From positions 992,001 through 1,056,000 of the forward strand of contig NC_013131.1 of NCBI RefSeq assembly GCF_000024025.1: a stretch of DNA of 64,000 nucleotides, written 5' to 3'. The position numbers were made by a program, and so were the translations under genes. Origin of the DNA: Catenulispora acidiphila DSM 44928 (GTDB lineage: Bacteria > Actinomycetota > Actinomycetes > Streptomycetales > Catenulisporaceae). Below the pieces are notes generated by a model. That model was not told where the DNA came from, ran no database searches, and saw only the letters and a program-made list of their open reading frames with translations. Below are positions 1 to 64,000 of this stretch, piece by piece (position 1 is the stretch's first letter; each line of letters begins with the position of its first letter).

Positions 1-854
1 TCCAACCGCCGCACCCGATCCGGAATCGGCGGATGCGTCGAAAACAGCCGCGACATCCCCGCCCCGCTGAAGGGGTTCGCGATCATCATCGAACTCGTCG
101 TCATCAGCTCCGGCTCCGGCGCCAGGGGCAGCGCCGCCGTCCCGCGCTCGAGCTTCACCAGCGCCGATGCCAGCGCCAGCGGGTCGTTCGTGAGCCGCGC
201 GCCGGAGGCGTCCGCCTGGTACTCCCGGGAGCGGCCGACGGCCAGCTGGATCATGGAGGCGGCCAGTGGGCCGAGGATCATGATGGCGAGCATGCCGAGC
301 AGGCCTGGGCCTTCGTCGTCGTCGGAACGGCCGATGGGGATCAGCCAGGCGAGGTTGACCAGCCACATGATGGCGCTGGCCAGGGCGCCGGCGATGGAGG
401 CGATGAGGATGTCGCGGTTGTAGACGTGGGACAGTTCGTGGCCGAGGACGCCGCGGAGTTCGCGTTCGTTGAGGAGGTCCAGGATGCCGGTGGTGCAGCA
501 GACGGCGGCGTGCTGGGGGTTGCGGCCGGTGGCGAAGGCGTTGGGGGCGTCGGTGTGGGAGATGTACAGGCGGGGCATGGGCTGGCGGGACTGGGTCGAC
601 AGTTGGCGGACGATGCGGTACATCGTCGGCTGCTCGACCTCGCTGACGGGCTGGGCTCGCATGGAGCGCAGGGCCATCTTGTCGCTGTTCCAGTAGGCGT
701 AGGCGTTGGTGCCGACGGCGATGAGCAGCGCGAAGGTGACCCCGGTCCGACCCCAGAAGCTGCCGATCCCGATGATGATCGCCGACAGCAGCCCCATCAG
801 CGCCGCGGTTTTCACGGCGTTGTGGCGGCCATGGAGATGCGTGGTGGATGTCAT
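1..854 (-). CDS. htpX: HtpX-family M48 zinc metalloprotease (C-terminus just off the window edge)
   Basis: Membrane-bound zinc endopeptidase of the HtpX family, which degrades misfolded membrane proteins. Reading the minus strand from the ATG at 854 gives [10 protein letters not shown], a first hydrophobic segment (about residues 16-45), then [18 protein letters not shown] with the HExxH zinc motif (HELSH), two more hydrophobic segments, and the downstream EYQADASGA motif that supplies the third zinc ligand (Glu). The last visible residues, [11 protein letters not shown], are the conserved end of the family, so only a few residues are missing at base 1. About 284 codons are visible, close to the normal length. 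No partner gene adjoins it. Confidence 0.93.
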
Positions 855-976
855 CGACGTCCTTGCCCGTTTTCGGTCGTTCCTTGCCCTTCCCCCTCCG
901 GTCCAACGTAGGTGAAGATCCCCGGGGTTCCCGGGGTTGTGGGCCGGGCGGGTGAGGCGCGAGGGGTCCCGGGGGT

Positions 977-1774
977 CTAGACCGCCAGATCCCGGGAGGT
1001 GAAACGGGCCCAGGCCAGGGACAGCGCCACTATCGCGTAGCCGGCCTGCAGCCACAGACTGTGCGAGATGGTCCCCCAATAGACCGGTGTGCGCAGCAGG
1101 TCGGCGAAGGCCAGCCAGTCGAAGGAGAACAGCCAGGGCTGCAACACCTCCAGCTGCGGGATCGAGCCGGCGATCTCGGCGGCCACGATCAGCCCGATCG
1201 TGCCGGCCAGCGCCGTGGCGGGGGAGTCGGTGAGCGTGGAGATGGTCAGCCCGAGGACCGCGACCCCGGCCATACAGCAGGTCACGACCCCCGCGATGAG
1301 CACCGCACGCCCGAACGCCGCCTCCAGCGGGATCGTGCTCCCGCTGAGCAGCGTGACGTCGTGCATCGGGAACAGCACGCTCCCGGTCGCCAGCGCCGAC
1401 AGCGCCACCGTGCACGTCGCCGCCACCGCGTACGCGACCGCCGCGACGAGCTTGGCGGCCAGCAGCCGCGTCCGCCCCACCGGCCACGCCAGCACGGTTC
1501 GCAGCGTCCCGTCCGCGGCGTCCCCGGCGACCTGGTCCGCCGCCACCACGCCGACCGCGACCGGCAGGAACAACGGCACCGTCAGCGCCAGCGAGGCGAA
1601 CACCAGGAACAGCCCGTTGTCGGCGACCTCGTTCAGCATCCCGGTCCCGCCCCCGGCGCCGATCCCGGCGACCCGCACCGACACGCCGACCAGCACCGGC
1701 ACCAGCGCGAGCACCAGGAGAATCAGAAGATTGCGACGCCGCCGGAAGGTCAGCGCGAGTTCGATGCTAGGAAT
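977..1774 (-). CDS. ABC-2-type transporter permease
   Basis: Integral membrane permease with about six hydrophobic segments, of the ABC-2 type used for export. The stop is at 977. The first conventional start is a GTG at 1714, but that removes the cytoplasmic lead-in [13 protein letters not shown] that normally precedes helix 1 in this family. A GGAGG sits just upstream of an in-frame ATT at 1774, so an ATT start overlapping the stop of the preceding gene by 8 bases is my preferred reading; GTG 1714 (245 aa) is the conservative alternative. The gene follows the LolA-like gene on the same strand. The ATP-binding subunit usually found between such genes is absent, so it must be encoded elsewhere or have been lost. 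Substrate unknown. Confidence 0.85.
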
Positions 1775-2954
1775 GGCCCACCTCCGCTGCGACTGTCGCC
1801 TCCAGCGACTCCGGCGTCGCGAACGCCACGAACAGCCGCTGATCCGGCGTGAACACCAGGCTCACCAGCCGACTGCTCCACACCACCCCGACCGGCGTCT
1901 TCGCCCCGTCGGCCATCATCATCCGCAGATAGCTCTGCAACGGCGTCCCCGGCGTACCGGCCAGCGCCGCCAACACCGCGGCGAACCCCTCCGGCGCCGG
2001 CTGCGCAGCTCCATGCGGAGTCCCGAGCCCAGCGATCAGCTTCTGCGGATCGACGCCGCCGATCACCGCCGCTGACGTCCAGTCCGTCCCCGCGCCGTGC
2101 ACCGGGTTCGCCGGCAGATCCGGCGTGGCCTCCTCGACCACCTTCGCCCCCGGCGGCGGCGTGAACCGCAGCTCGCTCGGATCCGCCGAGAAACTCACCG
2201 TCTCGAACTCGGCCTTGATCGCAGGGCTCGACGATCCCGTCGGATACACTGAGACGCTCAGCGGCACCCCGGTCGCCGCGTCCACCGCGACCTCCACCGA
2301 CCCGACCGTGGTCCCGTCCGAATGCGGCGTGATCTGCAAGACGTAGCAGTCCCGCCCCGCGACGCGCCTCGTATCCCGCATCGAGTAGGCGGTGTCGAAC
2401 AACAGCGTCTTGACCGCTGACGGCCCAGTGAAGGTCTTCGCCAAATCCGACGGCGAAGCGAACGACAACAACGCCGAGGTCACCGAGTCGACCGAGCCAT
2501 GCCGCGCCGTCTGGTGCGCCGAGTCCCACATCCACAGATCGCTGCCGTCGCGGAACAGGTCGTACTCCGACAGCGTGTCCTGTATACCGATCCGCTCCCG
2601 CGACTCCGACTCCGACTCCGAACCGGAACCGGAACCCGAGCCGGAATCCGAACTCGAGCCCGAACCCGAAGCGTCAGTAGCCAGCCGCACCAAATGCACC
2701 CCCGACAACAGCCGCATCGGATCCGCCCCGCCGTCACCACCCAGCTTCGGCAGCTTCGGCAGCCCTATGTCGACGGTCAACTTCACCGTCCCCGACACCG
2801 CCTGCGTCTGCGGCTTGCCCACCTTCTTCAGGAGAGACAAGGGTGATATCCCCGGCAAACGCGGAGGATCGGACGCGACGAGGCCGTGCGAGAACGCGGC
2901 GACGGCCAGCACGGCGGCCGCCGCCACGATCGGGGTCAGCATGCGCCGACGCAT
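1767..2954 (-). CDS. Exported LolA-like / DUF2092-type protein
   Basis: A 395-residue protein with an N-terminal membrane anchor or signal (about residues 6-27), followed by a region resembling the LolA/DUF2092 fold used for lipid or lipoprotein handling outside the membrane: a YDLFRDGSDLWMWDS strand segment, later GRDCYVLQITPH and [14 protein letters not shown]. This order (metal- or lipid-sensing exported protein then ABC exporter) is common in actinobacteria. An unusual insertion of Ser/Gly/Glu repeats (about residues 95-120, bases 2595-2675) interrupts the N-terminal half. The stop overlaps the probable start of the ABC permease, implying coupled translation. Family assignment rests on pattern recognition only. 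Confidence 0.82.
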   Translation of the reverse strand: MRRRMLTPIVAAAAVLAVAAFSHGLVASDPPRLPGISPLSLLKKVGKPQTQAVSGTVKLTVDIGLPKLPKLGGDGGADPMRLLSGVHLVRLATDASGSGSSSDSGSGSGSGSESESESRERIGIQDTLSEYDLFRDGSDLWMWDSAHQTARHGSVDSVTSALLSFASPSDLAKTFTGPSAVKTLLFDTAYSMRDTRRVAGRDCYVLQITPHSDGTTVGSVEVAVDAATGVPLSVSVYPTGSSSPAIKAEFETVSFSADPSELRFTPPPGAKVVEEATPDLPANPVHGAGTDWTSAAVIGGVDPQKLIAGLGTPHGAAQPAPEGFAAVLAALAGTPGTPLQSYLRMMMADGAKTPVGVVWSSRLVSLVFTPDQRLFVAFATPESLEATVAAEVGHS

Positions 2955-3008
2955 CCGGCCCGGTCCCCGGTCAGTCCCGCGACGCCGGCCGGGCCGGCGG
3001 AATCCGGC

Positions 3009-3500
3009 TCACCGGTAGTTGGTGAACTGGACCGCGAAGTCGTAGTCCTGCTCCTTCAGCAGCGACTGTGTCGCCTGCAGGTCGTCGCGCGACTTGGAGG
3101 ACACCCGCAGCTCCTCGCCGATGATCTGCGCCTTGACGCTCTTCGGCGCCTCGTCGCGGATCAGCTTGGAGATCTTCTTCGCGTTCTCCGAGGAGATGCC
3201 CTCCTTGATCGCGACGCTGATCCGGTACTCCTTGCCGGAGACCCGCGGTTCCGAGGCGTCCAGCACCTTCAGCGAGATCTTGCGCTTGACCAGCTTGTCC
3301 TTGAATACATCGAGCACCGCCGCGACCCGCTCCTCGGAGTTCGCCCGCATCTCGATGCCCTCGCCGGACCACCGGATCTCAGCGTCCACCCCGCGGAAGT
3401 CGAAGCGCTGAGCGATCTCCTTCGACGCCTGGTTGAGCGCGTTGTCGACCTCCTGCCTCTCGACCTTGCTCACCACGTCGAACGACGACTCCGAAGCCAC
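3009..3500 (-). CDS. YajQ-family nucleotide-binding protein
   Basis: A 163-residue cytoplasmic protein matching the YajQ family (UPF0234) over its full length: [20 protein letters not shown] at the start, AQRFDFRG, and [18 protein letters not shown] near the end. Members have two ferredoxin-like folds; some in proteobacteria bind cyclic-di-GMP and act with transcription factors, but the role in actinobacteria is not established. It has its own start with a purine-rich leader and is separated by 54 bases from the next gene on the same strand. Confidence 0.95.
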
Positions 3501-3571
3501 AGTCCGGTCCTCTTCTCTTCAGCTCCCTCAGCGGATCACGTCCGCCGCGCTGAACGATCCTAGACGCGTCC

Positions 3572-5155
3572 TCACTTCCACGAGCGCAAGTAGGACAGAG
3601 AAGGCGAACCCAAGCCGGTCACATCGTCATAGCCGACACCGGAGGAAAGTAGTCCGTCGTCCCCCAGCTGGTACAGCCGCGCCTGATGCACTCCGGCACC
3701 GTCGACGCCCAGGTCGACGACGGTGGCCGGCGGCATCCCGGGCCGCGGGCAGTCCTTGCCGAGCGAGGTCTGGCTGACGTCGTGGAACACCCCCGAGGCC
3801 GCCCTTCCGTACAGCGCCGGGTTCAGGAAGCCGAATGGATGACCCGCGGCCTGCTCGGCGTCGGCCGTCAGCCCGGCGAACAGCGGAGTGGCCAGCGACG
3901 TGCCGCCGATCGTGGACTCCGCGTACCCGGTGGAGCCGTTCGGCAGCTTCTGCGTGACCCCGACCATGAAACCGGTCATCGGATCGGCGTCCATCGCCAC
4001 GTCCGGCACCACCCGCATCGGCTGTCCCGCCGTCTTGCCGTTCAGCAGTGTCGAAGCCAACGCTGGAGGTACGACCCCGGCCTGATAGCCAGGCTGCGCA
4101 ACGTCTTCGCTCGTCCCGCCCCCACCCCCGAACCGCCACTCGCCGGTTCCCGCCGCCGGCGACCACGCGCTCCCGCCCGGTGCCAGCGACGAGCGCCGGT
4201 CGCCCCAGCCGACCTCCCCGACGTACTGGTCCCACGACCCGATCGCCAAGCTCGTCCCGCCGACCGCCGTCACCCACGGATCCTCAGCCGGATACTCCGC
4301 CTGCGGCCGCGCCGAACCGGTCGCGCACTGCGCCGACGGAACCTCGGCGCCGCAGTCCCCGGACGAGAACAGGAAGCTGATCCCCTGCTGCCCTCCTCGT
4401 TGGAACAAGGCCGAATACCCTGCCATCGTCGAGGGATCCTCATCGCCATAGGTGCTGTGCGCGATGCCGCCCCAGGAGTCGGAGACGATCGTCGCGAGGT
4501 GGTTGTCGACCACCGACTGCAACGCCGCCATCAGATCGGTGTCGTCACAGGACGCGGCGGCGACGTAGACGATGTTCGCCTGCGGAGCCATGGCGTGCAC
4601 GGCCTCCACATCCAGCGCTTCCTCGACCGCCCACGACGACGGCGTCTCGCACTCGCCGTCCGTCAGGTGGTGGTACGCCGGGGGAGTGACCTCCCGATAC
4701 TGGCTCGGGCTCAGCGGGCGCTCGTCGTGGTGCATCGCATAGTGGTTCGCGTCGGCGAGCATCGTGGGGGAGGCGTACGCGTCGACGATCGCGACGGTGA
4801 CGCCTTCGCCGCGCTCGTGGGACTGCGTGACGCCGTAGGCGAAGCGAAGCTGTTCGGGGGTGTAGCCGCAGACGGCTAAGGGATTGCGGCCGCCGAACGC
4901 GTTCGGGACGGCCTTGGCGGTGTGCTCGCCGTAGTAGCCGGAGCACGCCGCGGGACCGATATAGCTGCTGTCGCCGTCGGTCAGCTGGACGTGGTTCGTG
5001 TGCATCGCCAGGTGGTGCGCTATGTGCTGGGAGACCGGAACCGGGGTCGAGGTCGGTGGTGCCGTCTCCGAAGCAGCACCCTGGGACACTGCTATGAACG
5101 TGGCGGAGGCCAAAGACGCGGCCCAGATGGAGCGTCGGACGAAGCGACCGAACAT
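3572..5155 (-). CDS. Sedolisin (S53) serine-carboxyl protease lacking the propeptide domain
   Basis: Secreted protease of the sedolisin/kumamolisin family, which is active at acid pH. The ATG at 5155 has a good GGGAGGG ribosome site and begins MFGRFVRRS with a signal peptide; an upstream ATG at 5209 is less likely. The catalytic module runs from about residue 95 to the end (527 aa). The Glu/Asp pair lies in EEALD (Glu178, Asp182), the oxyanion Asp in SSGDCG (Asp267) and the nucleophile in GGTSLATP (Ser420). The C-terminal calcium-site pattern is present (YDDVTGLGSP). Unlike its neighbour it has only about 90 residues before the catalytic module, so the usual propeptide of about 150 residues is missing. 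It lies 43 bases downstream of the full-length paralog and may be co-transcribed with it. Confidence 0.93.
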   Translation of the reverse strand: MFGRFVRRSIWAASLASATFIAVSQGAASETAPPTSTPVPVSQHIAHHLAMHTNHVQLTDGDSSYIGPAACSGYYGEHTAKAVPNAFGGRNPLAVCGYTPEQLRFAYGVTQSHERGEGVTVAIVDAYASPTMLADANHYAMHHDERPLSPSQYREVTPPAYHHLTDGECETPSSWAVEEALDVEAVHAMAPQANIVYVAAASCDDTDLMAALQSVVDNHLATIVSDSWGGIAHSTYGDEDPSTMAGYSALFQRGGQQGISFLFSSGDCGAEVPSAQCATGSARPQAEYPAEDPWVTAVGGTSLAIGSWDQYVGEVGWGDRRSSLAPGGSAWSPAAGTGEWRFGGGGGTSEDVAQPGYQAGVVPPALASTLLNGKTAGQPMRVVPDVAMDADPMTGFMVGVTQKLPNGSTGYAESTIGGTSLATPLFAGLTADAEQAAGHPFGFLNPALYGRAASGVFHDVSQTSLGKDCPRPGMPPATVVDLGVDGAGVHQARLYQLGDDGLLSSGVGYDDVTGLGSPSLSYLRSWK

Positions 5156-5252
5156 CAACCCTCCCGAATCTGTGCGGTATGAACCGTACGTACCGTCGGG
5201 AGGATTCAAGGATGCGCAGCCACCCCGAAAGGGTGACCGCGCGTCCTGTCTT

Positions 5253-7301
5253 CTAGTTTTTGAACGAGTTCAGGTACTCCTCCCGGGGGGATCCCAACCC
5301 CGTCGCGACGTCGTAGCCGGACGCGGCGGCCAGACCTTGATCGTGTCCGAGCTCGAACAACCGCACCTGCCGCGTGCCCTGCGCGTCGGCGCCGAGATCC
5401 AGAACCGTCGAGATCGGCGAAGGCGCGCCGGCCGGCTGCGCGACGACATCGGTGAAGGTCGAGGACGTCGCCCGCTTGTAAAGGTCCGGATTCGCGAAAC
5501 CGATCGCCTTGCCGCCCGCAGCCGCCTGAGCCTGCTGCCCGTCAGCTTGCGTCGCGGCGAACATCGGCGTCGCCGCCGACGTCCCGCCAACCGCGATCTC
5601 GCTGTACTGGCCGCTGGTCGCGTCGGTGACGCCGACCTGCACGGCGGTCAGCAGGTCGCCGTCCATCGCGACGTCCGGCAGCGTCCGCATCGGCCCGGCG
5701 GCCTTCGCCCCGGTCCCAAGCGTGCGCGCGAGCGCGTCGGGCACGATGCCCTGCTGGTAGGCGGGCTGCTGGAAGTCCTCGCTGGTCCCGCCACCTCCGC
5801 CGAAGTAGAAGTCACCGGGGAAGGGGACCCAGCTCCTGCCGTCGGCCGACAGCTCCGAGCGCCGGTCGCCCATCGAGGTCTGCCACAGCGGACGCGCCCC
5901 GACGCCGAGCGCCAGCGCCGTCCCGCCGACCCCGGTCACCCACGGCGAGGACACCGGCCACTCGGTCTGAGCCCGCGCCGACTCCGGGTCGCAGCCCGGA
6001 CCGGTCCGGTTCGAGTCGTCGCCGCAGTCGCCGGTCGCGAAGTAGAGCCCGATGCCCTCGGACGCGGCGTACTGGAACAGCTGCGTGGCCTGCGAGATCA
6101 GCGCCGGATCGATGCTGCCCGAGGCGCGGTGCATGGTCTCGCCGAAGGAGGAGGAGACGATGTCAGCCAAATGGTTGTCGACGATATTTGCCATGGTCGC
6201 GTTGATGTCCTGGTCCGCGCAGGAGTTCGCGCCGAAGTAGTGCACGGTCGCGCCGGGCGCCATTCCGTGGACGGTCTCGACGTCCAGCGCCTCCTCGCCG
6301 GCCCAGTCGCCGGGGGACTGGCAGACACCGTCGGTGGTGTGCGTCCACTGGCTCGCGGTGACGGTCTCCTGGTACTGGTTGCCGGCGAACGGCTGGTCGC
6401 CGTGCGCTTGGGCGAAGCGGTTCGCGTCGGTGAGCATGGTCGGGGAGCCATAGGCGTCGATGACCGCGACGGTGACGCCGGATCCGTTCAGGCCGGAGGC
6501 GGCGACGCCGTAGGCGGTGCGCAGCTGGCTGGGGACGTAGCCGCAGACGTCGATCGGCTCGGGGGTGGTGTAGCCGGCCGGGAGAGTCGGGTCCGCGGTC
6601 AGCGCGCCCCAGGTCGGAGAGCAGGAGGGCAGGGCCGCGCGAGCCTGCGGCGTTGCGCCAGTGGAGTGAACGACGTCAGGGTGTTCGGGCACGTCGGCGG
6701 GCAGATGCATGCCGCCAATGGAGTGAACCGCAGCGACAGTGCCGTCGGCCATCCGATTGCCGGTCGCGGCGCCGCCGAGTGCGCCTGCGCCGATCGGGTG
6801 AGCGCTCATGCCGCGCCGCGCGGTGATCGCCGCGCTCGCCCCCTCCCGCATGCCCTGTACCTGCGTCTGGCCGAGCCGCGCCACGTTCGCCACGGCGCGC
6901 GCCACGTCCGGCGGCGCCGACAGCGTCCGCGTCCCCGCGCCGAACGCTTTCTGTACGGCGCCGGCGCTCCCGGTCGCGTCGATCCAGTGCGGGTCCTGAT
7001 TCGTCACGCGCATCCCGGACGCACGAAGCCACTTCTGTACCTTCGCGACCTGCGCGTCCGTCGCCCCGAAGCGCGCCTGGGCCTGCGCCGGCGTCAGGTA
7101 GCGGCCGTACTGCGCGTCCCCGGGCGTGGACACCGCCCGCGCGAACGCCTCCAGGCCCACCGGATCCCGCCCCGCGAGCCCGATCCGCACACTCACCGGC
7201 CCGCCCCGCTCCTGCGGGCCCGCAGGAGCGCCGACTGCGGCGTCGGCCGTCCCGGCGGCCAGCAACGCGACCGCCATCGCACATCCCAGGTATCGAAGCA
7301 T
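5253..7301 (-). CDS. Pro-kumamolisin-type S53 serine-carboxyl protease
   Basis: A 682-residue secreted sedolisin with the full family layout: signal peptide (1-21), pro-kumamolisin activation domain (about 35-185, including YGRYLTPAQAQARFG), linker, then catalytic domain. Catalytic residues are visible as EEALD (Glu336, Asp340), ATGDCG (Asp425) and GGTSAATP (Ser575); the calcium-site sequence YDVATGLGSP is near the C-terminus. Such enzymes self-activate at low pH and degrade proteins outside the cell. It is transcribed divergently from the GH5 gene and sits immediately upstream of the shorter paralog. The start at 7301 directly precedes a clear signal peptide. Confidence 0.96.
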   Translation of the reverse strand: MLRYLGCAMAVALLAAGTADAAVGAPAGPQERGGPVSVRIGLAGRDPVGLEAFARAVSTPGDAQYGRYLTPAQAQARFGATDAQVAKVQKWLRASGMRVTNQDPHWIDATGSAGAVQKAFGAGTRTLSAPPDVARAVANVARLGQTQVQGMREGASAAITARRGMSAHPIGAGALGGAATGNRMADGTVAAVHSIGGMHLPADVPEHPDVVHSTGATPQARAALPSCSPTWGALTADPTLPAGYTTPEPIDVCGYVPSQLRTAYGVAASGLNGSGVTVAVIDAYGSPTMLTDANRFAQAHGDQPFAGNQYQETVTASQWTHTTDGVCQSPGDWAGEEALDVETVHGMAPGATVHYFGANSCADQDINATMANIVDNHLADIVSSSFGETMHRASGSIDPALISQATQLFQYAASEGIGLYFATGDCGDDSNRTGPGCDPESARAQTEWPVSSPWVTGVGGTALALGVGARPLWQTSMGDRRSELSADGRSWVPFPGDFYFGGGGGTSEDFQQPAYQQGIVPDALARTLGTGAKAAGPMRTLPDVAMDGDLLTAVQVGVTDATSGQYSEIAVGGTSAATPMFAATQADGQQAQAAAGGKAIGFANPDLYKRATSSTFTDVVAQPAGAPSPISTVLDLGADAQGTRQVRLFELGHDQGLAAASGYDVATGLGSPREEYLNSFKN

Positions 7302-7392
7302 GAATCGGTGTTATCCAGCACAAACCGGTTTATGTACGGTGATTGAAGAGTGTGGCAATATCCTCATCCGCTTGTCGTGCCGCACATCGTCA

Positions 7393-7421
7393 TTGACGCT
7401 GTAAGTCATCCTTCTTACATT
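7393..7421 (+). promoter_or_regulatory. Promoter of the GH5 gene, apparently leaderless
   Basis: TTGACG at 7393-7398, a 17-base spacer, and TACATT at 7416-7421. Only six bases (CCAGCC) separate the -10 from the GTG at 7428, so the transcript would begin at or next to the start codon. An inverted repeat GTAAG/CTTAC (7401-7418) lies across the spacer and -10 and could be an operator. Confidence 0.6.
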
Positions 7422-7427
7422 CCAGCC

Positions 7428-9356
7428 GTGTCCCTCATCCGTGTGCGTGTCCTGATCGCGCTGCTGGCCCTGCTGACCTGCGCGGTACTGCTCCCGGGGT
7501 CCGCGCGCGCCGCCTCGCGACTCCCCTCAGCCGCTGCCGTTCCCGCCGGCTCGCTCGCCGCGTCCTGGACCGGTCCGCTGAGCACCAGCGGCCGCTACGT
7601 CGTCGACGCGAACGGCAACCGCTTCAAGCTGATCGGCGGCAACTGGGACGGCGCGCAGGGCCACTGGCTCGGCAGCGGCTCGGCGACCGATCCGGCGCAG
7701 AACCACGCCGGCGAGGTGTCCTACAACGTCCCGCTGGCCCTGGACCGCAAGCCGATCCCGCAGATCCTGGCGGACTTCCACAGCCTGGGCATCAACACCA
7801 TCCGTCTGCCGTTCGCGGACGCGATGATCCACGACACCTCGACCGTCCCGGACGCCGCCGTCACCGCCAACCCGCAGCTGCGCGGACTGACCGCGCTCCA
7901 GGTCTACGACGCGGTCGTCAGCGCCCTGACGGGCGACGGCTTCGCGGTGATCCTGAACAACCACACCACGAGCTACCGCTGGTGTTGCGGCCTGGACGGC
8001 AACGAGCGCTGGAACAGCGGACAGAGCACGCAGCAGTGGGAGTCCGACTGGCTGTTCATGGTGAACAGGTACAGGGCGAACAAGCGCGTCGTCGGCGCGG
8101 ACCTGCGCAACGAAGTCCGGCGCGACACCTGGGACGACCCGAACTGGGGCTGGTACGACGCCCACGACGAATACGCCGCCTTCGAGGAGGCCGGCAACCA
8201 GATCCTGGCCGCGGACCCGGACATGCTGATCGTCATGGAGGGCATCAACTGGTACGGCATCCCCGCCGCCGGCTTCTCCCACGGCCGCCCGATGCTCACC
8301 CCGGCCGCGAACCTCTCCGCCACCCTGATCGCCTCGAACAAGCTGGTGTACTCGGCGCACTTCTACAGCTACACCGGCCCGAACAACTCCGGCGCCGCCG
8401 CGGGCTCGGCCGGCTCGACCAGCGACCCGCGCTACGAGGACATGACCCCGGACCAGCTGGCGTCGGCGGTGAACCAGGAGGCCCTGTTCGTCACCCAATC
8501 CGGCCAGCACTTCACCGCACCGGTCTGGGTCAGCGAATTCGGCGCCGCCGGACGCGGCGAGACCGACACCAAGGAACAGACCTGGCTCGACACCTTCACC
8601 ACCATCCTGGCCGCCAACGACACCGACTTCGCCATCTGGCCGCTGATCGGCTACACCGCCACCAACGGAACCCTCCAGGACAACTGGGCCCTCCTGTCCT
8701 ACGACCCCGCCGGCAACCGCACCAGCATCACCGACCCCGGCGACTGGCGCCTCCCCGACTGGCAGAAGCTGACCTCCGCCCCCACCACGACCGGCCACAT
8801 CCCCGCCTCCCCCCACTGGAACATGCTCGACCTGGACCACGCCGACTACAACGTCTCCACCACGATGCTGGCCCAACCCGACTGGTCCCCCGGCAACCGC
8901 AAGGGCAACTGCCCCGACACCGAACGCCTGACAGGCCTAGGCCGCGGCAGCAGCCGAGGACTATGCACAGACTCCTCAGAACCGACCAAGAGCACAGCCA
9001 CCCAGACCGTCGTCACCAACGAGACCTACGTAACCGAAGGCGACTGGGCACCCGGCTACACCAAGCTCCAATGCCCCGACAACACCTTCGCCACCGGCTA
9101 CAGCGTCCACAACAACGCCATGGCAGCCCTACTGTGCGCCCCCGCCGCAGCGCCTCTACCCACCACCAGCCACACCATCTGGTTCAACCAAGGCGACAAC
9201 CGCCCAACCACCGGCGGCTCCACACCCTCCGACTGGGCACCCGGCTCCTACAAGGGCCAGTGCCCCGACAACGAGTACTTAGCGGGCATCGCGTACACCT
9301 GGCAGCGCGCTGAAGGCGGCGTTCCGGATGCGCTGCTGTGTCGGGCCCTGGTCTGA
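7428..9356 (+). CDS. Secreted GH5-type glycoside hydrolase with three C-terminal repeats
   Basis: Exported (alpha/beta)8-barrel glycosidase related to GH5 cellulases/mannanases. The GTG at 7428 opens a standard signal peptide (VSLIRVRVLIALLALLTC..., cleavage after ARA); there is no ribosome site and a promoter ends six bases upstream. The catalytic acid is in DLRNEV (Glu229) and the nucleophile in VSEFGAAG (Glu370). After the barrel (about 50-470) come three copies of a roughly 45-residue module with the pattern W-x-P-G-x-x-K-x-x-CPD ... LC, near residues 485-525, 545-590 and 600-642. These are probably a substrate- or wall-binding unit; I do not recognise a named family. Exact polysaccharide unknown. 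It is divergent from the S53 proteases. Confidence 0.9.
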   Translation: MSLIRVRVLIALLALLTCAVLLPGSARAASRLPSAAAVPAGSLAASWTGPLSTSGRYVVDANGNRFKLIGGNWDGAQGHWLGSGSATDPAQNHAGEVSYNVPLALDRKPIPQILADFHSLGINTIRLPFADAMIHDTSTVPDAAVTANPQLRGLTALQVYDAVVSALTGDGFAVILNNHTTSYRWCCGLDGNERWNSGQSTQQWESDWLFMVNRYRANKRVVGADLRNEVRRDTWDDPNWGWYDAHDEYAAFEEAGNQILAADPDMLIVMEGINWYGIPAAGFSHGRPMLTPAANLSATLIASNKLVYSAHFYSYTGPNNSGAAAGSAGSTSDPRYEDMTPDQLASAVNQEALFVTQSGQHFTAPVWVSEFGAAGRGETDTKEQTWLDTFTTILAANDTDFAIWPLIGYTATNGTLQDNWALLSYDPAGNRTSITDPGDWRLPDWQKLTSAPTTTGHIPASPHWNMLDLDHADYNVSTTMLAQPDWSPGNRKGNCPDTERLTGLGRGSSRGLCTDSSEPTKSTATQTVVTNETYVTEGDWAPGYTKLQCPDNTFATGYSVHNNAMAALLCAPAAAPLPTTSHTIWFNQGDNRPTTGGSTPSDWAPGSYKGQCPDNEYLAGIAYTWQRAEGGVPDALLCRALV

Positions 9357-9493
9357 TCAGGGATGTGAGCATTCAGCCGAAATACCCGCATCTGGAGAGT
9401 GAACACAATCACGAATATTTCTGTGACCCGCGCCCTCGGCTAGGGTCTCCCCCTACGTCCGAACAAAAAAGCTCGGGTGTGGGAGGCCTGACG

Positions 9494-11236
9494 ATGGTGA
9501 CGGAAACTGACGCGAACCTGGTCTCAGCGGCGGCGGCCGGAGACCCGGTCGCTTTGGAGCGCCTGGTCTCCGACTACTTGCCGCTGGTCTACAACATCGT
9601 GGGGCGCGCGCTCCCGGTGGCGGCCGATGTCGATGACGTGGTGCAGGAGACGATGCTGCGCGTCGTGCGGAGCCTGCCGACGCTGCGCGACCCGCGGGTG
9701 TTCCGGTCCTGGCTGGTCGCGGTGGCGATGAACCAGGTGCGCGACCACGTGCGGGCCTACCAGGGTCGGCCGCGGCCGCTCGACGAGGCGCCGGAGCTGG
9801 CCGATCCCGGGGCGGACTTCGCGGATCTGACGCTCACGGAGCTGGGCCTGACCGGGCAGCGGCGCGAGGTCGCGATGGCCACGGCCTGGCTCGACGACGA
9901 CGACCGCGAGCTGCTGTCCCTGTGGTGGCTCGTGGAGGCCGGACACCTGACGCGCGGGGACCTGGTCGACGCGCTCGGGCTGGAGCCGCACCACGTCACG
10001 GTCCGGATCGCGCGGATGAAGGGGCAGCTGGAGACGTCGCGGGCCGTGGTGCGCGCGCTGTGTGCCGCCCCGATCTGCCTGGAGCTCTCCGACCTCGCCA
10101 TGCACTGGCACGGTCGCCCCGAACCCTTGTGGCGCAAGCGCTTCGCGCGGCACGTCCGGCAGTGCCCGACCTGCTCGGGGCTGGCGACCGACTTCGTCCC
10201 CGCCGAGCGCCTGCTGGTCCGGCTGCCGCTGGTGCCGCTGCCGTTCGGGCTGGCCGAGGCGGTGCATCACGCGGTGCCCGCGGTTCTGCACTCTGCGGCT
10301 GGTGCGACGGGGGCAGCAGGCGCCGGCGCGGGTGCGGGCGCATCAACGCAGCAGCTACCGCCGCTTGGCGGACACGGACCGGCACTGTCCTCGCATCGCC
10401 GAATACCCAAGGGCGGCGCACGCTCGGCCGCCTCGCACTTCGCCGCCAAGGCGGCCGTCGCCCTGGCCGCGACCGCCGCGGTCGTCGGCGCCGTGGTCGT
10501 GACGACCGGAGCCACCGACACCAAGGCCGACTCCGGGCCCGGCAGCGCCACGACGTCGGTCGGAGGCAGCGGAAGCTCGAACTCCCCGATCGCCACGACC
10601 CCGACGCCCTCGGGTTCCGTCAGCTCGTTGGTCGGATCGACTTCCTCGCTCCCGCCCACGTCCAGCCCCGACTCCGCCAAGTCGACGCCCAGCACCTCGA
10701 AAAGCAGCATTAAACCCACGCAGTCCACGACCAGCTCTGCCCCGTCGCGGAGCTCGGCTGCCAGCTCGCACAGCGCGCCGGCGACCACGTCGGCGTCGAC
10801 CGTTGCGAACCAGAGCGACGCGGCGAACCAGGTCCTGGCCGTGATCAACCAGGCGCGCGCGGGGCAGGGCTTGGCGCCGCTGACCATCACCGCGGGTCTC
10901 AACAAGAGCGCGGCGGCGCACACCTCTGTCATGTCCTCCGGCTGCGGCCTGTCGCACCAGTGCCCCGGCGAGCCGGCGCTCGGCGACCGCGAGACCGCTG
11001 CGGGCGTGTCGTGGATGTCGGCGGGCGAGAACATCGGCGAGGGAGGACCGGTGTCGAACACGAGTGCCGCCATCGCTTCCATGGCTGTCGGGCTGACCAA
11101 CAGCATGCTCGCCGAGCAGCCGCCGGACGACGGACACCGGCGCAACATCCTGAGCACGGACTTCCACCACGTCGGGATATCGGTGTACCGCGACAGCAAG
11201 GGCACGGTCTGGATGACGCAGGACTTCTCGAACTGA
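9494..11236 (+). CDS. ECF-like sigma factor fused to a transmembrane segment and an extracellular CAP (SCP/PR-1) domain
   Basis: A 580-residue protein from the ATG at 9494. Residues about 15-95 resemble sigma-70 region 2 (VDDVVQETMLRVVRSLPTL), and about 135-185 region 4 with a helix-turn-helix (GDLVDALGLEPHHVTVRIAR). A short zinc-finger-like HxxxCxxC follows (HVRQCPTC, about 215-222), like the anti-sigma ZAS motif. Then come one hydrophobic helix (about 316-340), a Ser/Thr/Pro-rich stretch (about 345-440) and a CAP domain (443-580) with the conserved SAGENIGEG and DDGHRRNIL motifs. The predicted topology is DNA-binding inside and CAP domain outside. The reading frame is continuous with consistent codon usage, so this is not two genes joined by an error. 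Function is inference: a membrane-tethered sigma that senses, or is released by, an envelope signal. Confidence 0.88.
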   Translation: MVTETDANLVSAAAAGDPVALERLVSDYLPLVYNIVGRALPVAADVDDVVQETMLRVVRSLPTLRDPRVFRSWLVAVAMNQVRDHVRAYQGRPRPLDEAPELADPGADFADLTLTELGLTGQRREVAMATAWLDDDDRELLSLWWLVEAGHLTRGDLVDALGLEPHHVTVRIARMKGQLETSRAVVRALCAAPICLELSDLAMHWHGRPEPLWRKRFARHVRQCPTCSGLATDFVPAERLLVRLPLVPLPFGLAEAVHHAVPAVLHSAAGATGAAGAGAGAGASTQQLPPLGGHGPALSSHRRIPKGGARSAASHFAAKAAVALAATAAVVGAVVVTTGATDTKADSGPGSATTSVGGSGSSNSPIATTPTPSGSVSSLVGSTSSLPPTSSPDSAKSTPSTSKSSIKPTQSTTSSAPSRSSAASSHSAPATTSASTVANQSDAANQVLAVINQARAGQGLAPLTITAGLNKSAAAHTSVMSSGCGLSHQCPGEPALGDRETAAGVSWMSAGENIGEGGPVSNTSAAIASMAVGLTNSMLAEQPPDDGHRRNILSTDFHHVGISVYRDSKGTVWMTQDFSN

Positions 11237-11303
11237 GCGGAGTGGGGCGGCGGCGGGGCGGCGGCGCATCTCGTTCGCGCGGGATCTCTGGGAGCCTTGG
11301 GCG

Positions 11304-12179
11304 ATGCAGAGCAATAAGCCCGATGCGGCTGACGAGTGGACCGCCGACCTGCTCCCGCCTGGAACGCAGGCGCTCCGCACCGAGCCCTTGACTGGGGGCG
11401 TGGCCCACACGGCTTGGCGGGTCGCGCTCTCCGACGGCCGCGAGGTCGTGGTGAAGGGCGGCCGTTCTGTTCCCGACGGCTTCTTCGGACAGGAAGCGGA
11501 AAGTCTTGAAGCGCTAAGGGATATCGGCGGACTGCCTACTCCTGACGTCCTGCATGTCGGTCCCAACTCCTTGGTTCTGCAAGCCTTGAACTCCGAGCTG
11601 CCCGACACCCCACAGTTCTGGGAAACCGCCGGGCGCGCCATCGCAGCCCTGCATGATCACGAATCCGATCGGCACGGCTGGCATCACGACGGCATGCTCG
11701 GCCTCCTGCCCCAGGAGAACGCTTGGGACGAGGACGGTCATCGGTTCTTCGCCGAGCACCGGATCCTGCGCTATCTGCGTGAGCCGAATGTCGAAGCCGC
11801 TTTCGAGTCCGAGGATCTGCGTGCGCTGGAGCGCTTGTGTGAGCGCCTTCCCGGTCTGCTTCCGGCGGCGCCTGCGGCGTTGGTCCACGGCGACCTGTGG
11901 CGCGCGAACATCATCGCCGCCTTCGACGACACGCCGGTCTTCATCGACCCCGCTGTCTACTACGGCTGGCCAGAGATAGACGTGAGCATGATGTACTGCA
12001 CCGGCGGTGTGCCGGAGGAGTTCTTCGCTGCTTACTACGAAGTGCGCCCGCCGGTCGGCGATTGGCGTGAGCGGATGGACCTGCTGAACCTTCGTGAGTG
12101 GCTGTGTGTGGTCGCGCATTTCGGTGCGGATGAGAAGTCTGTGAGTCGGATTCGTGAAGTGCTGAAGCGGTTCGCGTAG
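11304..12179 (+). CDS. Fructosamine kinase family protein
   Basis: A 291-residue cytoplasmic kinase of the fructosamine-3-kinase family (protein-kinase-like fold), which phosphorylates sugar adducts on protein amines for deglycation. Seen: an N-terminal nucleotide-binding half with VVVKGG (Lys for ATP), then the catalytic loop VHGDLWRANI and the metal motif PVFIDPAVYYGWPEIDVSMM, the signature that separates this family from aminoglycoside phosphotransferases. It lies 67 bases after the sigma-CAP gene and 22 bases before the dehydrogenase gene, so the latter two may form an operon. Substrate not deducible. Confidence 0.9.
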   Translation: MQSNKPDAADEWTADLLPPGTQALRTEPLTGGVAHTAWRVALSDGREVVVKGGRSVPDGFFGQEAESLEALRDIGGLPTPDVLHVGPNSLVLQALNSELPDTPQFWETAGRAIAALHDHESDRHGWHHDGMLGLLPQENAWDEDGHRFFAEHRILRYLREPNVEAAFESEDLRALERLCERLPGLLPAAPAALVHGDLWRANIIAAFDDTPVFIDPAVYYGWPEIDVSMMYCTGGVPEEFFAAYYEVRPPVGDWRERMDLLNLREWLCVVAHFGADEKSVSRIREVLKRFA

Positions 12180-12201
12180 ACGTACAAGAGAGGAGTGCGC
12201 C

Positions 12202-13221
12202 ATGGCGACGATGCGTGCCGCACGTCTGAACCTGTCCACCGGGACGCTGAGCGTCGAGGACGTCGAGAAGCCGGCGCCGGGGACCGGCGAGGTGCTGGTC
12301 AAGGTCGAGGCGGCGGGCGTCTGCCTGTCGGACGTCCACCTGGTCCGCGGCTACTTCGCCAAGCCTCGCCTCCTGGTCGGCGACACCGTCACGCTCGGTC
12401 ACGAGATCGCGGGCACGGTCGCCGAGGTCGGGCCGGATGTTACGGCTTGGAAGCCGGGTGACCGGGTCGTGCTGCAGGCCGGCGAGGTCCGCGACGGCCA
12501 GGTGTGGACCCGCGGCGTCGACTACGACGGCGGCTGGGCCGACTTCGCGCTCGCGCGGCAGGACACGCTGGTCGCGCTGCCGGATTCCATCCCGTTCGAA
12601 CAGGGCGCGATCATTCCGGACGCGGTGTCGACGCCGTGGGGTGCGATCACCGCGACGGCGCACGTCGGTCCGGCGCAGTCGGTCGGCGTGTGGGGGATCG
12701 GTGGGCTCGGGGCGCACGCGGTGCAGCTGTTGCGGGCGATCGGTGCGTGTCCGATCATCGCGATCGACCCTTCGGAGGCCGCGCGGGAGCGTGCCTTGGC
12801 CTTCGGCGCGGACATCGCGCTGGATTCTGCGGACCCGGAACTGCGTTCCGCGATCCGTGCGGCGACTGGTGGTGTCGGGCTGGAGTATGCGTTCGACTTC
12901 GCCGGGGTGACGCCGGTGCGGGACCAGGCGCTGCGGCAGTTGGCGCCGGGCGGAAAGCTGGTGTTGGTCGGGCTGAGCGGTCAGCCGATCACGATCGAGA
13001 ACAGCACACGGTTCCAGTCCGCGCAGTATCAGCTGTTGGGGCACTACGGTTCGCCGGAGGAGTCGGTCGCACAGTTGATCCGCCTAGAGGCCGGCGGTCG
13101 GCTGAACCTCGCGCGGTCCATCTCCGGGGTCATGGGACTGGAGGAGGCTGCCGAGGCGGTCGAGCGGCTGGAGAAGAAGGTGGGGGATCCGATCCGGATC
13201 GTGTTGCGTCCGTCTCTCTAA
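12202..13221 (+). CDS. Medium-chain zinc-type alcohol dehydrogenase family oxidoreductase
   Basis: A 339-residue NAD(P)-dependent dehydrogenase. The GroES-like domain has the catalytic zinc ligands Cys in AGVCLSDVH and His/Glu in LGHEIAG; the Rossmann fold has VWGIGGLGAHAVQLL followed by IAIDPS. The structural-zinc loop with four cysteines is absent: the segment after VVLQAG is short and has no cysteine, so this is a single-zinc subgroup. A GAGAGGAG ribosome site precedes the ATG at 12202. Substrate unknown. Confidence 0.92.
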   Translation: MATMRAARLNLSTGTLSVEDVEKPAPGTGEVLVKVEAAGVCLSDVHLVRGYFAKPRLLVGDTVTLGHEIAGTVAEVGPDVTAWKPGDRVVLQAGEVRDGQVWTRGVDYDGGWADFALARQDTLVALPDSIPFEQGAIIPDAVSTPWGAITATAHVGPAQSVGVWGIGGLGAHAVQLLRAIGACPIIAIDPSEAARERALAFGADIALDSADPELRSAIRAATGGVGLEYAFDFAGVTPVRDQALRQLAPGGKLVLVGLSGQPITIENSTRFQSAQYQLLGHYGSPEESVAQLIRLEAGGRLNLARSISGVMGLEEAAEAVERLEKKVGDPIRIVLRPSL

Positions 13222-13290
13222 CGCTCCCTATGTCTCCGTATATATAGCGTTCTCCATAAACTAACCAGGTCAGGACATTCGACCCGGCCT

Positions 13291-14343
13291 GTGCGGCCTC
13301 GATCCTCGGGAAACACTCTGTTCGCCTACTTGCTCGCCACGCTGTTCGCGTTGTTGTTCGTGAACTCGATGATGCGAGATGCGCGCGGGTTCCGGAACGC
13401 GGTGTTCCTGGGGCTGACGTTGTCGTTCCTGGGTTTGGGGCTGCTCGTCGGGGTGACGCGGACCTCTGGCGACGGACGGGCGCTGGCGGTCGTGGCGGTG
13501 GCGCTGTTGCCCACGCTGGGGTTGGTGGCGCTGGTGACGTTCCTGATCCTCAACGGCATGACGATGCTGCGTAAGGAGGGGCGGAACGCCGCCAACCTGC
13601 TGTCCCTCGCCTGTGGGGTCGGCATCATCGCGTTGATGCTGTTGCTGGTGGCGGCTTTGGTGGCTCGGCGGCACGAGCTGTTGGCTTTGGCTGCCGCCGC
13701 GGTGCTCGTGGTCTGCTACTTGGCGTTTCTGTTCTTCTGCTACCTCAGCTATGGGTTCCTCTACCGGCGGATGCCTATCCGGCGCGTTCCTGACTTCGTG
13801 GTGATTCTCGGCGCCGGTCTCATGGGCGGACGGCGAGTGTCTCCGTTGCTGGCGAGCCGGTTGGAGCGGGGACGCGCAGTGTACGAATCCCTTAGCGCGC
13901 TCGCGCAGAACTCGGGGGATACGCAGAGGGTTCCTATGCTCATCGTCTCCGGCGGCAAGGGCTCGGACGAGCGGCTGTCCGAAGCCGAGGCGATGGAGAA
14001 CTACTTGGTGGAGGCTGGGTTTCCCGCCGACCGGATCCTCAAGGAGGATCAGTCGAGTACGACGGAGGAGAACCTTCTCTATAGCGCGGCGCTTATGAGG
14101 GAGAACCGGCCTGAGGGGTATCGCTGTGTAGTCGTCACGAACGACTTCCACAGCTACCGCGCGGCGTTGATCGCTCGCGACCTTGACGTGCCGGCTCAAG
14201 TGGTGGGATCTCCGACGGCCGCGTACTTCCTGCCGAGCGCGACCATCCGTGAGTTCATCGCTGTGTTCGTGCGCTACTGGAAGTGGAATCTCCCCATTTG
14301 CGCGTTCCTCGCAGCTCCGGCTCTTGTGATGTTGGCGCGCTGA
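13291..14343 (+). CDS. YdcF/SanA/ElyC-family (DUF218) membrane protein
   Basis: A 350-residue protein with about four or five hydrophobic helices in the first 150 residues, then a DUF218 domain: DFVVILGAGLMGGRRVSPLL, MLIVSGGKG, EAEAMENYLVEAGFP and SSTTEENL, then VVTNDFHSYRAALIA, and a last hydrophobic segment at the C-terminus. Relatives include ElyC and SanA of enteric bacteria, linked to envelope polymer synthesis. The GTG at 13291 is the first start in frame and lacks a clear ribosome site, so the start is uncertain. Confidence 0.88.
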   Translation: MRPRSSGNTLFAYLLATLFALLFVNSMMRDARGFRNAVFLGLTLSFLGLGLLVGVTRTSGDGRALAVVAVALLPTLGLVALVTFLILNGMTMLRKEGRNAANLLSLACGVGIIALMLLLVAALVARRHELLALAAAAVLVVCYLAFLFFCYLSYGFLYRRMPIRRVPDFVVILGAGLMGGRRVSPLLASRLERGRAVYESLSALAQNSGDTQRVPMLIVSGGKGSDERLSEAEAMENYLVEAGFPADRILKEDQSSTTEENLLYSAALMRENRPEGYRCVVVTNDFHSYRAALIARDLDVPAQVVGSPTAAYFLPSATIREFIAVFVRYWKWNLPICAFLAAPALVMLAR

Positions 14344-14365
14344 GGCGCGCCTGCTGCACAGGTGC

Positions 14366-14980
14366 GTGTCCGACCTCGAAGATGGGTTGGTGAACGGATA
14401 CGCAGTCGTCGATGTCGAAACTTCCGGATTCCAGCCTCCGATCGCCGAGATCCTGGAAGTCGCGATCGTGCATGTAGACGCCACCGGGCAGGTGACGGGC
14501 AGTTGGGACAGTCTGCTGCGACCGCAGGGCGGGGTCGGGGCGACGCGGGTGCACGGCATCACGCGCGAGATGGTGGAGCCGGCGCCGCGCTTCGAGGACG
14601 TCGGCATGGAGCTGCACGGGCTGCTCGTGGACCGGGTGGTCGTGGCGCACAATCTGGCGTTCGACGCCAAGTTCCTGGTGACACAGTTCGCGCGGCTCGG
14701 CGTGCACTCCCCGGAGATCGCCGGCGGCGCGTGCACGCTGCGGACCTCGCAGGCGATGCTGCCAGGGCCTTCGTACAAGCTGCTGGACTGCTGTGAGGCG
14801 GTCGGGGTCGAGCTGACCGACGCGCACAGCGCCCTCGGCGACGCGCTGGCGACGGCACGGCTACTCGGGTTCTTCCTGCAGCGCGGCGTCAACGTCGGCG
14901 GCATGGCGGTGCGGCCGCAGGCGGCGGTGCCCCAGCCGCGAGCGGAGCTCGGTGATCTGTTCCTGTCCAGGTCACGCTAG
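14366..14980 (+). CDS. DnaQ-like 3'-5' exonuclease (DEDDh)
   Basis: A 204-residue exonuclease of the RNase T/DnaQ superfamily. The four acidic positions and His are visible: AVVDVETSG (Exo I), VVAHNLAFDAKFL (Exo II) and DAHSALGDALATA (Exo III with the DEDDh His). Similar to the proofreading epsilon domain, but it is a stand-alone protein, as is common in actinobacteria. The start at 14366 (GTG) or an internal GTG at 14390 are both possible; the shorter form begins eight residues later, still ahead of the first motif. Confidence 0.9.
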   Translation: MSDLEDGLVNGYAVVDVETSGFQPPIAEILEVAIVHVDATGQVTGSWDSLLRPQGGVGATRVHGITREMVEPAPRFEDVGMELHGLLVDRVVVAHNLAFDAKFLVTQFARLGVHSPEIAGGACTLRTSQAMLPGPSYKLLDCCEAVGVELTDAHSALGDALATARLLGFFLQRGVNVGGMAVRPQAAVPQPRAELGDLFLSRSR

Positions 14981-15028
14981 GTTTTCTGTTTTCTTCGCAG
15001 CTTCTCGGCAAACTTGTTGCGCAGTCGT

Positions 15029-15063
15029 GATAACGACGTTATCGTTCTTGTAACGACGTTATC
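15029..15063 (+). promoter_or_regulatory. Twin palindromic operators upstream of the thioredoxin-like gene
   Basis: GATAACGACGTTATC (15029-15043) and GTAACGACGTTATC (15050-15063) share the palindromic core TAACGACGTTA, repeated 20 bases apart, about two helical turns on the same face. They lie 20 bases before the start codon at 15083. The form suits a TetR-type dimer, and a TetR gene lies downstream in the same unit. Confidence 0.75.
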
Positions 15064-15082
15064 GAGTGCCGAGGAGGCCGCC

Positions 15083-16144
15083 ATGAACTTCACGATCTTG
15101 GACGATCACCGCGATGTGGCCGTCGACGCGCGCATCGCCGGTGATGGCAGGGTCCTGATTCCCATCGCCGAGGTCCCCGGTGCTCTCGGCTGGGAACGCA
15201 AGCCACAGGGCTGGTGCCGGGGCGACATATGCATACCCGCACGGGTCGCCGCCGGAGTCGAGCGGGACGGCAACTTCGTGGACTTGGCGGCGTTCGCGGA
15301 GTTGGTCGATCGCCCCTACGCGGCCGTGCCCGGCTTGGGTGTCGCGGCCGTCGGCGCTTCGGCTGCTGAGCGTGCTTCCGCTCTGGCCGAGGGGGAGGCG
15401 CCGGACTTTGAGCTGCGCGATGTGGCCGGCGTCGCGCACCGCTTGAGCGATCTGCGCGGACGCAAGGTGGCGCTGGTGTTCTGGGCGTCATGGTGTGGCT
15501 GCCGCTACGACCTGCCGGAGTGGGAACGTCAGCATGTTGCGTTGAGCCCCGAGGGCTTCTCCGTGGTGAGTGTGGCGATCGACCGCCGTCCCGCCGACGC
15601 CGAACCGTGGATCAAGGAGGCGGCAGCGACCCACCCGGCGCTGATCGACGCTGACGGCACCGTCGCCGACCGCTATCAGGTTCTGAACGTCCCGACCGTG
15701 GTCTGGATCGACGAGGAGGGCCGCATTGCCCGCCCGAACGATACCCAGTTCGCCACCGACCTCTTCCGCTCCATGAGCGGCCTGGACTCGGCGCGTGCCA
15801 TGGCGGCGCTGGAACGCTGGGTCCGCAACGACGACAGCGGCCTGACCGCCGACGACGTCGCCACCTACGCGCCCCAAGTCACCGCCGCCCAACAGCAAGC
15901 GCGCACGGAGGCGGCACTGGCCCTGTGGCTCCACCGCGCCGGCCACCCCACGGAAGCCGCCGCGCACTTCGCCGAAGCCGAGCGTCTGGCGCCCGAAGAC
16001 GTGACCATCTGGCGCGGCTCGATGCCCCTGCTCGGCGCGGATCCCATGGGCGACGAGTACTTCACACGCCGCGAGGCACTCGCCGACGCAGGCATCCCGA
16101 TCTACCGCCCTCTGCCCGATTGGCAAGGCGCCACGAAGGAGTGA
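15083..16144 (+). CDS. Thioredoxin-fold (TlpA/ResA-like) protein with a CxC active site
   Basis: A 353-residue protein from the ATG at 15083 (ribosome site GAGGAGG). Residues about 1-110 form a domain I do not recognise. A thioredoxin fold follows (about 112-245) with VALVFWASWCGCRYDLPEWE, VSVAIDRRP and the cis-Pro segment LNVPTVVWIDE. The active site reads W-C138-G-C140, one residue shorter than the usual CxxC. About 100 C-terminal residues are helical with a TPR-like stretch (LHRAGHPTEAAAHFAEAERL). No signal peptide is seen, so it is probably cytoplasmic. It precedes a TetR gene by 55 bases and carries twin operators upstream. Confidence 0.87.
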   Translation: MNFTILDDHRDVAVDARIAGDGRVLIPIAEVPGALGWERKPQGWCRGDICIPARVAAGVERDGNFVDLAAFAELVDRPYAAVPGLGVAAVGASAAERASALAEGEAPDFELRDVAGVAHRLSDLRGRKVALVFWASWCGCRYDLPEWERQHVALSPEGFSVVSVAIDRRPADAEPWIKEAAATHPALIDADGTVADRYQVLNVPTVVWIDEEGRIARPNDTQFATDLFRSMSGLDSARAMAALERWVRNDDSGLTADDVATYAPQVTAAQQQARTEAALALWLHRAGHPTEAAAHFAEAERLAPEDVTIWRGSMPLLGADPMGDEYFTRREALADAGIPIYRPLPDWQGATKE

Positions 16145-16199
16145 TCGCTACAGTGACGCTCGGCTAGGCGGAGCCGACAACCGACAGCGGGAAACGGAC

Positions 16200-16892
16200 A
16201 TGAGTACGAAGCCTGAGACCACGAAGCCTAAGAGCGCGAAGCCCGAGACGACGGACGACTACGAGCCGATCGCCCCCGGCGTCTACGCCCGAGCCCAAGC
16301 CCTCGGCCAGGAGGTGCTGCGTGCCTCCCTGCTGGACGTCGCCGCCCAACTCCTCGCCGCCGAAGGCCCGGCCGCCCTGACCATGCGCCGCATCGCCACC
16401 GAAGCAGGCTGCTCCACGATGGTCCTGTACAAGCACTTCGGCTCCAAGGACGCCATCGCCGCCGCCCTGTACCTCGAAGGCTTCGCCCGCCTCAAGCGCC
16501 ACCTCGACGCCGTCCCCCGAGGCGACGACCCCGCCGAACACCTGGCCGCCCTCGGCCGCGCCTACCGCGAGAACGCCCTGGCCGAACCCAACTTCTACGA
16601 CGTCATGCACGGCCCCGGCATCCCCGGCTACACCCCCGACGCCGAAGCCACAGCAGCCGCCAACCAAAGCCTCGCCGTCCTCCACGAAGCCGCCCAACAC
16701 TGCATCGACACCGGCATCTTCCGCCCCAACGCCGACCCCACCGAAATCACCGAAGTCCTCTGGGCCGCCGCCCACGGCATCATCAGCCTAGAAAGAGCCG
16801 GCCACATCCCCCCCACCACCGCCCCCCACCGCTTCCGCACCCTCACCGCCGCCGCCGCCGCCTCCTTCACCACCCCCGCCCCCGCCCCCTAG
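16200..16892 (+). CDS. TetR-family regulator with WHG C-terminal domain
   Basis: A 230-residue repressor. The N-terminal helix-turn-helix is MRRIATEAGCSTMVLYKHFGSKDAI (about residues 61-85). The C-terminal half carries the W..HG signature (EVLWAAAHGIISLE) of the WHG ligand-binding domain. The first 20 residues are an unusual Lys/Pro/Thr repeat (TKPETTKPKSAKPETT). Its likely targets are the two TAACGACGTTA palindromes upstream of the preceding gene, which would make the pair an autoregulated unit; this is inference from position. Confidence 0.92.
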   Translation: MSTKPETTKPKSAKPETTDDYEPIAPGVYARAQALGQEVLRASLLDVAAQLLAAEGPAALTMRRIATEAGCSTMVLYKHFGSKDAIAAALYLEGFARLKRHLDAVPRGDDPAEHLAALGRAYRENALAEPNFYDVMHGPGIPGYTPDAEATAAANQSLAVLHEAAQHCIDTGIFRPNADPTEITEVLWAAAHGIISLERAGHIPPTTAPHRFRTLTAAAAASFTTPAPAP

Positions 16893-16945
16893 CGCAGGCG
16901 AGAGAACCAGCAGCGCTTGTGAGGGCAGCCGCAACCGACCCGTCG

Positions 16946-17295
16946 CCCAGCCAGCGCACGCGGGAACATCGCCAGCATCCGCATCGCTGCCGCCTGGCTA
17001 GGGGTTGGGCTGATCGTGGCTGAGTGCCCGACTTTGCCGCCTAGCCAGCGCACGCCGCAGCACCGGCAGCATTCGCCTTTCTGCCGCCACTCCCTCCGCG
17101 ATTAGCCCGACTCCCTGCCCGCTACCTAGCTGGTGCCTGCCGGAAGCAGCCCCAGCCGACTTGCCGCCTAGCCAGCGTGCGCGGGAGCACCAGCAGCATC
17201 CGCCACTTTCGCCGCAGGTAGCCCAACTTCCTGCGCGCATCCTCGCCCCGCCGGCCAGCTGGCGCTTTCGCGAGCAGCGGCAGCCGATTCGCGCC
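16946..17295. repeat. Three degenerate direct repeats in a 639-base gene-free stretch
   Basis: The stretch 16893-17531 holds no convincing gene. It contains three diverged copies of a unit of about 95-125 bases, anchored by CCAGCGCACGC-like sequence at 16951, 17045 and 17172, each followed by a G(A/C)(A/G)CA(C/T)C-rGCAGCATcCGC-like segment; copies 2 and 3 are preceded by GCCGCCTAG. Open frames crossing it on the minus strand lack codon bias and known domains. It looks like decayed or non-coding duplicated sequence. Confidence 0.55.
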
Positions 17296-17531
17296 TTTGC
17301 CACGGCTCCCGCCCGGGTAGCTCAAATCTTGCGCGAGTACCTGCTGCCTACTGCCTTGGCTGATCAGTAGCCTGATGCAGCTTCTCCACCGTGCTGAGCG
17401 TCGATTTCGCCTCTGAGCTGCTCTTCGCAATGCCGGGCGCGGTGCTCGTCCTCTGCATGACGCCGAGGCGGGCCGCCGGATACGATCGGGCGCTCGTCGG
17501 CGTTCGATGAGCTGGACCAACGGGGGTTTAT

Positions 17532-18710
17532 ATGAGTGCGGGCAGCCATGATCCGAGCCAGCCGGATCCGGTCGCGGATGCTGAGACGATCGCCATCCAC
17601 TACAGCCCGGCATCCGCGTCGGAGGGTTTGTCCGCCGCGAATGGTGGTGGCGACGGTGCGCCCTCGCAGGGTCCTGGCAATCGGCGGCGGATCGCTGTCG
17701 TCGGTGGCGTCGCCGTGATAGCCGTCGCGGCGATAGCTGGGGCGCTCGCTCTGAGCAGTGGTGGTGGTTCGCATGCGGCAGCTGCGTCGCGTCAGGATTC
17801 GCAGATCGGCGATGCCAGCGGGCCTTCGGGCGGCGATCAGGCGGGCGGTGTGGCAGCAGGTCGCGCGACGTCCGAGCAAGGTGGTGGCGGCGCCGCGGTC
17901 GGAAGCTCGTCGGCCACGGGTTCTCTCGGTGCAGTCGGCGGGCAAAGTAGCCAGCCCGGCGCGCCCAACGGATCCTCGACGAACTCCGCGCAGCCGCACG
18001 ACTCATCGAGCCCGAGCAAGCCCGGCCAGTCGTCCGCATCCGGCGGTGCCCCGAGCACCGGCGGGGGCAATCAGCCGACGTCCGCGCCGCCGCCCGGCGC
18101 TCAGCACCCGGCGTATGCGGGACGGCTCGCCTCCGGTGCGGCGCAGTCGTCGTCAGCGTCGGCGACGCTGCGAACCTCCGCCGCCTCGCCGGGCAGCGGC
18201 AGCCTGCTCCTGTCGGTGATGCTCACCAATACGCACTCCGGCGCCGTCGGGGCGTCCGACAGCGCCGGCAACAGTTACTCGGTGATCGCCGACCAGAGCG
18301 ACGGTGCGGGTGACCGTACCCTGATACTCGCGGCGGTGGGAGCGAAGTCCCTCGCGGCTGGCGGGTCGGTGACCGTCACCTTCCCTACCTCCTCGGAGCA
18401 CCACGCTGCGCTCGACGCCTTCTCCGGCGTGAGCGCGATCACCGGTCACTCTTCGGCGACGGCCGCCTCGGGACCGTTCGCATCGGGCGCCGCCTCCGCG
18501 TCCGGCGGCGGCATTGTCTTCGCCGCCGCCGGAATCCAAGGCGGGGAGAACGCCACCTGGTCCGCCGGCTTCACGGCCCTCCCGACCCTCCTCGTCGCCC
18601 CGGCGGACCAACTCGCCACGGCCTACGAGAGTGCCGGATCCGGCAGTGCCCAAGGATCAGGGTCCTGCAACCACCAGTGGATGGCGGCAGTCGTGACCCT
18701 GGCCGGCTAA
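17532..18710 (+). CDS. Membrane-anchored Ser/Gly-rich protein with a C-terminal beta-sandwich-like domain
   Basis: A 392-residue hypothetical. Residues about 1-52 are polar and cytoplasmic, then one hydrophobic helix RIAVVGGVAVIAVAAIAGAL (about 53-74), a Ser/Gly/Pro/Gln-rich stalk (about 75-195) and a C-terminal domain (about 196-392). The domain has repeated short strands and ends with SGSCNHQWMAAVVTLAG, resembling modules at the end of actinobacterial secreted and surface proteins. Predicted to be a type II membrane protein with its domain outside. The ATG at 17532 is preceded by a weak GGGGG site. Function unknown. Confidence 0.75.
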   Translation: MSAGSHDPSQPDPVADAETIAIHYSPASASEGLSAANGGGDGAPSQGPGNRRRIAVVGGVAVIAVAAIAGALALSSGGGSHAAAASRQDSQIGDASGPSGGDQAGGVAAGRATSEQGGGGAAVGSSSATGSLGAVGGQSSQPGAPNGSSTNSAQPHDSSSPSKPGQSSASGGAPSTGGGNQPTSAPPPGAQHPAYAGRLASGAAQSSSASATLRTSAASPGSGSLLLSVMLTNTHSGAVGASDSAGNSYSVIADQSDGAGDRTLILAAVGAKSLAAGGSVTVTFPTSSEHHAALDAFSGVSAITGHSSATAASGPFASGAASASGGGIVFAAAGIQGGENATWSAGFTALPTLLVAPADQLATAYESAGSGSAQGSGSCNHQWMAAVVTLAG

Positions 18711-18750
18711 CCCGGCTGACCCGGCTGGAAGGCTCGCCCGCCCCAAGGCA

Positions 18751-20550
18751 TTAGGCAGGTTTCCCAGCCCGAATCCACCGCTCGAAGACATCCGTCTTCT
18801 CCCTCGGCCAGGCGCCGTCGCACGGCATCGACCCTTGCCGGAGCCGGCCGAGGATCGCCTCGGCATGCCGACTGACGTCGTCGTGCGACCACAAGTCGAA
18901 GACGAACTTCATCGATCGCCTGTCCATCTCCCTGAACAGGGTCCTGATGTGTGCGTCGAAGCTGAGCGGCGCGTCGTTCGCGGGCAGCGTCATGACAGGT
19001 CCTTCCGGATTGGTTTGTACGGCGAGAGCGGAGACTCGGGCATCTGGCGTCGCGCCGCACACCCACCACCAGCGCGGTACCGGCATGTGCGGTGGCGGGT
19101 GGGCGCCCGGCTGGGAGTTCTCCACGGCGATGCGCGAGCCCCACTCGATGTAGGAGACGAACGCCGCGCGGAACTCGGGGTCGCTCGGCAGCCCGGCTTC
19201 ATCAGCCGAGCGCACGATGAGCTGCGCCCAGCGCGCGCGCTGCTCCTCGCTGAGGCCCTTGCCCGCGTGCTGCCCGACCATTCGGTCGTAGCCGCCGTAG
19301 GTGTCGGTGTACACGGTCGGGCCGCCGAAGGTCTCGCCGAGCCAGGCCGCCACGCGTTCCGGATGGTCCGGCGACATGTTCGCGAAGATCGGCGCGAGCA
19401 GCGGATCGGCCGGTACGTGCTTGGCGTAGAAGATCCGCGTCATCCTGGTCAGCGCCGGCAGCCCGCCGGCCCACTGGAAGAGCGTCGGCTCCGAGGGCGC
19501 GGGCGGATCCTGGAAGTCGACGTACCAGTGCATGCCGCTGCAGAACGGCTTGTTCTGCGACTGCCCGCAACGGCACAAGCTGTAGTGCTCGGTCGAGGAT
19601 CCCGCATTCCGCGGCTCCGGCTCGCCGTCAGCACCGGTGAGCGGAATCGAGCCGGTGACCCGGTAGGGACCGTCCTTGGAGACCTCAATCGCCGCCGGCC
19701 GATCCTGGTCGACTTGTTCCCGGGCCTCACGGTCGTCGATCGCAAAACTCAAGGCGCCCGACGGACACGCCCGAACCGCCCGGACGATCTCGTCCATGCG
19801 CCCCCCGCTCGGCGCCACGAAAGGCTCCTGGCCCTGACGGAACACGGTCGGAAGACGGTCGGTGCACAGCCCCGAATGAGCGCAGATCCCGCGATTGTCC
19901 AGGACGGTGACCTGCTGCCCGGGATACGTGTCCCGCCGATCGGCCACGCGTGCCGGACTCTTGGCGCCGCTGAAGCCGTTCGTCGCATGCGCGCCGTCGC
20001 AAAACGGCTTGGTCGCCGAGCCTCCGCAGCGACACAGCGCCATCTGCGGACGCAGCGGCAACGGCTCCCCTAGCCAGGTGGTCAAGTGGCTGGCATTGGT
20101 GACGAGGTAGGGACCATCCTCCGACGCCTGGATGCTGGTCGGCAGATCGCCCTGTAGCGCGGCCAGCCGTGCGATGCGTCCGGCGACCACCGCAGGATCG
20201 GGAACTAGCCGACAGGCTAGGTCCTGAAGTGCCGCAGTAGCCTCGATCAGCGGAGCGGGCACGCCAGTGGTGGCGCGCAGCCGGGTGGCTTCCTGGGTGA
20301 GACGCCAGAGCTCGGCGTCGATCGACGGCTCCTCGGCGGTAACGGGGTCGTCGAGCGTTCCGGCTACAAGAAGAGCCAGAGGCCTGATAACCGATCCGTT
20401 CAGCTGCACCGAGGCGCCGCGGAGCAGCTCGGCGTCGATCTCGCCGTCATAGGTTCCGGACAAAGCATCGGCGACGCGGCGCTCAAGCCGGCGCGCGCCC
20501 GCCAGCAGCGCCGTCGGGGTGGTCAGGTCGGTGTCGTTACTCGTAGTCAT
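18751..20550 (-). CDS. CDGSH / ferredoxin / CDGSH / truncated-globin fusion protein
   Basis: A 599-residue cytoplasmic redox protein from the ATG at 20550. Order: an N-terminal helical region (1-140, unrecognised); a CDGSH [2Fe-2S] motif CRCGGSATKPFCDGAH starting at Cys173; a single-cluster ferredoxin-like segment with CAHSGLCTD (Cys223) and RACPSGAL (about 223-265); a second CDGSH-type motif CRCGQSQNKPFCSGMH from Cys326, with Ser in place of the motif Asp; a group-II-like truncated hemoglobin (about 350-485) with proximal-His segment GQHAGKG (His428); and a C-terminal helical segment (about 515-599) of unknown family. Long upstream starts are unlikely because they run through the promoter. 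It is divergent from a TetR gene. Likely role: electron transfer or NO/O2 chemistry (inference). Confidence 0.9.
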   Translation of the reverse strand: MTTSNDTDLTTPTALLAGARRLERRVADALSGTYDGEIDAELLRGASVQLNGSVIRPLALLVAGTLDDPVTAEEPSIDAELWRLTQEATRLRATTGVPAPLIEATAALQDLACRLVPDPAVVAGRIARLAALQGDLPTSIQASEDGPYLVTNASHLTTWLGEPLPLRPQMALCRCGGSATKPFCDGAHATNGFSGAKSPARVADRRDTYPGQQVTVLDNRGICAHSGLCTDRLPTVFRQGQEPFVAPSGGRMDEIVRAVRACPSGALSFAIDDREAREQVDQDRPAAIEVSKDGPYRVTGSIPLTGADGEPEPRNAGSSTEHYSLCRCGQSQNKPFCSGMHWYVDFQDPPAPSEPTLFQWAGGLPALTRMTRIFYAKHVPADPLLAPIFANMSPDHPERVAAWLGETFGGPTVYTDTYGGYDRMVGQHAGKGLSEEQRARWAQLIVRSADEAGLPSDPEFRAAFVSYIEWGSRIAVENSQPGAHPPPHMPVPRWWWVCGATPDARVSALAVQTNPEGPVMTLPANDAPLSFDAHIRTLFREMDRRSMKFVFDLWSHDDVSRHAEAILGRLRQGSMPCDGAWPREKTDVFERWIRAGKPA

Positions 20551-20626
20551 CTGCGTTCGGTCCGAATCATGGAGGTTCCTCGGGTGTCCGTGAGGGCAAC
20601 ACGACTTATCAATACGGTACAGGTGT

Positions 20627-20651
20627 GTATTGCATGGATACAATTCAGGGG
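20627..20651 (+). promoter_or_regulatory. Divergent promoter region with inverted repeat; leaderless -10 for the TetR gene
   Basis: TGTAT-N7-ATACA (20627-20643) is an inverted repeat in the short gap between the divergent genes. TACAAT (20639-20644) is a good -10, six bases before the GTG at 20651. TetR binding here would control both genes. Confidence 0.5.
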
Positions 20652-21289
20652 TGCACCCAGGGAGAACGCCACAGGTCGGAGGCCGCTCAGCGGGCCAGGG
20701 GCGGGCCCGTGACAGCACCATCGACGCCCGCATCCTCGCAGCGGCCAAGCGCCAGCTCGCGGTGCTCGGCTACGAAGGGATGTCGATCGCGGCGGTCGCA
20801 GCCGAGGCCGGCACCACCCGGCAGGCCCTCTACCGCCGCTGGCCCAGCAAAGCCGACCTGGCCGGCGCCGCCGTCGCGAGCGCCGAGGACGCGCCGACGG
20901 ACCCGCCGCGCGAGTCCCCGGGCATCGCCGACCCCTTCGCCGACCTGGTCGCCGAACTCACCGACTTCCAGCGCGGCGTCTCACGCCCGGGTCGTCTGTC
21001 CCTGGTCGGCACGATGCTCCAGGACAACACCGAGCGCCAGGTCCGCGAACGCTACCAAGCCCGCGTCATCCATCCGCGACGCCGCCGGATCGCCGCCATC
21101 CTGCAAGCCGCCCAAGACCTCGGCCTGATCGACCAGGACGCAGACCTCACGGTCGCTGTAACGATGTGTACCGGCAGCTGGTACGGCCGCGCCCTGGCCG
21201 GCGACCCGGTCCCCGCGGACTGGCCGACGCGCACCGCCGCGCTCGTGTGGCGTGCCGTCGGCGGGGATGTCCGCAGAACAGGGCACTGA
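20651..21289 (+). CDS. TetR-family transcriptional regulator
   Basis: About 212 residues from the GTG at 20651; a TTG at 20630 is possible but lies inside the promoter. The helix-turn-helix is MSIAAVAAEAGTTRQALYRR followed by WPSKADL, typical of TetR. The C-terminal half resembles the TetR_C domain seen in relatives with AAAILQAAQDLG-like helices. It is divergent from the iron-sulfur/globin fusion with an inverted repeat between, so that gene is its most likely target. Inducer unknown. Confidence 0.9.
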   Translation: MHPGRTPQVGGRSAGQGRARDSTIDARILAAAKRQLAVLGYEGMSIAAVAAEAGTTRQALYRRWPSKADLAGAAVASAEDAPTDPPRESPGIADPFADLVAELTDFQRGVSRPGRLSLVGTMLQDNTERQVRERYQARVIHPRRRRIAAILQAAQDLGLIDQDADLTVAVTMCTGSWYGRALAGDPVPADWPTRTAALVWRAVGGDVRRTGH

Positions 21290-21449
21290 TCCAGTCACGG
21301 GCGTCCAGCCAGCAATAATCGTGTTCTTACCGAGATTTATCAGAGTCTTGCATCGCTGAGTCGACTGGCCGACGATGGTGCGGTGCGGGGCCATGGGGGC
21401 CGAGCTCCGTCGGTGCGAGGGGGCGGTGGCGATGGCGATAGCTGGACCG

Positions 21450-22805
21450 ATGGTCGAGACGGTGCTCGGCGGCGTGCGGATGACGGACCGGATCGTCGTG
21501 CCCTTCGAAGGTCCCGGTGCTGGCATCGGTGAGCTGACCTGGGGGCAGCAGAAAGTCTGGACCCTGATGCAGCAGGCCGGAACGTCGCTGAGCATGGGTG
21601 GCGCGGTGCCCGTGGCAGATGGCCGGACGGTCCAGGATCTGGCTGTGGAGCTTGCGTTTTTCATGTGCCGTTATGCATCGATGCGCGTCCGCATTCGGTC
21701 GGGCGAGGACGGCGCTGTGGTCCAGGAGGTGTCAGGCTCAGGCGCGCATGCGCTGGGCATAATCGACGTCGCGGACGACGAGGACCCAGCTCTGACCGCT
21801 CAGCGCCTAGCGGACCAGTGGGACGCGACGCCGTTCGATCACGCGCAGGAGTGGCCGATCCGGATGGCGGCGGTGCGCGCGCGGGGCGTGGTGACTCACG
21901 TGGTCGTGACGATCTCCCATGTAGCTACAGACGGCGCCGGAATCGCTGTCATGCTCACGGATTTGGCCGAACGTGACCCGGTCACCGGCGAGCCGAAGAA
22001 CCCGGCGCCGACGATGGGTCCGCTGGAACTGGCCGCACAGCAGCGGACGCCTGCGGGGCAACGGCAGAACGAGGCTTCGCTGCGTCATTGGGAGCGCATT
22101 CTCCGCTCCGCCAGCCCGCTTCGATTCGGTCCGCACGTCGACCGTGGCGAGCCGCGTTACCGTCGCGCCTACTTCGAATCCAGGGCGCTGCACATGGCAT
22201 CGAAGGCAGTCGCCGCTCGGCTCGGCGCGCCGGAATCGTCCGTCATGTTGGCTGGCTACGCGGTGGTTGTGGCGCGGCTGACCGGGATCAATCCCTCGCT
22301 GATCCAGGTGGTCGTCAGCAACAGGTTCCGTCCCGGCATCGCGGACGTCTCGCATCCGTTGTCCGTGAACGGCTTGTTCATGGCGGACGCCGCGAACGTC
22401 TCCTTCGACGAGGCTGTCGAACGTACCCAGCGTGCCTCGGCTCTCTGCTCGAAGTACGCCTACTACGACCCGAGGCAGCTCGAAGAGCTGCGTGCGCGCA
22501 TTAGTGAGGAACGCGGCGACGTCATCGAGCTCTCGTGCCTGTTCAACGACCGCCGCCTCGGCGCCGATACCGACGTGTCCATGCCGGCGCCGTCCAGACA
22601 GGCGCTGGACGCTGCCCGGGACGAGAGCACTTTCCGCTGGGGCGAGCCGTTCGCCGAGTACCTCGACAAGCTGATGGTCCAGGTCAGCGCCACATCTGAC
22701 GCGGTCGAACTGGAAGTCCAGGTCGATACGCACCACGTCTCCGCAAACGAAGCGCGCGCGCTCGTGCTGGAGCTTGAGTCGCTCGTGGTGCGGGCGGTCG
22801 GTTAG
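21450..22805 (+). CDS. Stand-alone condensation-domain-like acyltransferase
   Basis: A protein of about 450 residues with the fold of NRPS condensation / acyl-CoA acyltransferase enzymes. The active-site HHxxxDG motif appears as ISHVATDGAG (only the second His of the pair is kept), and LMVQVSATSDAVELEVQVDTHHV lies near the end. No adenylation, carrier or thioesterase domain is attached or nearby, so it acts as a free-standing enzyme, perhaps ester- or amide-forming. Starts at 21375, 21450 or 21480 are possible; 21450 (MVETVLGGVRMTDR) is my choice, since the first 25 residues from 21375 look non-protein. A strong terminator follows. Confidence 0.78.
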   Translation: MVETVLGGVRMTDRIVVPFEGPGAGIGELTWGQQKVWTLMQQAGTSLSMGGAVPVADGRTVQDLAVELAFFMCRYASMRVRIRSGEDGAVVQEVSGSGAHALGIIDVADDEDPALTAQRLADQWDATPFDHAQEWPIRMAAVRARGVVTHVVVTISHVATDGAGIAVMLTDLAERDPVTGEPKNPAPTMGPLELAAQQRTPAGQRQNEASLRHWERILRSASPLRFGPHVDRGEPRYRRAYFESRALHMASKAVAARLGAPESSVMLAGYAVVVARLTGINPSLIQVVVSNRFRPGIADVSHPLSVNGLFMADAANVSFDEAVERTQRASALCSKYAYYDPRQLEELRARISEERGDVIELSCLFNDRRLGADTDVSMPAPSRQALDAARDESTFRWGEPFAEYLDKLMVQVSATSDAVELEVQVDTHHVSANEARALVLELESLVVRAVG

Positions 22806-22872
22806 CCACAGGTCTGCCATCGAAGCCGCCACCTCTCGAGAACATCAATAGATGACAAAGCCTTGTGTTAGA

Positions 22873-22915
22873 GTCCCGCGGTCGACTCCCCCCCACAGAG
22901 CGTCGACCGCGGGAC
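22873..22915 (+). terminator. Rho-independent-type hairpin after the condensation-domain gene
   Basis: Perfect 14-bp stem GTCCCGCGGTCGAC / GTCGACCGCGGGAC with a 15-base loop. No T-run follows, as is usual in high-GC actinobacteria. Confidence 0.75.
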
Positions 22916-23186
22916 AGTGCCATCAGAGGCCTGACACGATCACAGGGATCTGCATCGGTCTCTGAGGTACCAACGGATGTTCTACACCCGGGGATCTCGC
23001 GGCAGAACCGGCCCGAATGTTTGCATCGCGCTTGCGTTTCTCACGCACTACTCACGGCGTCACGAATCACGCCAGATGTTCACCTGGTCACGGGAGGCCG
23101 GGCTCCGGTGGGTTCGCATCCAAGGGAGTTGTTCAGGGCGGCGTAAATCGGTGCCCAGGTTCGGCAGCCTGCGCTAGGTTCCAGCC
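22916..23186. other. Gene-free spacer
   Basis: About 270 bases between the hairpin and the next gene. Short open frames here lack codon bias and ribosome sites. The only signal I see is the -10-like TAGGTT at 23175-23180 just before the next start. Confidence 0.5.
23175..23180 (+). promoter_or_regulatory. Probable -10 of a leaderless transcript
   Basis: TAGGTT followed by CCAGCC and then the ATG at 23187. The eight bases TTCCAGCC between -10 and start are identical to those before the GH5 gene at 7428. No clear -35 is visible. Confidence 0.4.
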
Positions 23187-24377
23187 ATGTGGCGCAAGAG
23201 GGGGACGTCGAACCGCGACGAGTTCGGACACGAGGTCGCTGAGCGGATCCGGGCGGCGAGTCCGGAATCGGATGTCGAGTATTCCGCAAGCGATTTCACT
23301 GTCGCCGTCAAACCCCGCAGCGGCACCGGAGCAGGCGGCGTCCTGTCCCTGAAGCGGTTCTTCGCCGAACGCGAGGGCCTGGACGAGGACGGCCGCCGAG
23401 CCCAGATCGACCGCTTGGTCGCCATCGTGACCGCGCCCTCCGTGCCCGAGGGATGGGCCGAGGTCCGGCCGATGCTGATGCCCGTGCCGCGCCGCGCCGA
23501 CTTCGGCCTCGCCGATGGCCGCGACCCGCTCCTGTCGCGGCCGTTCGCGCCGTGCCTTAGCGAGCTCGTGGTCGTCGACCAGAAGGACCGCATGGGCTAT
23601 GTCAAAGCTTCCGACCCCGCACAGTGGGGAGTGACCGCGGACGATGTCTTCGAGGCCGCGCACGCGAATCTCACCGCGCAGTTCTCCGACATCCTGGACC
23701 GGCGCACCGACGCCCCCTCAGCGACCAGCTTCATGGGCGCCGGCCACACCTACATGGGATCGCTGCCGCTCCTAGACGGCTGGCTGGCCACCTGGGCCGC
23801 AGGCTGGGAGCAGCGTCCCCTGGTCTTCCTGACCGAGTTCACCGGCATGCTCATCTGCCCCGAGCCAGCCGACCCCACCGAGCTGAAACAGCGGCTGGCG
23901 GACGCCGAGCAGGAGTGGACTCGCGATACCCGCTCCATCTCACCCGTCGCGTACACGACCGACGACTCAGGCCGCATCGTGCCGTACGACGTCCCCGCAG
24001 ACCATCCGGCACGCGCCGCGGTCCGCAGGTCGTGGGCCCTGTTGGCCGCGGATACCTACGCGACCCAGACGAAGCTTCTGCGCAGCACCTCGGACGACCC
24101 ATTCATCGCCGCACTCCAGCTCTTCAGCCGCTCCGACGACGGCCTGACCTTCACCCTCGCGACCTGGAGCGCGAACCAGCCCAGCCTCCTGCCGCCAGCG
24201 GACTGGATCGCATTCGCCGGCGAGGGAGACGACCACTTCTTCCTGCCCTGGGACGCCGTGGCAGCCGAGGTCGACCTAATCCCCGAGCCCGGCTACCACC
24301 CGACGCGCTACCTGGTCGAAGCCTGGCCTGACCCGAAGGTCATGGCGCGACTACGAGCCCAGGCCGGGATGCCGTAA
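23187..24377 (+). CDS. Uncharacterised protein (possibly DUF1444-like)
   Basis: A 396-residue soluble protein with good actinobacterial codon usage. The N-terminus, MWRKRGTSNRDEFGHEVAERIRAASP, then SDFTVAVKP and VLSLKRFFAER, resembles the start of DUF1444 (YtpQ-type) proteins. Acidic residues are frequent throughout; no signal peptide or membrane helix. I cannot assign a function. The start is fixed by a -10-like element six bases upstream, suggesting a leaderless message. Confidence 0.75.
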   Translation: MWRKRGTSNRDEFGHEVAERIRAASPESDVEYSASDFTVAVKPRSGTGAGGVLSLKRFFAEREGLDEDGRRAQIDRLVAIVTAPSVPEGWAEVRPMLMPVPRRADFGLADGRDPLLSRPFAPCLSELVVVDQKDRMGYVKASDPAQWGVTADDVFEAAHANLTAQFSDILDRRTDAPSATSFMGAGHTYMGSLPLLDGWLATWAAGWEQRPLVFLTEFTGMLICPEPADPTELKQRLADAEQEWTRDTRSISPVAYTTDDSGRIVPYDVPADHPARAAVRRSWALLAADTYATQTKLLRSTSDDPFIAALQLFSRSDDGLTFTLATWSANQPSLLPPADWIAFAGEGDDHFFLPWDAVAAEVDLIPEPGYHPTRYLVEAWPDPKVMARLRAQAGMP

Positions 24378-24520
24378 CGAGCAGCCCTCGCCGAGCCCTC
24401 GCCGTTCAGGTCTCGGATACCGATTTCGCCGTATAGCGCGCAGCAGTAGCTGTGACATGTATGAGACAGAAACCATGGTCCACAGCCGTCCGGATCGCAC
24501 ATTCATGGGACTGCACACAA

Positions 24521-24559
24521 AACAGCCCCTGACCAGAGTTCACCTGGTCAGGGGCTGTT
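24521..24559 (-). terminator. Terminator of tRNA-Tyr
   Basis: Perfect 16-bp stem AACAGCCCCTGACCAG / CTGGTCAGGGGCTGTT with a 7-base loop, flanked by T-rich ends on both strands. It lies just beyond the 3' end of the minus-strand tRNA and could also stop transcripts from the gene on the plus strand. Confidence 0.85.
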
Positions 24560-24570
24560 TTGCCTGCTTG

Positions 24571-24651
24571 TGGCGGGTGAAGGATTCGAACCTTCGAAGC
24601 TTTCGCGACGGATTTACAGTCCGCTCCCATTGGCCGCTCGGGCAACCCGCC
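24571..24651 (-). tRNA. tRNA-Tyr (GTA)
   Basis: 81-base class II tRNA on the minus strand. Acceptor stem GGCGGGT pairs with ACCCGCC, discriminator A, no encoded CCA. The anticodon loop CTGTAAA carries GTA; a variable arm and a GGTTCGAATCC T-arm are present. Confidence 0.95.
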
Positions 24652-24746
24652 AATAGCGCGTCCCGCGGGTCCGGTCTGGACCGGGTCCGTGGGGCGACGG
24701 CACAACAATAGCGGATCGCGGGGGGTGGTTCGCCACTCGGTTCTTT

Positions 24747-24784
24747 GGTGGGGTGGGTGGGGTGGGTGGGGTGGGTGGGGTGTG
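24747..24784 (+). repeat. GGGGTGGGT tandem repeat (potential G-quadruplex)
   Basis: Four near-perfect 9-base GGGTGGGGT units on the plus strand, in the 238-base gap between tRNA-Tyr and the end of the AAA ATPase gene. The rest of the gap is G-rich with no gene. Confidence 0.8.
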
Positions 24785-24889
24785 TGATCTTCGGGTGGGC
24801 GGGAGGTGGGGTTGTCGGGTTTTCGGGGTTGGGGGTCGGTGGGGGTGTGGCCGGGCGGCGTGGGGTGCTCCGGGAGGGGGGTTGGCGCC

Positions 24890-26476
24890 TCAGTGGCGGA
24901 GGTCGCCTGATGCGCCGAGGAGTCTGCGGGTCAGTTGGTGCTGGGAGCCGCCGAGGATTTCCAGGGCTGCGTCCAGGTGTTTGGCGCTGACGTGGAGTCC
25001 GTTGGCGGGGGTGGGGGCGGTGTCTTGGGTGTCTTGTTCGTTGAGGGAGATCAGTGCGGCTCGGCGGATCAGTTCCTTGATGAAGGATGCCGTGACGCCT
25101 GCTGTTCGCTCGATCAGGGTGTCGGCGCTGCTGAGGTCCAGATCCAGGCTGCCGCGGTAGAGCTCGAGGAGGCGTGCGCGGCCTTCGGCGTCTGGGAGTG
25201 GTACTTCGACGGCGTGGTCTACGCGGCCGGGGCGCATGGCCAGGGCTGGTTCCAGGGTGTCTATGCGGTTGGTGGTGAGGAGGAAGGTGACGTCGGCGTC
25301 GCCGTCGAGGCCGTCCATCTCGTTGAGGAGTTGGAACAGGAGCGGGGTGGCGGTCATGTGGGCTGAGCGGTCTTGGGCGATCAGGTCCACGTCCTCGACG
25401 ACGACCAGGGCGGGCTGGAGGGCGCGGGCGATCTCGCAGGCTTGGCCGATCAGGCGCAGGGCGCTGGCGGTGAGGACGACGACGGTGGTCTCGGGCAGCC
25501 GGCTCATCAGGTATCTGACGGTGTGGGTCTTGCCGGTACCGGGCGGGCCGAAGAGCAGGACGCCGCGCTTGAGGTGCTGGCCGTGGGCGAGGAGGGTTTC
25601 GCGGTGGCGGTTCACGCCGAGGATCTGCGCCTCGATGCCCTCCAGCATGCCGGGCGGGAGGATCAGCTCCTCGCGGTCCATGACCGGGCGGTCGTGGAAG
25701 CCCAGGGCGGACTGGTGCGGGCCGAACATCTCGGTGCCGAATTCCAGGACGTGGCCGCGGTAGACGCTGAACTCGATGGCCAGGCGGCGGATCTCGGCGG
25801 CTGCCTTGCGGGCCAGGGCGCGGTCGGCGCAAGCGATCTCCAGGCTGACGTCCTGCTGCGGGCCGCGCATTTCCGTGCCGCGGAGCAGGATGGCCAGCGG
25901 CGGGCGCGGGTCCTCGGTGCGGTCGCCGTCGTCGGGACCGTCGAGGCCGTCCACGAGATACAGGCCGCACTGGACGCAGGTGCGGGTCTGGTCGCCGGGA
26001 CCGGAGGGCTGGTCGGTGAGGGACACGCCGCTGACGGCCATGCCCTGCGGCCCGGACTCGTAGAAGAGGTCTGACAGGCCGAACATGCGGTGGCGGAAGC
26101 CGGCCATGCCGGTCAGGCGGTACGGGGCGCCGTTGCGGGACAGCCAGCGGTCCAGGGCGCCCTGGACGTTGACGTGCTCGTAGGGCGGCCAGGTCGCGGT
26201 GGTGACGGGGAGCAGGGCGGCTTCCGGGCCGAGGTGCGCGGTGAGCAGGTCGGCGAGGCTGGGCGCGGCGGGGGGTGCCGGTGAGGTGGGTGCGTTCGGG
26301 TCGGGCGCGGCGTTCGGGCTCGCGGCGTTCGGATCGGAGGCGGCGTCGGCGTTCGCGCCGGGGACGGGGACCGGGGAGCGGCCACCGTGCACAGATGTGA
26401 CGACCATTCCTGAGCCGCTCGATACGGCGTCGTTGCGGCGCGGCGGCATCGGCTGTGACGACATGGGGTCCACCAT
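24890..26476 (-). CDS. AAA-family ATPase (CDC48/FtsH-type ATPase module)
   Basis: A 528-residue soluble ATPase. The N-terminal 70 residues are Pro/Ala/Asn-rich with PNA repeats. A middle region (about 75-275) of unknown fold has a lone Cys pair (TCVQCG). The AAA module (about 300-460) shows Walker A GPPGTGKT (about 310), Walker B ALVVVEDVDL, sensor-1 LLTTNRID and the arginine-finger region ALAMRPGRVD; a C-terminal helical lid follows. No protease or membrane domain, so it probably remodels a protein partner that cannot be named from the sequence. The start at 26476 lies 42 bases after the stop of the next upstream gene on the same strand. Confidence 0.92.
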   Translation of the reverse strand: MVDPMSSQPMPPRRNDAVSSGSGMVVTSVHGGRSPVPVPGANADAASDPNAASPNAAPDPNAPTSPAPPAAPSLADLLTAHLGPEAALLPVTTATWPPYEHVNVQGALDRWLSRNGAPYRLTGMAGFRHRMFGLSDLFYESGPQGMAVSGVSLTDQPSGPGDQTRTCVQCGLYLVDGLDGPDDGDRTEDPRPPLAILLRGTEMRGPQQDVSLEIACADRALARKAAAEIRRLAIEFSVYRGHVLEFGTEMFGPHQSALGFHDRPVMDREELILPPGMLEGIEAQILGVNRHRETLLAHGQHLKRGVLLFGPPGTGKTHTVRYLMSRLPETTVVVLTASALRLIGQACEIARALQPALVVVEDVDLIAQDRSAHMTATPLLFQLLNEMDGLDGDADVTFLLTTNRIDTLEPALAMRPGRVDHAVEVPLPDAEGRARLLELYRGSLDLDLSSADTLIERTAGVTASFIKELIRRAALISLNEQDTQDTAPTPANGLHVSAKHLDAALEILGGSQHQLTRRLLGASGDLRH

Positions 26477-26517
26477 GCCAGCGCATCAGGGGGCTGAACC
26501 AGGGGTGGCGCGCTGGC

Positions 26518-28632
26518 TTATGCGCGGTTGACGGCCCGTGCCACGCCGGCGGCGATGGTGGTGGCGAGAATCCAGCCGGCGGCGGTGAGCAGATAGGCGA
26601 TCCACTGCCAGCCGCCGGTCGCGATGTAGGCGCGGCCCTGGCCGAAGTTGATGACCGGCAGGAGCAGGTCGAGGGAGTAGATCAGGGGATTGAAGGGCGG
26701 CGCTTTGTCCGGTCCGAGGGGCACGGGGTGGTGCACGCCGAACACGACCACGCCGGTGATCAGCAGCGCCGCGAGCCACCCCAGCGCACGCTCGGGACGA
26801 TAGCCGTAGCCGACAGCCGCGTCCTGGATCAGACCCCAGGGCCGCGCGGCGAGGGAGAGGGTACGGCGCCGGGCACGCTGCTTGGCGAGCAGGACGCGGC
26901 GCGCTTCGCCGTCCAGGCCCTGGCGGCGGTAGACGGTCGCGAGCTGCTCATAGGGACCGGGACGGTAGCCGGCGGACTCGCGCGCCAGCCACGCGATGCG
27001 GGAGCGGACGGGCCCGGGCTCGGCGATGCGCTCGTAGACGAAGCCGTCGCGGGTGAAGTGCGGAGGCCAACAGGCGGGATCGTCGTTGAGGACGCCGACT
27101 TGGGCGTTGGCGAGGTGGATGCCGCCGGCGGGCGGGGCGGCGAAACGGAGGGTGAGCTCGCCGGCGTGAAGGTTGCCGAGGAAGAGGAGGTTGGGGGGTG
27201 GTGGCGGGGAGGTGGGGGCGGACGATCGCGAGCTAGGTGCGGCGGCGGCTGAGGCAGCGGAACTGGTACTGCTGGGACTCGGGCTGGAGGTAGAGACAGG
27301 AGCTGAAGACGAGGCTGGGTCAGGGGAGAGCGAGTTAGGGGCAGGTGTGGCGGTGTTGGCGGTGGTGGCCGCGGTAGGGCTACCGGAGTTGCCGGGAGTA
27401 CTGGCGACAGCGCTAGTCCCAGCGCTTGGGAGGGGACTCGGGCTGGAGCCAGCGCTTGGGTCGGAACTCGGGCTGGAGGTAAAGCCAGGAGCTGAAACCG
27501 TTCCAGCGCCAGGAAAACCCGCTGTGGCACCTCCGCCGAAGACCGGCCCGAGCCCTAACTCTGTGACCGAGCTGACCAGGCGTGCCTCGCGGAAGTCGAG
27601 GTCGTTGGCGATGTGGGCGCTGGTGAAGCGGAGGGCGCCGGCGGTTTGGGTGGTGCGTAGGCGGGCGGCGCCGCCTATGTCGGTGTAGCGGGCGTCGAGG
27701 GCGGTGGTGCCGTTGCCTCGGAGGGTGGCGGCGTCGAAGCGGGCGTGGCCGGCTATGTGGGCGCCGGTGATGCGGACCAGGCCGTCGCTGTCGAAGCCTC
27801 GGTAGCACTGGAGGTCGGCGCCGATTTTTGCCTGGTAGGCCTCGAGGGTGGTGGCGCCGGGGTTGCTGAGTTTGGCGTTGGCGAGGCGGAGGATGCCTTG
27901 GATGTCGGCGCCGGAGAGGCGGACGGTGCCCTCGGCGTGCAGGTCGTCGGCTAGGAAGTCGCTGCCGACTTGGATGCGGGCGGCGTCCAGGGCTTCTTCG
28001 GCGGGGGCGTGGAGGCGGGCGCGCTCCATGCTCATGACGCCGTCGACCTTGGCGTCGCGCAGGACGGTGCGCCCCTGGATCGTCGTGCCCCACAGCATCA
28101 GGTCGCCGCCGACGCGGATCCGTTCGGCGCGCAGGGCGACGTCGCCGGGGTGGAGCAGGTGCGCGTCGGTGATCAGGAGTTCGCCGCCGATGACGGCGTG
28201 GTCGAGGCGGACGCGTCCCTCGACCCGCGTCATGTGCATCACCACGGTGGCCTCGACGCGCGTCAGGGAAGCGTTCAGGCCCGCCAGGCGCGTGCCGCGC
28301 AAGTTCAGGCGGCGCAGGCGGGTGTCGTGCAGGTCGATCTCGTCCTGGAACCAGCAGTTCGCGAAGCTCAGGGAGTAGCCGAGTTCCAGGTACTCCAGCT
28401 CCAGCGGTCCGACGATGCGGGCGCCGACGACTCGCAGCGGCGCGCGGCGGTCGCCGGCTTCCTCGATCAGCCCCCTGATGAACGCGGCGCGCAGCGTGCG
28501 CTCCGGTCCCCATGTGGCGCCCACCGAGCGCGTGTCCGCCGCCGGGTCGCCGGTCTCGAACGACGTGCGCCCGCCGGCCAGGAAGTCCGTCCGGACTCGC
28601 TTTTCGCTGTCAGTGAGACCGGTGAGGCGCAT
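26518..28632 (-). CDS. Membrane-anchored beta-helix-like repeat protein
   Basis: A 704-residue protein. Residues about 45-360 consist of repeats spaced about 20-25 residues that read like a right-handed beta-helix (ITGAHIAGHARFDAATL..., LSGADIQGILRLANAKL...). A Ser/Pro/Thr/Ala-rich insertion (about 365-500) interrupts the helix, which resumes with LLFLGNLHAGELTLRF. Two or three hydrophobic segments (about 620-700) close the protein. Streptomyces relatives are often labelled 'membrane-associated oxidoreductase', but I see no cofactor motif to support that. A possible 57-residue gene ends 9 bases upstream on the same strand. Confidence 0.85.
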   Translation of the reverse strand: MRLTGLTDSEKRVRTDFLAGGRTSFETGDPAADTRSVGATWGPERTLRAAFIRGLIEEAGDRRAPLRVVGARIVGPLELEYLELGYSLSFANCWFQDEIDLHDTRLRRLNLRGTRLAGLNASLTRVEATVVMHMTRVEGRVRLDHAVIGGELLITDAHLLHPGDVALRAERIRVGGDLMLWGTTIQGRTVLRDAKVDGVMSMERARLHAPAEEALDAARIQVGSDFLADDLHAEGTVRLSGADIQGILRLANAKLSNPGATTLEAYQAKIGADLQCYRGFDSDGLVRITGAHIAGHARFDAATLRGNGTTALDARYTDIGGAARLRTTQTAGALRFTSAHIANDLDFREARLVSSVTELGLGPVFGGGATAGFPGAGTVSAPGFTSSPSSDPSAGSSPSPLPSAGTSAVASTPGNSGSPTAATTANTATPAPNSLSPDPASSSAPVSTSSPSPSSTSSAASAAAAPSSRSSAPTSPPPPPNLLFLGNLHAGELTLRFAAPPAGGIHLANAQVGVLNDDPACWPPHFTRDGFVYERIAEPGPVRSRIAWLARESAGYRPGPYEQLATVYRRQGLDGEARRVLLAKQRARRRTLSLAARPWGLIQDAAVGYGYRPERALGWLAALLITGVVVFGVHHPVPLGPDKAPPFNPLIYSLDLLLPVINFGQGRAYIATGGWQWIAYLLTAAGWILATTIAAGVARAVNRA

Positions 28633-28641
28633 GTGACGTTT

Positions 28642-28815
28642 TTATCGTGGCTCTGCCAACTGGATCGAATCCTGCGGCGGAGTGCCCTTCGGCCGGCGCG
28701 GCTCGCGGACGCCGCCGTCGGGACCGCCGGGCCAGTCGCGTCCACCGCGCTCGCGGTCCCGCTGTCTCGCCTTCTTGGAGCGCATGATCCGTTTGACTCG
28801 CGTTTTCACCGTCAT
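28642..28815 (-). CDS. Possible small basic protein (57 aa)
   Basis: A small open frame from the ATG at 28815 to a TAA at 28642: MTVKTRVKRIMRSKKARQRD and on to QLAEPR. The N-terminal half is rich in Lys/Arg, the rest in Pro/Gly. A GGAGG lies 11 bases before the ATG, and the stop is 9 bases from the next start, so the two would be co-transcribed. Similar short Arg/Lys/Pro-rich hypothetical proteins occur in streptomycetes. Function unknown; coding status needs comparative support. Confidence 0.45.
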   Translation of the reverse strand: MTVKTRVKRIMRSKKARQRDRERGGRDWPGGPDGGVREPRRPKGTPPQDSIQLAEPR

Positions 28816-28934
28816 GCACTGGCAACGCCTCCGGGAAAACCCAGGGTTCCGGATCGGAGATCGCGTACTCTCTCGGCGAACAACAGCAGGCCGCCTGCCC
28901 GGCGTCTGGACTGAGGCGATGCGACGATGACTGC

Positions 28935-29627
28935 ATGCCCGAGCGCCCCCACGTCATCCTCAGCGCCGCCATGTCCCTGGACGGCCACCTCGACGACACC
29001 ACCCCCGACCGCCTCATGCTCTCCGACGACGCGGACTTCGACCGGGTGGACGCGCTTCGGGCGGCGTCGGACGCGATCATGGTCGGCGCCGAGACCATCC
29101 GCCGCGACGACCCCCGCCTGGTCATCCGCGACCCGGAGCGGCGGGCCGACAGAGTCCGGCGCGGTCTGGCGGAGCACCCGGTCAAGGTGACGGTGACCGG
29201 CGCCGGCGCGCTGGACCCCGAGGCTCGCTTCTTCACCACCGGCGGCCACAAGCTCGTCTACTGCGCCGACGCCGCCGTGCCGACGCAAGCCGACCGCCTC
29301 GCCACCGTCCCGGACACCGAGGTCGTGGCGGCCGGGGCGCTCGTCGATTTCCCCGGCATCCTCGCGGACCTGAAGCGGCGCGGCATCGAGCGGCTGATGG
29401 TCGAGGGCGGAAGCTCGCTCCACACCCGGTTCCTCGCCGAAGATCTCGCCGACGAGATCCATCTGGCGATCGCGCCGTTCTTCGTCGGCGACGACCAGGC
29501 TCCGCGTTTCGTCCGCGCCGCCGAGTTCCCGCAGAACGCGCGGCATCGCATGACCCTCGCGGAGACCCGGCCGATCGGGGATCTCGTCTTCGTGCGGTAT
29601 GTGATCGAGAGTGGAAGCGGAAGCTGA
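28935..29627 (+). CDS. RibD C-terminal-type (dihydrofolate-reductase-fold) reductase
   Basis: A 230-residue NAD(P)H reductase of the RibD_C family: HVILSAAMSLDGHLDD at the start, MVGAETIRRDDPRL, MVEGGSSLHTRFL, and DEIHLAIAPFFVGD. Stand-alone members reduce pyrimidine or pterin-like substrates; no other riboflavin gene is nearby, so riboflavin synthesis is only one option. It is convergent with the DUF2071 gene, whose end lies 31 bases beyond its stop. Confidence 0.9.
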   Translation: MPERPHVILSAAMSLDGHLDDTTPDRLMLSDDADFDRVDALRAASDAIMVGAETIRRDDPRLVIRDPERRADRVRRGLAEHPVKVTVTGAGALDPEARFFTTGGHKLVYCADAAVPTQADRLATVPDTEVVAAGALVDFPGILADLKRRGIERLMVEGGSSLHTRFLAEDLADEIHLAIAPFFVGDDQAPRFVRAAEFPQNARHRMTLAETRPIGDLVFVRYVIESGSGS

Positions 29628-29657
29628 TCGAAGCAGATTAAGGCTGGTGAGGGTCGG

Positions 29658-30431
29658 TCAGGGCCGGCGGTCGACGGCATAAGGCCGCGCGAACCGCACC
29701 GCCACGCCCGGCGAGAACAGCACACTGTCCGGCGGCCCTGAGGCGACCCCGGGCAACCCCGCGGCGGCGACCAGATCCTCCTCACACGCCAGCAACTCGG
29801 CGTGGTGCAAAGGCCATCGCGGATGCGCGTTCGGCATATGCACGGTCCGGCCGGCGAGCGTGAAGTGCAGTCGCCATCGGGCGGTCAGGAAGTGGTCGAG
29901 CGCGGACGGCGTCTCGATCGCGGGACCGACCCGCACCCCGATGATGCTCCGCGAAGGCGGCAAGCCGGGCTCACGGCGCCGCGAGCCGTACCAGTACTCA
30001 TCTCCGGAGCGGTACGCCGACATCCGCGCCCAGCGGTACGGTAACCGGAACGCCGTCCGCGCTGTGGCCACCGGCAGCAGGCGCGAGGCTTCCAACGACC
30101 GGAAGACCACCCCGCGCCGCCCTGCCGCATCGACCGAGTACAGCCGCACATTGGTCTCCGGGAAGGTCCCGAGATAGGGCATTCCGGGCAGCGGCCACCA
30201 CCCGATCCGGTGCATGCGGAAGGCGATGAGCCCGACGTAGGTGGCGCCGTCGATGACATCGGGGCGCACCCCGGCCGGCAGCAACGGTGCCACCAGAGCT
30301 GGATCGGCGGCCCAGTGCAGGAACGTCGCGTCCAGCCAGGACTGCGTCATCAGCGGGCGGCTAGGCAGCCGTGGCGCATCCGCGGTGACCGGCTCGGGCG
30401 CCGCTGCCTTCGCCGCCTCCGCCGGGCTCAT
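29658..30431 (-). CDS. YqjF-family (DUF2071) protein
   Basis: A 257-residue protein with the DUF2071 pattern: MTQSWLDATFLHWAADP, LLPAGVRPDVIDG, TYVGLIAF, FPETNVRLYS, then VFRSLEASRLLPV and FARPYAVDRRP at the end. The first 25 residues are a low-complexity Ala/Pro lead. Family function is unknown. It lies 19 bases downstream of the F420-type flavin reductase gene and probably shares its transcript. Confidence 0.9.
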   Translation of the reverse strand: MSPAEAAKAAAPEPVTADAPRLPSRPLMTQSWLDATFLHWAADPALVAPLLPAGVRPDVIDGATYVGLIAFRMHRIGWWPLPGMPYLGTFPETNVRLYSVDAAGRRGVVFRSLEASRLLPVATARTAFRLPYRWARMSAYRSGDEYWYGSRRREPGLPPSRSIIGVRVGPAIETPSALDHFLTARWRLHFTLAGRTVHMPNAHPRWPLHHAELLACEEDLVAAAGLPGVASGPPDSVLFSPGVAVRFARPYAVDRRP

Positions 30432-30450
30432 CGCCTCCCCCGGATCCGTC

Positions 30451-30867
30451 TCAGACCCCCATGCCGTAGGCGTGCGTCACCCGGATGCGCAGCACCAGAC
30501 GCTTGTCGGCGACCATCGCGGCGCGGTACTCGTCCCAGTCCGGGTGCTCCTTGCCGGCGGCGGCGCGGTAGAGCTCCACCAGTTCGTCGACCGTGGCGTC
30601 GTCCGGGCTCTGGGCGACCGGGGACAGGTCGGCTTCGCCGTCGTACACCGCGTACTTGTACGTCTCCGGCTGCACCATGACCGACACGCGAGGGTCCCGG
30701 CGCATGTTGTGGGTCTTGGCGCGGTCGTCGGTGATCGAGATCCGGATCACCTGCTCGGCCGCGTCGTAGGCGTAGTTGATCACCGACAGCTGAGGCCGTC
30801 CGTTCTTCTTGATCGTCGCCAGTGTGGCGCCGCCGCGCGCGCCCAAGAGTTCCAGGAAGGCATCCAT
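30451..30867 (-). CDS. PPOX-class F420/FMN-dependent oxidoreductase
   Basis: A 138-residue split-barrel flavin/deazaflavin enzyme: GARGGATLATIKKNGRPQLS (cofactor-binding start), ITDDRAKTHNMRRDPRVSV, and RIRVTHAYGMGV. The short length and the TLATIKKNGRP opening match actinobacterial 'TIGR03618-type' F420-dependent proteins. TAGAAT lies six bases ahead of the ATG, which suggests a leaderless transcript. Divergent from the lipoprotein peptidase. Confidence 0.92.
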   Translation of the reverse strand: MDAFLELLGARGGATLATIKKNGRPQLSVINYAYDAAEQVIRISITDDRAKTHNMRRDPRVSVMVQPETYKYAVYDGEADLSPVAQSPDDATVDELVELYRAAAGKEHPDWDEYRAAMVADKRLVLRIRVTHAYGMGV

Positions 30868-30873
30868 GTCGTG

Positions 30874-30879
30874 ATTCTA
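30874..30879 (-). promoter_or_regulatory. -10 of a leaderless transcript (PPOX gene)
   Basis: On the minus strand TAGAAT is followed by CACGAC and the ATG at 30867. There is no ribosome site between, as expected for a leaderless start. Confidence 0.5.
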
Positions 30880-30909
30880 GGGTTGGGATGAGGTGATACA
30901 CATGAGCGC

Positions 30910-32547
30910 ATGAAGGTTTTCGGGGCACGCCGGGGCAGGACCATATCCGTCGTGGCGATGCTGCTCGGTGGATCCCTGCTGGCCGGCTGTACGACGTCCG
31001 GCTCGGTCGGCGGAGGATCCTCGTCCTCCGGCGGCTCCACGGGATCGTCGGGGTCGGCGGGCGCGCTGCCCAGCGGCAAGTACAGCACCCTCCAGGCCTT
31101 CGACGGCCAGCAGATCTCCTGGGGCGCCTGCACCAGCGCCCCGGCCGACGACCCGACCGCGGACCTGAGCGCCTTCCAGTGCGGCACCGTCACGGTCCCG
31201 CTGGACTATGCCAAGCCCGCGGGCAAGGACGTCGCGCTCGCGCTGGTGAAGTGGCCGGCCGCGGACCAGGCGCACAAGGTCGGCTCGCTGTTCACCAACC
31301 CCGGCGGGCCCGGCGCCTCCGGTGTGGACTTCATCGAGGAGTCCAAGTCGCAGTTCGACGGAGCTCTGCACTCCCACTACGACATCATCGGCTTCGACCC
31401 GCGCGGTCTGGGCCGCAGCGACCCGATCACCTGCCTGGACGACAAGACCCAGGACAAGCTCTACGAGGTCGACCCGCCCAAGGACGCGACCGCCCGCGCG
31501 CAGAAGGCTCAGCAGGACGCCAAGACCCTGGCCTCGGCGTGCGAGAAGAAGTCCGGCGATCTGCTGCCCTACGTGGGCTCCAAGTATGTCGCGCAGGACA
31601 TGGACCTCATGCGCCAGGTCGTCGGCGACAAGAAGTTGAACTACCTCGGCATCTCCTACGGCACCTACATCGGCTCGGTCTACGCCGAACAGTTCCCGGC
31701 CAACGTGGGCCACATGGTCCTGGACGGCGCCGTCGATCCGAACGCCGACCAGCTCGAGTCGAACGTCCAGCAGCAGGTCGGCTTCGAGCAGTCGCTGGAG
31801 AAGTTCGCCTCCGACTGCGTCACCAACTACGCCTCGCAGTGTCCGCTGTCCGGAAGCCCGGCGGCCGCGGCGCAGCAGCTCGGCCACTTCATCGACGGCC
31901 TGCAGGACCACCCGCTGCAGACCGGCGACCCGAACCGCCCGCTGGACCAGACGCTGGGCTGGACCGGCGTCGTCATCGGGCTGTACGGCGACGTCGGCTC
32001 CGACTGGTGGAAGTACCTGCGCGACGCGCTGGGCAAGGCGATGAAGAGCGGCGACGGCTCGGAGCTGCTCGCCGGCGCCGACCAGTACAACGGCCGCGAC
32101 CCCGACGGGCACTACAGCACCGAGCAGGACGGCCTGATCGCCGTGCGCTGCGCCGACTTCACCACCCCGACGCCCGACGCGGCGGAAGTGCAGACCGCGT
32201 ACAACCAGCTCAAGTCCGGCGCCTCGATCCTGAACTCCGAGCTGGCGCCGAGCGACCTGGCGCAGCCGCTGTGCGCGAACTGGCCGTTCCAGACCCAGGA
32301 GAAGCCGCACACGATCAAGGCGCAGGGCTCGGACACGATCCTGGTCATCGGCACCACCGGCGACCCGGCGACGCCGTATCAGAATGCTGTGAACCTGGCG
32401 AACGGCTTCGCCAACGCGCGGCTGCTCACCCGCGTCGGGACCGGGCACGCCGCGTTCGGCAGCGGCAACGTCTGTGCCCAGTCCGCGATGGAGGCGTACC
32501 TGGTCAGCGGGACGCTGCCGCCGCAGGGGCAGCGCTGCACGGCGTGA
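30910..32547 (+). CDS. Lipoprotein tripeptidyl-aminopeptidase-like alpha/beta hydrolase (SlpD/SlpE type)
   Basis: A 545-residue cell-surface lipoprotein. The signal has the lipobox LLAGC (Cys23-25 region). The alpha/beta-hydrolase fold shows the oxyanion segment FTNPGGPGASGVDF, the nucleophile elbow GISYGTYIG (Ser249), the acid site in IGTTGDPATPY and the His in VGTGHAAFG; the C-terminus is the TAP-like domain. Family members release N-terminal tripeptides or cleave related substrates outside the cell. It fits with the other exported proteases in the window. Confidence 0.95.
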   Translation: MKVFGARRGRTISVVAMLLGGSLLAGCTTSGSVGGGSSSSGGSTGSSGSAGALPSGKYSTLQAFDGQQISWGACTSAPADDPTADLSAFQCGTVTVPLDYAKPAGKDVALALVKWPAADQAHKVGSLFTNPGGPGASGVDFIEESKSQFDGALHSHYDIIGFDPRGLGRSDPITCLDDKTQDKLYEVDPPKDATARAQKAQQDAKTLASACEKKSGDLLPYVGSKYVAQDMDLMRQVVGDKKLNYLGISYGTYIGSVYAEQFPANVGHMVLDGAVDPNADQLESNVQQQVGFEQSLEKFASDCVTNYASQCPLSGSPAAAAQQLGHFIDGLQDHPLQTGDPNRPLDQTLGWTGVVIGLYGDVGSDWWKYLRDALGKAMKSGDGSELLAGADQYNGRDPDGHYSTEQDGLIAVRCADFTTPTPDAAEVQTAYNQLKSGASILNSELAPSDLAQPLCANWPFQTQEKPHTIKAQGSDTILVIGTTGDPATPYQNAVNLANGFANARLLTRVGTGHAAFGSGNVCAQSAMEAYLVSGTLPPQGQRCTA

Positions 32548-32638
32548 GCCGGCGGTGAGAGGGGTCGCGGACGGGAACCGTTCGGCGTCCGCGACCCGTT
32601 GAGATCACGGAAGTGTCAACGAATTTGGGGGGACACCC

Positions 32639-33343
32639 GTGATCTGCTTCTTCGATCCGGCACACGGCCAGGCATCAGTGAACGTCATGTGGCAGCCGCA
32701 GTGGGGGGTGGCACGACCGGTCGAGGTCTGCCAGTACTGCGCGCAGCGCGTCCAGACGACCCAGCCGCCGTACTACCAGCCGGTCCAACAGCAGGGCTAT
32801 CCGCAGCAGGGCTATCCCCAGGCCGGCTACCCGCAACAGCAGGGCTACCCGGCGCAGCAGCCGGGGTACGCGCAGCAGGGGCAGTACCAGCAGCCGCCGC
32901 GCCAGGGGCACAGCACCGGCGCGATGGTCGGCGCCGGCGCGGCGGGGCTGGTCGGCGGGATGCTGCTGGGCGAGATGCTCGAGGGCGATGACACCAAGCG
33001 CGACGAGCAGCAGGCGTACGAGCGCGGCTTCGAGGAGCGCGGCTACGACGACCAGCGCAGCGAGTACCAGCAGCAGGAGTTCCAGCAGCAGGAGTTCCAG
33101 CGCGACCAGTACCAGCAGCCCGAATACCAGCAGCCTGATTATCAGCAACCGCAATACCAGTCGGAATACCAGCAGCCTGAGTACCAGCAGCCTGAGTACC
33201 AGCAGCCCGAGTACCAGCAGCCGGAATACCAGCAGACCGACTACGGCAGCGGCGGCGACTTCGGCACCGACTACAACGCCGGCGGGTTCGACGGCGGCGG
33301 CGACTACACCAACGACAGCGGGGACAACGGCGGCTTCTTCTGA
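32639..33343 (+). CDS. Gln/Tyr-rich repeat protein with N-terminal CxxC segment
   Basis: A 234-residue hypothetical from a GTG with a strong GGGGGGA site. Residues 1-35 carry Cys3, CFFDPAHG and VCQYCA, looking like a small metal-binding module. Residues about 40-90 are QQGYPQ repeats; a glycine-rich hydrophobic stretch (about 97-115) may insert in a membrane; about 140-200 are YQQPE repeats; the tail is Gly/Asp/Phe-rich, ending GGFF. Low-complexity Gln/Tyr composition suggests self-association. Function unknown. A strong terminator follows. Confidence 0.75.
   Translation: MICFFDPAHGQASVNVMWQPQWGVARPVEVCQYCAQRVQTTQPPYYQPVQQQGYPQQGYPQAGYPQQQGYPAQQPGYAQQGQYQQPPRQGHSTGAMVGAGAAGLVGGMLLGEMLEGDDTKRDEQQAYERGFEERGYDDQRSEYQQQEFQQQEFQRDQYQQPEYQQPDYQQPQYQSEYQQPEYQQPEYQQPEYQQPEYQQTDYGSGGDFGTDYNAGGFDGGGDYTNDSGDNGGFF
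33058..33236 (+). repeat. 15-base tandem repeats inside the Gln/Tyr protein
   Basis: About ten near-perfect copies of GA(G/A)TACCAGCAGCC(T/C/G), each encoding Glu-Tyr-Gln-Gln-Pro. The last five copies (33160-33236) are the most alike, suggesting recent expansion. Confidence 0.85.
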
Positions 33344-33401
33344 ACCGCGCGAAAACCGTGGCGGTTCGCTGAAATCGCCGCCTCATATAAGAGTGCTAAT
33401 A

Positions 33402-33441
33402 CGCCGTCGGGGCAAGGATCGCGATCCTTGCCCCGACGGCG
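33402..33441 (+). terminator. Strong terminator after the Gln/Tyr repeat gene
   Basis: A perfect 19-bp stem CGCCGTCGGGGCAAGGATC with its complement and a 2-base centre, followed by TTTCT. Confidence 0.9.
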
Positions 33442-33597
33442 TTTCTACCCTCGACACCCTTGCTCACCCCTTACCGAGTAGACGCTTCCCCGCACGCATA
33501 TCACGAGGTGAGCGTAAGTCCAGGCGTGTCGCAACGTAGAGCGCCTACGTCTTTCTGAGGTTCCTGACACCCTCTACTGTGACGAGTATCGATCATC

Positions 33598-33629
33598 GCA
33601 ATGCCCAGACGTACGTCTAGACGCATTGC
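33598..33629 (+). promoter_or_regulatory. Nested inverted repeat upstream of the large protease
   Basis: The spacer 33442-33730 holds no gene. It contains the palindrome AGACGTACGTCT (33607-33618) framed by GCAATGC (33598-33604) and GCATTGC (33623-33629), about 100 bases before the start at 33731. A candidate operator; the regulator is unknown. Confidence 0.5.
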
Positions 33630-33730
33630 CATTCTCCGCCGCTCGTTGCAACACCCTGTTAAGCACCACCGGGTTCCACCTCAAAGGGGGCGCGCGGCGG
33701 CGTGGCCGCGCGCCGGGAGAAAGGCACATT

Positions 33731-36700
33731 ATGCAGTTTGCCCGCAAACACCGCATCGCGGTGGTCGCGGTCACGGCGCTGGGACTGGGGATCGGCACTT
33801 CCGCCGCCGCCCTGGCCGCTCCGGCGCCCGCCAGGCCGTCGGCGGCTCAGCAGTTGGCCGCTTTGTCGACCGGGGCGAAGCACCCCGTGATCGTGCTGCT
33901 GAAGAACCAGCACCCCGAACTGTCGGTCAAGACCGCGAAGGCCCAGCGCAAGGCGGCGACCACCGCCGACCAGACTCCGCTGGTGAACAGCGCGCAGGCG
34001 ACCGGCGCTCAGGACATCAAGAAGTTCTCGGTGATCAACGGCTTCTCGGCCAAGATGACCGACGCCGAGGCCGCGAACCTGCGGCAGAACCCGGGCGTCG
34101 AGGCGGTCGTCACCGACCAGCAGCACGTCGTGAACACGCTGACCGACGCGCAGAAGTTGGCCATCGCCGACTCCGCGGGCGGTACGGCCGCGGGCGCCAA
34201 GCCCGCCGCGACCGGCGCCGACGGCCAGACCCCGGCGGACAAGGTCATCCCGGGCACCTGCCCGACCGACCCCAGCAAGCCGCTGCTGGAGCCGGAGGCG
34301 TTGCAGACCACGAACACCGCCTTCACGAACAAGAGCCAGCCGCAGGCCCAGAACATCGTCGACGGCAAGGGCGTGAAGGTCGCGTGGATCGCCGACGGGC
34401 TGGACGTCAACAATCCGGACTTCATCCGGGCCGACGGCTCCCACGTCTTCAGCGACTACCAGGACTTCTCCGGGACCGACCCGAACGGCGACGAGAGCGG
34501 TGACGAGGCCTTCGGCGACGCCAGCTCGATCGCGGCGCAGGGTCTGCACAGCTACGACCTGTCCAAGTACGTCATGCCCGGCCACCCGCTCCCGGCCGGC
34601 TGCAACATCACGGTCCGCGGCGTGGCTCCGGGCGCCTCGCTGGTCGGCCTGAACGTCTTCGGCGCGGCCAACCTGGTCTTCGACTCCACCGTCGTGCAGG
34701 CCGTCGACTACGCGGTGAACGTGGACAACGTCGACGTCATCAACGAGTCGCTGGGCAGCAACGCGCAGCCCACCGAGGGCCTGGACATCACCAGCCTGGC
34801 CGACGACGCCGCGGTCGCCGCCGGCGTCACGGTCGTCACCTCCACCGGCGACGGCGGCGTGACCAACACCGAGGGCCAGCCGGCCGTCGACCCGAACGTG
34901 ATCGGCGTCGGCGCCACCACGACCTTCCGCGACCAGGCGCAGACCGGCACCGGCGGCGCGCGGAACCTGGCGAGCAGCTGGGCGTCGAACAACACCGCCG
35001 CGCTGTCCTCCTCCGGCACCAACGACCGGGACCGGGTCCCGGACCTGGTCGCGCCGGGCCAGGGCGGCTGGGCGCTGTGCAGCCCCGAGGCGCGGTTCAG
35101 CGCCTGTGTGGACTACAACGGCAATCCGGCCTCCGTGGAGGACTTCGGCGGCACCAGCATGGCCTCGCCGCTGGTCGCCGGCGGCGCCGCGCTGGTCATC
35201 GAGGCCTATGAGAACACGCACGGCGGGGCCCGGCCGGCGCCGGCGCTGGTGAAGCAGATCCTCACCTCCTCGGCCAGCGACCTCGGCCTGCCGGCCGACC
35301 AGCAGGGCTCCGGTGAGCTGAACACCTACCGCGCGGTCCGGATGGCCATGTCCGTCAAGGACGGCAACGGCTCCCCGGCGGCGCAGGGCGACGGCCTGAT
35401 GGCCACCACCGGCACCGGCGACACGCAGATCTCGCTGATCGGTACCGGCGGCTCGAAGCAGAGCGCGTCGGTCACGCTGACCAACACCAGCCCCACCATT
35501 CAGACGGTCTCGGCGAATGTCCGCGAGCTGGACACCACGGTCGCCGACATCAAGGGCACCAAGGCGGTGGACTTCACCGACCCGAACTCGCCGTGGTTCT
35601 ACGAGGGCTACACCCTCGGCACGCCCGGCCTGCAGCGGCACTGGTTCAGCACCACGTTCACCGTGCCGGCCGGCGCCGACCACCTGACCGGCATGGCGAC
35701 CTGCGCCTGCACCGGGACCAGCACGCTGCTGCGCCTGGTGCTGGTCGGTCCGAACGGCGAGTACGAGAACTGGAACAGCCCGCAGGGCACGACCAACTAC
35801 GCGACCGTGGACCAGGCGAACCCGCCGGCTGGCAAGTGGACGGCGTACTTCTACGCCAACGCCAACGCCACCGGCTTCAAGGGCAACATCAGCTATGACT
35901 TCCTGGCCACCAAGTACAAGGACGTCGGCTCGGTGAGCCCGGCGAGCGCGGTGCTCAAGCCGGGGCAGTCGCAGAAGTTCACCGTCAAGCAGACGCTGGC
36001 GCGCAACCCCGGCGACGTCTCCGCGGCGCTGGCCTTCTCCACGCCGTTCCACCAGGTCACCACGATGCCGGTGACCAAGCGGACGCTGATCTCCACGAAT
36101 AACGACGGCGGTTCCTTCACCGGGACGCTGACCGGCGGCAACGGCCGCGCGAGCACGCCGTCGCAGACCGAGTCGTACTACTTCGACGTGCCGCGCGGCA
36201 AGAAGAACCTGGCGATGGACCTGACCTTCGCCGGCAGCCACGCGGTCTCGGCCTTCCTGGAGTCCCCGGACCACCAGGTGGTGTCGCTGAGCACGAACAT
36301 CGCGGTGGACGCGCAGGGCAACGAGAACCTGCTGCCCTCGCTGACCGGCTACGTCGACGCCCCGGCCGCCGGCCGCTGGGTGTTGTTCATGGACGACATC
36401 AACCCCGGCGTGCTCTCCGGCGACCTGGCTGACACCTACAACGGTCAGCTGCGGTACAACGCGGTCGACGCCAGTGCCATGGGCCTGCCCTCGGGCAAGC
36501 TCGCAGCCGGCAAGGCGGTGACGGCGAAGGTGACGATCAAGAACACCGGCGCGGCTCCGCTGACGGTGTTCGCCGACCCGCGCCTGAACAGCAGCGCCGA
36601 CTACGACCTGCCGGCGCAGCAGCCGCTGGGCGCGACCGTGGCCCTGCCGTTCGCCACCACCGGCGCGCAGCCCTCCTTCCAGATCCCGACGCACACCACC

Positions 36701-37171
36701 GAGCTCCGGGCGTCGCAGTCCTCGACGATCCCGGCGGACTTCTCGACCAGCGGCCCGTCCGGCATGCCGGAGGTCTACGGCGTGTCCAAGGGCCTGACCG
36801 CGGGCGCCACCGTCGACTCCCCGTGGCTCACCCCGGGCATCTGGGGCCAGGACCCGACCCCGCTGGGCCCGACGAACGCCGCGGTCACCGGCAGCGCGAC
36901 CGAGGCCGAGAGCGTGACCACGCTGGCCTTCGACCGCACCGCCGCGGCCTCCACCGGCGACCTGTGGCTGACCGGCGTCGACCCCAGCGCCCCGGCACTC
37001 GTGCCGGTGACGATCATGCCGGGCCAGACCGGGACCCTGACCGTCACCTTCACACCGACCGGCGCGAGCGGCAGCAAGGTGAGCGGCGTGGTGTACGTGG
37101 ACACGTACAACGCGGCATTCGGCACCGCCGACGAGCTGACGGGCCTGCCCTACAGCTACACGGTGAAGTAG
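33731..37171 (+). CDS. Large exported subtilase-like (S8) protease with a sedolisin-like active site
   Basis: A 1146-residue exported protein from the ATG at 33731 (ribosome site GGGAGAAAGG) with a signal peptide ending at about ALAAPAPA. An inhibitor-I9-like propeptide (about 45-140) precedes the subtilase module (about 200-520). The nucleophile is intact in GGTSMASPL (Ser476). At the usual Asp site the sequence is IADGLD (Asp222/Asp225) rather than IDTGID. At the usual HGTHVA site there is DEAFGDASSIAA, with no His (Glu259, Asp263 candidates). At the oxyanion Asn site there is STGDGG (Asp374). Residues about 560-1146 are beta-rich domains (CBM/PPC-like), probably for binding. Terminator follows. 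Confidence 0.88.
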   Translation: MQFARKHRIAVVAVTALGLGIGTSAAALAAPAPARPSAAQQLAALSTGAKHPVIVLLKNQHPELSVKTAKAQRKAATTADQTPLVNSAQATGAQDIKKFSVINGFSAKMTDAEAANLRQNPGVEAVVTDQQHVVNTLTDAQKLAIADSAGGTAAGAKPAATGADGQTPADKVIPGTCPTDPSKPLLEPEALQTTNTAFTNKSQPQAQNIVDGKGVKVAWIADGLDVNNPDFIRADGSHVFSDYQDFSGTDPNGDESGDEAFGDASSIAAQGLHSYDLSKYVMPGHPLPAGCNITVRGVAPGASLVGLNVFGAANLVFDSTVVQAVDYAVNVDNVDVINESLGSNAQPTEGLDITSLADDAAVAAGVTVVTSTGDGGVTNTEGQPAVDPNVIGVGATTTFRDQAQTGTGGARNLASSWASNNTAALSSSGTNDRDRVPDLVAPGQGGWALCSPEARFSACVDYNGNPASVEDFGGTSMASPLVAGGAALVIEAYENTHGGARPAPALVKQILTSSASDLGLPADQQGSGELNTYRAVRMAMSVKDGNGSPAAQGDGLMATTGTGDTQISLIGTGGSKQSASVTLTNTSPTIQTVSANVRELDTTVADIKGTKAVDFTDPNSPWFYEGYTLGTPGLQRHWFSTTFTVPAGADHLTGMATCACTGTSTLLRLVLVGPNGEYENWNSPQGTTNYATVDQANPPAGKWTAYFYANANATGFKGNISYDFLATKYKDVGSVSPASAVLKPGQSQKFTVKQTLARNPGDVSAALAFSTPFHQVTTMPVTKRTLISTNNDGGSFTGTLTGGNGRASTPSQTESYYFDVPRGKKNLAMDLTFAGSHAVSAFLESPDHQVVSLSTNIAVDAQGNENLLPSLTGYVDAPAAGRWVLFMDDINPGVLSGDLADTYNGQLRYNAVDASAMGLPSGKLAAGKAVTAKVTIKNTGAAPLTVFADPRLNSSADYDLPAQQPLGATVALPFATTGAQPSFQIPTHTTELRASQSSTIPADFSTSGPSGMPEVYGVSKGLTAGATVDSPWLTPGIWGQDPTPLGPTNAAVTGSATEAESVTTLAFDRTAAASTGDLWLTGVDPSAPALVPVTIMPGQTGTLTVTFTPTGASGSKVSGVVYVDTYNAAFGTADELTGLPYSYTVK

Positions 37172-37214
37172 CAGCGGCGAACCACCTGCCGCACCACCTG
37201 TCGCACCACTGACG

Positions 37215-37249
37215 GCGGGCGCCCGGACCTCGGCGGTCCGGGCGCCCGC
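37215..37249 (+). terminator. Terminator of the large protease gene
   Basis: 15-bp stem GCGGGCGCCCGGACC / GGTCCGGGCGCCCGC with a 5-base loop, followed by TGTTT. The next 245 bases up to 37496 hold no gene that I can support. Confidence 0.88.
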
Positions 37250-37496
37250 TGTTTCGCGCACCGATCAGTTTTTGAGAAGCCCGCTCAATTTCACCGCCGG
37301 GTTGGGCGGGTGCCTGAGCCGGATGGGTGAAGGTTGCGACAACGCGGGCGGTCACCTTTTACGTGCTCCAGATAGGAGTTGTCGCGTGGAGGGCAGCGGG
37401 GCAGGGGTGCGGTGGTGCGGCGGGGGAGTTGCGGAGCGGTTGCGCTGCGGCAGGACTGCGGGGTGGCAGGAGCAGCCCTGAGCGGCAGGTAGATTT

Positions 37497-39209
37497 GTGC
37501 GGGTGATCGAGCGGGGTGAAGTGGACGAGTTGGTGGGCCGCGTGGCTGATGGGGCTGCGGGGGTGGGTGAGGGTTTCGGCGGCTCCGGTTCGCATGCCGA
37601 TTCGCGTTTCGATACCCATGGCGGTTCGCATTCCGATACCTATGCCGACTCGCATTCCGAGTCTCATTCCGATTCCCACTCCGCTTCCGACTCCGATTCG
37701 GGTGCGGAGGACTTCGGGCCTGGCATCTCGGCGGAGCGGCTGGCGCTGCTGCTGGACATCATGGCTGAGGTCGAGTTGCTGCCGACGGAGCATCCCGATG
37801 CGGTTGCGGTGCGGCGGGCTACGGCTGGGGTGTACAAGAGCGTCAAGGTGCGGCGGCGGGCTGAGCGGCAGGCGCGGGTGATGGAGGCGGATCGTGCCGT
37901 CACCGCTAAGACCGCTACTGGTGCGCCGAGCCGGCTTGATGACGAGACCCAGGGGTTGCCGCTCAGTTCGGAGACCGCCGAGTCCGGTAATGCGGTGGCC
38001 GGTGTGCTGAAGCGCGAGCGGAGTTGCTATATCTGCAAGGTGCGTTATCGCGAGGTGCACGCGTTCTATCACAATCTGTGCCCCGACTGCGCTGCCGAGA
38101 ACTGGAAGCGGCGTGATGCTCGGACCGACCTGAGTGGCAAGCGTGCGCTGCTTACCGGCGGGCGCGCGAAGATCGGCATGTATATCGCGCTGCGGCTGTT
38201 GCGGGATGGCGCGCATCTGACCATCACCACCCGCTTTCCCAATGATGCCGCGCGCCGTTTTGCCGCGATGCCGGACAGTGGCGAGTGGTTGCATCGGCTG
38301 CGGGTCGTCGGGATCGATCTGCGGGATGTGGCGCAGGTGGTGGCGCTCGCCGATACGGTTGCCGCCGAGGGTCCGCTCGACATCATGGTCAACAATGCCG
38401 CGCAGACGGTGCGGCGTTCGGCGGGCGCCTACGAGCCGTTGATCCGCGCTGAGTTCGAGGCGCTGCCGGACGGGCCGTTGCCGGAACTGATCTCGTTCGG
38501 GCGGTTCACCGGTTCAGGGCTGGTCGCGCTGCCTGGGCAGACGCGGTCTTCGGAGGCGATCGCGGCGGATCTGGTCGGCGTGCGGGCGTCCGGGGTGGCT
38601 GCGGTGGGGGATGTCGCGGGAGCAGATCTGGTCTCGCTCGCTCTGACGGCCGGCTCGGCGACGTTGGATCGGATCACGGCTGGCACCGCCATTGACGCGG
38701 GTGGGCTGGTTCCGGATCTGGCGGACACGAACTCGTGGGTGCAGACCGTCGAGGACGTGGACCCGATCGAGCTGCTGGAGGTGCAGTTGTGCAACTCGAC
38801 GGCTCCCTTCGTGCTTATCAGTAGGCTGCGTAGCGCGATGAAGGCGTCGTCGTCGCCCCGGAAGCACATCGTCAACGTCTCGGCGATGGAGGGTGTTTTC
38901 AGCCGCGGCTACAAGGGCGCGGGGCATCCGCACACCAATATGGCCAAGGCCGCGCTCAACATGCTGACGCGGACCAGCGCGCGCGAGATGTTCCAGACCG
39001 ACAGCATCCTGATGAACAGCGTCGACACCGGCTGGATCACCGACGAGCGGCCGCATCCGGACCGCGTCCGGCTGGCGGACGAGGGCTTCCACGCGCCGCT
39101 GGACCTGGTCGACGGCGCGGCGCGGGTCTACGACCCGATCGTGCGCGGCGAGCAGGGCGAGGACCTGTACGGCTGCTTCCTCAAGGATTACGCGAACGCT
39201 GGTTGGTAG
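37497..39209 (+). CDS. Short-chain dehydrogenase with N-terminal zinc-ribbon-like module
   Basis: A 570-residue cytoplasmic protein. Residues about 30-67 are a His/Ser/Asp/Glu repeat; about 75-165 are helical; about 177-200 hold a Cys4 module CYICKVRY...CPDCA; and about 213-570 are a short-chain dehydrogenase. Seen: LLTGGRAKIGMYIA (cofactor loop), VNNAAQT, VNVSAMEG (catalytic Ser). The site of the catalytic Tyr-x-x-x-Lys reads T480-NMA-K484, so the Tyr is missing. The Rossmann part has a large insertion (about 310-420). The GTG start at 37497 is the first in frame and is uncertain. Its last 29 bases overlap the convergent AraC gene. Confidence 0.82.
   Translation: MRVIERGEVDELVGRVADGAAGVGEGFGGSGSHADSRFDTHGGSHSDTYADSHSESHSDSHSASDSDSGAEDFGPGISAERLALLLDIMAEVELLPTEHPDAVAVRRATAGVYKSVKVRRRAERQARVMEADRAVTAKTATGAPSRLDDETQGLPLSSETAESGNAVAGVLKRERSCYICKVRYREVHAFYHNLCPDCAAENWKRRDARTDLSGKRALLTGGRAKIGMYIALRLLRDGAHLTITTRFPNDAARRFAAMPDSGEWLHRLRVVGIDLRDVAQVVALADTVAAEGPLDIMVNNAAQTVRRSAGAYEPLIRAEFEALPDGPLPELISFGRFTGSGLVALPGQTRSSEAIAADLVGVRASGVAAVGDVAGADLVSLALTAGSATLDRITAGTAIDAGGLVPDLADTNSWVQTVEDVDPIELLEVQLCNSTAPFVLISRLRSAMKASSSPRKHIVNVSAMEGVFSRGYKGAGHPHTNMAKAALNMLTRTSAREMFQTDSILMNSVDTGWITDERPHPDRVRLADEGFHAPLDLVDGAARVYDPIVRGEQGEDLYGCFLKDYANAGW
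37600..37690 (+). repeat. Low-complexity His/Ser/Asp-coding repeat
   Basis: Degenerate 6/12-base units such as CATTCCGA and GACTCGCATTC encoding a run of His-Ser-Asp/Glu-Ser. Possibly metal-binding or simply slippage-derived. Confidence 0.6.
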
Positions 39210-39945
39210 GCGACTGCCGCAGCGCGCGGGGTGAGGCGCCGAATGCCTTGCGGCACGTCTTGTTGAACGCTTGCAGGTCCGGGATTCCGACGGACGCCGC
39301 GATCGCCGTGACCGAAAGCGTGGACGCCTGGAGCAGGTGGAGCGCGCGTGCCATGCGGCGTGAGGCGATGTAGCCGACGACGGTGTCGCCGACGTGTTCG
39401 TGGAACAGGCGGGTGAGTTGGTTGTGGGAGACGCCGGCGATGCGGGCTAGTTCTGCGACTACCAGCGGTTCGGCTAAGCGTTCCTCGATACGGCGGATTA
39501 CTGCTGCGACTACTGGGTTCGGCGGCGTAGCGGCGGCGGCATCTGCGAGGTCTGATACGCGCCACAGTGCTGTCCATACTGCTGCTGCCGAGCGCGTCGG
39601 CGCTGTGGGGAACGCTGCCACTGCGTCGAGGAGGAGTTCGCGCAGGATGGGCAGTGCTGGACCGGCGTCGCCGACGAAGGGTGCGCGGCGTCCGTCCATG
39701 GCGAAGTGGACGTAGAGGTGCTCGGAGCGTCCTCTATAGCGGAACTCGACGGTGGTTCCGGGCGGGACGAGGCTCACGGTTCCTGGACGCAGGTCGAAGC
39801 GCTCGCCGTCGGCGGCGAAGGACGCGCTGTAGCTGTAGAGGTGGAGCTGCCACAGGTCGGGGAGGCGGAAGACGTCCACGGCGGTGTTGATGCCGTGGAC
39901 TCCGACGCCGGCGTTGACGACCAGCGGCGGCTTGATGAGCTCCAT
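39181..39945 (-). CDS. AraC-family transcriptional regulator
   Basis: A 254-residue regulator: an N-terminal cupin-like sugar-sensing half (about 1-110, RPGTVSLVPPGTTVEFRY) and two helix-turn-helix motifs at the C-terminus (VVAELARIAGVSHNQLTRLF; then SVTAIAASVGIPDLQAFNKT). Divergent from the GH29 fucosidase gene, which is its likely target along with the inverted repeat between them. Its 3' end overlaps the end of the dehydrogenase gene by 29 bases on the opposite strand. Confidence 0.93.
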   Translation of the reverse strand: MELIKPPLVVNAGVGVHGINTAVDVFRLPDLWQLHLYSYSASFAADGERFDLRPGTVSLVPPGTTVEFRYRGRSEHLYVHFAMDGRRAPFVGDAGPALPILRELLLDAVAAFPTAPTRSAAAVWTALWRVSDLADAAAATPPNPVVAAVIRRIEERLAEPLVVAELARIAGVSHNQLTRLFHEHVGDTVVGYIASRRMARALHLLQASTLSVTAIAASVGIPDLQAFNKTCRKAFGASPRALRQSPTNQRSRNP

Positions 39946-39962
39946 GGTGAAAAATTACCAGT

Positions 39963-39981
39963 ATCGGTGATCCAGACCGAT
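39963..39981 (+). promoter_or_regulatory. Candidate AraC operator between regulator and fucosidase
   Basis: Perfect inverted repeat ATCGGT-N7-ACCGAT in the 72-base gap between the divergent genes. Confidence 0.55.
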
Positions 39982-40017
39982 CAACAGCACAGCTTCGCGC
40001 GCCTAGCGTGGTGAACC

Positions 40018-41250
40018 GTGACCATGCAGCCCTGGTTCGCCGACGCCAAGCTCGGCATCTTCGTCCACTGGGGGATCTACGCCGTCAACGGCATCCCGGA
40101 GTCCTGGTCGTTTTACAACGGCGAGATCACCTACGAGAACTACATGAAGCAGCTCGAGGGCTTCACCGCGAGTGCTTACGACGCGGGGGAGTGGGCTCGG
40201 CTGTTCAAGGCGGCCGGCGCGCGCTACGCGGTGCTGACGTCGAAGCACCATGACGGCGTCGCCTTGTGGGAGACGGCCGAGAACGATCTGAACGTCGTCC
40301 AGCGGACGCCGGCGGGGCGTGACTTGCTGGCGCCCTATGCGGAGGCGATGCGGGAGGCCGGACTCAAGGTCGGGCTGTATTTCTCGCACCTGGACTGGTC
40401 GCATCCGGACTACCCCTTCCATTCGCGAGAGGAGTTCGAGGGCGGCACGGTTGCCGAGGATCCGGAGGCGTGGGCACGCTTTCTGGCGTTCCATCGCGCG
40501 CAGCTGAAGGAGATCGTCGAGGGCTACGCGCCGGACCTGCTGTGGTTCGACGGCGACTGGGAGCGGCCCGAGGAGCAGTGGCGGATGGCCGAGCTGCGCG
40601 AGCAGCTGACCGGGATGAAGGCGGACATGGTCTTCAACTCCCGGCTGCTGGGGCACGGCGACTACGCGACGCCCGAGCAGGGCGCGCCGATCACGCCGCC
40701 GGAGGGCCCATGGGAGCTGTGCTACACGGTGAACAACTCCTGGGGCTTCCAGCGCAACGACCAGGACCACAAGCCGCTCAGCCTCCTGGTGCGCACCTTC
40801 GTGGAGACCATCTCCGGCGGCGGCAACCTGCTGCTGGACGTCGGCCCGCGCGCCGACGGCTCGATCCCCTCGGAGCAGACCGCACGCCTGGAGGCACTCG
40901 GCCGGTGGATCCGCCGCAACGAGCCAGCGATCTACGGCACGGTACGCGGCATCCCGGCGGGGCACGTCTACGCGCCGACGACGCTGTCCGCGGACCGGCG
41001 CACGCTGTACGTGTTCTGCCACGACCCGCCCCGCGACCCGGTGACCATCAAGGGGCTGACAAGCCGGGTGAAGCGCGTGACGGCCCTGGCGACCGGCGAG
41101 GAGCTGACGCACCGCCGCTACGGCGGCTTCGACACGATACCGGCGGTCCTGGCGATCGACCCGCCGAGCGCGGCGGACCCGGTGGTGACGGTGCTGGCGC
41201 TCGAGCTGGAGGGGGAGGTGGAGTTGTATCGGGGGGAGGGGCGGAGTTGA
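40018..41250 (+). CDS. GH29 alpha-L-fucosidase
   Basis: A 410-residue enzyme hydrolysing terminal alpha-L-fucosides. Seen: WFADAKLGIFVHWGIYAV at the start (GH29 signature), KHHDGVALWET, the nucleophile in LLWFDGDW (Asp178), and ISGGGNLLLDVGPRADGSIP. No signal peptide, so it is probably cytoplasmic and acts on imported oligosaccharides. Start GTG 40018 or ATG 40024. Its last 60 bases, including the stop, recur several times downstream. Probably controlled by the divergent AraC protein. Confidence 0.94.
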   Translation: MTMQPWFADAKLGIFVHWGIYAVNGIPESWSFYNGEITYENYMKQLEGFTASAYDAGEWARLFKAAGARYAVLTSKHHDGVALWETAENDLNVVQRTPAGRDLLAPYAEAMREAGLKVGLYFSHLDWSHPDYPFHSREEFEGGTVAEDPEAWARFLAFHRAQLKEIVEGYAPDLLWFDGDWERPEEQWRMAELREQLTGMKADMVFNSRLLGHGDYATPEQGAPITPPEGPWELCYTVNNSWGFQRNDQDHKPLSLLVRTFVETISGGGNLLLDVGPRADGSIPSEQTARLEALGRWIRRNEPAIYGTVRGIPAGHVYAPTTLSADRRTLYVFCHDPPRDPVTIKGLTSRVKRVTALATGEELTHRRYGGFDTIPAVLAIDPPSAADPVVTVLALELEGEVELYRGEGRS

Positions 41251-41640
41251 GCTGGAGGGGGACTGGAGTTGTGCCGGGGGAGGGGCGGAGTTGAGCTGGC
41301 GCGGAGATGGGTGGCGCCGGCGGCAAAGGGGCGGTGCTGGCGGTCGAGCTGGGGGGAAGTGGAGCTGTGCCGGGGGAGGGCGGAGTTGAGGTAGCGCGGA
41401 CGGGCGGCGGGGGCGCGGCCAAAAGGGTGGTGCTGGCGCTCGAGTTGGAGGGGGCGGCGGAGCTGTATCGGGGGAGGGGCGGAGTTGAGCTGGCGCGGAT
41501 GGGCGGCGCAGGCGACGAAAAGGGCGGTGCTGGCGCTCGAGCTGGAGGGCGAGGTGGAGGGCGAGGTGGAGCTGTATCGGGGCGAGGGGCGAAGTTGAGT
41601 TGGGGCGGATGGGTGGCGAGGGCTACGACCGCGGGGCTCT
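41191..41640 (+). repeat. Tandem copies of the fucosidase gene 3' end
   Basis: The segment starting GTGCTGGCGCTCGAG at 41191 (the last codons of the GH29 gene through its stop) recurs at 41334, 41430 and 41527, with a truncated copy at about 41235-41330. Units are about 96 bases, each ending ...GGGGCGGAGTTGAG-CTGGCGCGGATGGG. The copies contain stops and shifts and do not code for protein. This fills the gap between the fucosidase and the DUF5107 operon. Confidence 0.85.
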
Positions 41641-41735
41641 CGCCTGAGTGATGGCAGGTAGCCGCACTCGATCCCGACTCGTGAGCGCCAGAAGATCCGG
41701 CAGTGAGATCGATCGCCGGGCGCGCCCATAAACAA

Positions 41736-41781
41736 AAGCAGTGCGCAGCGGCTCCCCTCCAGATGCCGCTGCGCGCTGCTT
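41736..41781 (-). terminator. Terminator of the sugar-transport operon
   Basis: 17-bp stem (one G:T pair) with arms at 41736-41752 and 41765-41781, followed on the minus strand by TTTTGTTTATG. Lies just beyond the end of the DUF5107 gene. Confidence 0.88.
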
Positions 41782-41787
41782 GGTTGA

Positions 41788-43716
41788 TCAGCTTCCTGAC
41801 ATGCGGAAGTCGTAGTGGGGCGGGACTGGCTGGTCCGGGTGGGCGGCGAGCCATAGGAGGTCCAGGGAGGCTTCGCCCTCTTGGAGGTTGTCGACTGTGA
41901 TGCCTTCGTCGAGGAGGCGGCGGACTTGGTCGATGTCGCCGGTGGCGAGGGCGGCTTCTGCGTTGTAGAGGCGGATGCGGCCGTGGTTGCGGTGCTCGGG
42001 TGGCAGGGTGCTGATGACCTCTAGTGCGTCGGTGGGGCGGTCGGCGGTGAGTAGGGCTTTCAGGGTTTCGATGGTGAGTTCGCGTAGGTCGGGGAGGAGG
42101 TGGTGCGCGGCCAGGGTCAGGGTGGCGGCTTCGTCGGGGGTGTCGGCCAGGTGCGCCAGGGCGCGTTGGGCCCAGGCGTTCGGGCGGTCGGCGAGGGAGC
42201 GGGTCCAGGCTTCGCGGGCGCCGTCGCGGTCGTCGTCGGCGAGGCGGATGAGGCCGAGGTGGTAGAGCGCGTGCCAGTCGTCGGCCGAGGCTTCGAGCAG
42301 TGTGCGCCATAGCGGGCCGGTGATCGGGGACGCCGGTGGCTCGCTGGCGGGCAATCGCCTGGTCTGCAACAGTTCCAGCCACGGTTGTTGCTCGGCGTCG
42401 CAGGATCCGAAGGGGCGCAAGGCGTCGCCGGGCAGGGCGCCGGAGGCGATTTCCAGTGCGCCCCAGCCGGAACCTCGGTGTAGGGAATCTGGTGTCGGCG
42501 ATGTGAAATGCGGTGTCGCGGCCAGCGCGGCGTCTAAGGAGGCGCACGGAATGAGCTTTTCCAGAGCGTCAGAAACAGCGCTGCGTGACTCGTCCCACGT
42601 CCCGTGTACCAGCGCCGCGTCCGCCTCCAGCAGCCCATACGCCTCGACCCACTCCCACGTCGCCCCGCCGGGCAGCTCCAGGTGCTCCAGCTGCGTTCGC
42701 GCCAGCCCTGCCTGGATCTCGATGTACTCCGCATCCGGCCCGGACAGCCACTCCTGCCAGCGCTGTCCGCCGGCGCCGACGCCCCACTGGAACAGCTTCC
42801 GGCCGATGAGTCGGTCGGTCGAGGTCTGCACCAGACCCGAGCCGTTCGTATCCAGGGCGGCGATCCAGCGGCGTTCGTCGGAGGGGATGTCCATGAAGAA
42901 GTCCGCTGCCGCTGGGAATCGTGCTGGGTAGCTCTGGTCGGCGGCAGAGTCGGCGTCCGTGGCAGCGGCGGTGTCGGTGGCGGCGTTCTGCGGGAAGTCG
43001 ATCAGTTTCAGCTGAGCGGTGTAATCGAAGTGGAAAGCGCGCTTAGCCGGCGCCACGACGCGAACATCAGGACCTTGCGGTACCGCGATGTTCGACCACC
43101 AATACACCGGAGTCGGAGTCTCCGCGGGATTGTGCAGCGAGACGTGCACCATCAGCGCCGGCGACCCCTCCGGAAGCCACGCGTCGACGGTCATCACCAC
43201 CCGCCGCATCCGCTCGAACTCGTACATCCGCAGTACCGGCGTGCCGTCCGGCGCGTTGAGCCGCACCGCGTGCAGCGGCGAGCATGTGAGCGGCCAGTGA
43301 CCGGTCCCGCCGATGTTCCACTCCACGCCGCCGGCCAGCCAGGCGTCGCGCAGCGCGAGGTTCGCAGGTTGCAGGATCGGGTTGCGGTGCAACAGTTCTC
43401 GGCCGGTCGGGCGGTGCACCAGGGACCACAGGCGACCGCCGTAGTCCGGGAGGAAGGTGGCGGTCAGCACCTCGTTCTCCAGGACCAGGCTCGGCAGCTC
43501 GCGAGGGGTGCGCTCGCGGGTGTACGAGTCCTGCGTCGTGTACGGCAGCAGCGTCGGGGGGCGGCCGTAGTCCAGGTTGCGGGCCATGTCCGGGTACGGC
43601 GCCACGGCCGCGTCGAAGCCGGGTCGGGCGATGCCGCGCAGGATCGGCAGCCTTCCGGAGACCGGGTCGGCGGCGCCCTCGACGGGCAGGACGTCGCGTC
43701 GCAGATGCGTGCTCAC
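41788..43716 (-). CDS. DUF5107 / TPR-repeat carbohydrate-locus protein (last gene of operon)
   Basis: A 642-residue protein. The N-terminal two thirds match DUF5107: PYTTQDSYTRERTPRELPSL, LPDYGGRLWSLVHRPTGREL, GGVEWNIGGTGHWPLTCSPL, TPVYWWSNIAVPQ. The fold resembles aldose-epimerase-like beta-sandwiches, and family members occur in sugar-use loci. The C-terminal third is TPR-like helical repeats. The GTG at 43716 overlaps the stop of the upstream permease (GTGA), so translation is coupled. No signal peptide is seen. It has a 667-residue paralog 3.5 kb away. Biochemical role not established. Confidence 0.9.
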   Translation of the reverse strand: MSTHLRRDVLPVEGAADPVSGRLPILRGIARPGFDAAVAPYPDMARNLDYGRPPTLLPYTTQDSYTRERTPRELPSLVLENEVLTATFLPDYGGRLWSLVHRPTGRELLHRNPILQPANLALRDAWLAGGVEWNIGGTGHWPLTCSPLHAVRLNAPDGTPVLRMYEFERMRRVVMTVDAWLPEGSPALMVHVSLHNPAETPTPVYWWSNIAVPQGPDVRVVAPAKRAFHFDYTAQLKLIDFPQNAATDTAAATDADSAADQSYPARFPAAADFFMDIPSDERRWIAALDTNGSGLVQTSTDRLIGRKLFQWGVGAGGQRWQEWLSGPDAEYIEIQAGLARTQLEHLELPGGATWEWVEAYGLLEADAALVHGTWDESRSAVSDALEKLIPCASLDAALAATPHFTSPTPDSLHRGSGWGALEIASGALPGDALRPFGSCDAEQQPWLELLQTRRLPASEPPASPITGPLWRTLLEASADDWHALYHLGLIRLADDDRDGAREAWTRSLADRPNAWAQRALAHLADTPDEAATLTLAAHHLLPDLRELTIETLKALLTADRPTDALEVISTLPPEHRNHGRIRLYNAEAALATGDIDQVRRLLDEGITVDNLQEGEASLDLLWLAAHPDQPVPPHYDFRMSGS

Positions 43717-44621
43717 TTGCCTATCCCCACTGTCATACCTTGGATGATGCGGCTGCCCAGCCAGCTGAACAACGCGATCATCGGAGCCAGCACCACGCAC
43801 ACCCCGGCGAACATCGCGCCCCAGTCCAGGCCGTTCAGCTGCGCCTCCTGGACGAAGTTGGACAGCGCCACCGGCAGCGTCACCTTGTCCTGGCTGTGGG
43901 TCAGCACGATCGCGAACAGCGTCTCGTTCCACGCCGAGATGAACTGCAACAGGAACGCCGTGATCAGCCCGCCGCGCGCCACCGGCAGGATGACCTTGGT
44001 GAAGGTGCGCAGCGCACCGGCGCCGTCCAGGACCGCCGCCTCCTCCAAGACCTGCGGGATGCCCGAGAAGAAGCCGGTCAGCAGGTAGACGGTGAAGGGC
44101 ATCGCAAGGCCCAGATACACCAGGATCAGGCCGGGCTGGGAGTCGTCGAGGTTCGCCTTGGCCATGCCGATGAACAGCGGCACCACCATGACCTGCCCCG
44201 GCACGCCCAACCCCATCGCGAAGGTCATGCTCATCGCGCCGGAGACCCGGTTGCGGCGGCGGGCCAGCGCGTAGGCGCACGGCGCGGCGACCACGACGGC
44301 CAGGACCGAGGACAGCACGGCGACCAGGACGCTGTTCAGCGCCGCCTGGCCGAAGCCGCCGTCGGAGAAGACCTTGCTGTAGTTGCCGAATTTCGGGTGC
44401 GTCGGCACGCCGAAGGGGTGGTTGAGGATGTCGGTGCCGTCGCGCAGCGAGGTGAGCAGGATCCAGCCGATCAGCGCGATGTCGGCGGCGACCACCACCC
44501 ACACCACGCCGGTGGCGATCCGCATCGGCAGGCTTTGCGGTTTGCGCCGCGAGGCTTTGGCGCGCTGCGATGTCTTGGGTGTTCTGGAAGCTCTGGGCGT
44601 TCCAGAAGTCTTGGGCGTCAT
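43713..44621 (-). CDS. Carbohydrate ABC transporter permease, MalG type
   Basis: A 302-residue CUT1-type permease with six hydrophobic segments and the EAA loop EEAAVLDGAGALRTFTKVIL. The N-terminus begins with Lys/Thr/Arg/Ser repeats (TPKTSGTPRASRTPKTSQRA). It follows the MalF-type permease by 31 bases. No ATP-binding gene is linked; in actinobacteria a shared ATPase (MsiK type) normally serves such importers. Confidence 0.95.
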   Translation of the reverse strand: MTPKTSGTPRASRTPKTSQRAKASRRKPQSLPMRIATGVVWVVVAADIALIGWILLTSLRDGTDILNHPFGVPTHPKFGNYSKVFSDGGFGQAALNSVLVAVLSSVLAVVVAAPCAYALARRRNRVSGAMSMTFAMGLGVPGQVMVVPLFIGMAKANLDDSQPGLILVYLGLAMPFTVYLLTGFFSGIPQVLEEAAVLDGAGALRTFTKVILPVARGGLITAFLLQFISAWNETLFAIVLTHSQDKVTLPVALSNFVQEAQLNGLDWGAMFAGVCVVLAPMIALFSWLGSRIIQGMTVGIGK

Positions 44622-44652
44622 GGGCTCGTCGTCCTTTCCCGGGGCGCCCGGA

Positions 44653-45621
44653 TCAGTACTCGATGGCGTCGCGGCGCAGCAGGCGGCGCAGCACGACCGT
44701 GAAGACGACCACGAGGAACAGGCTCACCAGCGCCGCGGCCGTGGCCAGGCCCAGCTGCGGCGTCGAGGCGGTCGGGAAGGCCTCGACGTAGACGTACATG
44801 GCGGTGTTCCAGGAGTCCGAGGGCGGCTGCGCGCCGCTGCTGCCGCCGTACATCAGGATCAGCTCGAAGATCTTCACCGAGCTCACCGTCCACAGCACCG
44901 CGCACACCGAGATCACGTCCCAGCACATCGGCAGCGTGACGTGCCGGAAGCGCTGGAAGGCTCCCGCGCCGTCGAGTTCGGCGGCCTCGTAGAGATACTC
45001 AGGGATCTGATCCACCGCGGCCATCAGGATCGCGGTGTAGTAGCCGGTGGCCGTCCAGACCAGCGTCCCCAGGATCATCGTCTGCAGGTGCTCGGTCGCC
45101 AGCCACTGCGGCGGATGGCTCCAGCCGAGCCACTGCAGCAGCTGGTTCACCGGTCCGCTCGGGGAGAACAGCACGCCCGCGGCGATGCCGAAGACCATCG
45201 CGTTCACCAGGCACGGGAAGAACAGCACCGACCGAGCGAACAGTTTGCGATTCATCTCGCGCAGGATCAGCATCAGCGCGAAGGCGATCGCGAAGGTGAG
45301 CAGGCCGCCGACGAACAGGATCTTCAGCGTGTTGGTCAGCGAGTGCCGGAAGATCGGGTCCTGCCACAGGGTCTGGTAGTTCTTCAGGCCCTTCCACTTC
45401 TTCGGGCCGATGCCGTCCCACTTGTACAGGCTGGTCCACGCCGCGTACCCGACCGGGACCAGGAACAGCACGACGTAGACGAGGACGGCCGGGGTGGTGA
45501 AAGCCCAGAACATGCGGCGCCGCGAACGTTCCAGCGGTGCGGCGCCGACCGGCGGACGCGGGGCGGACCCGTCCCGGGCGCGGCGCGCCCGGGACGAGTC
45601 CGGCAAGGTGGCGGTGCTCAT
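44653..45621 (-). CDS. Carbohydrate ABC transporter permease, MalF type
   Basis: A 322-residue CUT1-type permease from the ATG at 45621, two bases after the stop of the binding-protein gene. Six hydrophobic segments and the EAA loop YEAAELDGAGAFQRFRHVTLP are visible. It pairs with the MalG-type gene to form the membrane channel of a sugar importer. Confidence 0.95.
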   Translation of the reverse strand: MSTATLPDSSRARRARDGSAPRPPVGAAPLERSRRRMFWAFTTPAVLVYVVLFLVPVGYAAWTSLYKWDGIGPKKWKGLKNYQTLWQDPIFRHSLTNTLKILFVGGLLTFAIAFALMLILREMNRKLFARSVLFFPCLVNAMVFGIAAGVLFSPSGPVNQLLQWLGWSHPPQWLATEHLQTMILGTLVWTATGYYTAILMAAVDQIPEYLYEAAELDGAGAFQRFRHVTLPMCWDVISVCAVLWTVSSVKIFELILMYGGSSGAQPPSDSWNTAMYVYVEAFPTASTPQLGLATAAALVSLFLVVVFTVVLRRLLRRDAIEY

Positions 45622-45623
45622 GG

Positions 45624-46940
45624 TCAGCTCTGGCTCTTCCAGAACGAGACCTGCGCGGACTTCATCTTCGCCACGAAGGTCGCGGCGTCGATCTTGCCGT
45701 GCCAGAAGTCCAGGTAGTTCTGGTTCCAGACCTTGGTGGTCCAGTCCCCGGCCACGCCGTCGAAGGTGAGGCGCAGCTTGGGCGCGTTCAGGGTCTTCTG
45801 CACGTCGGCCAGCTCCGCCGGCGCCGGGATGTCGGTGCGCGGCGTGATGTTGCCGGCCTCGGTGGAGATGCCCGAGAGCGTCTTCTTCTGCAGGAAGTAG
45901 GCCATGAACTGCTCGGCCTGGCTGACGTTCTTGGCGTTCTTGGTCAGGGCGAAGCCGAAGACCATCGAGTCCGGCTGGGTCGCGCCCGGCGGGAGCATGA
46001 AGCCGTACTTCCAGGTCGCCGGGATCTGCTTGGCGACCTCGGCGGTGACCCAGTTGCCGTTCATCAGGAAGCCGGCCTTGCCGCCGGCCCAGTTGGTCTG
46101 CTGCGCCGGGTACTTCGTGGCGGTGTAGGTCGGGATGATGTAGCCGCCCTTGACGAGCTGCTCGACCTGTGTCGCCGCCTTCAGCACGGCCGGGTTGTCC
46201 CAGCTGGCGCCGGTCTTGTCGTTCGCCAGGTCGTTGAAGTTCACGCCGCCTGCGTTGATCAGGTAGTCGAACCACAGACCGTTGGTCCAGGGGTCTTCGC
46301 CCTCGGAGGCAAGACAGGGCTCGCTCTTCGTCTTCAGAGTCGCGCAGACCTGCATGAACGCGTCCCAGGTGGACGGCTGCGAGGCCATCGCCGCGGAGAC
46401 GGTCGGGTCGGCGGTGTTGTAGAAGATGCCCGCGGTGCTGGCCTCGTAGGGGATCACCCAGTGCTGGCCGCCGTTGGGGTCCTTCGGCAGCGAGTCCCAG
46501 TACTTCGACGGGATCGCGTCGGAGACTTTCTCGTTGTCGGTCGGGATGGTCATGTCCAGGACCGCCGAGAGGTCCTTGGCGTTGCCGTTCTGCGCGGTGG
46601 CGCCGTAGATGACGTCCGCGCCCTCGTCCCACATGTCCGGCGCCTTGCCCGCGGCCATCGCCGGGCCGATCTTCTTGGCGACGTCCCGGCCGGTCCACTC
46701 GACGTCGACCTTGATGCCGGTGTCGGCGGTGAACTGGGTGATCGCCGCCTGGATGACCTTGGCCTGCGGCTCGTCCTGACGCCACATCGACCAGTACGTG
46801 AAGCTGCCGCCGGACTTGCCGGCGCCGCCGACGGCCGAGGAGCTGCTCTTGCTGCTGGAACACGCGCTGACGCCGACCGTGAGAACGGCTGCGGTGGCTA
46901 TCGCGAGAAGCCGGGGGCCCCGGCCGGTGGTGCTGCCCAT
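45624..46940 (-). CDS. Sugar ABC transporter solute-binding lipoprotein
   Basis: A 438-residue extracellular binding protein. The ATG at 46940 has a strong GGAGGAAA ribosome site; the longer start at 46970 is less likely. The signal ends in the lipobox VGVSAC. It shows the CUT1 pattern: FTYWSMWRQDEPQAKVIQAA, TGIKVDVEWTGRD, VIYGATAQNG, and WAGGKAGFLMNGNWV. First gene of the operon with two permeases and a DUF5107 protein. Candidate DeoR sites lie upstream. Ligand unknown; a plant or fungal oligosaccharide is plausible given the fucosidase nearby. Confidence 0.95.
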   Translation of the reverse strand: MGSTTGRGPRLLAIATAAVLTVGVSACSSSKSSSSAVGGAGKSGGSFTYWSMWRQDEPQAKVIQAAITQFTADTGIKVDVEWTGRDVAKKIGPAMAAGKAPDMWDEGADVIYGATAQNGNAKDLSAVLDMTIPTDNEKVSDAIPSKYWDSLPKDPNGGQHWVIPYEASTAGIFYNTADPTVSAAMASQPSTWDAFMQVCATLKTKSEPCLASEGEDPWTNGLWFDYLINAGGVNFNDLANDKTGASWDNPAVLKAATQVEQLVKGGYIIPTYTATKYPAQQTNWAGGKAGFLMNGNWVTAEVAKQIPATWKYGFMLPPGATQPDSMVFGFALTKNAKNVSQAEQFMAYFLQKKTLSGISTEAGNITPRTDIPAPAELADVQKTLNAPKLRLTFDGVAGDWTTKVWNQNYLDFWHGKIDAATFVAKMKSAQVSFWKSQS

Positions 46941-47050
46941 ATTCGTTTCCTCCGAAGGCTTGGACGCCAAAGAGCCGGAACTGAAGAGCGATCACTCGGG
47001 GTGCTGGGAGGAGACAGTAGGGCGCCGATCGCGTGCACTACAAGCATTCT

Positions 47051-47130
47051 TTGCAAGATTTCTATTGGCGATGCGAGATTGAGATCTCTGATTGCAGACA
47101 TGCGCACTAAGTTGCAAAACTTGCTAGAAA
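47051..47130 (-). promoter_or_regulatory. Candidate DeoR sites upstream of the transport operon
   Basis: TTGCAAGATTTCT (47051-47063) and an opposite-facing AAACTTGCTAGAAA (47117-47130). The same TGCAAGATT word occurs between the DeoR gene and the second DUF5107 gene. Confidence 0.55.
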
Positions 47131-47143
47131 CGGCGGCATAACA

Positions 47144-47170
47144 CAGCCGCAGCCCTGTGAGCTGCGGCTG
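47144..47170 (-). terminator. Terminator of the second DUF5107 gene
   Basis: Perfect 10-bp stem CAGCCGCAGC / GCTGCGGCTG with a 7-base loop, 27 bases past the stop codon on the minus strand. Confidence 0.75.
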
Positions 47171-47197
47171 AATCGGGTGCTGTGAGGAAGGGAGCTG

Positions 47198-49201
47198 CTA
47201 CAGCTGGCGGACGCTGTAGTCGTAGCTGCACGGCAGGGGGTGCTCTTCGCGCAATCGCCGTGACACGACCGGACCGAGCCCGCCGGCCTGCCGGGAGTGG
47301 AACTCCCACCACATGTCCGACAGCGGGTCCTCGCCCTCGCGGACGTCCTCGACGATCAGACCGGTCTCCAGGATCCGGCGTGCCCGCACCAGATCCCCGG
47401 CGTCCAGGGCGGCGCGGCACTCCAGCATCAGGATGCGTCCGGCGAAGCGGTCGGGCTCCTTGAGCCGGTCGATGATGTCCAGCGCTTCGCCGGGGCGTTT
47501 GGCGGTGATCAGGGCGCGCAGGGTCTCGATGGTCAGGGGACGCAGGCGCGGGGAGAGCTGCCAGGCACGGAGGTAGCGGTCGGCGGCGTCGCCGAGGCGG
47601 TCTTCGGAGGCGTCGAGGATGGCGAGATTCCGGTGCGCCCACGCGGTTTCGGCCTGCGCCATCGACTGATCCCACGCCTCGCGCGCTCCGGCCAGGTCGC
47701 CGGCGTGGTAGCGGTTCACGCCCAGATGGAGCCAGGTGAACCAGGTCGCGTGGGTTGTGCGTGCGGGGTCAGCGGTCGCCTTCTCCAGCAGCGTGCGCCA
47801 AACCGGGCCGACGGCGTAGGAGGACGGCGGCAGGGCCGGCGCCGGCGTCGGCATCTGGCCTTTGCGGACCAGCGAGAGCCAGGACTGTTGGTCGCGGCCG
47901 ATCGTGGCGTCGGGGAAGGGCGTGCCGGGCAGGCTCAGCGCGCGGTTGCGGCCGAGGGCGCGGCGTTCCAGGGCGCCCCAGCCGGTTCCGGCGTGCAGGA
48001 CTTCTTCCGGTGGTTTGTCGGCGAGCGCGGTCATGGTCGCGAGTTCTTCGTCCAGGCGGTGCGCGGGGATCAGCTCGGCGATCGCGGCGTCCGCGGCCTG
48101 GGTGGCGTCGGGCCATTTCGTGCCGTGGACGTCGGCGGGGTCGGTCTGGAGCAGGCCGTAAGCCTCGACCCAGGACCACGACCGGCGCCCCGGAAGCCGC
48201 AGGTGTTCCAGCTGGGTTCGGGCCAGACCGGCCTGAATCTCGAAGTACTCGTGGCGCGGGCCGGACAGCCAGTCCTGCCAGTTGCGGCCGCCGGATCCGG
48301 TGCCCCAGTGGAAGAGTTTGCGGCCGCGCATCCGGTCGGTCGAGGTTTGGAAGAGCCCTGATCCGCCCGCGTCGACCGCGGCGATCCAGCGGCGTGCGCC
48401 GTCGGGGATCTCGGCGAAGTAGTCGGCGCCGTAGTCGATGCGGCCGGGGTAGGAGGTGTCGGCCTCGCGCCAGCGCGGGAAGGGGATGCGGCGCATCTTG
48501 CCGGTGTAGGAGAAGTGGTACGCCGAGGTCGCGGGCATCAGCGCGCGGGTGTCAGGGGTCTGCGGTACGGCGGCGCTGCTCCACCAGTAGACGGGCGCGT
48601 CCTCGGGGAAGGGGTTGTGGACGCGGACGTGGATCAGCAGGACCGGGGAGCCGTCGGGCAGGTAGCAGTCGAGCTGGTAGACCAGGCGGCGCTGGCGCTC
48701 GTACTCGTACATGCGCAGGACCGGGGTGCCGTCTTCGCGGGTGAGGCGGACGGCGTGCAGGGGGGAGCAGCTGAGGGCGGTGTGGCCGAAGGTGCCCAGG
48801 TTCCATTCGACGCCGCCGGCGAACCAGGCGTTGCGCAGGCCCAGGTTGGCGAGCTGGAGCTTCGGCGGGAAGTGCAGCAGCTCGCGGTCGGCGGGCTTGT
48901 GGCGCAGGGACATCAGGCGTCCGCCGTAGCCGAGGAGGAACTCGGCGCGCAGCACGTCGTTCTCCAACACCGCCGTGACCAGCTCGCGGTCGGGGGTCTC
49001 GCGGGTGTAGCCGTCCTGGAAGGTGTAGGGGAGCAGGGATTCGACGTGGCCGTAGCCGAGGTTGGCGACCATTTCGGCGTCGGCCTCGGAGACGTCCAGG
49101 CCACCGCGCGGATCCGCGAGCTTGCGCAGCGGCGGGAGCGGGTTCTCCGGACCGAGCGCGGCCACCGGGAGGACCCTGGACGCCAGGCGCAGGACGCTCA
49201 A
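47198..49201 (-). CDS. Second DUF5107 / TPR-repeat protein
   Basis: A 667-residue paralog of the protein at 41788-43716, with the same motifs: LPYTFQDGYTRETPDRELVT, LLGYGGRLMSLRHKPADREL, GGVEWNLGTFGHTALSCSPL, APVYWWSSAAVPQTP, and a TPR-like C-terminal third. Start TTG 49201 (LSVLRLAS) after AGGGGGC; no better start is visible. Transcribed away from the DeoR gene from a shared 119-base control region. Having two copies in one locus suggests two related substrates or steps. Confidence 0.9.
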   Translation of the reverse strand: MSVLRLASRVLPVAALGPENPLPPLRKLADPRGGLDVSEADAEMVANLGYGHVESLLPYTFQDGYTRETPDRELVTAVLENDVLRAEFLLGYGGRLMSLRHKPADRELLHFPPKLQLANLGLRNAWFAGGVEWNLGTFGHTALSCSPLHAVRLTREDGTPVLRMYEYERQRRLVYQLDCYLPDGSPVLLIHVRVHNPFPEDAPVYWWSSAAVPQTPDTRALMPATSAYHFSYTGKMRRIPFPRWREADTSYPGRIDYGADYFAEIPDGARRWIAAVDAGGSGLFQTSTDRMRGRKLFHWGTGSGGRNWQDWLSGPRHEYFEIQAGLARTQLEHLRLPGRRSWSWVEAYGLLQTDPADVHGTKWPDATQAADAAIAELIPAHRLDEELATMTALADKPPEEVLHAGTGWGALERRALGRNRALSLPGTPFPDATIGRDQQSWLSLVRKGQMPTPAPALPPSSYAVGPVWRTLLEKATADPARTTHATWFTWLHLGVNRYHAGDLAGAREAWDQSMAQAETAWAHRNLAILDASEDRLGDAADRYLRAWQLSPRLRPLTIETLRALITAKRPGEALDIIDRLKEPDRFAGRILMLECRAALDAGDLVRARRILETGLIVEDVREGEDPLSDMWWEFHSRQAGGLGPVVSRRLREEHPLPCSYDYSVRQL

Positions 49202-49238
49202 CGACTGCCCCCTAGGATTTGGCGCTGACAGGTCTACA

Positions 49239-49284
49239 CCTTGCAGGATTGCTTCAGTGTGCCAGAAAATCTTGCAGACAAGGT
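49239..49284. promoter_or_regulatory. Interrupted inverted repeat between DUF5107 and DeoR genes
   Basis: CCTTGCAGGATT (49239-49250) faces AATCTTGCAGACAAGG (49268-49283): the arms TGCAGGATT and AATCTTGCA match at 8 of 9 positions, with outer CCTTG/CAAGG. A likely DeoR autoregulatory site, related to the word at 47051. Confidence 0.6.
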
Positions 49285-49320
49285 CACGATCTCAGCATCG
49301 CGTGCACGGAAGGAGCTGAT

Positions 49321-50106
49321 GTGAACAGGTACGAACGCTGGAGCGTCCTGCTGGAGATGCTCGCCGAGCTCGGCAAGCTGGAGATCGAGGAGACGGCGGA
49401 GAAGCTGGGGGTCTCGGCGGCCACCGTGCGCCGCGACTTCGACGAACTCGCCGCACAGCAGCTGCTGTCGCGCACGCGCGGCGGCGCCACTGCGCACAGC
49501 GTGTCCTACGACCTGCCCCTGCGCTTCAAGGTGGCCCGGCACGCACCCGAGAAGCAGCGCATCGCCTCGGTCGCCGCCGGCATGGTCGCGGTCGGCTCCA
49601 CGGTCGGCATCAACGGCGGCACCACCGCGACGGAAGTGGCGCGGGCCCTGGCGACGCGCGCGGACCTGGCAGGCGAGCAGCGCGGCCCGGCGGTGACCGT
49701 GGTGACGAACGCGCTGAACATCGCGCAGGAACTGGTGGTCCGCCCCTACCTGCACGTGGTCGCGACCGGCGGCGTCGGCTCCCCGAAGTCCTACGAGCTG
49801 GTCGGCCCGGTCGCCGCCGCGATGCTCGAGCGCGTGGCCCTGGACCTGGCGATCCTCGGCGTCGACGCCCTCGACGCCGACCACGGCGCCAGCGCCCACA
49901 ACGAAGCCGAGGCGACGGTGAACCAGACGCTGGCCTCCCGCGCGCGGCACGTGGTGGTGGTCGCGGATTCCTCGAAGCTGGGACGGCGGGCCTTCGCGCG
50001 AATATGCCCGATAGCGGACGTCACGACGCTGGTGACGGACGGGGACGCGCCGGAGGAGATGGTGGCGCGGTTCACGGAGTTGGGGGTGCGGGTGGTGCGG
50101 GCTTAG
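49321..50106 (+). CDS. DeoR-family sugar-responsive regulator
   Basis: A 261-residue repressor from the GTG at 49321 (ribosome site AAGGAG). N-terminal helix-turn-helix IEETAEKLGVSAATVRRDFD followed by LARTRGG-type LSRTRGGA; the C-terminal domain is the DeoR phosphosugar-binding fold (GINGGTTATEVARAL, VVTNALNIAQEL, DLAILGVDALDADHG, VVVADSSKLGRRAF). Probably controls the two DUF5107/transport units through TTGCARGATT sites. Confidence 0.94.
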   Translation: MNRYERWSVLLEMLAELGKLEIEETAEKLGVSAATVRRDFDELAAQQLLSRTRGGATAHSVSYDLPLRFKVARHAPEKQRIASVAAGMVAVGSTVGINGGTTATEVARALATRADLAGEQRGPAVTVVTNALNIAQELVVRPYLHVVATGGVGSPKSYELVGPVAAAMLERVALDLAILGVDALDADHGASAHNEAEATVNQTLASRARHVVVVADSSKLGRRAFARICPIADVTTLVTDGDAPEEMVARFTELGVRVVRA

Positions 50107-50167
50107 GAGGCGTGAGTCGGCAATTGGCGTGGTGGTGTGCCGGCGCGAGGGCTTGGTGGCCGCGATG

Positions 50168-50770
50168 TCAGTCGGCGAGGGGTGCGGTGATGGCTGCGTG
50201 GCGGTCGATGGTGGCGATTACTGCTGCGGCTAGGTCGGGGTCGGCGGTGGTGGTGGTGATCCAGGTTTGGGCGGCGGCTAGGAAGGCGATCAGGTCTTCG
50301 CGGAGGTCGGCGAGTAGGGCGGGGAGGGTGCCGGTCGGGAGCTTCACAGGGTTCTGCGATGTCTTCTCCTGGTGGATCAGGAGGCCGTCTGCTGCTTGCT
50401 CGATGCAGGCTGTGGGGTCGTGGCCGAGCCAGGTGTGCGGCCAGGCTCGCCAGTCTTCGAGGTCGGCGCAGCAGCCTGGGTTCACGGTGGTGCCCGTGGT
50501 GGTGTCGGTGAGTTGGATGCCGGCGCGGATGACTAGGTAGTCCGCTTCTGCGATCCAGTGGAGTGCTTCGGTGGCGGTTGGTGTCGCGTCCGGTTCCGCG
50601 TCTTCCGGCCGGCACCATTCGGCGAGGGCTGCCATGACCGTGCCGATGGTCTCTGGGGTGGTTGATGCGTTCAGGGTTTCCCAGCGGTAGTTGTCCGCGA
50701 ACTCCACGGGCCATGCGGCGCCTTCGACCGCCTCGGGTCCTATCTCCACCACTGCGCGCAGGGTTGCCAT
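50168..50770 (-). CDS. Hypothetical protein
   Basis: About 200 residues from the ATG at 50770 (MATLRAVVEIGPEAVEG); upstream starts to 50833 would run over the neighbouring pseudogene promoter. Soluble, acidic, no signal peptide. Two cysteines sit in NPGCCADLEDWRAWPHTWLG with several Trp/His residues, which might bind a metal. I do not recognise the family. Confidence 0.7.
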   Translation of the reverse strand: MATLRAVVEIGPEAVEGAAWPVEFADNYRWETLNASTTPETIGTVMAALAEWCRPEDAEPDATPTATEALHWIAEADYLVIRAGIQLTDTTTGTTVNPGCCADLEDWRAWPHTWLGHDPTACIEQAADGLLIHQEKTSQNPVKLPTGTLPALLADLREDLIAFLAAAQTWITTTTADPDLAAAVIATIDRHAAITAPLAD

Positions 50771-50819
50771 TCGTCGATGGTCGCATGGGGAACCGAACGT
50801 AGATCGGGCGCATCCAACG

Positions 50820-51213
50820 GCCATGGATCTCACAAGGTCGCCACTGCGGACCAGAAGACGTCCGGGCTGGAAGTCGGTCCTCAGTATGAGAATTCGAGTG
50901 GTAAGACGACGGTCACTGGATATCAGGCTTCGGAGAACCTGACGGTGACGTTGTGCGATCTGAAGTCCGCGGGCACGGTCATCGCCGCCGCGTCGGCCGC
51001 TGGGGGAACGCCACCCAGATCTCCGGATTGTCGACCGATCTGCAGAACGATTCCGGGCCGTTGGGCCAGGCGCGTGACGCGGCCTTCAACGACGCCAAGG
51101 CCAAGGCCGCGCAGTACGCCAAGTCCGAGGGTGCCGCGTCGAACGCGGTGCCGATCGAGCCGGGGAGTACCGACGTCACGGTTCAGGTGACTGTGGTGTT
51201 CAGCTTCGCGTGA
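50820..51213 (+). pseudogene. Decayed SIMPL-domain (DUF541) gene: 5'-truncated and frameshifted
   Basis: Two adjacent frames together give the C-terminal two thirds of a SIMPL protein. The first (about 50840-51000) reads DQKTSGLEVGPQYENSSGKT and on to DLKSAGTVIAAASAAGG; the second continues NATQISGLSTDLQND to IEPGSTDVTVQVTVVFSFA and a stop at 51213. The switch is in a GGGGG run near 51002-51006, consistent with loss of one base. No start, signal peptide or N-terminal part of the family is present, so the gene is non-functional unless the sequence has an error. Confidence 0.8.
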
Positions 51214-51826
51214 GGACTCGCAGCAGTCCGACGAGTGAGGAGGATGTCGCGATCTGTCCGGCGTCGATGAGTCCGAGTACCTCGTCCAGCGGAATCCAGG
51301 CGACTTTCTCGGCTTCGTTCTGCTCCGTCGGCTCTCCGATGTGTTCGGCACCGATCGCGCGGAACAACCGGTACTGCGTCCGCAGCATCCCGCCGACCGG
51401 GTGAAAGGTGAGCAGCGGTGTGACGTCGCTCACCCGCCAGCCGGTCTCCTCCTCGACCTCGCGGCGTGCGGCCTCCGCCGGGTCCTCGCCCTCCTCGATC
51501 AAGCCGGAGGGGATCTCCCAGACCCACTTGTCGATCGCGAAGCGGTGCCGCCAGATCAGCAGCACCTCTTCGCGGCCGGCTTCGGTCCTGGTCACCACGC
51601 AGCCGGCGGCGCTGCGGGTGCGGACGACGTGGTGCTCGAAGCGGGTGCCGTCGGCGAGTTCGACCTCGGCCAGCAGGACGTCGATCCACGGGTTCTCATA
51701 CACCGGGCGCTCGCCGTGGACGGTCCACTGGCTGCGGCTGCGGACCGGGTGCGGCAGGTCGCGCAAGGTGTCCCCGGAAGTGGCTTCGGGTGTGGCGTGA
51801 GACGGCGTCGGCTCAGGGTCTGACAT
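51200..51826 (-). CDS. NUDIX hydrolase (ADP-ribose pyrophosphatase type)
   Basis: About 208 residues from the ATG at 51826. The Nudix box is complete: GLIEEGEDPAEAARREVEEE followed by TGW. RHRFAIDKWVWEIPSG and FHPVGGMLRTQYRLF match the ADP-ribose/NDP-sugar subgroup. The residues before about 50 are a flexible lead. A TACGCT -10 lies seven bases upstream, suggesting a leaderless message. The 3' end overlaps the SIMPL pseudogene by 14 bases. Confidence 0.93.
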   Translation of the reverse strand: MSDPEPTPSHATPEATSGDTLRDLPHPVRSRSQWTVHGERPVYENPWIDVLLAEVELADGTRFEHHVVRTRSAAGCVVTRTEAGREEVLLIWRHRFAIDKWVWEIPSGLIEEGEDPAEAARREVEEETGWRVSDVTPLLTFHPVGGMLRTQYRLFRAIGAEHIGEPTEQNEAEKVAWIPLDEVLGLIDAGQIATSSSLVGLLRVLTRS

Positions 51827-51833
51827 GCGGCTG

Positions 51834-51839
51834 AGCGTA
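51834..51839 (-). promoter_or_regulatory. Probable -10 of a leaderless NUDIX transcript
   Basis: On the minus strand TACGCT, then seven bases, then the ATG at 51826. No ribosome site is seen. Confidence 0.4.
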
Positions 51840-51917
51840 GTGGACGGCAGTCGCGACACGGCGTCCGGAAACCCGATTTCGCGCCTGGCCCAAGACCGTG
51901 TAACTTATTCCCTGCTC

Positions 51918-51990
51918 GCCCCTTTAGCTCAGTCGGCAGAGCGTCTCCATGGTAAGGAGAAGGTCTACGGTTCGATTCCGTAAAGGGGCT
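51918..51990 (+). tRNA. tRNA-Thr (GGT)
   Basis: 73-base cloverleaf: acceptor GCCCCTT/AAGGGGC, anticodon loop ATGGTAA with GGT, T-arm with GGTTCGATTCC. No encoded CCA. Confidence 0.96.
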
Positions 51991-52004
51991 CAGGTCACAC
52001 CGGG

Positions 52005-52064
52005 GGTCCGGTGGACACGACAGGGTGGCTGTTTTTTTGCCACCCAGGCCGTGACCACCGGACC
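52005..52064 (+). terminator. Nested hairpin terminator between tRNA-Thr and tRNA-Met
   Basis: Inner stem GGGTGGC / GCCACCC (52023-52029 and 52039-52045) with a T7-containing loop, inside an outer 10-bp stem GGTCCGGTGG / CCACCGGACC (52005-52014 and 52055-52064). Confidence 0.8.
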
Positions 52065-52084
52065 GTTCGGGTCGTTGATCGAGT

Positions 52085-52158
52085 GGCGGTGTAGCTCAGC
52101 CTGGTAGAGCAAGCGGCTCATAATCGCTGTGTCGCCGGTTCAAGTCCGGCCACCGCTA
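52085..52158 (+). tRNA. tRNA-Met (CAT)
   Basis: 74-base cloverleaf: acceptor GGCGGTG with CACCGCT (terminal G:U), anticodon loop CTCATAA with CAT, T-arm GCCGGTTCAAGTCCGGC. The D-arm and position in the tRNA-Thr/tRNA-Met/rpmG block suit an elongator or initiator; the G1:U72 pair argues against the initiator type. Confidence 0.95.
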
Positions 52159-52197
52159 CGCAATCTTCTTATAGAAGACGTGGCGTAACACCCCAAG

Positions 52198-52220
52198 CCC
52201 TGCAAGGTATCCTTGCAGGG
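52198..52220 (+). terminator. Short hairpin after tRNA-Met
   Basis: 10-bp stem CCCTGCAAGG / CCTTGCAGGG with a 3-base loop followed by TTGT. Confidence 0.75.
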
Positions 52221-52286
52221 TTGTCCATCGTGAGGGCCGACCTGGGAAGGTCCGGAGCCCTCGAAAAGTGAGAAAGAGGCACCCCT

Positions 52287-52451
52287 GTGGCTGCTGTCGA
52301 CGTCCGGCCGAAGATCACCCTCGCGTGCACCGAGTGCAAGCGGCGCAACTACATCACCAAGAAGAACCGCCGCAACGACCCGGACCGCATGGAGCTGAAG
52401 AAGCACTGCCGCTGGTGCAACAAGCACACCCCGCACCGCGAGACCCGCTAG
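52287..52451 (+). CDS. rpmG: 50S ribosomal protein L33
   Basis: 54-residue ribosomal protein from the GTG at 52287 (GAAAGAGG leader): [20 protein letters not shown], then [14 protein letters not shown] at the end. Four cysteines in two CxxC pairs mark the zinc-binding form. The position after tRNA-Thr and tRNA-Met and before the two MaoC genes is the conserved actinobacterial order. Confidence 0.97.
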
Positions 52452-52577
52452 TCCGCCGGTCGTGCCGCCCGGACTGCCGGGCCGGCCCTCGCGGCCTGTA
52501 GCTTTGGACCGCCCCGCCGACTCCCTCACCGGAGTGGGCGCGGGCGGTTTCTTCGTATCCAAGGAGGCACAGGGACG

Positions 52578-53075
52578 ATGGCGCTGGACGCCGGTTTCAT
52601 CGGCCGCACCTACCCGCCCACCGCGGTGTATGAGGTCGGCCGCGAGAAGATCCGCGAGTTCGCCGACGCGATCGGCGACCCGAACCCGGTCTACCGCGAC
52701 CCGGCGGTGGCCCAGGACCTCGGGCACCGCGACGTGCTGGCGCCGCCGACCTTCCCGATCGCCATCACCTGGCCGGCCGCGACGGTCATCATCGAGGACC
52801 CGGACCTCGGTCTGGACTTCAGCCGGGTACTGCACGGCGAGCAGCGCTTCGTCTACACCCGGCCGATCTACGCCGACGACCAGCTGACCGCGACCGTGAT
52901 CATCGAGGACATCAGCGAGCGGATGGGCCAGGGCTTCCTGAGCACCCGCACCGATCTGAACACCGTGGACGGCGAACTCGTGGTGTCGGGGTTCTCCAAG
53001 CTGGTCGTGGTCGGAGCTGGAACTGGAGCAGGGGCTGGAAACGGAACCGGAGCCGGCGAAGGGGAGCAGGCATGA
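52578..53075 (+). CDS. MaoC-like dehydratase subunit A (HadA-like)
   Basis: 165-residue hotdog-fold protein: FIGRTYPPTAVYEVGREKI, FADAIGDPNPVYRDPAVAQD, APPTFPIAITWP. It lacks the full catalytic Asp/His pair of active hydratase 2 and resembles the partner subunit of mycobacterial HadAB, which dehydrates 3-hydroxyacyl-ACP; the substrate here is not certain. The tail is Gly/Ala/Thr-rich. The stop overlaps the next start by four bases (ATGA). Confidence 0.92.
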   Translation: MALDAGFIGRTYPPTAVYEVGREKIREFADAIGDPNPVYRDPAVAQDLGHRDVLAPPTFPIAITWPAATVIIEDPDLGLDFSRVLHGEQRFVYTRPIYADDQLTATVIIEDISERMGQGFLSTRTDLNTVDGELVVSGFSKLVVVGAGTGAGAGNGTGAGEGEQA

Positions 53076-53500
53076 TCAAGTTCGCTGACGTGGCGAAGGG
53101 CGACCTGCTGCCGGAGCAGACCTTCCCGATCCGGCGCGTGGACCTGGTGAAGTACGCCGGCGCCTCCGGCGACTTCAACCCGATCCACTGGAACGAGCGG
53201 TTCGCGCAATCGGTCGGGCTGCCGGACGTGATCGCGCACGGCATGTTCACCATGGCCGAGGCGGTCCGCGTGGTCACCGACTGGTGCGGCGACCCGGGGA
53301 TGGTCGTGGAGTACCAGGTGCGGTTCACCAAGCCGGTCGTGGTGCCGGACGGAGTGGACGAGGAGTCCGGGGCGCGGCTGACGGTGACCGGCAAGGTCAG
53401 CGCGGTCAACGAGGACGGGACCGTGCGCGTGGACCTGGTGGCGACCAGCGGCGGGGAGAAGGTGCTGGGGTTGGCGCGGGCTGTGGTGCGGCTGCCGTAG
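53072..53500 (+). CDS. MaoC-like dehydratase subunit B (HadB-like)
   Basis: 142-residue catalytic hotdog subunit: GDFNPIHWNERFAQSVGLPD with the hydratase Asp/His pair, and VIAHGMFTMAEAVR. Overlaps the A-subunit gene, so the two are made together and presumably form a heterodimer. Confidence 0.94.
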   Translation: MIKFADVAKGDLLPEQTFPIRRVDLVKYAGASGDFNPIHWNERFAQSVGLPDVIAHGMFTMAEAVRVVTDWCGDPGMVVEYQVRFTKPVVVPDGVDEESGARLTVTGKVSAVNEDGTVRVDLVATSGGEKVLGLARAVVRLP

Positions 53501-53624
53501 CGGAGCCGGCAGGGTTATAGCAGTTACCGCGTCCGCGGCTCTGACCTGCGGGCTCCGAACCTTTCGGGTTCCGTGACGACCGTTCGGAGACTGAGATGGC
53601 ACGTCCGCCGGGTCCGGCGACCGG

Positions 53625-53630
53625 TAGCGT
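53625..53630 (+). promoter_or_regulatory. Probable -10 of a leaderless murB transcript
   Basis: TAGCGT, seven bases, then the ATG at 53638. No ribosome site lies between. Confidence 0.4.
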
Positions 53631-53637
53631 GTCCCTC

Positions 53638-54840
53638 ATGCTCGAACAGGCCTCGGCACCCCTCGCGCCCCTGACCACCCTGCGTGTGGGCGGACCGGCG
53701 CGGCGTATGGTGACCGCGGCCACGGAGCAAGAGATCGTCGAGACCGTCAAGGACTGCGACCGCCGGGGCGAGCCGCTGCTGATCCTGGCCGGCGGTTCCA
53801 ACCTGGTGATCGGCGACGACGGCTTCGACGGCACTGTGCTGAAGATCGCCAGCACCGGCGTGACCAAGCAGAAGACGTGCTCGGGCCTGCGCCTCGGCGT
53901 GGCGGCCGGGCACGACTGGGACGCCTTCGTCGCCGAGGCGGTGGAACTCGGCGCGGTCGGCGTCGAGGCGATGAGCGGCATCCCCGGCTCGGCCGGCGCC
54001 ACCCCGATCCAGAACGTCGGCGCCTACGGCCAGGACGTCAGCCAGAGCATCGCCTGGATCCGCGCCCTGGACCGCGAAACCGGCGACATCCGCGGCATGC
54101 AGTCGCGCTGTCTGGAGTTCGGCTACCGCGACTCGGTGTTCAAGCAGAACCCGGGCAAGTACGTGGTCCTCACGGTCTGGTTCGGCTTCGACCCGCCCGC
54201 GGCCTCCGAAACCGAGCGCCTGTCCGCACCGATCCGCTACGCGGAACTCGCGCGCGCGGTCGGCGTCGAGGAGGGCGAGCGCGTCCCGCTGGCCCTGGTC
54301 CGCGAGACCGTGCTGAAGCTGCGCGCGGCGAAGGGCATGGTGCTGAACGCGGAGGACCACGACACCTGGTCGGCGGGCTCGTTCTTCACGAACCCGGTGC
54401 TGGATGTCGACGCCTTCGATGCATTGGCGGCGCGCTCGACAATGCTGCCGCCGCGCTTCCCTGCGCCGAATAACCAGGTGAAGACCTCGGCCGCATGGCT
54501 GATCGAGCAGGCGGGCTACCCGAAGGGCTACGGCGCGGGCCCGGCGACCCTGTCCACGAAGCACACGCTGGCGCTGACGAACCGCGGCGCCGCGGCGGCC
54601 GCGGACGTGCTGGGACTGGCACGCGAGATCCGCGACGGAGTGCGGGACCGGTTCGGGGTGGAGCTGGTTCCGGAGCCGGTTTTCGTGGGCGCGGGATCTG
54701 TAGCTTCGTCTATAAGAGGCGAAACGCAAGTAAGCGATCGATCACTGCATAGCAGTGTATTTCGGGTGAATCGCTCGCATCGCTTGAATCGCCTGCGGCT
54801 GAGAGCATGTCAGGCCATTGCGGCGGCTGGTCCGCGTTGA
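53638..54840 (+). CDS. murB: UDP-N-acetylenolpyruvoylglucosamine reductase
   Basis: FAD-dependent reductase of peptidoglycan precursor synthesis. Seen: TTLRVGGPARRMV, LAGGSNLVIGDDGFDG (FAD), GIPGSAGATPIQNVGAYG, YRDSVFK, GSFFTNPV with the catalytic Ser, and KTSAAWLIEQAGYPKGY. The natural family end is at about ELVPEPVFVG (residue 350). Here the frame runs on for about 50 more residues rich in Arg/Ser/His, to a stop at 54840, with no known domain. Start ATG 53638, giving 400 residues. Confidence 0.93.
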   Translation: MLEQASAPLAPLTTLRVGGPARRMVTAATEQEIVETVKDCDRRGEPLLILAGGSNLVIGDDGFDGTVLKIASTGVTKQKTCSGLRLGVAAGHDWDAFVAEAVELGAVGVEAMSGIPGSAGATPIQNVGAYGQDVSQSIAWIRALDRETGDIRGMQSRCLEFGYRDSVFKQNPGKYVVLTVWFGFDPPAASETERLSAPIRYAELARAVGVEEGERVPLALVRETVLKLRAAKGMVLNAEDHDTWSAGSFFTNPVLDVDAFDALAARSTMLPPRFPAPNNQVKTSAAWLIEQAGYPKGYGAGPATLSTKHTLALTNRGAAAAADVLGLAREIRDGVRDRFGVELVPEPVFVGAGSVASSIRGETQVSDRSLHSSVFRVNRSHRLNRLRLRACQAIAAAGPR

Positions 54841-54864
54841 ACGCGGAATCTTGAACACGCGAGT

Positions 54865-54900
54865 CGGCGGGTGAGTAGGCCGTACCCCACTCACCCGCCG
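54865..54900. terminator. Terminator between murB and the glycosyltransferase operon
   Basis: 11-bp stem CGGCGGGTGAG / CTCACCCGCCG with a 14-base loop between convergent genes. Confidence 0.78.
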
Positions 54901-54915
54901 AGCCTGTGTTCCTCC

Positions 54916-57447
54916 TTATGAGGTGGGCGAGGTCAGGTCGTAGATCGTCACGTTGTCGATGGTCTGCGCCTTGTAGTGCGCCGCGACCCACGTGCCGATC
55001 GAGCTGCCCTCGTCGGCACCGCCGTTGGCCTGGCCGACGCCGCCGCCGACGTAGTAGTGGATCTTGTGCTGGGCGACGTAGGCCTGGAACTGCGCCAGCG
55101 TCGGGGAGGGGTCGGAGCCGTTGAAGCCGCCGATGGCCATCACCGGGTCGCCGGTCGCGAGCTGGTAGCCGGCCGCGTTCTGGGAGCCGATGGCGGCGGC
55201 GACCCAGCGATAGCTGGACGCGTTCTGCTTCAGCAGCGCCTGGATCTGGGCGCCGGGGGTGCTGGCGTCGAGGAGGCTGCCCATGCCGCCGGGGGACTGG
55301 GTGGTGGAGCCGCCCGGGGTGCTGCCGGTGGTTCCGCCGGTCGTGCCGCCAGTGGTTCCGCCGGTCGTGCCGCCAGTGGTGCCGCCGGTCGTGCCGGTGT
55401 TCCCGCCGGGAGCGCCGCCGAAGCTACCGGGACCTCCGCCGAACCCGCCTGGGCCGCCGGTCTGGCCGCCCGCCTGTCCGCCGGTCTGACCACCCTGACC
55501 CGCCAGACCGCCGCGCATGAAGCCCTGCGCACCGCCCGGCATGAAGCGCCCGCCGCCGCCGCCGGGACCGCCGAAGCCATTCCCGGCCGGTCCGGCCGAG
55601 GGGATGGAACCGCTGTGCCCCTGGCTCGTCGTCGCCACGGCGTACGCCGCCGGGCCCAACAGCGCCGCGCCCACGCCGAGCGTCACCGCCGCGAGTCGCA
55701 GAGCCTTGCTGCGCTGAGTTCGAGCCTCTGCGGGAGCCGGGACAGCACCCTGCTCCGCACCATCAGCTACCGGACCATCAGCCACCGCACCATCGGTGGG
55801 CACCCAGCCCGGCAGCCCGGCAGCACCAGCACCAGCACCAGCACCAGCACCAGAATCAGCACCAGCCGGCACACTCTGCACCCCGGTCCGCAGCCATCCC
55901 GGCCCAGCGAGCAGCAACACCGTCCCGACCGCGCCGACGACCGCGATCAGGTACCGCAGCCACGAGTACCAGTCCGGCGTCTGCCCCAGCAGGTGGAAGG
56001 ACCACCATGTGCTCACGCCGACCGCGCCGGCGAGGCCGATCCGGGCCAGCGGCTCGCTGCGGCGGGCCCAGAGCATGCCGGCGCCGATGCCGATCGTGAT
56101 GGCGATGAGGGGTGCGAGGGCGATCGTGTAGTACGGGTGGAAGATGCCCTTCATGTAGCTGAAGACTGCGGCCGTGCTGAGCAGCGACAGTCCCCACGCG
56201 AGCAGGGCGGCGCGGGCGTGGTCGGTGCGGCGGGCTCGGCCGGCGGCCCAGAGGCCGAAGACGAACAGGACCAGTGCTGCCGGGAGGAGCCAGCTGATCT
56301 GGTTGGCGATCTCGGAGTCGAACATGCGGCCGATGCCGGTGCCCGAGCTGAAGCCGCCGGGTCCGCCGCCGCCGCGCGGGCCGCCGCCGGGACCTCCCGT
56401 GGCGCCGCCGGGACCGGCGAACTGGAAGCCGCCGCCGGCGCCTCCGGTCGTCGCGCCCTCAAACGTGCGCCCGAAGCTGCCTGCCGCGCCGCCGCGTGCG
56501 CCTGCGCCCCCACCGCCGACGCTGCCGGTCTCGTTGCCCGTCAGGCGGCCGAAGCCGTTGTAGCCGAACGTCAGGTTCAGGAAGCTGTTGTCCTGCGAGC
56601 CGCCGATGTAAGGCCGCGAACTCGCCGGCCACAGCTGCACGATCGCCACCCACCAGCCGGCGCTCACCACGATCGCGAGCCCGGCGGCCGCGATCTGCCG
56701 CAGCCGGCGCAGGAACCGGCCCGGACCCAGCGCCAGGTAGACGGCGGTCAGTGCGGGCAGGATCAGGAACGCCTGCAGCGTCTTGGTCAGGAACGCGAAG
56801 CCGATCAGCGTCCCGGCCAGGAGCAGCCAGCGGGTGCTGCCGTTCTCCTGCGCGCGGACCACCGCGTAGACGGCGAGCGTCATCAGCAGGACCAGCAGCG
56901 CGTCGGGGTTGTTGAACTTGAACATCAGCACCGCGACCGGGGTGACCGCCAGCGCGGCCGCCGCGAGCAGCCCGGCCGCCGCGCCGATCTCCGCGCTGCG
57001 GCTGCGGGTCAGCACCCGCTTCACCGCCGTGTAGACCACGCCGCACGTCGCGACGCCCATCAGCGCCTGCGGGACCAGCATGCTCCAGGAGCCGAAGCCG
57101 AAGACGCGGCCCGAGATCTCCATGACCCACAAGGAAGCCGGCGGCTTGTCCACCGTGATGGCGTTGCCGGCGTCCAGCGAGCCGAAGAGCATCGCCTTCC
57201 AGCTCTTCGTGCCGGCTTGGACCGCCGCGGAGTAGAAAGAGTTCGCCCAGCCGGACGCCGACAGGTCCCACAGGTACAGGACCGCGGCAGCCACCAGCAG
57301 CGCCAGCAAACTGGGCCGAGCCCAGCGCGGGTCGGTATCCGGGCCGCGCCACACGCGCGTGAAACGTCCGGTGCCGCCGGCGGCCGTCGAAGCCGACGGC
57401 GGGCCGTGCTTGTAGCCGACGTCTGACGTCGGGGACAACGTGCTCAT
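54916..57447 (-). CDS. GT39-family (ArnT/PMT-like) membrane glycosyltransferase
   Basis: An 843-residue polyprenyl-phosphate-sugar-dependent transferase. First transmembrane helix at about residue 45-62, then the external loop with ITVDKPPASLWVMEISGRVF, the acidic catalytic region of this family. About eleven more helices run to residue 620; a Gly-rich insertion (about 385-440) lies in a loop. The external C-terminal part (about 650-843) starts with (TGGT)n repeats and ends with a conserved module FQAYVAQHKIHYYVGGG. The start at 57447 overlaps the GT2 stop (ATGA). With the GT2 gene it resembles the ykcB/ykcC pair: one makes the lipid-linked sugar, the other transfers it. Confidence 0.92.
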   Translation of the reverse strand: MSTLSPTSDVGYKHGPPSASTAAGGTGRFTRVWRGPDTDPRWARPSLLALLVAAAVLYLWDLSASGWANSFYSAAVQAGTKSWKAMLFGSLDAGNAITVDKPPASLWVMEISGRVFGFGSWSMLVPQALMGVATCGVVYTAVKRVLTRSRSAEIGAAAGLLAAAALAVTPVAVLMFKFNNPDALLVLLMTLAVYAVVRAQENGSTRWLLLAGTLIGFAFLTKTLQAFLILPALTAVYLALGPGRFLRRLRQIAAAGLAIVVSAGWWVAIVQLWPASSRPYIGGSQDNSFLNLTFGYNGFGRLTGNETGSVGGGGAGARGGAAGSFGRTFEGATTGGAGGGFQFAGPGGATGGPGGGPRGGGGPGGFSSGTGIGRMFDSEIANQISWLLPAALVLFVFGLWAAGRARRTDHARAALLAWGLSLLSTAAVFSYMKGIFHPYYTIALAPLIAITIGIGAGMLWARRSEPLARIGLAGAVGVSTWWSFHLLGQTPDWYSWLRYLIAVVGAVGTVLLLAGPGWLRTGVQSVPAGADSGAGAGAGAGAAGLPGWVPTDGAVADGPVADGAEQGAVPAPAEARTQRSKALRLAAVTLGVGAALLGPAAYAVATTSQGHSGSIPSAGPAGNGFGGPGGGGGRFMPGGAQGFMRGGLAGQGGQTGGQAGGQTGGPGGFGGGPGSFGGAPGGNTGTTGGTTGGTTGGTTGGTTGGTTGSTPGGSTTQSPGGMGSLLDASTPGAQIQALLKQNASSYRWVAAAIGSQNAAGYQLATGDPVMAIGGFNGSDPSPTLAQFQAYVAQHKIHYYVGGGVGQANGGADEGSSIGTWVAAHYKAQTIDNVTIYDLTSPTS
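55310..55400 (-). repeat. Short tandem repeat coding (Thr-Gly-Gly-Thr)n in the GT39 gene
   Basis: Five or six 12-base copies of the GGTTGTGCCGCCAGT type encode repeated Thr-Gly-Gly-Thr at the start of the external tail. A second one, GCACCA units near 55826-55860, encodes Ala-Gly repeats. Confidence 0.75.
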
Positions 57448-58730
57448 GACAGTTCTCCAGAGGTCTGACCCGCCGCGACAGCGGTTTCGTGATCGGCGGA
57501 CGGACGGGGATGGTGCCTGGGGTGGAACACCCAGGCGCGGAGCAGCACGAAGCGGGCCAGCGTCGACAGCCCGTTGGCGACGATCAGCGCCGCCAGCTCC
57601 GTGGTCCGCGAGGGATGGTGCACGGCCGCGTGGACCGCGGCCAGCGTCCCGGTGGACAGCACGAGACCGATGCCGAAGGCGACCAGGCCGCCGATCTGGT
57701 CCCGCAAAGCGTTGCGGCTGCCGGTCACTCCGAAGGTGAAGCGGCGGTTGGCAGCGGTGTTGGCGACCGCGGTGACGGCCAGCGCGATCGCGTTCGCCGC
57801 GAAGGCGCCCATCGGCGCCGCCAGCAGGACGTACAGGAGCAGATACGCCAGCGTCGACAGCACGCCGATGGTCGCGAACACCGGGATCTGCCACTTCAAG
57901 CCGGGCGGCGGATCGGCGGCGCGGACGCGGGCCCGTACCGGCGCGCCGGAGGAAGAACTCAACGAGGCCTTCGCCACCCGCCACATGCCGCGCAGATCGG
58001 CCTTCGCGGTCTTCACGATGTCGACCCGGGAGTCGGGGTCGTCGATCCAGTCCACCGGCACTTCATGGATGCGCAGTCCCGAGCGTTCGGCGAGCAGCAG
58101 CAGCTCGGTGTCGAAGAACCATTCCTCGTCCTGGACTCGGGGCAGCAACGCTTGGACCACCTCGGTTTTGGCGGCTTTGAAGCCGCACTGTGCGTCGGAG
58201 AAACGCGCCGCCATCGTGGTGCGCAGCAGGAAGTTGTAGGTGCGGGAGATGAACTCGCGCTTGGGACCGCGCGCCACCGCGCTGCCGCGGGCCAGCCGCG
58301 TGCCGATGGCCAGGTCCGAGTGGCCGGTGAGCAGGGGAGCCACGAGCGGCAGGAAGGCGTTCAGGTCGGTGGACAGGTCGACGTCCATGTAGGACACGAC
58401 ATCCGCGTCGGAGGCGGACCACACAGCGCGCAGCGCGCGGCCGCGGCCTTTGAGATCCAGATGGACGGCGCGCACCCCGCTCAGCTCCCGCGACAGCCGG
58501 GCGGCGACCGCCCAGGTGCCGTCGGTCGAGGCGTTGTCGGCCACCGTGATCCGGAAGGGGTAGGGCAGGTTCTCGACGAGGTAGCGGTGCAGTCTGCGCA
58601 CGCTGGTCTCCAGGACGTGCTGCTCGTTGTACACGGGCACCACGACCTCGACCAGCCGCCTGCGCGGCGCACCCGCCGCCCCGGTGCCGGCGTCCGGCGG
58701 TTCGCGGTCGGTGAGAGCGGTTGCGTTCAT
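57444..58730 (-). CDS. GT2 polyprenyl-phosphate sugar synthase fused to a GtrA-like membrane domain
   Basis: 428 residues from the ATG at 58730. N-terminal GT2 domain: VEVVVPVYNEQHVLETSVRR, VADNASTDGTW, YMDVDLSTDLNAF (DxD), CGFKAAKTEV and DEEWFFDTELL. The C-terminal 130 residues hold four hydrophobic helices of the GtrA flippase-like family (VFATIGVLSTLAYLLLYVLL and onwards). It would load sugar onto polyprenyl phosphate and help move it across the membrane for the GT39 enzyme. Three phased repeats lie upstream. Confidence 0.93.
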   Translation of the reverse strand: MNATALTDREPPDAGTGAAGAPRRRLVEVVVPVYNEQHVLETSVRRLHRYLVENLPYPFRITVADNASTDGTWAVAARLSRELSGVRAVHLDLKGRGRALRAVWSASDADVVSYMDVDLSTDLNAFLPLVAPLLTGHSDLAIGTRLARGSAVARGPKREFISRTYNFLLRTTMAARFSDAQCGFKAAKTEVVQALLPRVQDEEWFFDTELLLLAERSGLRIHEVPVDWIDDPDSRVDIVKTAKADLRGMWRVAKASLSSSSGAPVRARVRAADPPPGLKWQIPVFATIGVLSTLAYLLLYVLLAAPMGAFAANAIALAVTAVANTAANRRFTFGVTGSRNALRDQIGGLVAFGIGLVLSTGTLAAVHAAVHHPSRTTELAALIVANGLSTLARFVLLRAWVFHPRHHPRPSADHETAVAAGQTSGELS

Positions 58731-58764
58731 GCCAACGACGCTCGCGGGAGGGCGTGGGAGGGGA

Positions 58765-58795
58765 ATGAGGCTTCGATGAAGCGCACATGAGAATG
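58765..58795 (-). promoter_or_regulatory. 11-bp-phased direct repeats upstream of the GT2/GT39 operon
   Basis: ATGAG/ATGAA/ATGAG at 58765, 58776 and 58787 on the plus strand (TCAT words on the coding strand), exactly 11 bases apart. This spacing is typical for OmpR/PhoB-type response regulators. Similar phased TGAG words lie upstream of the response-regulator gene. Confidence 0.6.
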
Positions 58796-58958
58796 GCCGG
58801 GGTGCTGGTGACACAGCTGGTGGCAAAGGTGGATACCCGTTGACAAAGGAGAGATCATCGCAGCGGCTGGACACCGCGATGATCTGCGCCGACAACAGAT
58901 GACCTGGGCAAGCAATAACAGAGTATTGATTCGGTGGCAGAATACTGATTGCCAGGGC

Positions 58959-60401
58959 TCAGGTCTCGGCGGTGCCCGGCAGCGAGAGCCTCGCGATCGT
59001 CCCCGGACCGTCGTGCGGTCGCTCGAAGGCGATGGTGCCGCCGGACTCCCGGGCGGCGCGCGCCGCGATCGCCAGTCCCAGTCCGCTGCCCGGCAGGGCA
59101 CGCGCCGTGGGGGAGCGCCAGAAGCGCTCGAAGACGTGCGGCAGCTCCTCCGGCGGGATGCCGGGACCGCGGTCGCGCACCGTCAGCGAGCCGTTCAGCA
59201 GGCGCACCTGGACGTCCGAGCCCGGCGGGGCGAACTTCACCGCGTTGTCGAGCAGGTTCACCACCGCGCGCTCCAGCGCCGCGCCGTCGCCGTGGGTCGT
59301 CCACGGACGCAGGTCCTCGGTGATGGCCACCGGGATCTCGCGGGCGGCGCCGCGCGGGCGGACGCGCTCGATGGCGCGCGCCGTCACCTCGTGGAACGCC
59401 ACCGGGGCGGTGACCTGCGAGGCCTGCTCCGGCCGCGACAGCTCCAGCAGGTCGGCGATCAACACCGTCAGCTCGCGCATCTGCGTGCGCGCGCCGGTGA
59501 GCAGTTCGGTGCGCTTGCCCTCCGGCAGCGCGCGGCCGGACTCCTCGGAGCGGATCAGCAGGTCGATGCTCGTGCGCAGCGAGGTCAGGGGGGTGCGCAG
59601 CTCGTGGCCGGCATCGTCGACCAGGCGCTTCTGCTCGTCCCGGGAGGACTGCAGGGCCGCGGTCATCGCGTTGAACGACTCCGAGAGCCGGGCGATCTCG
59701 TCGTCGCCGGACACCGGCATGCGGACCGACAGGTCTTCGGTGCGCGCGACGTGTTCGACCGCTGAGGTGAGCACGTCCACCGGACGCAGCGCGGCGCGCG
59801 CCACCAGCAGGCCGGCGGTCGCCGCGCCGCCGATCCCCAGCAGCGACACGACGAACAGCAGCCAGGCCAGGCTGCTCAGCGAGTCGTCGATGGGCTGGTA
59901 GGGCTGCGACTTCAGCAGTACGCCCGAGGGGTTCGGCGCCGGCACGGCCTCGATCCGGACCTTGTCGCCGGCGGTGGTGACCCCGTCGCGCCACAGGCCG
60001 GTGCCTTGCTGCTGTCCGGCGACCTGCAGGTCACCGGGGGTGCCCACGACCTCGGTGGATCCGGGCAGGGCGCAGGTCTCGGCGCTGCTGTAGTAGGTGA
60101 TGCTGACCGCCGCCGCGGCGTGGTACTCGTTGCCGCCCCCCGGTGGCGGGCGCGGATGGTCGTTCGGGGGATCGCAGGGGCTGGTCGCCGTGACCTTGAC
60201 GCCGTAGAGGTCGTGGAAGTGCTGGTCGCCGGCCGGTCCGCCGGCGGCGGCGATCGACTTGTCCATCTGTTCGTGGAGCCGGTCCCGGACGGCGATGTAG
60301 GAGATGAGCGACACCGCGCCGATGGCGATCGTGACCGCGACGGCGCTCATGACCGCCAGCCGCGACCGCAGCGGCATGCGTCGCGACCCGCGTCGCCTCA
60401 T
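58959..60401 (-). CDS. Sensor histidine kinase
   Basis: 480 residues from the ATG at 60401. First transmembrane helix (about 15-37), external sensor domain (about 38-175, with two cysteines and a Pro-rich loop), second helix (about 178-200), HAMP (about 205-255), H-box DDAGHELRTPLTSLRTS, then N, G1 and G2 boxes (NLLDNAVKF, RDRGPGI, GSGLGLAIA). ATGA overlap with the response-regulator gene. Signal unknown; the gene order suggests an envelope signal. Confidence 0.95.
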   Translation of the reverse strand: MRRRGSRRMPLRSRLAVMSAVAVTIAIGAVSLISYIAVRDRLHEQMDKSIAAAGGPAGDQHFHDLYGVKVTATSPCDPPNDHPRPPPGGGNEYHAAAAVSITYYSSAETCALPGSTEVVGTPGDLQVAGQQQGTGLWRDGVTTAGDKVRIEAVPAPNPSGVLLKSQPYQPIDDSLSSLAWLLFVVSLLGIGGAATAGLLVARAALRPVDVLTSAVEHVARTEDLSVRMPVSGDDEIARLSESFNAMTAALQSSRDEQKRLVDDAGHELRTPLTSLRTSIDLLIRSEESGRALPEGKRTELLTGARTQMRELTVLIADLLELSRPEQASQVTAPVAFHEVTARAIERVRPRGAAREIPVAITEDLRPWTTHGDGAALERAVVNLLDNAVKFAPPGSDVQVRLLNGSLTVRDRGPGIPPEELPHVFERFWRSPTARALPGSGLGLAIAARAARESGGTIAFERPHDGPGTIARLSLPGTAET

Positions 60402-61183
60402 CGCTTCCCGCCGGACGCGGTGCGCAGCGCGTAGCCGACCCCGCGTACGGTCTGGACCAGCCGGGGGAGATCGTCGAACTCTGTCTTCTTGCGCACGTAC
60501 ATGACGTACACGTCCAGCGAGTTCGAGGCGGGCTCGAAGTCGAAGCCCCAGACGGCGCGCAGGATCTGCTCGCGGGTCAGCGCCTGCCGGGGGTGGGAGA
60601 GGAACATCTCCAGCAGGAGGTACTCCGTCCGGGTGAGGTCGATGAGCCGGCCGGCGCGCGTGACCTCGCGGGTCAGGGTGTCCATGCGCAGGTCCTCGTA
60701 CTCCAGGACGTGGTCGTCCCGGGAGAGCGCGCCGGGACCGGACTCGGCGCCCTCGCCGGTGAGCGCGCCGCGCCGCAGCAGCGCCCGGACCCGCGCCAGC
60801 AGCTCGTCGAGCTCGAAGGGCTTGGCCAGGTAGTCGTCGGCGCCGGCGTCCAACCCGGCGACGCGGTCCCCGGTCAGGTCGCGCGCGGTGAGCATCAGGA
60901 CCGGCAGCGTCGGGTCGGCGGTGCGCAGCCGGCGGCAGGCGGTGAGCCCGTCCATGCCGGGCATCAGCACGTCCAGCAGGACCAGGTCCGGCCGTCCGCG
61001 CTCGACCTCGGCCAGCGCGGCCCGGCCGTCGACCGCGGTCCGGACCGCGTAGCCCTCGAACTCCAGGCTGGAGGCGAGCACGGCGCGGATGCCCGGCTCG
61101 TCGTCGACGATGAGGACCTCGGCCGGGGCGCCAGCGGCGCCGGGACCTGCGGGAAAGGGCATGGGAGAGCTCACGGCGACCAC
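60398..61183 (-). CDS. OmpR-family response regulator
   Basis: Receiver domain (about 20-135: EVLIVDDEPGIRAVL, phospho-Asp in LVLLDVLMPG, conserved Lys in LAKPFELDEL) and winged-helix DNA-binding domain (about 165-258: LTRTEYLLLEMFLSHPRQAL, YVMYVRKKTEF, VRGVGYALR). Starts at GTG 61183 or GTG 61174 are both possible. First gene of the two-component pair; phased repeats upstream suggest autoregulation and control of the GT2/GT39 operon. Confidence 0.95.
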   Translation of the reverse strand: MVAVSSPMPFPAGPGAAGAPAEVLIVDDEPGIRAVLASSLEFEGYAVRTAVDGRAALAEVERGRPDLVLLDVLMPGMDGLTACRRLRTADPTLPVLMLTARDLTGDRVAGLDAGADDYLAKPFELDELLARVRALLRRGALTGEGAESGPGALSRDDHVLEYEDLRMDTLTREVTRAGRLIDLTRTEYLLLEMFLSHPRQALTREQILRAVWGFDFEPASNSLDVYVMYVRKKTEFDDLPRLVQTVRGVGYALRTASGGKR

Positions 61184-61197
61184 TATCCGGGGGGTCG

Positions 61198-61236
61198 ATG
61201 AGGAACGTCTGAGAAAGCGTCAGGAGAATTATGAGA
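61198..61236 (-). promoter_or_regulatory. Phased repeats upstream of the response-regulator gene
   Basis: TGAG words at 61199, 61210 and 61232 with CAGG at 61221: four words in an 11-base period, matching the arrangement at 58765-58795. Confidence 0.55.
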
Positions 61237-61284
61237 GGTTTCTCCGGCTCCGGCGACGGGCGTCCCGGCTCGCGGCGCCAGGGG

Positions 61285-61313
61285 TTGCGCCTCTGGTTAG
61301 TGACTGCTAACTT
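61285..61313 (+). promoter_or_regulatory. Promoter and operator of the TetR gene
   Basis: TTGCGC (61285-61290), 17-base spacer, TAACTT (61308-61313), seven bases before the ATG. The inverted repeat GTTAG-TGACTG-CTAAC (61296-61311) covers the spacer and -10, so binding would block transcription. Confidence 0.65.
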
Positions 61314-61320
61314 ACTTCTC

Positions 61321-61992
61321 ATGAGCCCCCGCATGAGTGCCGACGAACGACGCGACCAGGTCGTCCGTGCCGCTGTCGCCGAGTTCGCCGTACGCGGTCT
61401 GGAGGGCACCTCGACCGGGGACATCGCCAAGCGGGTCGGGGTGTCGCAGCCCTACCTGTTCCGGCTGTTCCCGACCAAGCGCGACCTGTTCATCGCCGCT
61501 GTGAACCACGGAGCCACGCAGGTGCGCGACGTGTTCACCAAGGCGGCCGAGGGCAAGTACGGCCACGCGGCGCTCGCCGCGATGGGCGAGGCCTACCAGG
61601 ACCTGCTCCTGGCGGACCGGCAAGTGCTGAACATGCAGCTCCAGCAGTTCGCCGCCTGCCACGACCCGGACGTCCAGGCCGCCGTGCGCGATGCGATGCA
61701 GACCCTGTGGCAGCACATGGAGAACCTCTCGGGCGCCCCGGTCGGGGTCCGCGTGGACTTCCTGGCCAAGGGCATGCTCTGCAACGTGCTCGCCGCGATG
61801 GGGCGGGACAGCGGTGAGGACCCGGCGTGGCAGCCGATCCTCAACGTCCTGCGTGACGACACCACCGAGACCGCCGACACGGCCGAGGCGCTCGACGCCG
61901 AAGCCGCGAAGGCCGGCTCCGCGGAGGCTCGACCGGGCAGTCCGGCAGAGCCCGGATACGCCTCCTACGTCGAGAAGGCCTTCACCACCTGA
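61321..61992 (+). CDS. TetR-family regulator of the adjacent exporter
   Basis: 223 residues from the ATG at 61321. Helix-turn-helix TSTGDIAKRVGVSQPYLFRL and FPTKRDLF; the C-terminal half is a TetR_C-like ligand domain. The GTTAG(T)...CTAAC sites before this gene and before the MFS gene indicate autoregulation and control of the exporter, the common TetR/DHA2 arrangement. A start at 61231 is in frame but would lie upstream of the promoter. Confidence 0.94.
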   Translation: MSPRMSADERRDQVVRAAVAEFAVRGLEGTSTGDIAKRVGVSQPYLFRLFPTKRDLFIAAVNHGATQVRDVFTKAAEGKYGHAALAAMGEAYQDLLLADRQVLNMQLQQFAACHDPDVQAAVRDAMQTLWQHMENLSGAPVGVRVDFLAKGMLCNVLAAMGRDSGEDPAWQPILNVLRDDTTETADTAEALDAEAAKAGSAEARPGSPAEPGYASYVEKAFTT

Positions 61993-62044
61993 CCGAAACC
62001 GGACCCCGCGTCCGGGAAAGCACGGGAGAACTCTGTCCAGCCAA

Positions 62045-62087
62045 GTTAGTGACCGATTACTACCTATTGAAGTTAGTGATTACTAAC
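62045..62087 (+). promoter_or_regulatory. TetR operators upstream of the MFS gene
   Basis: Perfect GTTAGT-GATT-ACTAAC at 62072-62087 and a second, degenerate copy GTTAGTGACCGATTAC at 62045-62060, 27 bases apart, ahead of the start at 62151. Confidence 0.75.
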
Positions 62088-62150
62088 TACCTGAAATGTA
62101 CGCACCACCTGTCCGCACCATCCATCTGATCTGATCTGGGGAGTATCAGC

Positions 62151-63683
62151 ATGAGCACCGACACCATCGGCCGCCCGGGAGGCGGCGCGGCGGACGGCCT
62201 GCGCGCCGCCACCATCGGCCACCCGGTCCGCACCTTCGTCATCACCGCCGCCGCCATGTTCATGGCGCAGCTGGACAACCTCGTCGTCAGCATCGCGCTG
62301 CCCTCGATCCGGGAGTCGCTGCACGCCGGCCTGTCGGGCCTGCAGTGGACGGTCTCGGCCTACACGCTCACCTTCGCCGTCTTCCTGCTGACCGGCTCCG
62401 CGCTCGGCGACCGCTTCGGCCGCCGGAACCTGTTCGTCGCCGGGCTCGCGGTCTTCACCGCGGCGTCGGTGGCCTCGGCGCTGGCGCCGAACATCGCGGT
62501 GCTGATCGCCGCGCGTACCGTGCAGGGGCTGGGCGGTGCGGTGATCGTGCCCCTGAGCCTGACGCTGCTGTCGGCGAGTGTGCGCCCTGAGAAGCGCGGT
62601 GCGGCTGTCGGGGCGTGGGGTGCCATCGGCGGGCTCGCCGTGGCGCTGGGACCGGTGATCGGCGGTGCCGTGGTGGAAGCCGCCTCCTGGCAGTGGATCT
62701 TCTGGGTGAACGTGCCGCTGGGCATCGTGCTGCTGCCGCTGGCGTGGTGGGGTCTGACCGAGAGCCGCGGTCCGGTGCGCCGGCTGGACATCCCCGGGAC
62801 CGTGCTGGCCACCGGCGGGCTGCTGGGCGTGGTGCTGGGCCTGATCCGCGGCGGCGACGCCGGCTGGACCACCCCGCTGGTGCTGACCGGCTTCGTCGCC
62901 GGCGCCGTGCTGCTGGCCGCCTTCGTGGTCTGGGAACTGCGGACCGACGCGCCAATGGTGCCGATGCACCTGTTCCGCGGCCGGAGCTTCCCGCTGGTGA
63001 ACCTCAGCGCCCTGCTGATGTCCTTCGGGATGTTCGGCGCGGTCTTCTTCCTCTCGCAGGTCTTCCAGACCGTCTTCGGCGACTCGCCGCTGGCCTCCGG
63101 GATCCGGGTGCTGCCCTGGACCGGCATGCCGATGCTGGTGGCGCCGATCGCCGGGATCCTGTCCGACCGGATCGGCGGCAAGTGGATCGTCACCGCGGGC
63201 CTGGGCCTGCAGGCGGTCGCGCTGGGCTGGATCGCCTCGGCCATCTCGGCCTCGGTGAGCTACACCGCGCTGCTGCCGGCCTTCGTCATCGGCGGTACCG
63301 GCATGGCGATGTTCTTCGCCCCGATCGCGAACCTGGTCCTGGGCTCGGTGAGCCGCGAGCAGGAAGGCATCGCCTCGGGCGTCAACAACGCGCTGCGGGA
63401 GTTCGGCGGCGTGCTGGGCATCGCGGTGATGGGCGCGGTGTTCTCCGCCAACGGCGGCTACGGCCCGACCGCGACCCGGACCGCGCCGCAGCACTTCATC
63501 GACGGTCTGATTCCCGCCGTCTTCACCGGCGCGGCGGTCCTGGTGGTGGCCACGCTGGCGATGTGGCTGGTTCCCGGGCGCCGACCGGCGGTCGCCGCCG
63601 CACAGGCTGGGGACGACGCCGACGCGCAGCAGGAGCAGGACGTCGAAGGACCTCGGCACGAGGAGATCGGCGCGTCGGCATAG
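62151..63683 (+). CDS. MFS drug exporter, DHA2 (EmrB/QacA) family
   Basis: 510 residues with about 14 hydrophobic helices. Motif D1 FMAQLDNLVVSIALPSI, motif A GSALGDRFGRRNLFVAG, motif C ALGPVIGGAVVEAASW. GGGGAG ribosome site ahead of the ATG at 62151. The C-terminal tail is acidic/Gln-rich. Exports toxic compounds by proton exchange; substrate not predictable. Under likely TetR control from the upstream gene. Confidence 0.95.
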   Translation: MSTDTIGRPGGGAADGLRAATIGHPVRTFVITAAAMFMAQLDNLVVSIALPSIRESLHAGLSGLQWTVSAYTLTFAVFLLTGSALGDRFGRRNLFVAGLAVFTAASVASALAPNIAVLIAARTVQGLGGAVIVPLSLTLLSASVRPEKRGAAVGAWGAIGGLAVALGPVIGGAVVEAASWQWIFWVNVPLGIVLLPLAWWGLTESRGPVRRLDIPGTVLATGGLLGVVLGLIRGGDAGWTTPLVLTGFVAGAVLLAAFVVWELRTDAPMVPMHLFRGRSFPLVNLSALLMSFGMFGAVFFLSQVFQTVFGDSPLASGIRVLPWTGMPMLVAPIAGILSDRIGGKWIVTAGLGLQAVALGWIASAISASVSYTALLPAFVIGGTGMAMFFAPIANLVLGSVSREQEGIASGVNNALREFGGVLGIAVMGAVFSANGGYGPTATRTAPQHFIDGLIPAVFTGAAVLVVATLAMWLVPGRRPAVAAAQAGDDADAQQEQDVEGPRHEEIGASA

Positions 63684-63712
63684 CTTCGGCGTAGCTGTAG
63701 ACGGACCCTGCG

Positions 63713-63738
63713 AAAAGGCCCCGGCTTCGGCCGGGGCC
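63713..63738. terminator. Terminator between the MFS gene and the aminotransferase
   Basis: 11-bp stem AAGGCCCCGGC / GCCGGGGCCTT with a TTCG tetraloop, between convergent genes; the minus strand continues with TTTTCGC. Confidence 0.9.
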
Positions 63739-63767
63739 TTCACGCTCGTCTCGCCGGCGCCTCAGCC

Positions 63768-64000
63768 TCAGCGCGCCTCGCCCAGCAGCTTCTGCAGCCG
63801 GGACACACCCTCGACCAGGTCGGCGTCGCTGAGCGCGTAGGACAGCCGCAGGTAGCCCGGCGTCCCGAACGCCTCGCCCGGCACCACGGCGACCTCGGCC
63901 TCGTCCAGGATCAGCGAGGCCAGCTCGGCCGAACTGCCCGGGCGCTGCCCGCGGATCTCCTTGCCGAGCAACTCCTTCACCGAGGGGTACACGTAGAACG
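63768..64000 (-). CDS. Pyridoxal-phosphate aminotransferase, C-terminal end (continues past the window)
   Basis: The last about 77 residues of a class I/II aminotransferase: [12 protein letters not shown], then [20 protein letters not shown] and [20 protein letters not shown], which match the C-terminal domain of AspC-type enzymes including the substrate-carboxylate Arg in YLRLSYA. The 5' part lies beyond base 64000. The known neighbourhood (murB near an aspartate aminotransferase and secE/nusG) suits this call. Confidence 0.92.

Follow-up and report, generated by a model that had tools for sequence, protein, structure and literature searches.

Flavohemoglobin (Hmp) carries a globin and an FAD/NAD reductase in one chain, and chimeras of a truncated globin with an ABM domain were reportedly described by Bonamore in 2007. 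To our knowledge, the electron source of many bacterial truncated globins is not known, and we know of no established electron acceptor for the prokaryotic proteins that combine CDGSH and Fer4_19 domains. Such an arrangement, with Fer4_19 “in the middle”, has been described for archaea, and the combination of CDGSH with a ferritin-like domain is named as well, in PMC5859297. The class II CDGSH-Fer4_19-CDGSH proteins contain the same three-module iron-sulfur cassette as the protein analyzed here but, unlike it, are not associated with a globin in the main text of that article. The cassette and the globin are each known already, as are the associations of CDGSH with Fer4_19 and with ferritin-like domains; a description of a globin-CDGSH fusion, or of an exchange of heme for a ferritin-like domain, was not found in the open literature, searched largely by titles and the beginnings of abstracts.

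The window analyzed here is a 64,000-nucleotide stretch of the soil bacterium Catenulispora acidiphila DSM 44928 (positions 992001-1056000 of one 10,467,782-base contig) that encodes a fusion of this cassette with a globin (Table 1). The chain comprises a helical bundle, CDGSH, Fer4_19, CDGSH, a group II truncated globin and a 75-residue C-terminal domain, and the AlphaFold2 model of the full protein, built from a 42-row alignment, has a mean pLDDT of 89 and a pTM of 0.79. The initial annotation, made from the sequence alone, gave the reading frame, the coordinates and the named residues correctly, as rechecking of the frame and its translation showed. Its count of four modules captures the order CDGSH, Fer4_19, CDGSH, globin, which Pfam reproduces, but there are six regions; the two ends that it called unknown are both helical, as it said, but the N-terminal one may be weakly ferritin/Dps-like and the C-terminal one partly matches a domain of AsqI. 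Like flavohemoglobin, the window protein appears to unite a globin with an electron-supplying part, whereas the FAD/NAD reductase is absent: a Pfam search at E up to 1 found neither a flavin or NAD(P)H reductase domain nor an ABM domain, and its sole additional match, Fer4_15 (E 0.17), lies under the cut-off and overlaps Fer4_19. Pfam also yielded no PF12902 match and no hemocyanin or tyrosinase core in this protein. The combination suggests an undescribed oxygen-using redox enzyme, and with the globin and the iron-sulfur cassette on one chain, the question of electron source and acceptor becomes directly testable.

Table 1. Features of the fusion locus, in positions of the window
Feature	Positions	Strand	Residues	Remarks
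Fusion protein gene	18751..20550	(-)	599 aa	ATG 20550, stop 18751-18753; full length in 7/10 same-genus genomes
N-terminal helical bundle	20146..20550	(-)	1-135	AlphaFold2 model; no Pfam match
First CDGSH domain	19966..20136	(-)	about 139-195	C173, C175, C184, H188; Pfam and ligand conservation
Fer4_19 mono-cluster domain	19744..19926	(-)	209-269	C223, C229, C262; His225 adjoining; Pfam
Second CDGSH domain	19525..19674	(-)	293-342	C326, C328, C337, H341; CSGMH; Pfam
Group II truncated globin	19105..19494	(-)	353-482	Tyr375, Phe389, His428, Trp441; Pfam, PDB 5d1v 1e-10
C-terminal helical domain	18754..18978	(-)	525-599	AlphaFold2 pLDDT 90; partly like the AsqI C-terminus
Inverted repeat	20610..20632			CAATAC-N11-GTATTG; candidate TetR operator
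Divergent TetR-family regulator gene	20651..21289	(+)		probable start GTG 20651; longest frame from TTG 20630

The distribution of the fusion was assessed at several depths. A full-length match is present in seven of ten genomes of the genus, the other three being 77-90% complete, and in three of the 394 genomes sampled from the class, one of them being the window genome; in a sample of the phylum, at E up to 1e-100 and with the best three candidates per genome scored, the window itself was the sole match among 396. Scanning genome contigs for the peptide patterns PRWWWVC and MPCDGAW returned 147 relatives, from which 80 loci were kept. These span Actinomycetota, Chloroflexota, Bradyrhizobium and other Pseudomonadota, together with metagenome-assembled genomes (MAGs) labelled Acidobacteriaceae, Gemmatimonas, Dormiibacterota and Eremiobacterota; the nearest named relatives are Catenulispora species (C. 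rubra, C. pinisilvae and C. pinistramenti). The cassette and the globin share one frame in 69 of the 80 loci. Seven further loci have a globin frame without iron-sulfur modules, which were not found in the flanks at E 1e-12 either, and six of these seven retain the C-terminal domain. The remaining four were left out: in L102 and L136 the sequence is divided between two frames, L144 is a partial match, and L145, which lacks the globin and may represent a deletion or a misassembly, was not counted. The initial annotation had proposed to examine how far the domain order has spread, and had allowed for homologs split into unrelated genes that a sequencing error joins here. These four loci are what could be cited for such an error or a chance join, but the frame is uninterrupted in the seven same-genus genomes and in the 69 scan loci of several phyla, so that this explanation is rejected as scarcely credible.

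Among the 69 one-frame members, the residues expected to hold the cofactors are conserved, with the proviso that the counts are biased upwards in the C-terminal part because both scan patterns sit there. Pfam assigns zf-CDGSH (PF09360) to two stretches (E 1.3e-32) and Fer4_19 (PF06902) to the segment between them (E 2.1e-17), all above the curated cut-offs, which bears out the two CDGSH motifs noticed at the outset, the second with Ser338 replacing the motif Asp, and identifies the one-cluster ferredoxin-like segment as Fer4_19 (residues 209-269). The CDGSH ligand pattern C-x-C ... C-x3-H (3Cys-1His) occurs twice, and 11 of the 12 Cys/His positions of the iron-sulfur region are invariant in 69/69 (C173, C175, C184, C223, H225, C229, C262, C326, C328, C337 and H341). 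The twelfth, H188 of the first CDGSH, is kept in 65/69, and the Cys that replaces it in L087, L088, L090 and L113 could create an all-Cys site.

The globin is equally recognizable (Bac_globin, E 9.3e-08 at residues 356-455, over the curated cut-off), and its model superimposes on 5d1v with a VIA-align Z of 15.7 and an rmsd of 1.9 over 121 aligned residues, with group II chains among its best-ranked matches. Tyr375, Phe389, His428 and Trp441 are kept in 60/60 heme-type members; we take His428 to be the proximal histidine F8, Trp441 to be G8 and Tyr375 to be B10. Fold match, Pfam and residue conservation thus agree with the earlier assignment of a group-II-like truncated hemoglobin with His428, and since the ligands are conserved, the predicted iron-sulfur and heme sites are well supported. 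In the other nine of the 69 members (L113, L120, L122, L123, L125, L126, L127, L128 and L141) the proximal histidine is lost, with no His at all in the segment from the GGP/GAP motif to the Trp, and the two of them put through Pfam (L122 and L123) gave no globin match; a wire to a heme therefore cannot be the whole story of this family. The closest globins are those of the ABM-globin chimeras: in 36 of these the globin is 51-61% identical to that of the window protein, two such genes lie elsewhere in the window genome, and in a quick midpoint-rooted tree the two sets occupy neighbouring sides (SH-aLRT 99 and 92). The chimeras are fused to ABM, whereas the family described here is fused to the iron-sulfur cassette, with ABM either absent or encoded by a separate, overlapping gene. 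Among viral structures, the full model had a single match at E < 0.001, BFVD A0A481YUA7 of Marseillevirus LCMAC102, which covers part of the model (42% identity, 77 columns, E 5.4e-5); an Edafosvirus globin followed at 1.5e-3.

The two ends of the protein are less readily classified. Residues 1-121 of the bundle align with Dps and ferritin-like chains at Z 10-11, a value below the tool's safe level for helical bundles and thus only weakly suggestive of a ferritin/Dps-like bundle. No Glu/His metal motif was seen on inspection of the bundle sequence, and the region is absent in 21/69 members. For the C-terminal domain, a profile of 48 copies matched AsqI of Aspergillus (PDB 5yy2), aligning positions 4-53 of 75 with residues 659-710 (E 1.3e-4 for the whole sequence, 3.3e-4 for the best stretch). 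PMC6053404 describes AsqI as a hemocyanin-like cyclopenase; the zinc-binding hemocyanin-like core of AsqI is absent from the window protein. Adiponectin, ranked first in the same profile search (7.4e-5), is not a credible match, its score being the sum of three 7-bit repeats. A Foldseek search with the C-terminal model did not list AsqI (best match E 5.5), and Pfam searches with the 48 copies returned nothing credible (best E 0.0042). A reading of this domain as a cytochrome c that has lost its heme, with DRxSM standing in the place of the absent CxxCH motif, is tempting but no more than an idea, cytochrome c-551 being only third among 41 aligned chains, at a Z of just 2.0. In a genome of the same order, a tyrosinase-domain gene adjoins the gene for a 166-residue protein whose C-terminal domain is 42% identical to that of the fusion over 64 residues (L049:1392-3234).

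An additional ferritin-like domain precedes the bundle in 12 members, found by profile search, with frames of about 1050-1210 residues; in the two long forms put through Pfam (L122 and L123) it was assigned to PF12902. The domain is complete in eight of the nine heme-less members. In the ninth, the MAG-derived L128, the first 41 ferritin-like residues continue without a frame break into the final portion of the bundle, and because of this remnant and the lost heme histidine, L128 has neither centre intact. Four members that keep the heme site possess the domain too (L087, L088, L090 and L133), helix 1 lying outside the frame in L133. Eleven Glu/His columns are common to the eight heme-less rows and a distant 551-residue protein, these columns having been picked because all eight rows share them. 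The extra domain may bind iron. In two heme-keeping members, L083 and L143, from Ktedonobacteraceae and Dictyobacteraceae, six of these ferritin-like positions (E16, E62, E163, E215, E218 and H228) are replaced in both, and four (E18, H19, H65 and E117) are kept in both. Taken together with the heme-less members that have the ferritin-like domain, these losses indicate that both possible oxygen-reactive sites are subject to decay, each in certain lineages. The correlation of heme loss with the ferritin-like domain rests on one or two events, given that the heme-less rows form one group on the globin tree, possibly through long branches, and need three changes, at least two by starred branches, on the tree of the iron-sulfur and C-terminal parts.

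The 551-residue protein just mentioned (L063; L064 is alike) provides a link to the described ferritin-like combinations: it has the order ferritin-like (PF12902), CDGSH, Fer4_19, CDGSH, that is, the same cassette order as the fusion, with 37% identity over 201 residues, but lacks the globin and the C-terminal domain, and its Fer4_19 match of 22.1 bits falls just under the cut-off of 24. Within the fusion family, the cassette and the C-terminal domain stay the same, and the globin heme site and the ferritin-like domain vary. An undescribed family of modular oxidoreductases may be imagined, with a fixed iron-sulfur wire and C-terminal domain, exchangeable oxygen-reactive heme and ferritin-like centres that decay reciprocally where they are not used, and an ABM enzyme coupled translationally in some lineages; this picture is possible, though we would not rate it as probable. 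If such an exchange is real, an oxygen-reactive centre can be swapped while the electron supply stays fixed.

The regulation of the gene can be followed across loci. The divergent regulator noticed initially is confirmed by Pfam (TetR_N, 4.6e-13; TetR_C_11, 5.5e-13), and the choice of its probable start is based on homologues. TetRs 64-82% identical to it stand beside 13 other fusion loci of Catenulispora, Nonomuraea, Embleya and one MAG, and this supports the proposal that the fusion is under its own dedicated regulator. Five unlinked TetRs show 29-39% identity over just 49-141 residues or no match, and the TetR linked to L122 is just 34% identical and is not divergent. TetRs 71-74% identical to that of the window also stand divergent to ABM-globin genes in a different genus of the family, in two of its genomes, a further likeness of the fusion to these chimeras. 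The inverted repeat noted between the two genes is present as well. Its 23 bases recur identically in L066, L052 and L054; L053 and two Embleya loci have near-copies, and L089 has a TAATAC variant. In Nonomuraea the sequence is TTACAATGCTGTAATGTAA or differs from it by one change, and at the ABM-globin locus L055 it is ATACAATACTGTATTGTAT, with a weaker relative in L056, likeness being judged throughout by direct sequence comparison alone. Two other Catenulispora loci, L067 and L068, have not kept the repeat intact.

An ABM gene lies in the fetched flanks (696 kb in total) of 11 of the 80 loci and was not found in those of the other 69; at the density of the window genome (7 matches in 10.47 Mb), about 0.5 would be expected, a rough figure given that the loci are not independent and that the profiles and thresholds differ. 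In eight of the 11 loci the stop codon of the ABM gene shares the sequence ATGA with an ATG that is in frame with the fusion, and the gene caller picked this ATG as the fusion start in five. ABM is upstream with other genes between in L132 and on the other strand in L082 and L143, and it is absent from the 100-base intergenic stretch of the window. On an ABM tree from which L143 was left out, nine of ten solo ABMs cluster (SH-aLRT 83), and the C. rubra one is placed with the ABMs of the ABM-globin chimeras (SH-aLRT 95); because of this grouping, the pairing of the fusion with ABM seems to have arisen twice.

Besides ABM and TetR, the neighbours named include HxlR and MarR regulators, RidA, a Rieske oxygenase, alpha/beta hydrolases and a BBE-type FAD oxidase. 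HxlR-type genes occur in 23/80 loci, among them 19 of Bradyrhizobium, L101 and L134, and lie farther off in L130 and L099; a MarR-type group occurs in three loci, and RidA-like and Rieske-like groups in 18 and 17, respectively, with Pfam run on one member of each of these three groups. In the Bradyrhizobium members (L104-L119, L121, L129 and L135) the N-terminal bundle is missing and an HxlR-type gene lies divergent to the fusion; in most of them RidA-like and Rieske-like genes are near.

The reading that we favour, tentatively and at slightly less than an even chance, is that of a TetR-controlled soluble oxidoreductase in which an iron-sulfur wire leads to an oxygen-reactive site, for the oxidation or detoxification of a small molecule. 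Module order, ligand conservation, gene linkage and the decay of one or the other centre are direct observations; we infer cluster and heme loading, the direction of the electrons, the metal in the ferritin-like domain and the class of substrate. An outside reductase would supply the electrons, as the window protein has no recognizable flavin or NAD(P)H domain. They would enter the CDGSH-Fer4_19-CDGSH wire, two 3Cys-1His 2Fe-2S sites around a three-Cys mono-cluster, and be handed to an oxygen-reactive metal site of the same chain. In the window protein the receiving site would be the heme of the group II truncated globin, and electron flow to it is plausible; longer relatives possess an additional ferritin-like domain of the PF12902 type, and in them the heme can be lost. 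The reaction would most likely use O2 to oxidize or detoxify a small molecule, perhaps an aromatic or quinone-like one, with an ABM-type enzyme possibly working alongside in some lineages. This class of substrate is perhaps indicated through guilt by association. The conserved ligands, the loss of one or the other centre, the pairing with ABM, the kinship with the globins and TetRs of the ABM-globin genes, and the C-terminal domain partly shared with AsqI and found beside a tyrosinase gene speak for this reading. Weighing against it are the one or two events behind the heme-loss correlation, L128 with neither centre intact and four members with both, the globin frames that lack iron-sulfur modules, the many loci without a nearby ABM, the members without the bundle, and the absence of a fused or adjacent reductase in the window.

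The initial annotation had offered the handling of NO as an example of what the protein might do, which would make it an NO dioxygenase or reductase resembling flavohemoglobin, with the iron-sulfur cassette in place of the FAD/NAD reductase. A truncated globin of group II that has Tyr-B10 and Trp-G8 would suit this role, and the iron-sulfur modules could re-reduce the ferric heme, but the subset of neighbours put through Pfam includes no NO-specific gene, leaving the proposal without specific support, and nine of the 69 members have lost the proximal histidine while keeping the iron-sulfur sites. We regard NO detoxification as rather unlikely; judged by the neighbours, oxidation of a small, perhaps aromatic, molecule is more likely. 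CDGSH proteins elsewhere take part in cluster transfer, and a non-catalytic role in handling or sensing iron, clusters or heme is also conceivable, with the cassette as a NEET-type cluster store or carrier and the bundle and globin as sensors of iron or gas. The ferritin/Dps-like character of the N-terminal end of the window protein would fit, as would the service of CDGSH proteins in electron transfer elsewhere (PMC5859297). The heme-pocket residues retained in all 60 heme-type members and the overlap with an ABM enzyme gene in eight loci point to catalysis instead, and we consider the handling or sensing role unlikely.

For the oxidoreductase that we prefer, one possible electron source is suggested by gene arrangement. 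In L052 (5340-8760), genes for ApbE, a ferric-reductase-like membrane protein and a NuoF-like NADH/FMN protein are convergent to the fusion, and the same convergent set is found in L053, L054, L059 and L060, making five other Catenulispora genomes, with Pfam run on L052 only. In the window no reductase is fused or adjacent to the gene, and the ApbE/NuoF-like set is not adjacent there. The TetR gene of the window is adjoined on its far side by a gene for a stand-alone condensation-domain protein (21375-22805; PF00668, 1.1e-12), homologues of which occur close to this locus in two further Catenulispora genomes.
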